Position numbers and translations under genes: made by a program. From contig CATPBC010000299.1 in NCBI GenBank assembly GCA_955652195.1, positions 1-12,302 on the forward strand: DNA of 12,302 nucleotides, written 5' to 3'. Below are positions 1 through 12,302 of the stretch, one piece after another. Numbering within the stretch: position 1 is the first letter of the stretch; each line of letters opens with the position of its first letter. The stretch is from an uncultured Xanthobacteraceae bacterium. GTDB lineage: Bacteria > Pseudomonadota > Alphaproteobacteria > Rhizobiales > Xanthobacteraceae. Below the pieces are notes generated by a model. That model was not told the DNA's origin. It made no database searches and saw nothing but the letters and a program-made list of their open reading frames with translations.

Positions 1-83
1 AAGCGCTGATCACCACTGCGACTGCAAGCGGCCACCGATACAATCACTGCTCCGTTGAAAGAAATTGCACCGAGCGACAGCAT
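1..83 (-). CDS. Possible 5' end of a second transporter gene (partial, uncertain)
   Basis: An open frame starts at an ATG at 83 on the minus strand, 45 nt after the binding-protein gene ends, and stays open for 27 codons to the window edge, beginning MLSLGAISFNGAVIVS. An in-frame TAA lies four codons before the ATG. In operons of this kind the next gene usually encodes the ABC ATPase or permease, and a start like LxxISFNGAVIVS is compatible with the first strand of an ABC ATPase. No Walker motif falls inside the window and no strong Shine-Dalgarno is visible, so the assignment rests mainly on position. It may not be a gene. Confidence 0.3.
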   Translation of the reverse strand, partial: MLSLGAISFNGAVIVSVAACSRSGDQR

Positions 84-128
84 CCGAAGCAATTACGCCG
101 CTTTTTCGACCGTCTTCACGACGCTTCA

Positions 129-1031
129 TCACGATATGAGCGCTCGGGTCAATTCGCGGACATTATTGCGCATCATATCAATATAAGTCGCCGCCGGGCC
201 TCCGCGCGCCGACAGCGCATCGGAATAGAGCGTGCCTCCGATTCTGGCGCCAGTCTCCTCGGCGAGCCGCTGCATCAAGCGCGGATCGGCGGCATTCTCG
301 ATGAAGACCGCCGGAATTTTTTCGCGGCGGATTTGCTCGATAAGCTTGGCGAAATCGCGCGCCGATGGGTCAGCATCGGTCGACAACCCTTCCGGCGCGA
401 TGAATTCGATGCCGTAGGCCTGGCCGAAATAACCGAACGCGTTGTGGGTGGTGACGATTTTGCGGCGCGCGGCCGGAATCTGATCGATTGCAGCTTTGAT
501 CTCGGCATCGAGCTTATCGAGCTTGGCGAGATAGGCCGCGGCATTGGCCTGGTAGATTTTTTCCCCGGCCGGATCGGCCGCGATCAGTCCGTCGCGGATA
601 TTGCCGACATAGATTTCAGCATTGGCGACCGACTGCCAGGCGTGCGGATCGCTGGTGGCGTGGTCATGCGCGGACGCGCCATTGCGCGCTTTGACGCCTC
701 GGCTCGCGACCACGACCGGCGCGTGCGTAGCCGAGGCCGCGATTAGCCGATTGAGCCAACCTTCAAGCCCTAATCCATTAACAAATACGACATTGGCCGT
801 GGCGACTGTCTTCACGTCGCGTGGCGTCGGCGCGTAGACATGCACGTCGCCATTTGGCCCGACCAGCGTCGTCAGTTGAACGAGGTCGCCGCCAACATTG
901 CTCACGAGGTCGCCGAGAATCGAGAAAGTGGCGACGGCGCGTATTTGACTCTGCGGCCAAGCGGCGGAAGTGCGGAGCAGCCCGCCCAAGGCCGCGAAAG
1001 AGATGACATGACGCCGCGTCAACGATCGCAT
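129..1031 (-). CDS. Zinc/manganese ABC transporter substrate-binding protein
   Basis: Periplasmic solute-binding protein of the ZnuA/TroA/AztC cluster (A-1/cluster 9), which captures Zn2+ or Mn2+ and hands it to an ABC permease. The N-terminus has a twin-arginine stretch (LTRRHVISFAALGG), so Tat or Sec export is possible. Likely metal ligands are visible: His64 in GDVHVYAP, His130 in SDPHAWQS, His196 in TTHNAFGYFG and Asp271 in LYSDALS. The family motif ENAADPRLM near residue 246 is also present. The His-rich loop of classical ZnuA is reduced to AHDHATSDPH. Length (300 aa) is normal. I chose ATG 1031, which has a GGA seven bases upstream; a TTG at 1043 would add four residues but lacks a ribosome site. 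A Zur-like palindrome upstream favours zinc as substrate. No permease or ATPase is complete in the window. Confidence 0.9.
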   Translation of the reverse strand: MRSLTRRHVISFAALGGLLRTSAAWPQSQIRAVATFSILGDLVSNVGGDLVQLTTLVGPNGDVHVYAPTPRDVKTVATANVVFVNGLGLEGWLNRLIAASATHAPVVVASRGVKARNGASAHDHATSDPHAWQSVANAEIYVGNIRDGLIAADPAGEKIYQANAAAYLAKLDKLDAEIKAAIDQIPAARRKIVTTHNAFGYFGQAYGIEFIAPEGLSTDADPSARDFAKLIEQIRREKIPAVFIENAADPRLMQRLAEETGARIGGTLYSDALSARGGPAATYIDMMRNNVRELTRALIS

Positions 1032-1112
1032 TCGGTGGTCCAATGAGGGTGGGGTCGGCGAACGGCCGTCAGACAGGAGAAGGCCTTTAACCAGAACGGA
1101 AATTCACCCCAA

Positions 1113-1127
1113 TGTTACAATGTAACA
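1113..1127 (-). promoter_or_regulatory. Zur-like operator palindrome
   Basis: The sequence TGTTACA-A-TGTAACA is a perfect 7-bp inverted repeat around one central base. It lies about 80 bp upstream of the binding-protein start. Zur boxes of proteobacteria are AT-rich palindromes of the form TGTTATA-N-TATAACA, and this one differs at one symmetric position in each half. The site is in the intergenic region shared with hisZ, but its likely client is the metal-transport gene. That Zur is the binder is inferred; Mur or Fur-like proteins are alternatives. Confidence 0.6.
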
Positions 1128-1267
1128 AAACCTGCCACAATCGCCCGGCGGGTTTTTGGCTCTGGCGAATGATTAACGGCACGGCGCGATCTTCATCGAA
1201 TAGCGACAGATGACGTGCTAAAGCCCTGCGCCAACGCGACATTCACACGACGGAAAGCGACTGCCGA

Positions 1268-2425
1268 TTGTTCGGGCGCTCACGCATGACCAAGATGACG
1301 CTACAAGATGGTCCAGACCCGCGGGCGCAAGCGCTCATCGGCGCCTACCTGCGCGCCGGCTACGCGCGCATCGATCCGCCGCTGCTGCAGCCCGCCGAGC
1401 CGTTCCTCGACCTCTCCGGCGAGGACATCCGGCGTCGCATGTTTCTCACCACCGATCCGCAAGGGCGCGAAATGTGCCTCCGCCCCGATCTCACTATTCC
1501 GGTCTCGCGCGCCTATTTGCAATCGGCCGCCGCCGGCAAGCCGGCGGGCTTTTGCTATCTCGGCGCAGTATTTCGTCATCGTCCCGGCGCGTCGGCGGAA
1601 TTTCTCCAGCTCGGCATTGAATCGTTCGGCCGCCGGGACAAGGCCGCTGCCGATGCCGAAATGCTCGCGCTCGGTCTGGAAGCTACCGCGCAATATGGTC
1701 TGACCGGACCTGAAATCCGCATCGGCGACGTCGGGCTGTTCTCGGCTTTCATCGCCGCGCTCGATCTGGCGCCGGCTTGGAAGCGGCGGCTTATTAAGGA
1801 CTTCAACCGCAAATCCTCGCTTAAGCATGATCTTAGTCAGCTCACGCTCGCGGCGGCCGACAAGCCACCGGAATATCAGGGCGTGCTTGCCGCGTTGGCT
1901 GGATCCGATCCGAAAGCCGCGCATGCACTTGTCACCGATCTGCTTTCGATCGCAGGTATCGCGACCGTCGGCGGGCGCTCCGTCGCCGAAATTGCCGATC
2001 GCTTTCTCGAACAAGCGACGTTGAACGCGCCCGCCCGGCTGCCGCAGGAAACGCGTGCCCTGATCGAGCGCTTCCTATCGGTGGCCGGCGATCCGGACGA
2101 CGCCACGGCCAAATTGCGCGCCCTCGCCGCCGACGCAAAAATCTCGCTCGGATCGGCGCTCGATCTGTTCGAGACGCGCACCGGATTCCTTGCCGCGCGT
2201 GGGCTTGACGTGCGCGCGGTAAAATTCGCGACCGGTTTCGGCCGGGGCTTCGACTACTACACCGGTTTCGTGTTCGAACTGCACAATGCTAGCGCCAATA
2301 ACCCGCTAGTCGCAGGCGGGCGCTATGATGGGTTGTTGACGCGGCTCGGCGCGCCTGAAGCAATCCCGGCGGTCGGCTTCGCCGCCTCGGTCGAAGCGCT
2401 GGCCGCGGCCGGAGGCACCTCGTGA
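1268..2425 (+). CDS. hisZ: ATP phosphoribosyltransferase regulatory subunit HisZ
   Basis: HisZ is a catalytically inactive paralogue of histidyl-tRNA synthetase that binds HisG and is needed for its activity and histidine feedback in species using the hetero-octameric enzyme. Class II synthetase-like landmarks are visible: [12 protein letters not shown] (about 70-81), a motif-2-like segment from GAVFRHRP to [11 protein letters not shown] (99-121), [14 protein letters not shown] and [13 protein letters not shown] near the C-terminus. It is 385 aa with no anticodon-binding domain, as expected for HisZ rather than HisS. The start is uncertain: TTG 1268 has a GGAAAG ten bases upstream, while ATG 1286 and ATG 1295 are better codons without a clear ribosome site. 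The stop overlaps the hisG start. In many relatives hisS lies directly upstream; here the upstream gene is the divergent metal-binding protein. Confidence 0.93.
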
Positions 2426-3408
2426 GCGCGCCACTCATTCTTGCCGTGCCGTCAAAGGGCCGGCTGCAGCAAAACGCGGAGGCATTTTTCGCCCGCGCTG
2501 GACTAGAGCTCGTGAAGCCGCGCGGTGCTCGCGATTATCGTGGCGCCATCGCCGGTTTCGACGATGTCGAGATCGCCTACCTATCGGCCGCCGAAATCAC
2601 CGCTCAGCTCAGCCAAGGCGCCGCGCATCTCGGCATCACCGGCGAGGATCTTATCCGCGAAATGATCCCGCAATCCGAAGAGAGCGTGATCTTGATCGCA
2701 GGACTGGGATTTGGCTTCGCCAATGTTGTCGTCGCAGTGCCGCAAGCCTGGATCGACGTGCGCACCATGGCCGACCTCGATGATGTGGCGACCGCATTCC
2801 GGCTCAAGCACGAACGCAAGATGCGGCTCGCCACCAAATATGCCAATCTCACGCGCGACTTCTTTGCCGCTCACGGCATCGTCGACTACCGCATCGTCGA
2901 AAGCTCCGGTGCGACCGAAGCCGCGCCGGCGGCCGGCACTTCCGAGATGATCGTCGATATTACCACGACCGGGGCAACGCTTGCCGCCAACGGGCTTAAG
3001 ACCATAGAGGACGGCGTAATTCTGCGCTCGCAGGCCAATCTCGTCGCTGCGCGCGCGGCGCCCTGGCGCGAGACCTATCGCGAGACCGCGCGGCTATTGC
3101 TCGACCGCATCGCCGCGCAAAAGCGGGCTGAGGCCTTCGCCGAAGTGCGCACGCGTTTTACCGGACTGAATGACAAGCTGCTTTCGGCTGCGCGGGACAA
3201 ATTCGGCGTCGAGACCCCATTCGGCGGTCCGACTTCGTCCGGCATGCTGACGCTGCACTGCCCGCCTGACAATGTGCAGGCGCTGGCAAACTTCTTGCGT
3301 GAAAACGGGGCGCAGGCGGTATCTGTCGCGGCGCTCGACTACGTTTATTCCTGCGATAATCCGCTTTACGCCAAGCTCGCGGCGGAACTGACACGGCCGG
3401 CGTCGTAA
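2422..3408 (+). CDS. hisG: ATP phosphoribosyltransferase catalytic subunit HisG, C-terminally extended
   Basis: First enzyme of histidine biosynthesis, joining ATP and PRPP to form phosphoribosyl-ATP. The N-terminus [10 protein letters not shown] matches the family, ITGEDLIRE lies near residue 72, and the PRPP-binding loop is at about 177-191 ([15 protein letters not shown]). The start is GTG 2422, overlapping the hisZ stop as GTGA, with a strong GGAGG six bases upstream inside hisZ, so the two are translationally coupled. At 328 aa it is about 100 residues longer than typical short, HisZ-dependent HisG. The extra part (about 235-328) includes [18 protein letters not shown] and [14 protein letters not shown] and looks like a HisG_C/ACT-like regulatory fold. 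Rhizobial HisG proteins are known to be of this length. Confidence 0.96.
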
Positions 3409-3429
3409 TCGCGCGTGTGGCGTGATTGT

Positions 3430-3594
3430 CTACGCAGTGTGGCCGTCGAACTCGCCGGATTTCGGCAGCTTCTTCTCGCGCTGCGGCGTCATTCTGGCGC
3501 TGTCGGGTTCACCCGGCACGCCGCGCGGACCCAATTTGCGCCGCGCCATCTGGTCTTCGGTTTCGCGTTCTTCTTCGCGGACCTTTTCAGTCAT
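3430..3594 (-). CDS. Small charged hypothetical protein, 54 aa
   Basis: A 54-codon frame from ATG 3594 to TAG 3430, read on the minus strand. It starts six bases after the stop of the DUF883-like gene, so it is very probably the second gene of that operon. The product is hydrophilic with no membrane segment: an acidic-basic N-terminus (MTEKVREEERETEDQMARRK) followed by LGPRGVPGEPDSAR and a tail PQREKKLPKSGEFDGHTA. Gly-Pro-rich turns and alternating Glu/Arg suggest a disordered protein. It is easy to miss because it is short. I recognise no family with certainty. It ends 21 bp from the end of hisG, which converges on it. Confidence 0.65.
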   Translation of the reverse strand: MTEKVREEERETEDQMARRKLGPRGVPGEPDSARMTPQREKKLPKSGEFDGHTA

Positions 3595-3600
3595 GACGGC

Positions 3601-3888
3601 TCAGAACGGACGATGCATGCGGCCGAATAGCCAACCCAGGCCCAGAGCGATCGCGACGGCGGTATAGGGCTGCGTTTCGATTGTGTTGCGCAGCGCGCGT
3701 TCGAACGAGCCAGCGGTCTGGCGCGCCGCCTCATTGGCACTGTCGGCGAGATCGGCGGCCTTGTCGCGAGCGTCCCCATAAAGATCTTGAGCTGCGCTCG
3801 ACGCTTGGTCAGCAAGATCGCTCGCGTGTTTTTTGGCCTCGCCGAAACTACGCGTGAAATCCGGATTGGCGGAACGGGCTTGGGCCAT
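3601..3888 (-). CDS. DUF883-like (ElaB/YqjD-type) membrane-anchored stress protein
   Basis: A 95-aa protein with a long amphipathic helical part (about 12-70) rich in Ala, Asp, Lys and Gln, in LEA-like repeats such as AKKHASDLADQASSAAQDL and ARDKAADLADSANEAA. A single C-terminal membrane segment at about 74-89 (YTAVAIALGLGWLFG) ends in a basic tail, RMHRPF. This architecture matches the DUF883/ElaB/YqjD family, whose E. coli members are stationary-phase inner-membrane proteins that bind ribosomes. The start ATG has GAGGAG four bases upstream. An EcfG-like promoter lies 50-75 bp upstream, in line with a general-stress role. It leads a two-gene unit with the 54-aa protein. The ribosome-binding role is inferred from distant relatives only. 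Confidence 0.8.
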   Translation of the reverse strand: MAQARSANPDFTRSFGEAKKHASDLADQASSAAQDLYGDARDKAADLADSANEAARQTAGSFERALRNTIETQPYTAVAIALGLGWLFGRMHRPF

Positions 3889-3938
3889 GGCACTCCTCGG
3901 TTCGCATTTGTCGATTAACTGATCGGCTGTGTCTCAGT

Positions 3939-3964
3939 AACGCCTGGGCGGCCATAAAGGTTCG
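3939..3964 (-). promoter_or_regulatory. EcfG-like general-stress promoter for the DUF883-like gene
   Basis: On the minus strand CGAAC at 3964-3960, 17 bases, then CGTT at 3942-3939. The alphaproteobacterial EcfG/RpoE2 consensus is GGAAC-N16/17-CGTT, so this has one mismatch in the -35 element. The start codon of the DUF883-like gene follows at 3888, giving a leader of roughly 45 nt. Confidence 0.55.
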
Positions 3965-4047
3965 CCGTTCCCCAGCTGATTTTTCCACTAACCGCTTGCT
4001 GGATCGCAATTTTTCGAGCGGCGGGCTTTTAAGACATTGCGCCGCAC

Positions 4048-4072
4048 GGAACGATCACTGCGGCGGTGCGTT
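4048..4072 (+). promoter_or_regulatory. EcfG-like general-stress promoter, perfect consensus
   Basis: GGAAC at 4048-4052, a 16-base spacer, then CGTT at 4069-4072 matches the EcfG/RpoE2 consensus exactly. A strong ribosome site (GGAGG, 4099-4103) and a GTG start at 4110 follow at suitable distances. It faces away from the minus-strand EcfG-like promoter at 3939-3964. Confidence 0.65.
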
Positions 4073-4109
4073 GCATGGTGCGCATTTTGGCCTGCGATGG
4101 AGGTTCGCC

Positions 4110-4340
4110 GTGCCGGTCCTGCTTGGTTTTATTCTCGGAGTGGCCGTGACCATCTTCGGCGTCTACGAATACGATTCAACGACGGGCCGCGCCGGCAACG
4201 GCCTCCAGGCAAGCGCAGCCGACGGTAAGGCGCCGATGGTCAATTGGGACGTGGTCAACGAAGATTGGCGCAATTTCCAAGCCAGCGTGCGATCGACCAC
4301 CGACAGTATCGAACGGAAGCTGAAGCAGCACACCGGCTGA
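4110..4340 (+). CDS. Small single-pass membrane protein, 76 aa
   Basis: The protein begins MPVLLGFILGVAVTIFGVY, a single membrane helix at about 3-19, followed by a polar linker and the segment APMVNWDVVNEDW (about 41-53) and an amphipathic tail to residue 76. Short proteins with an N-terminal helix and a conserved VNWDVV segment are common in Bradyrhizobium-like genomes; their function is unknown. The start is GTG 4110 because GGAGG sits six bases upstream and the membrane helix begins there. The frame is open back to 3996, but that extension is Cys/His-rich, has no ribosome site and overlaps the EcfG promoter, so it is not expected to be translated. Probably part of the general stress regulon. 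Confidence 0.7.
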   Translation: MPVLLGFILGVAVTIFGVYEYDSTTGRAGNGLQASAADGKAPMVNWDVVNEDWRNFQASVRSTTDSIERKLKQHTG

Positions 4341-4384
4341 TAGACTTCATCGCGCATTCGCCTTCGGCGCACCTAAACCGCGCC

Positions 4385-4420
4385 GAAAAAAGAAAGCCTC
4401 GGCGGGAGTGGCCGGGGCTT
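4385..4420 (-). terminator. Rho-independent terminator
   Basis: A hairpin with arms AAGCCTCGGC (4394-4403) and GCCGGGGCTT (4411-4420), nine Watson-Crick pairs and one G-U, with a 7-nt loop. On the minus strand it is followed by a T-rich tract (TTTCTTTTTTC). It therefore terminates the small minus-strand genes at 4448-4909. There is no T tract on the plus-strand side, so it would not act well for the plus-strand gene ending at 4340. Confidence 0.75.
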
Positions 4421-4447
4421 GTTCGGTTCAGGCTAGGGCTTGAGGGG

Positions 4448-4678
4448 CTAGGCGAGTTCGGAATGTTGGGGGTCCGAATCGTTGCGGCTGTCGGATTTCG
4501 TCCCGGGGCTCGTGATCTGTTGCGCCAATTCATAGCTGCGCGCGAGTTGGAGCCAGTTTTGCTCGAGACGACGAAAATCCTCGCGAATATCGGGGCGAGC
4601 GGTGCTTTTGGCTTGGCGGGCGCAATGCGCGGCATGCGCGCGGCACTCTTCAATTTCCCTGGTAAGAGGGAGCGGCAT
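4448..4678 (-). CDS. Small hypothetical protein, 76 aa
   Basis: A soluble, mostly helical protein starting MPLPLTREIEECRAHAAHCARQ and containing DIREDFRRLEQNWLQLARSYE, then a polar tail. The pattern IEECRxHAxxCARQA...LExxWLxLARSYE is one I recognise from many small Bradyrhizobium-type hypothetical proteins; no function is known. Two cysteines five residues apart lie in the first helix. A GGAG and an AAAGGA precede the ATG. It begins 15 bases after the upstream 71-aa gene ends, so the two probably share a transcript, which stops at the terminator at 4385-4420. Confidence 0.7.
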   Translation of the reverse strand: MPLPLTREIEECRAHAAHCARQAKSTARPDIREDFRRLEQNWLQLARSYELAQQITSPGTKSDSRNDSDPQHSELA

Positions 4679-4693
4679 CGCTCCGCATTCCTT

Positions 4694-4909
4694 TCACAAT
4701 TTGATCCCCAGGCTCGCGACCACGGCGCGCGCCAGCCGCTGCGGATCTCGTTCCGAAGTGGTGCGGCCAAATTCGATCACGCGGTCGGCGAGGACTTCGC
4801 GCACCCCGTCGGGATAGTGCGTGCCGTGCAGCATCCCGAGCACCGCATCAAAAGCGTCGCCCAAGAATTTGGTACTGCTATCGTCGAAAACGCCGCCGAC
4901 AACGGCCAT
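4694..4909 (-). CDS. Small hypothetical protein, 71 aa
   Basis: A 71-residue soluble protein beginning MAVVGGVFDDSSTKFLGDAF and ending ERDPQRLARAVVASLGIKL. It resembles a group of short rhizobial proteins in which a helical segment ends in a (G)ERDP-x-RL-x-x-A-x-x-x-L motif; their role is unknown. The only start codon in frame is ATG 4909; upstream the frame stays open for 21 codons but holds no start, and the ribosome site is weak. It is followed closely by the 76-aa gene on the same strand. The 4910-5197 stretch upstream shows no other gene; its promoter was not identified. Confidence 0.55.
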   Translation of the reverse strand: MAVVGGVFDDSSTKFLGDAFDAVLGMLHGTHYPDGVREVLADRVIEFGRTTSERDPQRLARAVVASLGIKL

Positions 4910-5197
4910 AGCGCAACCCGTGCTGCTGCCATTTTCATCGGGTCTGACAAACGTGTCGGTAAGCCATGCGACTCACTCGCGGGAAATCTTCGGATAAGGC
5001 ACTGAAAAATATGCTGCGTTGCGGGACGACGACATCCGTGCCGCGTAAAACAAAGTGCGTAAACGCCTGTCGAATCCCTACCCCGCATCCGGCGACTGGC
5101 TCGGGATTTTATCCTGGGACATTCTGGGAAACTGTTGATCGGAAGGGAGAACCGCTTTTGCCGGCCAACTACGAGCTGAGCCTGCTCGGCTCGAGGG

Positions 5198-5944
5198 TCA
5201 AATCTCGACGCCGATGCGCGGCAAAAGGTTGTCGTGCTTGACCGCGCCATAGCACTCACAGGCGCGGGCCTCGAGGGCGGCACGATCCAAGATTGTGATC
5301 CTGCCGCGGCTATAGCGCAGGATCCCCCGTTTCTGCAGCTCCTGGGCCAGCAAGGTCACGGTCGTTCGCCGCACACCGAGCATTTCGGCGAGGAATTCCT
5401 GCGTCAACAACAGTTGCTCGCTGCCGATCCGGTCAGCGCATTGCAACAGCCAGCGGCAAAGTCGGGACGAGCCGTCGTGAATGGCATTGCAGGCGGCGTT
5501 CTGCTGTGCTTCCGCCCACAGCACCTCGGTGTAGCGAAGGATGAGATCGCGCAAGGCGGGGTTCTGGCTGACCGCATGTTCGAAACGCACCGCTGAAATC
5601 GCGGAAAACTTTCCTGGAATCTGCACCGTTGCCCGCGTGAACGACAGCCGCGGGCCGAAACCGCACTGCAAACCGACCGCGCCCTCGCGGCCCGTTGACG
5701 AGGTTTCGACCATGTCGCCATCGCCGGTCGTGACCAGCTGGGAGATCATGCCGGTGTGGGGAAAATACACTTGATCGATGGGATCGCCGGCACCGTAGCA
5801 AACGACGCCTTCTGGCAGCGTGAGCTGCCGCAGATCCGGCTCTAATTGGGCAAACGTGTCATCGGGCAACGCGGCCAGCAGGCGATTTCCCACGGCCCTG
5901 GTCACGCTTTCGCGCTCGGTCCGGGGGACTAGCCTGTTTGCCAC
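5198..5944 (-). CDS. Crp/Fnr-family transcriptional regulator
   Basis: A 248-aa regulator with an N-terminal cyclic-nucleotide-binding-like beta-roll (about 30-125), a dimerisation helix (about 130-160) and a C-terminal winged helix-turn-helix (about 180-222; LLLTQEFLAEMLGVRRTTVTLL). The phosphate-binding cassette that would hold cAMP is not recognisable; its place is taken by TGREGAVGLQCGFG. No CxxC-type FNR iron-sulfur cluster pattern is seen. The effector is therefore unknown. This type, with EGAVG in the sensor domain, is abundant in rhizobia. I chose GTG 5944, seven bases after a GGAG; GTG 5962 would add six residues with a poorer ribosome site. A palindrome sits over the probable promoter, suggesting autoregulation. 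It stands alone between unrelated genes. Confidence 0.9.
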   Translation of the reverse strand: MANRLVPRTERESVTRAVGNRLLAALPDDTFAQLEPDLRQLTLPEGVVCYGAGDPIDQVYFPHTGMISQLVTTGDGDMVETSSTGREGAVGLQCGFGPRLSFTRATVQIPGKFSAISAVRFEHAVSQNPALRDLILRYTEVLWAEAQQNAACNAIHDGSSRLCRWLLQCADRIGSEQLLLTQEFLAEMLGVRRTTVTLLAQELQKRGILRYSRGRITILDRAALEARACECYGAVKHDNLLPRIGVEI

Positions 5945-5979
5945 AGGTTTACTCCAAGTCACAATTGGACCCCAACCAA

Positions 5980-5994
5980 GTGAGTTATACTCAC
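5980..5994. promoter_or_regulatory. Palindrome over the Crp/Fnr regulator promoter
   Basis: GTGAGT-TAT-ACTCAC, a perfect 6-bp inverted repeat with a 3-bp centre. Its middle reads TATAAC on the minus strand, a usable -10 box that would put the transcript start near 5977, 33 nt before GTG 5944. The plus strand reads TATACT. An operator overlapping its own -10 is typical of autorepression, but the binder is not known and no good -35 hexamer was found. Confidence 0.45.
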
Positions 5995-6425
5995 AAAAGA
6001 CGGTAAAGCACCACGGTAATGTCGGCTCTCAAATCCAACTGCGTCACTTTTGCGACTCATGCAAAGGCGCAAGACTCTTTCGAATTTCCCTCGCGTTTCA
6101 GGTGGTATGCCTGCCCCGAGCCAGGCGAGCTTTCAAATTGAGAAGCGGCGCAAAGGCTCCACGCGTCCGCGATCGGTTTTCGACCAGCCGTCCACGCGCG
6201 GGAATGGGACGGCGGAGAATCGCTTTGCCAACCGATACATTGTTGCCTTCTCCGCTGGAGGCATCGAAGCCCGTCTTTGTCTCGCCGAGCGGCTCGGATT
6301 TGCCCGCTGCCGTTCTGCTCGCCATTCATTTTGCCGAGTCACGAGCAAGTCGTCGTGCGACCAGATAACCCGCACTTCGCGCGGGCAGCTCAGGATGAAG
6401 CACGTTCCGACTGCACCAAGCCGAC
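5995..6425. other. Gene-poor stretch between divergent genes
   Basis: About 430 bases between the Crp/Fnr regulator promoter and the glycosyltransferase promoter. Open frames occur on both strands, but their translations are Arg/Ser/Pro-rich, lack domains and ribosome sites, and overlap one another, as expected by chance at this GC content. A small inverted repeat TTTGC-N7-GCAAA lies at 6049-6065. No RNA gene was recognised. Confidence 0.5.
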
Positions 6426-6455
6426 TTGGAGAAAACGATCGGAAACCGCTATAAA
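6426..6455 (+). promoter_or_regulatory. Candidate sigma-70-type promoter for the glycosyltransferase-deacetylase pair
   Basis: TTGGAG at 6426-6431, an 18-base spacer and TATAAA at 6450-6455. The transcript would start near 6462, some 55 nt before the ATG at 6518. The -35 is a partial match. Confidence 0.45.
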
Positions 6456-6517
6456 AGAGTCGAAGGATCAACTGGATGAGCCTTCCGCCAAGAGTGCTAA
6501 GCGATGAGCCGTAAGCG

Positions 6518-7567
6518 ATGACTCCTGAAGGCGAGCCGAAGATCACATCGCTGCCGCGCGACCGCCATTCGGCGGATGCCGCGCAGGGTCTTTCGATTGT
6601 GGTGCCGCTCTACAACGAGGCGGCAGCGCTCGAATGCCTGCATGCGCGGCTGATCGAAGCGGCGCAGCGGTTAGCGGCAACGCGCGCGCTGGCCTGCGAA
6701 GTCATCTACATCGATGACGGCAGCCGCGACGGTACGCTCGCCATTGCCCGCGAACTGCCCGCGACCGCGCTCGATGTGCAAGTGATTTCGCTGTCGCGCA
6801 ATTTCGGCAAGGAGGCGGCGCTGCTCGCCGGCCTCGACCACGCGCGACGCGGCGCGGTGCTATTCATCGACGGCGACGGCCAACATCCGACCTCGCTGAT
6901 CGAGACGCTGGTCGGGCATTGGCTCGATGAAGAATGCGATGTCGTCTACACGGCTAAGGCAAATCGCGCCAACGAGTCATTGATCCGCCGCGCGGCGGTA
7001 AAGGCGTTCTACGTTCTCCTGAATTGGGGCGCACGGCCGAAGATTCCGGAAGATGCCGGCGACTTTCGTCTGCTATCGCCGCGCGCGGCCAATGCACTGC
7101 GCCAGCTCCCGGAGCGCAACCGGTTCTTCAAAGGCCTGTCGAGCTGGATCGGCTTTCGCCAGATGCGCATCGATTATGAACCCGAGGCGCGCGCGGAAGG
7201 CCGCAGCACCTGGAATCTGCGCCGATTGATCGGATTGTCGATCGACGGCGTCACCGGATTCTCGGTAGCGCCGCTGCGCCTCGCTATCGTGATGGGCACG
7301 GTGTTGGCGCTCGTCGCCTTCTTCTACGGCCTCCAGATCGTCTATGAGACGCTTGTCTACGGCACCGCGGTGCCTGGCTACCCGTCGCTGTTCGTGGGCG
7401 TGATGGTGCTCGGCGGCGTGCAGCTCATCATGATCGGCGTGGTCGGCGAATATATCGGCAAGATTCTTGAAGAGATCAAAGGCCGCCCGGTCTATTTCAT
7501 CGCCGAGCATGAAGTGAAGCTCAACGACGCGGTCAAAAAGTCCGACGCGCGAACCGCGGCCGAATGA
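6518..7567 (+). CDS. GT2 polyprenyl-phosphate glycosyltransferase (GtrB/ArnC/DPM1-like)
   Basis: A 349-aa membrane glycosyltransferase of family GT2 that moves a sugar from a nucleotide donor to a polyprenyl (undecaprenyl) phosphate at the cytoplasmic face. Domains in order: GT-A fold at about 25-240 with LSIVVPLYNE (25-34), YIDDGSRDGT (64-73), the metal-binding FIDGDGQH (117-123) and DAGDFRLL (179-186); then two membrane helices at about 252-276 and 289-313; then the family tail GEYIGKILEEIKGRPVYFIAE. The sugar cannot be read from the sequence; the coupled deacetylase suggests an N-acetylhexosamine. Its stop overlaps the next start as ATGA. The ribosome site is weak. The start lies in a 10-bp direct repeat TAAGCGATGA (6498-6507, 6512-6521), which creates a five-codon upstream frame ending on the start codon. 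Confidence 0.93.
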   Translation: MTPEGEPKITSLPRDRHSADAAQGLSIVVPLYNEAAALECLHARLIEAAQRLAATRALACEVIYIDDGSRDGTLAIARELPATALDVQVISLSRNFGKEAALLAGLDHARRGAVLFIDGDGQHPTSLIETLVGHWLDEECDVVYTAKANRANESLIRRAAVKAFYVLLNWGARPKIPEDAGDFRLLSPRAANALRQLPERNRFFKGLSSWIGFRQMRIDYEPEARAEGRSTWNLRRLIGLSIDGVTGFSVAPLRLAIVMGTVLALVAFFYGLQIVYETLVYGTAVPGYPSLFVGVMVLGGVQLIMIGVVGEYIGKILEEIKGRPVYFIAEHEVKLNDAVKKSDARTAAE

Positions 7568-8403
7568 ACGAGGCGCAGCTTCGGCACATCTGGCTCTGCG
7601 CCGACGATTACGGCATCTCGCCGGCGGTCAGCGCGGCGATCCGCGAGCTGATCTCGCGCCGCCGCATCAATGCCGCCTCGGTAATGGTCGTAACACCGAG
7701 CTTCTCGGCAAGCGAAGCAACTGCGCTGCGCGATGCCGCAGGGGCGCACGCCGCGATCGGCTTGCATCTGACGCTCACCGCGCCGTTTCGCCCGCTGACG
7801 GATTTTGCGCCGCTGCGCGGTGGCGCGTTTCTGCCGCTTGCCGGCATGGCCGGCCGCGGACTGCTGCGCCGGCTGGACTTGCGGCGCCTGGAGGTCGAAA
7901 TCGCCAGCCAACTTGCGGCGTTTTGCACCGTTTTCGGCCGCGCTCCCGATTACGTCGATGGCCATCAGCACATTCAAGTCTTTCCGCAGATTAGTGAGGC
8001 GCTGCTGCGTGTGATCAAACAGTCAGCGCCGCAGGCTTGGTTGCGGCAGTGCGGGCGGCCCGCTTCGGCGCAAAAAAGTCTCAGCGATCCGAAGGGTTAT
8101 GTCCTGGATGGCTTGAGCGCACGCTTGCGCCGGCTTGCTGCCAAGCATGGCATACGTACCAATCCGGCTTTTGCCGGTACTTATTCGTTCCGTACGCAGG
8201 CCGATTTCGGCAAGTTGTTTGGCGAATTTCTCGACGGCCTTCCCGACGGCGGTCTTGTCATGTGCCATCCCGGAAAAGTCGATGCGCATTTGCGGCAACT
8301 CGATCCGCTGACCGATTTGCGCGAGCGCGAATATGCGTTCTTCCTCGACGAGCGCTTTCCGCAAATTCTTGCCGAGCGCGGTTATGAACTCGCTCGGCCG
8401 TAA
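7564..8403 (+). CDS. ChbG/HpnK (YdjC/NaxD)-family carbohydrate deacetylase
   Basis: A 279-aa cytosolic, metal-dependent deacetylase of the ChbG/HpnK family (carbohydrate esterase-like barrel). Landmarks: CADDYGISPAV with the metal and catalytic Asp14-Asp15, IGLHLTLT with His68, DGHQHIQVFP with His134 and His136, FAGTYSFR at about 203-210 and VMCHPG with His235. All expected active-site residues are present, so it should be active. Members act on diacetylchitobiose (ChbG), are linked to hopanoid clusters (HpnK), or remove acetyl from undecaprenyl-phosphate N-acetylhexosamine (NaxD of Francisella and Bordetella). Translational coupling to a GT2 polyprenyl-phosphate glycosyltransferase favours the NaxD-like role. 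No hopanoid gene is in the window. The final ArnT-like transferase is also absent here. Confidence 0.88.
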   Translation: MNEAQLRHIWLCADDYGISPAVSAAIRELISRRRINAASVMVVTPSFSASEATALRDAAGAHAAIGLHLTLTAPFRPLTDFAPLRGGAFLPLAGMAGRGLLRRLDLRRLEVEIASQLAAFCTVFGRAPDYVDGHQHIQVFPQISEALLRVIKQSAPQAWLRQCGRPASAQKSLSDPKGYVLDGLSARLRRLAAKHGIRTNPAFAGTYSFRTQADFGKLFGEFLDGLPDGGLVMCHPGKVDAHLRQLDPLTDLREREYAFFLDERFPQILAERGYELARP

Positions 8404-8411
8404 ATCGCGCC

Positions 8412-8534
8412 TCTAAAGCATGATCCCTAAAAAGCCTGTCCCCGGACTTGATCCGGGAATTGTAACCGGTTTCCCGCCTTCGCGAAGCCCGCTTCGGCGG
8501 GCGAAGCAAGGTCGGAAAAGATCATGCTCAAACA
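8412..8534. repeat. Composite palindromic intergenic repeat
   Basis: The element lies between two convergent genes. Its ends form a 9-bp inverted repeat, AGCATGATC (8417-8425) and GATCATGCT (8520-8528), continuing into CAAACAA. Inside are CCCGGA-N5-TCCGGG (8441-8457) and a perfect GCCCGC-TTCG-GCGGGC hairpin (8487-8502). Sequences beginning TCTAAAGCATGATC and ending GATCATGCTCAAACAA are, to my knowledge, scattered through Bradyrhizobium-type genomes. The inner CCCGGACTTGATCCGGG is another common rhizobial motif, so one repeat may be inserted in the other. The hairpins could end transcription from both sides, though no long T tract is seen. Confidence 0.7.
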
Positions 8535-8552
8535 AGAAAGGCTAACAGAGCT

Positions 8553-9419
8553 TCAGATCACCACGACTTTGGTGCCGACCTTCACGCGCTCATAGAGATC
8601 CGTGACGTCGTCGTTGCGCATGCGGATGCAGCCGGACGAAACGTTCGTGCCGATGGTCCAAGGCTCGTTCGAGCCATGGATGCGATAAAGGCTCGAGCCG
8701 AGATAGAGAGCGCGCGCGCCGAGCGGATTATCGACACCGCCCGGCATAAAGCGGGGCAAATCGGGCCGCCGCGCGATCATTTCCGCCGGCGGCCGCCAAT
8801 CGGGCCATTCCCGCTTGGCGGTGACGCTTTTGACGCCAGACCATAAAAATCCTGGCCGGCCGACGCCGATCCCGTAGCGCAGCGCCCTGCCGCCATCCTC
8901 GACCAGATAAAGAAATTTGTTGGTCGTATCGACAATGACGGTGCCGGGCGCTTCGCCGCCGCTATACGCGACCTGTTGGCGGAAAAATTTCGGATCGACC
9001 GCATGATCCGCAGCATCGGTCTGGTTCGGCGCCGCATAAGCTTGCGGCGGATAAGCAGTAGAGGTGTTGCCCGCTGGCGCGCCGCTGTATTGCGACTCCG
9101 GTGGGCGAAAAGCGTGCGACAACATTATCGGCCCGGCGAAAATCGCTGCAAAGAAATCATGGATGCCGGGATTTGGCGACTGCGGCACAGGCTGCGGCGC
9201 GAGAGATTGGGCTTGCGACGCTGGCACGGGCTCGCTCCGCGACGCGCCGAAAAACTGCCGAGCACCGGGCTTTGGCGCATAAACGACAGATTTTTTCAGC
9301 GGCACTGGGCGATCGGACTGGCTCGTACCATCGGGCGAATAAGACGGACGCAGCGATTGTGCGAAGGCCGAGCCGGATAGCGCGCTCGCCAGGATCGCCG
9401 CGATGAAAATGTGCCGCAT
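8553..9419 (-). CDS. L,D-transpeptidase (YkuD domain), periplasmic
   Basis: A 288-aa cell-wall enzyme. An N-terminal Sec signal peptide (MRHIFIAAILASALSGSAFAQ, cleavage after about residue 20) leads into a Pro/Gln/Ala-rich linker of about 130 residues and then a YkuD catalytic domain (157-288). The active site is complete: His248 in YRIHGSNEPWTIG and Cys264 in SSGCIRM. It forms 3-3 peptidoglycan cross-links or attaches outer-membrane proteins to peptidoglycan; which one cannot be told. No LysM or other binding domain is seen. The ATG follows GAG at seven bases. Its upstream region holds a long hairpin (9458-9529) preceded by a perfect TATAAT on the minus strand, so the mRNA probably begins within that hairpin. 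Confidence 0.92.
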   Translation of the reverse strand: MRHIFIAAILASALSGSAFAQSLRPSYSPDGTSQSDRPVPLKKSVVYAPKPGARQFFGASRSEPVPASQAQSLAPQPVPQSPNPGIHDFFAAIFAGPIMLSHAFRPPESQYSGAPAGNTSTAYPPQAYAAPNQTDAADHAVDPKFFRQQVAYSGGEAPGTVIVDTTNKFLYLVEDGGRALRYGIGVGRPGFLWSGVKSVTAKREWPDWRPPAEMIARRPDLPRFMPGGVDNPLGARALYLGSSLYRIHGSNEPWTIGTNVSSGCIRMRNDDVTDLYERVKVGTKVVVI

Positions 9420-9457
9420 GGCCGTACTCGTTACACAGGCCCGTTCGCAATCGCGCC

Positions 9458-9529
9458 AGTGCGGTGGATTTGAAGTTCCTACAGTCAGTCGGAATCTCGC
9501 ATAGGAACTTCAAATCCAAAAACCGCACT
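9458..9529 (-). repeat. Long hairpin A, at the probable 5' end of the L,D-transpeptidase mRNA
   Basis: Inner arms TGGATTTGAAGTTCCTA (9465-9481) and its exact complement (9502-9518) give 17 perfect pairs. Outer arms AGTGCGG (9458-9464) and CCGCACT (9523-9529) add seven more, with a one-sided bulge of four A (9519-9522). The loop is 20 nt (9482-9501). Read on the minus strand the order is outer arm, T bulge, inner arm, loop with CCGAC, inner arm, outer arm, the same layout as hairpin B at 9545-9620. Confidence 0.85.
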
Positions 9530-9532
9530 AGG

Positions 9533-9542
9533 ATTATATATT
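9533..9542. promoter_or_regulatory. Back-to-back -10 boxes between the two hairpins
   Basis: The 15-nt AT-rich spacer 9530-9544 reads TATAAT on the minus strand (9538-9533) and TATATT on the plus strand (9537-9542). Each would start a transcript at or near the foot of the adjacent hairpin. No convincing -35 hexamer was found on either side, so promoter activity is inferred. Confidence 0.4.
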
Positions 9543-9544
9543 TG

Positions 9545-9620
9545 CTAGGGTCCCTTTGATTCCGAAGTTCGCATGAAAGCATGCCGACAAAGCGTGCGAA
9601 CTTCGGAATCGGGACACTAG
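9545..9620 (+). repeat. Long hairpin B, diverged inverted copy of hairpin A
   Basis: Inner arms GATTCCGAAGTTCGCA (9558-9573) and its exact complement (9595-9610) give 16 perfect pairs. Outer arms CTAGGGTCCC (9545-9554) and GGGACACTAG (9611-9620) pair with one mismatch. A TTT bulge (9555-9557) lies on the left side only, and the loop is 21 nt (9574-9594). It shares with hairpin A, read on the opposite strand, a CTAG foot, the T-rich bulge, GATT..GAAGTTC, ATG or TATG after the arm and CCGAC in the loop. Confidence 0.85.
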
Positions 9621-9682
9621 CCGCGCGGGCTCAGCAGACGAGTACAGAAGCATCCTCGACTGTTTGGTAAACAAATTGCGGT

Positions 9683-9757
9683 GCCGGCTTAGTCGTACCT
9701 TGTTCGTCGAGTTACGGTTGATTTTGTTTAAATGCCGAACGTGTTGGCTAAGCCGGC
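9683..9757. other. Widely spaced inverted repeat at the end of the MFS gene
   Basis: GCCGGCTTAG (9683-9692) and CTAAGCCGGC (9748-9757) are perfect 10-bp complements 55 nt apart. The right arm includes the MFS stop codon. No T tract follows, so it is not a standard intrinsic terminator. The rest of 9621-9747 holds only a small palindrome TGTTT-GGT-AAACA (9661-9673). Confidence 0.4.
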
Positions 9758-10941
9758 CGGCGGATCAGCACAAAACAAAGCAATGCGACCGCGGCGAAAC
9801 CCGCCACCAGCGTCAAACCCACCGCATCGGAGGCGCGATCGGCAACATAGGTCACCACTACCGGCGCCGCCGCTTGCACCACCAGATAAGGACCGCCGAT
9901 CCGGCCCATGAGGCGGCCGTAACCCGCGGCGCCAAACAAAGCGAGCGGGACCGTACCACGGGCGATGGTCAAAAGCCCGTTGGCCATGCCGTACATGATC
10001 GCGAAGACTGCCGCGAGCGCTGCGGAAAAAGGCAACAGCGCCAACAGCACGAAGGCCGATACCAGAAGCCCGACCGCAAAGCGCGCGGTCCATAACGGAT
10101 GGAGCCGCCGCGCGAACGATAATTCGCACAGGCGCGCCAAGACTTGAGCCGGACCAAACAACATGCCGATTGCCACGACGGTCGCGGCCGTCAGTCCGAA
10201 GCGCTGGAAAATTGCGAGGAGCTGCGCCGACAGTGCCGAGGGCACGAAGGCATAGGAAGCGAACCCGGCCGCAACCAGGACGAAAGCAAAACCGTGTGAC
10301 GGTACGAAAGCTTTGGTCGGCTTTTCACTGAGCGCTGCACCGCGCGGCGCGCCGCCGGCATGCTGACGCGGCAGCGCGAAGGCATGCAGTGGCGCGGCCA
10401 GGCCCACGAGCAATGCCGCATAAATGAGGTACGTGCCGCGCCAGCCGACCGCTTCGATGAGAAATTGTGTCGCCGGCCAGCTCACGGTCGAGGCGAAACC
10501 GCCGGCAAGCGTCAGCACCGTGATCGGCGAGCGTGCGGCGCTGCCAAAGATGCGCCCAAGGGTGGCAAAGGCTGGATCATAGAGCGAGGCCGCCATGGCC
10601 ACGCCGATCGTAATCCAAGCGGCGAAGTAGCTTGCCACGCCGGGTGCCCAGACCAGACCGGCAAGCCCCAAGGCGCCGATCAGCGAGCCGACCGGCATCA
10701 CGACATGGCCGCCGAGGCGATCGATCGCGCCACCGACATAACGCGAGCACAGCCCACCGACGAACAACCCGACAGAAAATCCGGCCATGGTGAAGGATCG
10801 CGACCAGCCGTGATCGGCCGCTATCAATGGCACCGTCAGCACCGGCGGATAGAACAGCGCGCCCCAGGACAGAATCTCGGTAACGCCCAGCACGCTCACG
10901 GCGCGCCAGGGACCGAAAATGAATGCACTGGGGCTTGGCAT
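9748..10941 (-). CDS. Major facilitator superfamily transporter
   Basis: A hydrophobic protein of 397 aa with the usual 12-helix layout: two six-helix halves joined by a polar loop near residues 195-215 (ALPRQHAGG...SEKPTKAFVP). The first helix segment, VLGVTEILSWGALFYPPVLTVP, and the GWSRSFTMAGFSVGLFVGG that follows are typical of a family of uncharacterised proteobacterial MFS proteins. The loop-2 motif is represented by GGAIDRLGGHVVMP. The substrate is unknown. I chose ATG 10941, six bases after a GGA; GTG 10971 would add ten polar residues with no clear ribosome site. It stands alone; the next gene on its strand is the L,D-transpeptidase, over 300 bp away, so co-transcription is unlikely. 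Confidence 0.88.
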   Translation of the reverse strand: MPSPSAFIFGPWRAVSVLGVTEILSWGALFYPPVLTVPLIAADHGWSRSFTMAGFSVGLFVGGLCSRYVGGAIDRLGGHVVMPVGSLIGALGLAGLVWAPGVASYFAAWITIGVAMAASLYDPAFATLGRIFGSAARSPITVLTLAGGFASTVSWPATQFLIEAVGWRGTYLIYAALLVGLAAPLHAFALPRQHAGGAPRGAALSEKPTKAFVPSHGFAFVLVAAGFASYAFVPSALSAQLLAIFQRFGLTAATVVAIGMLFGPAQVLARLCELSFARRLHPLWTARFAVGLLVSAFVLLALLPFSAALAAVFAIMYGMANGLLTIARGTVPLALFGAAGYGRLMGRIGGPYLVVQAAAPVVVTYVADRASDAVGLTLVAGFAAVALLCFVLIRRPA

Positions 10942-11055
10942 TTTTAGTCCGACATTCTGAGCGTGAGCCACGCAAGCGCGGCCTGGCCGGGCTCGACAGG
11001 GACCCGGAAGCCTAAAGCACCGATGTCATGGATTACCGACCTGCCCGTACCTGGC

Positions 11056-11080
11056 AATCGGCAATGAGGTAATCGGCAAT
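11056..11080. repeat. Short direct repeat AATCGGCAAT
   Basis: AATCGGCAAT occurs at 11056-11065 and 11071-11080, five bases apart, in the gap between the lipoprotein and MFS genes. It may be a tandem regulatory site for the MFS gene or chance slippage. Confidence 0.35.
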
Positions 11081-11092
11081 ATGGACTTGAGC

Positions 11093-11644
11093 CTATTGCG
11101 GTGGCGGCTTGATTGCCGGCTTGGCTCCGGCGCGCGCCATGCCCTCCGGCGCGCAGCGCACATATACACCGGTGCCATAGCGGCCCGCGACTTCCGGATC
11201 CATCCAGCGCAGTACCATGGTGCGGCCGTCGAACGACACCATTTCGCGATCCTGCGGGCCGCCGGCATTACCGGGTGGACCGATATAATTCTTGCCGTTG
11301 GTCGATCCTTTGAGCTGCAATTCCTGGAGCTGGGCGCTGTCAGCGAGATACATCATGACGCCACCACTCGCGCCGCGCGTGATCTCGACCGGCTGGCCGC
11401 ATTGGCCGCGCGCCGCCGCCGCTGTGCGCGCGTAATCCTCCTGCTTGTGAAAGGCGCCGTAGCCCCACCGGCCGACGACCTCTTCCGGACGGTACTGCGA
11501 TGGAATTGCCGGCTGTGCCATTGGCGCTGGAGCCGCTGTCTGCTCCAAGGGCGGGGTATTCGAAGTACAGGCGGCGAGCGCGAGCGCGGCCAAGGTCGCG
11601 ACCAGGGCCGCAACGGCGCAAATATGCAAACGCAACACGCTCAT
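11093..11644 (-). CDS. Lipoprotein of unknown function, 183 aa
   Basis: The N-terminus MSVLRLHICAVAALVATLAA is a lipoprotein signal peptide ending in the lipobox Leu23-Ala-Ala-Cys26. After a Pro/Ala-rich spacer the mature domain runs from about QYRPEEVVGRWGYGAFHKQ to TGVYVRCAPEG, with isolated motifs such as GGVMMYLADSAQLQELQL and FDGRTMVLRWMDPEVAGRYG; it appears mostly beta-stranded. I recognise it as a conserved rhizobial hypothetical protein but know no function. Two cysteines remain in the mature domain and could form a disulfide. The start is ATG 11644 because GGGGAG lies six bases upstream and the signal peptide begins there; the frame is open 27 codons further back. It is oriented like the MFS gene, with about 150 bp between. 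Confidence 0.85.
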   Translation of the reverse strand: MSVLRLHICAVAALVATLAALALAACTSNTPPLEQTAAPAPMAQPAIPSQYRPEEVVGRWGYGAFHKQEDYARTAAAARGQCGQPVEITRGASGGVMMYLADSAQLQELQLKGSTNGKNYIGPPGNAGGPQDREMVSFDGRTMVLRWMDPEVAGRYGTGVYVRCAPEGMARAGAKPAIKPPPQ

Positions 11645-11810
11645 GAAAATCTCCCCAGGCAGGCCCGTTAAGCCGCACCGTCGGCCAAGTCCGGACCCGC
11701 AAAGTCGATCAGCCGGCGGCCTCACGATGTAGGCTGCAGCCGACTGCTCTTACCGCCGCGACCTTTCGACTTTGTTTCAAATTGGCCCCGCAGGGCAGTT
11801 TCGGCCAAGA

Positions 11811-12302
11811 TTACGGCCCGGATTTGGCGGTCTGGGCGGCTTGTCGGCGGCCCGACCCGTTCCGCCCCGCCTGTTTTCGGGCCGGCTCCGGCTGTTTGAC
11901 AGGTTTCGGGCGCGGATCGGCGAGCGGCGCCGATTTATGAATGCTCAGTGCCCGCATCATGTCGGGATCGTCGAAAAAATCGCTGTCGGCACAGAGCCTG
12001 GCGGCATGGATGCCCGCCACCGCGCAAATATCGTCGAGTTCATTGGCATCGCCGGTAACTCCGACGGCGCCTAGCACCTCGCCGGATTTGTCGCGAATGA
12101 GCTGCCCACCGCCTTCCAAAAACAACGGGTAGTCGGCAAGTCGCTCGACCGATTCCATGAATAGCGGCTTTTCCCGCGCCTTTTGCAGAACAAGCTTCGA
12201 TGGCCGCCCGAGCGCCAATGCGCCATAGGCTTTGCCGTAGCAGATTTCAAAGCGCAGCATCGACGCGCCGTCCTGCTTCTGAAATGCTTTCACGCGGCCG
12301 CC
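11811..12302 (-). CDS. GlcG/HbpS (DUF336) family protein, 5' end cut by window
   Basis: The visible 163 residues read GGRVKAFQKQDGASMLRFE, then CYGKAYGALALGRPS, LFLEGGGQLIRDKSGEVLGAVGVTGD and DDICAVAGIHAA, the core of the GlcG/HbpS fold (haem-associated or cobalamin-utilisation-like small proteins). The frame runs to the last base without a stop. The GTG at 12293 is not the true start, because GGRVKAFQ corresponds to an internal family segment (usually AGGxLKAFxRxDG) about 30 residues in. After the domain comes a basic Pro/Lys/Arg/Gln-rich tail of about 38 residues (from PLADPRPKPVKQPEPARKQ), which is unusual for this family. The biochemical role is unknown. Confidence 0.85.
   Translation of the reverse strand, partial: GGRVKAFQKQDGASMLRFEICYGKAYGALALGRPSKLVLQKAREKPLFMESVERLADYPLFLEGGGQLIRDKSGEVLGAVGVTGDANELDDICAVAGIHAARLCADSDFFDDPDMMRALSIHKSAPLADPRPKPVKQPEPARKQAGRNGSGRRQAAQTAKSGP

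Follow-up and report, generated by a model that had tools for sequence, protein, structure and literature searches.

A paired-hairpin repeat inserted at CTAG between genes in alphaproteobacterial genomes, with ends resembling those of IS630 elements

The locus and the anatomy of the repeat

The window analysed here is a whole stretch of 12,302 nucleotides from an uncultured Xanthobacteraceae bacterium, in which two long hairpins lie between a YkuD (L,D-transpeptidase) gene (8553-9419, minus strand; Pfam PF03734) and a long minus-strand open reading frame (9748-10971) that by eye is a putative MFS transporter. The layout is CTAG, hairpin A, CTAG, 13 nt, CTAG, hairpin B, CTAG, which comes to 165 bp with the feet included. 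The parts are as follows.

9456-9620, plus strand: whole element (doublet) with outer CTAG feet, oriented A to B; limits taken from an alignment of 33 copies and from empty and nested sites
9456-9459, no strand: left outer foot, CCAG in the window copy and CTAG in the family
9460-9481, plus strand: outer arm of hairpin A, the left terminal repeat TGCGGTGGATTTGAAGTTCCTA, with IS630-like spacing
9482-9501, no strand: loop of hairpin A, with a GANTC at 9492 in the window copy
9502-9527, minus strand: inner arm of hairpin A, in which a 4-nt A/T insertion separates tip from core
9528-9531, no strand: CTAG foot of A on the spacer side; in other copies such inner feet are sites of nested insertion
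9532-9544, plus strand: 13-nt spacer, AATCATAWANTTG in the family consensus and GATTATATATTTG in the window copy
9545-9548, no strand: inner CTAG foot of B
9549-9573, plus strand: inner arm of hairpin B, with a TTT insertion at 9555-9557 and GATTC (a GANTC) at 9558
9574-9594, no strand: loop of hairpin B
9595-9616, minus strand: outer arm of hairpin B, the right terminal repeat, reading inward TGTCCCGATTCCGAAGTTCGCA
9606-9610: GANTC of the B outer arm, at position 11 from CTAG
9617-9620, no strand: right outer CTAG foot, from the family alignment

An earlier note on this DNA, made from the letters alone, had described two homologous hairpins in inverted orientation, and these are real. The arms of A (9465-9481 and 9502-9518, 17 nt) and of B (9558-9573 and 9595-9610, 16 nt) are 100% complementary, and the 201-nt region folds at -95.3 kcal/mol compared with -55.6 +/- 4.3 for 200 shuffled versions (z -9.2; 0/200 as good). 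The bulges that the note had claimed are likewise present, AAAA in A and TTT in B, each on the inner arm of its hairpin, a polarity that recurs in 92/92 units counted. CTAG feet hold for the family as a whole but not for the left outer foot of the window copy, which reads CCAG; this copy also has G replacing T at 9549. Its GANTC sites lie at 9492, 9558 and 9606. As for the CCGAC said to be shared by the two loops, it is there as what this copy has of a less strict, near-palindromic motif, about GAG..TGCNGCAA, which by eye the loops of A and B tend to retain across the alignment. A search of the region against Rfam gave no family at the gathering score. The 165-bp element, made up of two hairpins and a 13-nt spacer, contains no transposase gene and is non-autonomous.

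Distribution and insertion between genes

The window's genome, a draft of 3.3 Mb in 511 contigs that is 85% complete, returned 75 BLAST matches to the region. Among the stretches fetched from it were 33 full-length copies, the window copy included, with identities to the window copy of up to 98%; by eye they form two subfamilies, TGCGG and TGTGG. The DNA query matched 21 of 61 genomes, the window's among them (20 of 60 relatives), all of the same family, and none of 24 genomes from other families of the order. Across the class, R1, a covariance model for one hairpin unit, was positive in 21 of 385 genomes. Over a sample of the phylum it was positive in 16 of 398, all 16 of class kinship or closer, the share of the 398 that belongs to other classes being absent from the output. 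In genomes chosen for an IS630 transposase, 13 of 14 had R1 matches, from 3 to at least 150 each, numbers that may exceed the count of units because a palindrome can match on both strands. Scanning the genomes of named species with the spacer pattern gave at least 116 stretches, and among the matches listed are Mesorhizobium, Nitrobacter winogradskyi, Bradyrhizobium, Rhodoplanes, Sphingobium, Novosphingobium, Phenylobacterium, Terasakiella, Phyllobacterium and Acidiphilium. Three queries matched 9, 12 and 9 plasmid records, and nine Roseibium/Labrenzia plasmids were common to all three. On the Roseibium plasmid NZ_CP019631.1 (L244), an SDR oxidoreductase gene (1279-2004) is annotated to end at 2004 and the element match (2001-2167) begins at 2001, so that the TAG of the left foot apparently is the stop codon of the gene.

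Copies lie at many sites in many alphaproteobacterial genera, and as a class the L,D-transpeptidase genes showed no association with them, neighbours being considered without one-by-one annotation. Together the two hairpins make up a single copy of a small mobile DNA element that is dispersed in many alphaproteobacterial genomes.

Comparison of occupied and empty sites allows the limits of the unit to be seen. Upstream of an rpsA-like gene (named by eye), the doublet is present in 3 of the 18 loci compared (G003, G004 and G014) and missing from 15. The filled site reads GGGGGC-CTAG...CTAG-GAGT and the empty loci mostly GGGGCTCGGAGT or near it, the empty sequence deviating by about one base; the three filled loci probably share one inherited event. 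In three genomes (L214, L225, L228) the right foot CTAGGAGT lies just upstream of the rpsA-like start, with the G of the foot within a putative GGAG ribosome-binding site. Nested insertions tell the same story from another side: in L113, L137, L161 and L162 a doublet sits inside the inner CTAG of another, the halves and spacer of the host doublet flank it, and the single CTAG has become two. L204, judged by polarity, is nested as well. CTAG flanks both sides after insertion, and duplication of TA and duplication of CTAG are not separable.

Another way to view insertion is to ask what the flanks were before it. When the element was removed and the flanks were joined, a called gene spanned the junction in 1 of 31 copies of the window's genome and at 135 of 155 random points in the same loci, two of the 33 copies having too little flank to be used. 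This comparison supersedes gene calls made with the element in place, by which 0 of 33 copies lay inside a called gene, since an interrupted gene would look like two fragments. The span of open frames across copies is a weak test because a high-GC genome retains long open frames. The gaps holding copies were tandem in 15 cases, divergent in 7 and convergent in 4, and in 7 one side had no called gene. Over the whole set of junctions in the same loci these orientations numbered 30, 16 and 10, respectively. The element is thus a discrete unit that inserts at CTAG, between genes.

Arm pairing and the inner-arm insertion

A unit finder that sought palindromic arms with CTAG feet, one mismatch tolerated, recovered 393 units in 1.11 Mb of loci, some of them overlapping, and none in 295 kb obtained by plain base shuffling of 40 loci. 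Spacing within doublets was exactly 13 bp in 138 of 163 cases, and 17 further neighbours have one CTAG in common. The spacer is conserved as CTAG-AATCATAWANTTG-CTAG over 133 spacers of modal length, a consensus whose outer letters were set by the search pattern for many loci while the middle was free. Structure played no part in the selection of matches by spacer, which numbered 117: four lay at a contig edge or beside N, and the remaining 113 had both hairpins in 99 cases, one in 11 and none in 3. One stretch of Mesorhizobium sp. 65-26 (L158, 5930-5957) has the spacer and both tips without hairpins and is either a remnant or a chance match.

The two arms of each hairpin differ in length in a consistent direction. 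Among the 92 units of 46 of 54 representative doublets, the arm facing the spacer was longer by 2-5 nt in 92/92 (by 3 in 58 and by 4 in 31), and the outer arm never was. The alignment omits seven of the 54 doublets (five belonging to nested arrays, and L167 and L203, whose units are of unusual length), and the counts of arms and GANTC omit eight, these seven and L204, whose second unit was included in the alignment despite its wrong orientation. Among the eight left out, three fit the rule, L203 lacks the B insertion, and four are reversed on one side because the doublets are nested, which brings a foreign outer end to face the spacer and so makes false pairs. The B unit of L203 (Acidiphilium, 2707-2866), having no inner insertion, is possibly able to move alone. 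A scan of the loci covered with 430 arm sequences gave no autonomous copy in which the hairpins enclose a gene; the single arms that it returned were nearly all halves of imperfect doublets, and the rest were isolated and partnerless.

Compensatory change between the arms, which the earlier note had read from two copies, extends far beyond them. Across 96 units, pairing was kept in 98.2% of 2492 cells and 521 cells were altered on both sides, with double changes in 19 of 26 pairs and a covariation score of 0.534. None of 500 shuffles reached these four values, a fifth measure (further pair types) being reached by 24 of 500, and sliding by one column lowered pairing to 38.5%. The percentage paired leans upward, because the 393 source units had been required to have complementary arms; the BLAST copies and the spacer-pattern copies are structure-independent sets.

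What this covariation constrains is a separate matter. G.T pairs (14) were no commoner than A.C mismatches (15) in 2396 positions, and selection on an RNA of this strand should favour G.T, so the constraint is on DNA, or else the arms are homogenised. Selection on folded RNA, as the earlier note had allowed, is therefore not seen, and copies occupy gaps of every orientation. Arm identity was 97.6% within a hairpin and 79.7% between the outer arms of A and B, which makes binding of a common protein insufficient to explain the palindromes. Candidates for arms that agree within a hairpin while A and B diverge are selection on a DNA hairpin and repeated palindrome correction; a protein-bound cruciform may be one reading of the paired hairpins. 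The general caution is that strong covariation in a hairpin need not imply RNA, since wobble pairs here are no commoner than A.C mismatches.

The strongest of the alternative readings is that of mutation bias. It holds that quasi-palindrome correction at replication rewrites one arm from the other, so that covariation is uninformative about function, and that the element is otherwise an ordinary MITE. It accounts for the gap between 97.6% and 79.7% identity, which binding by a single transposase leaves unexplained, and for the lack of a wobble excess, and it is compatible with an IS630 motor. Correction should nevertheless erase the inner-arm insertion, which is retained in 92/92 units, unless selection against its loss comes to the rescue. 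We regard this reading as a serious contender, at somewhat less than even odds, and the compensatory change may come from palindrome correction in DNA.

IS630-like ends, methylation sites and known systems

Transposase families PF01797 and PF13358 were searched. IS630-type (DDE_3) matches came from 18 loci in 8 of 12 genomes, and at 10 of the 18 a hand-chosen pair of CTAG sites 1.04-1.27 kb apart encloses the gene, the two ends of one of the ten (L257) being unlike each other. An IS630 group with CTAGAGC ends was considered as the partner and rejected, its ends being unlike the doublet. One element of that group (L248 1-1044, G000:C84, and L048) has its right CTAG in common with a doublet in the window's genome. 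In the flanks of L110, L175 and L253 another palindrome (GAGCATGATC..AAAAGTGGAAACCGGTTTTCGG) recurs near CTAG and starts like the CTAGAGC ends; by eye it is possibly a second IS630 MITE.

A closer likeness was found to the group of P0001, a protein of G034 that scores 273.5 bits as an NCBIfam IS630 family transposase (cut-off 100). Elements of this group also lie between CTAG sites. There were 37 P0001-like loci, of which 19 with two clear CTAG ends, and no repeats of one genome, were used and 18 left out. An end of the G097 element, CTAGTGTCCCGAGTCATAAGTTCGCA, matches the outer arm of doublet B at 23 of 26 positions. In the three closest elements (G034, G097 and G014), five of six ends match the B outer arm at 21-23 of 26 and the inner arm at 10-13, the low inner-arm scores arising because the inner insertion shifts the core; the sixth, the left end of G014, agrees with B at 18 of 26 positions and with A at 19. 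The remaining, more distant elements score 9-18 to B. Taking the better of A and B for all 19 elements, 20 of 38 ends scored at least 16, compared with 7 of 470 CTAG half-sites outside elements, although a single form of A served for the half-sites and two for the IS ends. The only two background half-sites above 16 are decayed doublets.

Likeness within single genomes is mixed. G085 carries nine copies of a 1184-bp IS with identical end strings, and by eye these share a core CAATTGCC with the doublets of that genome, whose arms were the best fit of 14 genomes (17/22). The GACATT-type ends of the G073 and G141 elements fit the TGGAG/TGGTCC arms of G136 best (17/22), for 3 of 11 IS elements no genome had better-fitting arms than the element's own, and for the G034 IS its own four sampled arms were the worst fit of 14 genomes. 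IS ends and doublets thus covary in outline only. Relatives of P0001 (E <= 1e-30) occur in 24 of 119 genomes of the family, including a contig-truncated member in the window's genome with 68% identity over 160 aa and a right end matching B at 18 of 26. A candidate cognate IS accompanies the element in the window's genome (truncated), G014, G034, G097, G085 and G223, the single readable IS end of the last, CTAGTGTCCTGAACCGGAAGTTC, resembling the local doublets. Across the class, the element was found in 21 of 385 genomes and the transposase in 13 of 385, with overlap only in the window's genome and G223 under strict filters, which is no more than chance once the window's genome is set aside; and the complete genome G066 has 14 transposase matches and no unit by R1. 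This missing co-occurrence speaks against an IS630 motor, although MITEs can outlive their IS. Two P0001-like elements of G066 (L267, L287) have CTAGTCA ends, similar in type to the IS of the window's genome, and may have a different MITE.

The two kinds of element have a further trait in common. GANTC is the methylation site of CcrM (PMC2229807), and P0001-like elements have it in exactly one end in 14 of 19 cases, while one has it in both and four in neither. Its place is invariably position 11 from CTAG, with A, C, G and T as the variable base 7, 5, 2 and 2 times; several of the 19 are close kin and are not independent. Of seven other IS630 elements, one has a GANTC, at position 9. In 46 doublets, with outer arms searched at positions 9-20, GANTC was present in the B outer arm in 30, in the A outer arm in 2 and in the spacer in 26, and it recurs in B arms in 30-32 of 46. 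Its density was 2.09 per doublet compared with 0.84 after shuffling, or 12.5 per kb against 2.7 in the flanks (46 doublets). A GANTC at position 11 occurs in 2 of 470 background CTAG half-sites, one of them a decayed doublet. IS elements and doublets therefore share an asymmetry besides their letters, since GANTC is one-sided in both.

We consider it probable (about 0.73) that the pair is a MITE, some 165 bp long, which a transposase of the IS630 family (Tc1/mariner-type DDE) mobilises in trans by cut and paste, or did so in the past. The transposase would recognise the outer arms, and the extra 3-4 nt in both inner arms would spoil the spacing of the cut tip relative to the bound core; the inner ends would thereby go unused and the doublet would move whole. 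With its GANTC, the B end would be hemimethylated after replication, which could gate transposition, and methylation of this end may tie movement to replication. Dam sites link the transposition of IS10 to the cell cycle. Extending this to a class-wide, cell-cycle-gated transposon system, in which the IS630 group and the paired-hairpin MITEs keep a one-ended GANTC and hemimethylation sets the time and direction of transposition, is a proposal that we make tentatively and think rather doubtful. If gating were true, each doublet would be a four-ended element with two ends turned off by the inner-arm insertion, CIR repeats would be members of the system, and the alphaproteobacterial cell cycle would possibly be linked to transposition. 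IS630 ends together with a one-sided CcrM site would offer a concrete, testable motor for CIR-type paired palindromes. In the portion of the CcrM literature available to us, such repeats are not mentioned, and a narrow literature search, mostly outside subscription journals, met no report of the family or of its link to an IS.

Another reading makes the doublets cruciform landing pads, kept because IS630 elements are drawn to insert at their CTAG feet and genes are thereby spared. In G085, five of nine IS copies have a CTAG in common with a doublet hairpin and one (L342) adjoins what is by eye a doublet spacer; IS630 copies adjoin doublets in G000, G006 and G026, and nested doublets fit the same picture. 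Since CTAG is scarce, however, the four CTAGs of a doublet make it an expected target through their number, and we think this reading improbable. Equally unlikely, in our judgement, is a MITE of another CTAG-using DDE family such as the IS5 type, its IS630 likeness being due to convergence or shared hosts. The CTAG target is not diagnostic, as MITEPsy1, an IS5-type MITE, uses it too: according to the available text of its description (PMC3189936), its duplicated target is CTAG or YTAA, and an element of the IS5 type is linked with it. The absence of class-level co-occurrence with the IS630 group is also in favour of this reading; against it stand the identity of the ends and the one-sided GANTC at the same position as in the IS630 group.

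A structured RNA kept for its fold, as a pair of 5' leaders or a small RNA, would suit the very stable fold, the paired cells and the double changes, but the earlier note's pair of 5' RNA elements goes unsupported and we consider an RNA reading very improbable, given the rarity of G.T, gap orientations much like those of all junctions, the lack of an Rfam family and the relatives that mostly have no element at the same site. Least probable of all is a REPIN, in which a RAYT (Y1 HUH) transposase copies paired REP palindromes by way of single-stranded intermediates: inverted hairpins, a foot tetranucleotide, an intergenic position, many copies and the doublet as replicating unit are traits of REPINs as far as the source describes them (PMC3116915), and Y1 matches occur in 19 of 61 genomes, but the window's genome (85% complete) has no PF01797 (Y1) match, G028 (100% complete) has 16 element matches and no Y1 match, the repeat is missing from the flanks, of at most some 1.5 kb, of all 20 Y1 loci fetched from relatives, the foot is CTAG rather than GTAG, the hairpin units are of about 75 bp where REPs are given as 20-40 bp in the text available (PMC3733652), and it is a DDE (IS630) element whose ends those of the doublet resemble. 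A RAYT motor was accordingly rejected as a candidate, the Y1_Tnp search of the window's genome and 60 relatives and the flanks of the 20 loci giving no linkage. What stands of the REPIN-like mobile doublet suggested earlier is mobility, shown by dispersal, by a discrete unit and by empty and nested sites; membership among REPINs does not.

A MITE of IS630 type can be set beside several known systems. IS630 and ISY100 duplicate a TA target (PMC2170065, in the part available), and the title of Tenzen and Ohtsubo 1991, as cited there, gives a preference of IS630 for TA within CTAG; these are autonomous elements, whereas the doublet has no gene. RUP of Streptococcus pneumoniae is, in the sections of the review at hand (PMC2229807), similarly small and intergenic, with IS630-like ends, TA insertion and a motor inferred from its ends, proposed to be IS630-Spn1. 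It is of 107 bp with a 9-bp TIR, whereas our element is built of a pair of complete hairpins, so that the end sequence is present four times, offset in the inner arms, and it has a conserved spacer and a methylation site. MITEPsy1 of Pseudomonas syringae, likewise a MITE of small size, has CTAG or YTAA as its insertion site; it measures 100 nt, with a simple 18-nt TIR and a link to ISPsy2, and the accessible text (PMC3189936) describes no paired hairpins. In REPINs and REP-BIMEs a doublet of palindromes is also the mobile unit, with a different transposase class, foot and size. The GTAG and CGTC superfamilies of REPs are palindromic and tagged with a tetranucleotide, as the element is, although the tag is another and the hairpins are much smaller; CGTC repeats prevail in alphaproteobacteria and, within what that source covers in its available part (PMC3733652), were not found beside transposase genes. 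Bru-RS of Brucella, likened here by description, are alphaproteobacterial palindromic repeats of 103-105 bp that the excerpted report (PMC2266754) gives as insertion hot spots of an IS with a YTAR target.

The earlier note knew of no named element with this layout, yet CIR repeats (CcrM-associated intergenic repeats) are described as two long inverted repeats with a linker. They occur in Caulobacter, Brucella and other alphaproteobacteria (Chen and Shapiro 2003, through the parts of the review PMC2229807 that were available, which leaves the mechanism of their mobility open). The element and CIR have in common paired long inverted repeats with a linker, an intergenic and alphaproteobacterial setting, a conserved GANTC and a terminal TA, as far as that review goes. 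CIR are, in the same description, of about 110 bp with GANTC at the hairpin loop, whereas the element is of 165 bp with GANTC mainly in the B arms and spacer, and the window copy shows an extra GANTC in loop A; the element departs from a CIR defined by about 110 bp and a GANTC at or across the loop. CTAG at the four feet and IS630-like ends also set it apart from CIR, which were compared by description only. Taken by its sequence, the build is that of an unusual four-arm paired-hairpin MITE, most likely of IS630 type, whose nearest known counterparts by description are the CIR repeats.
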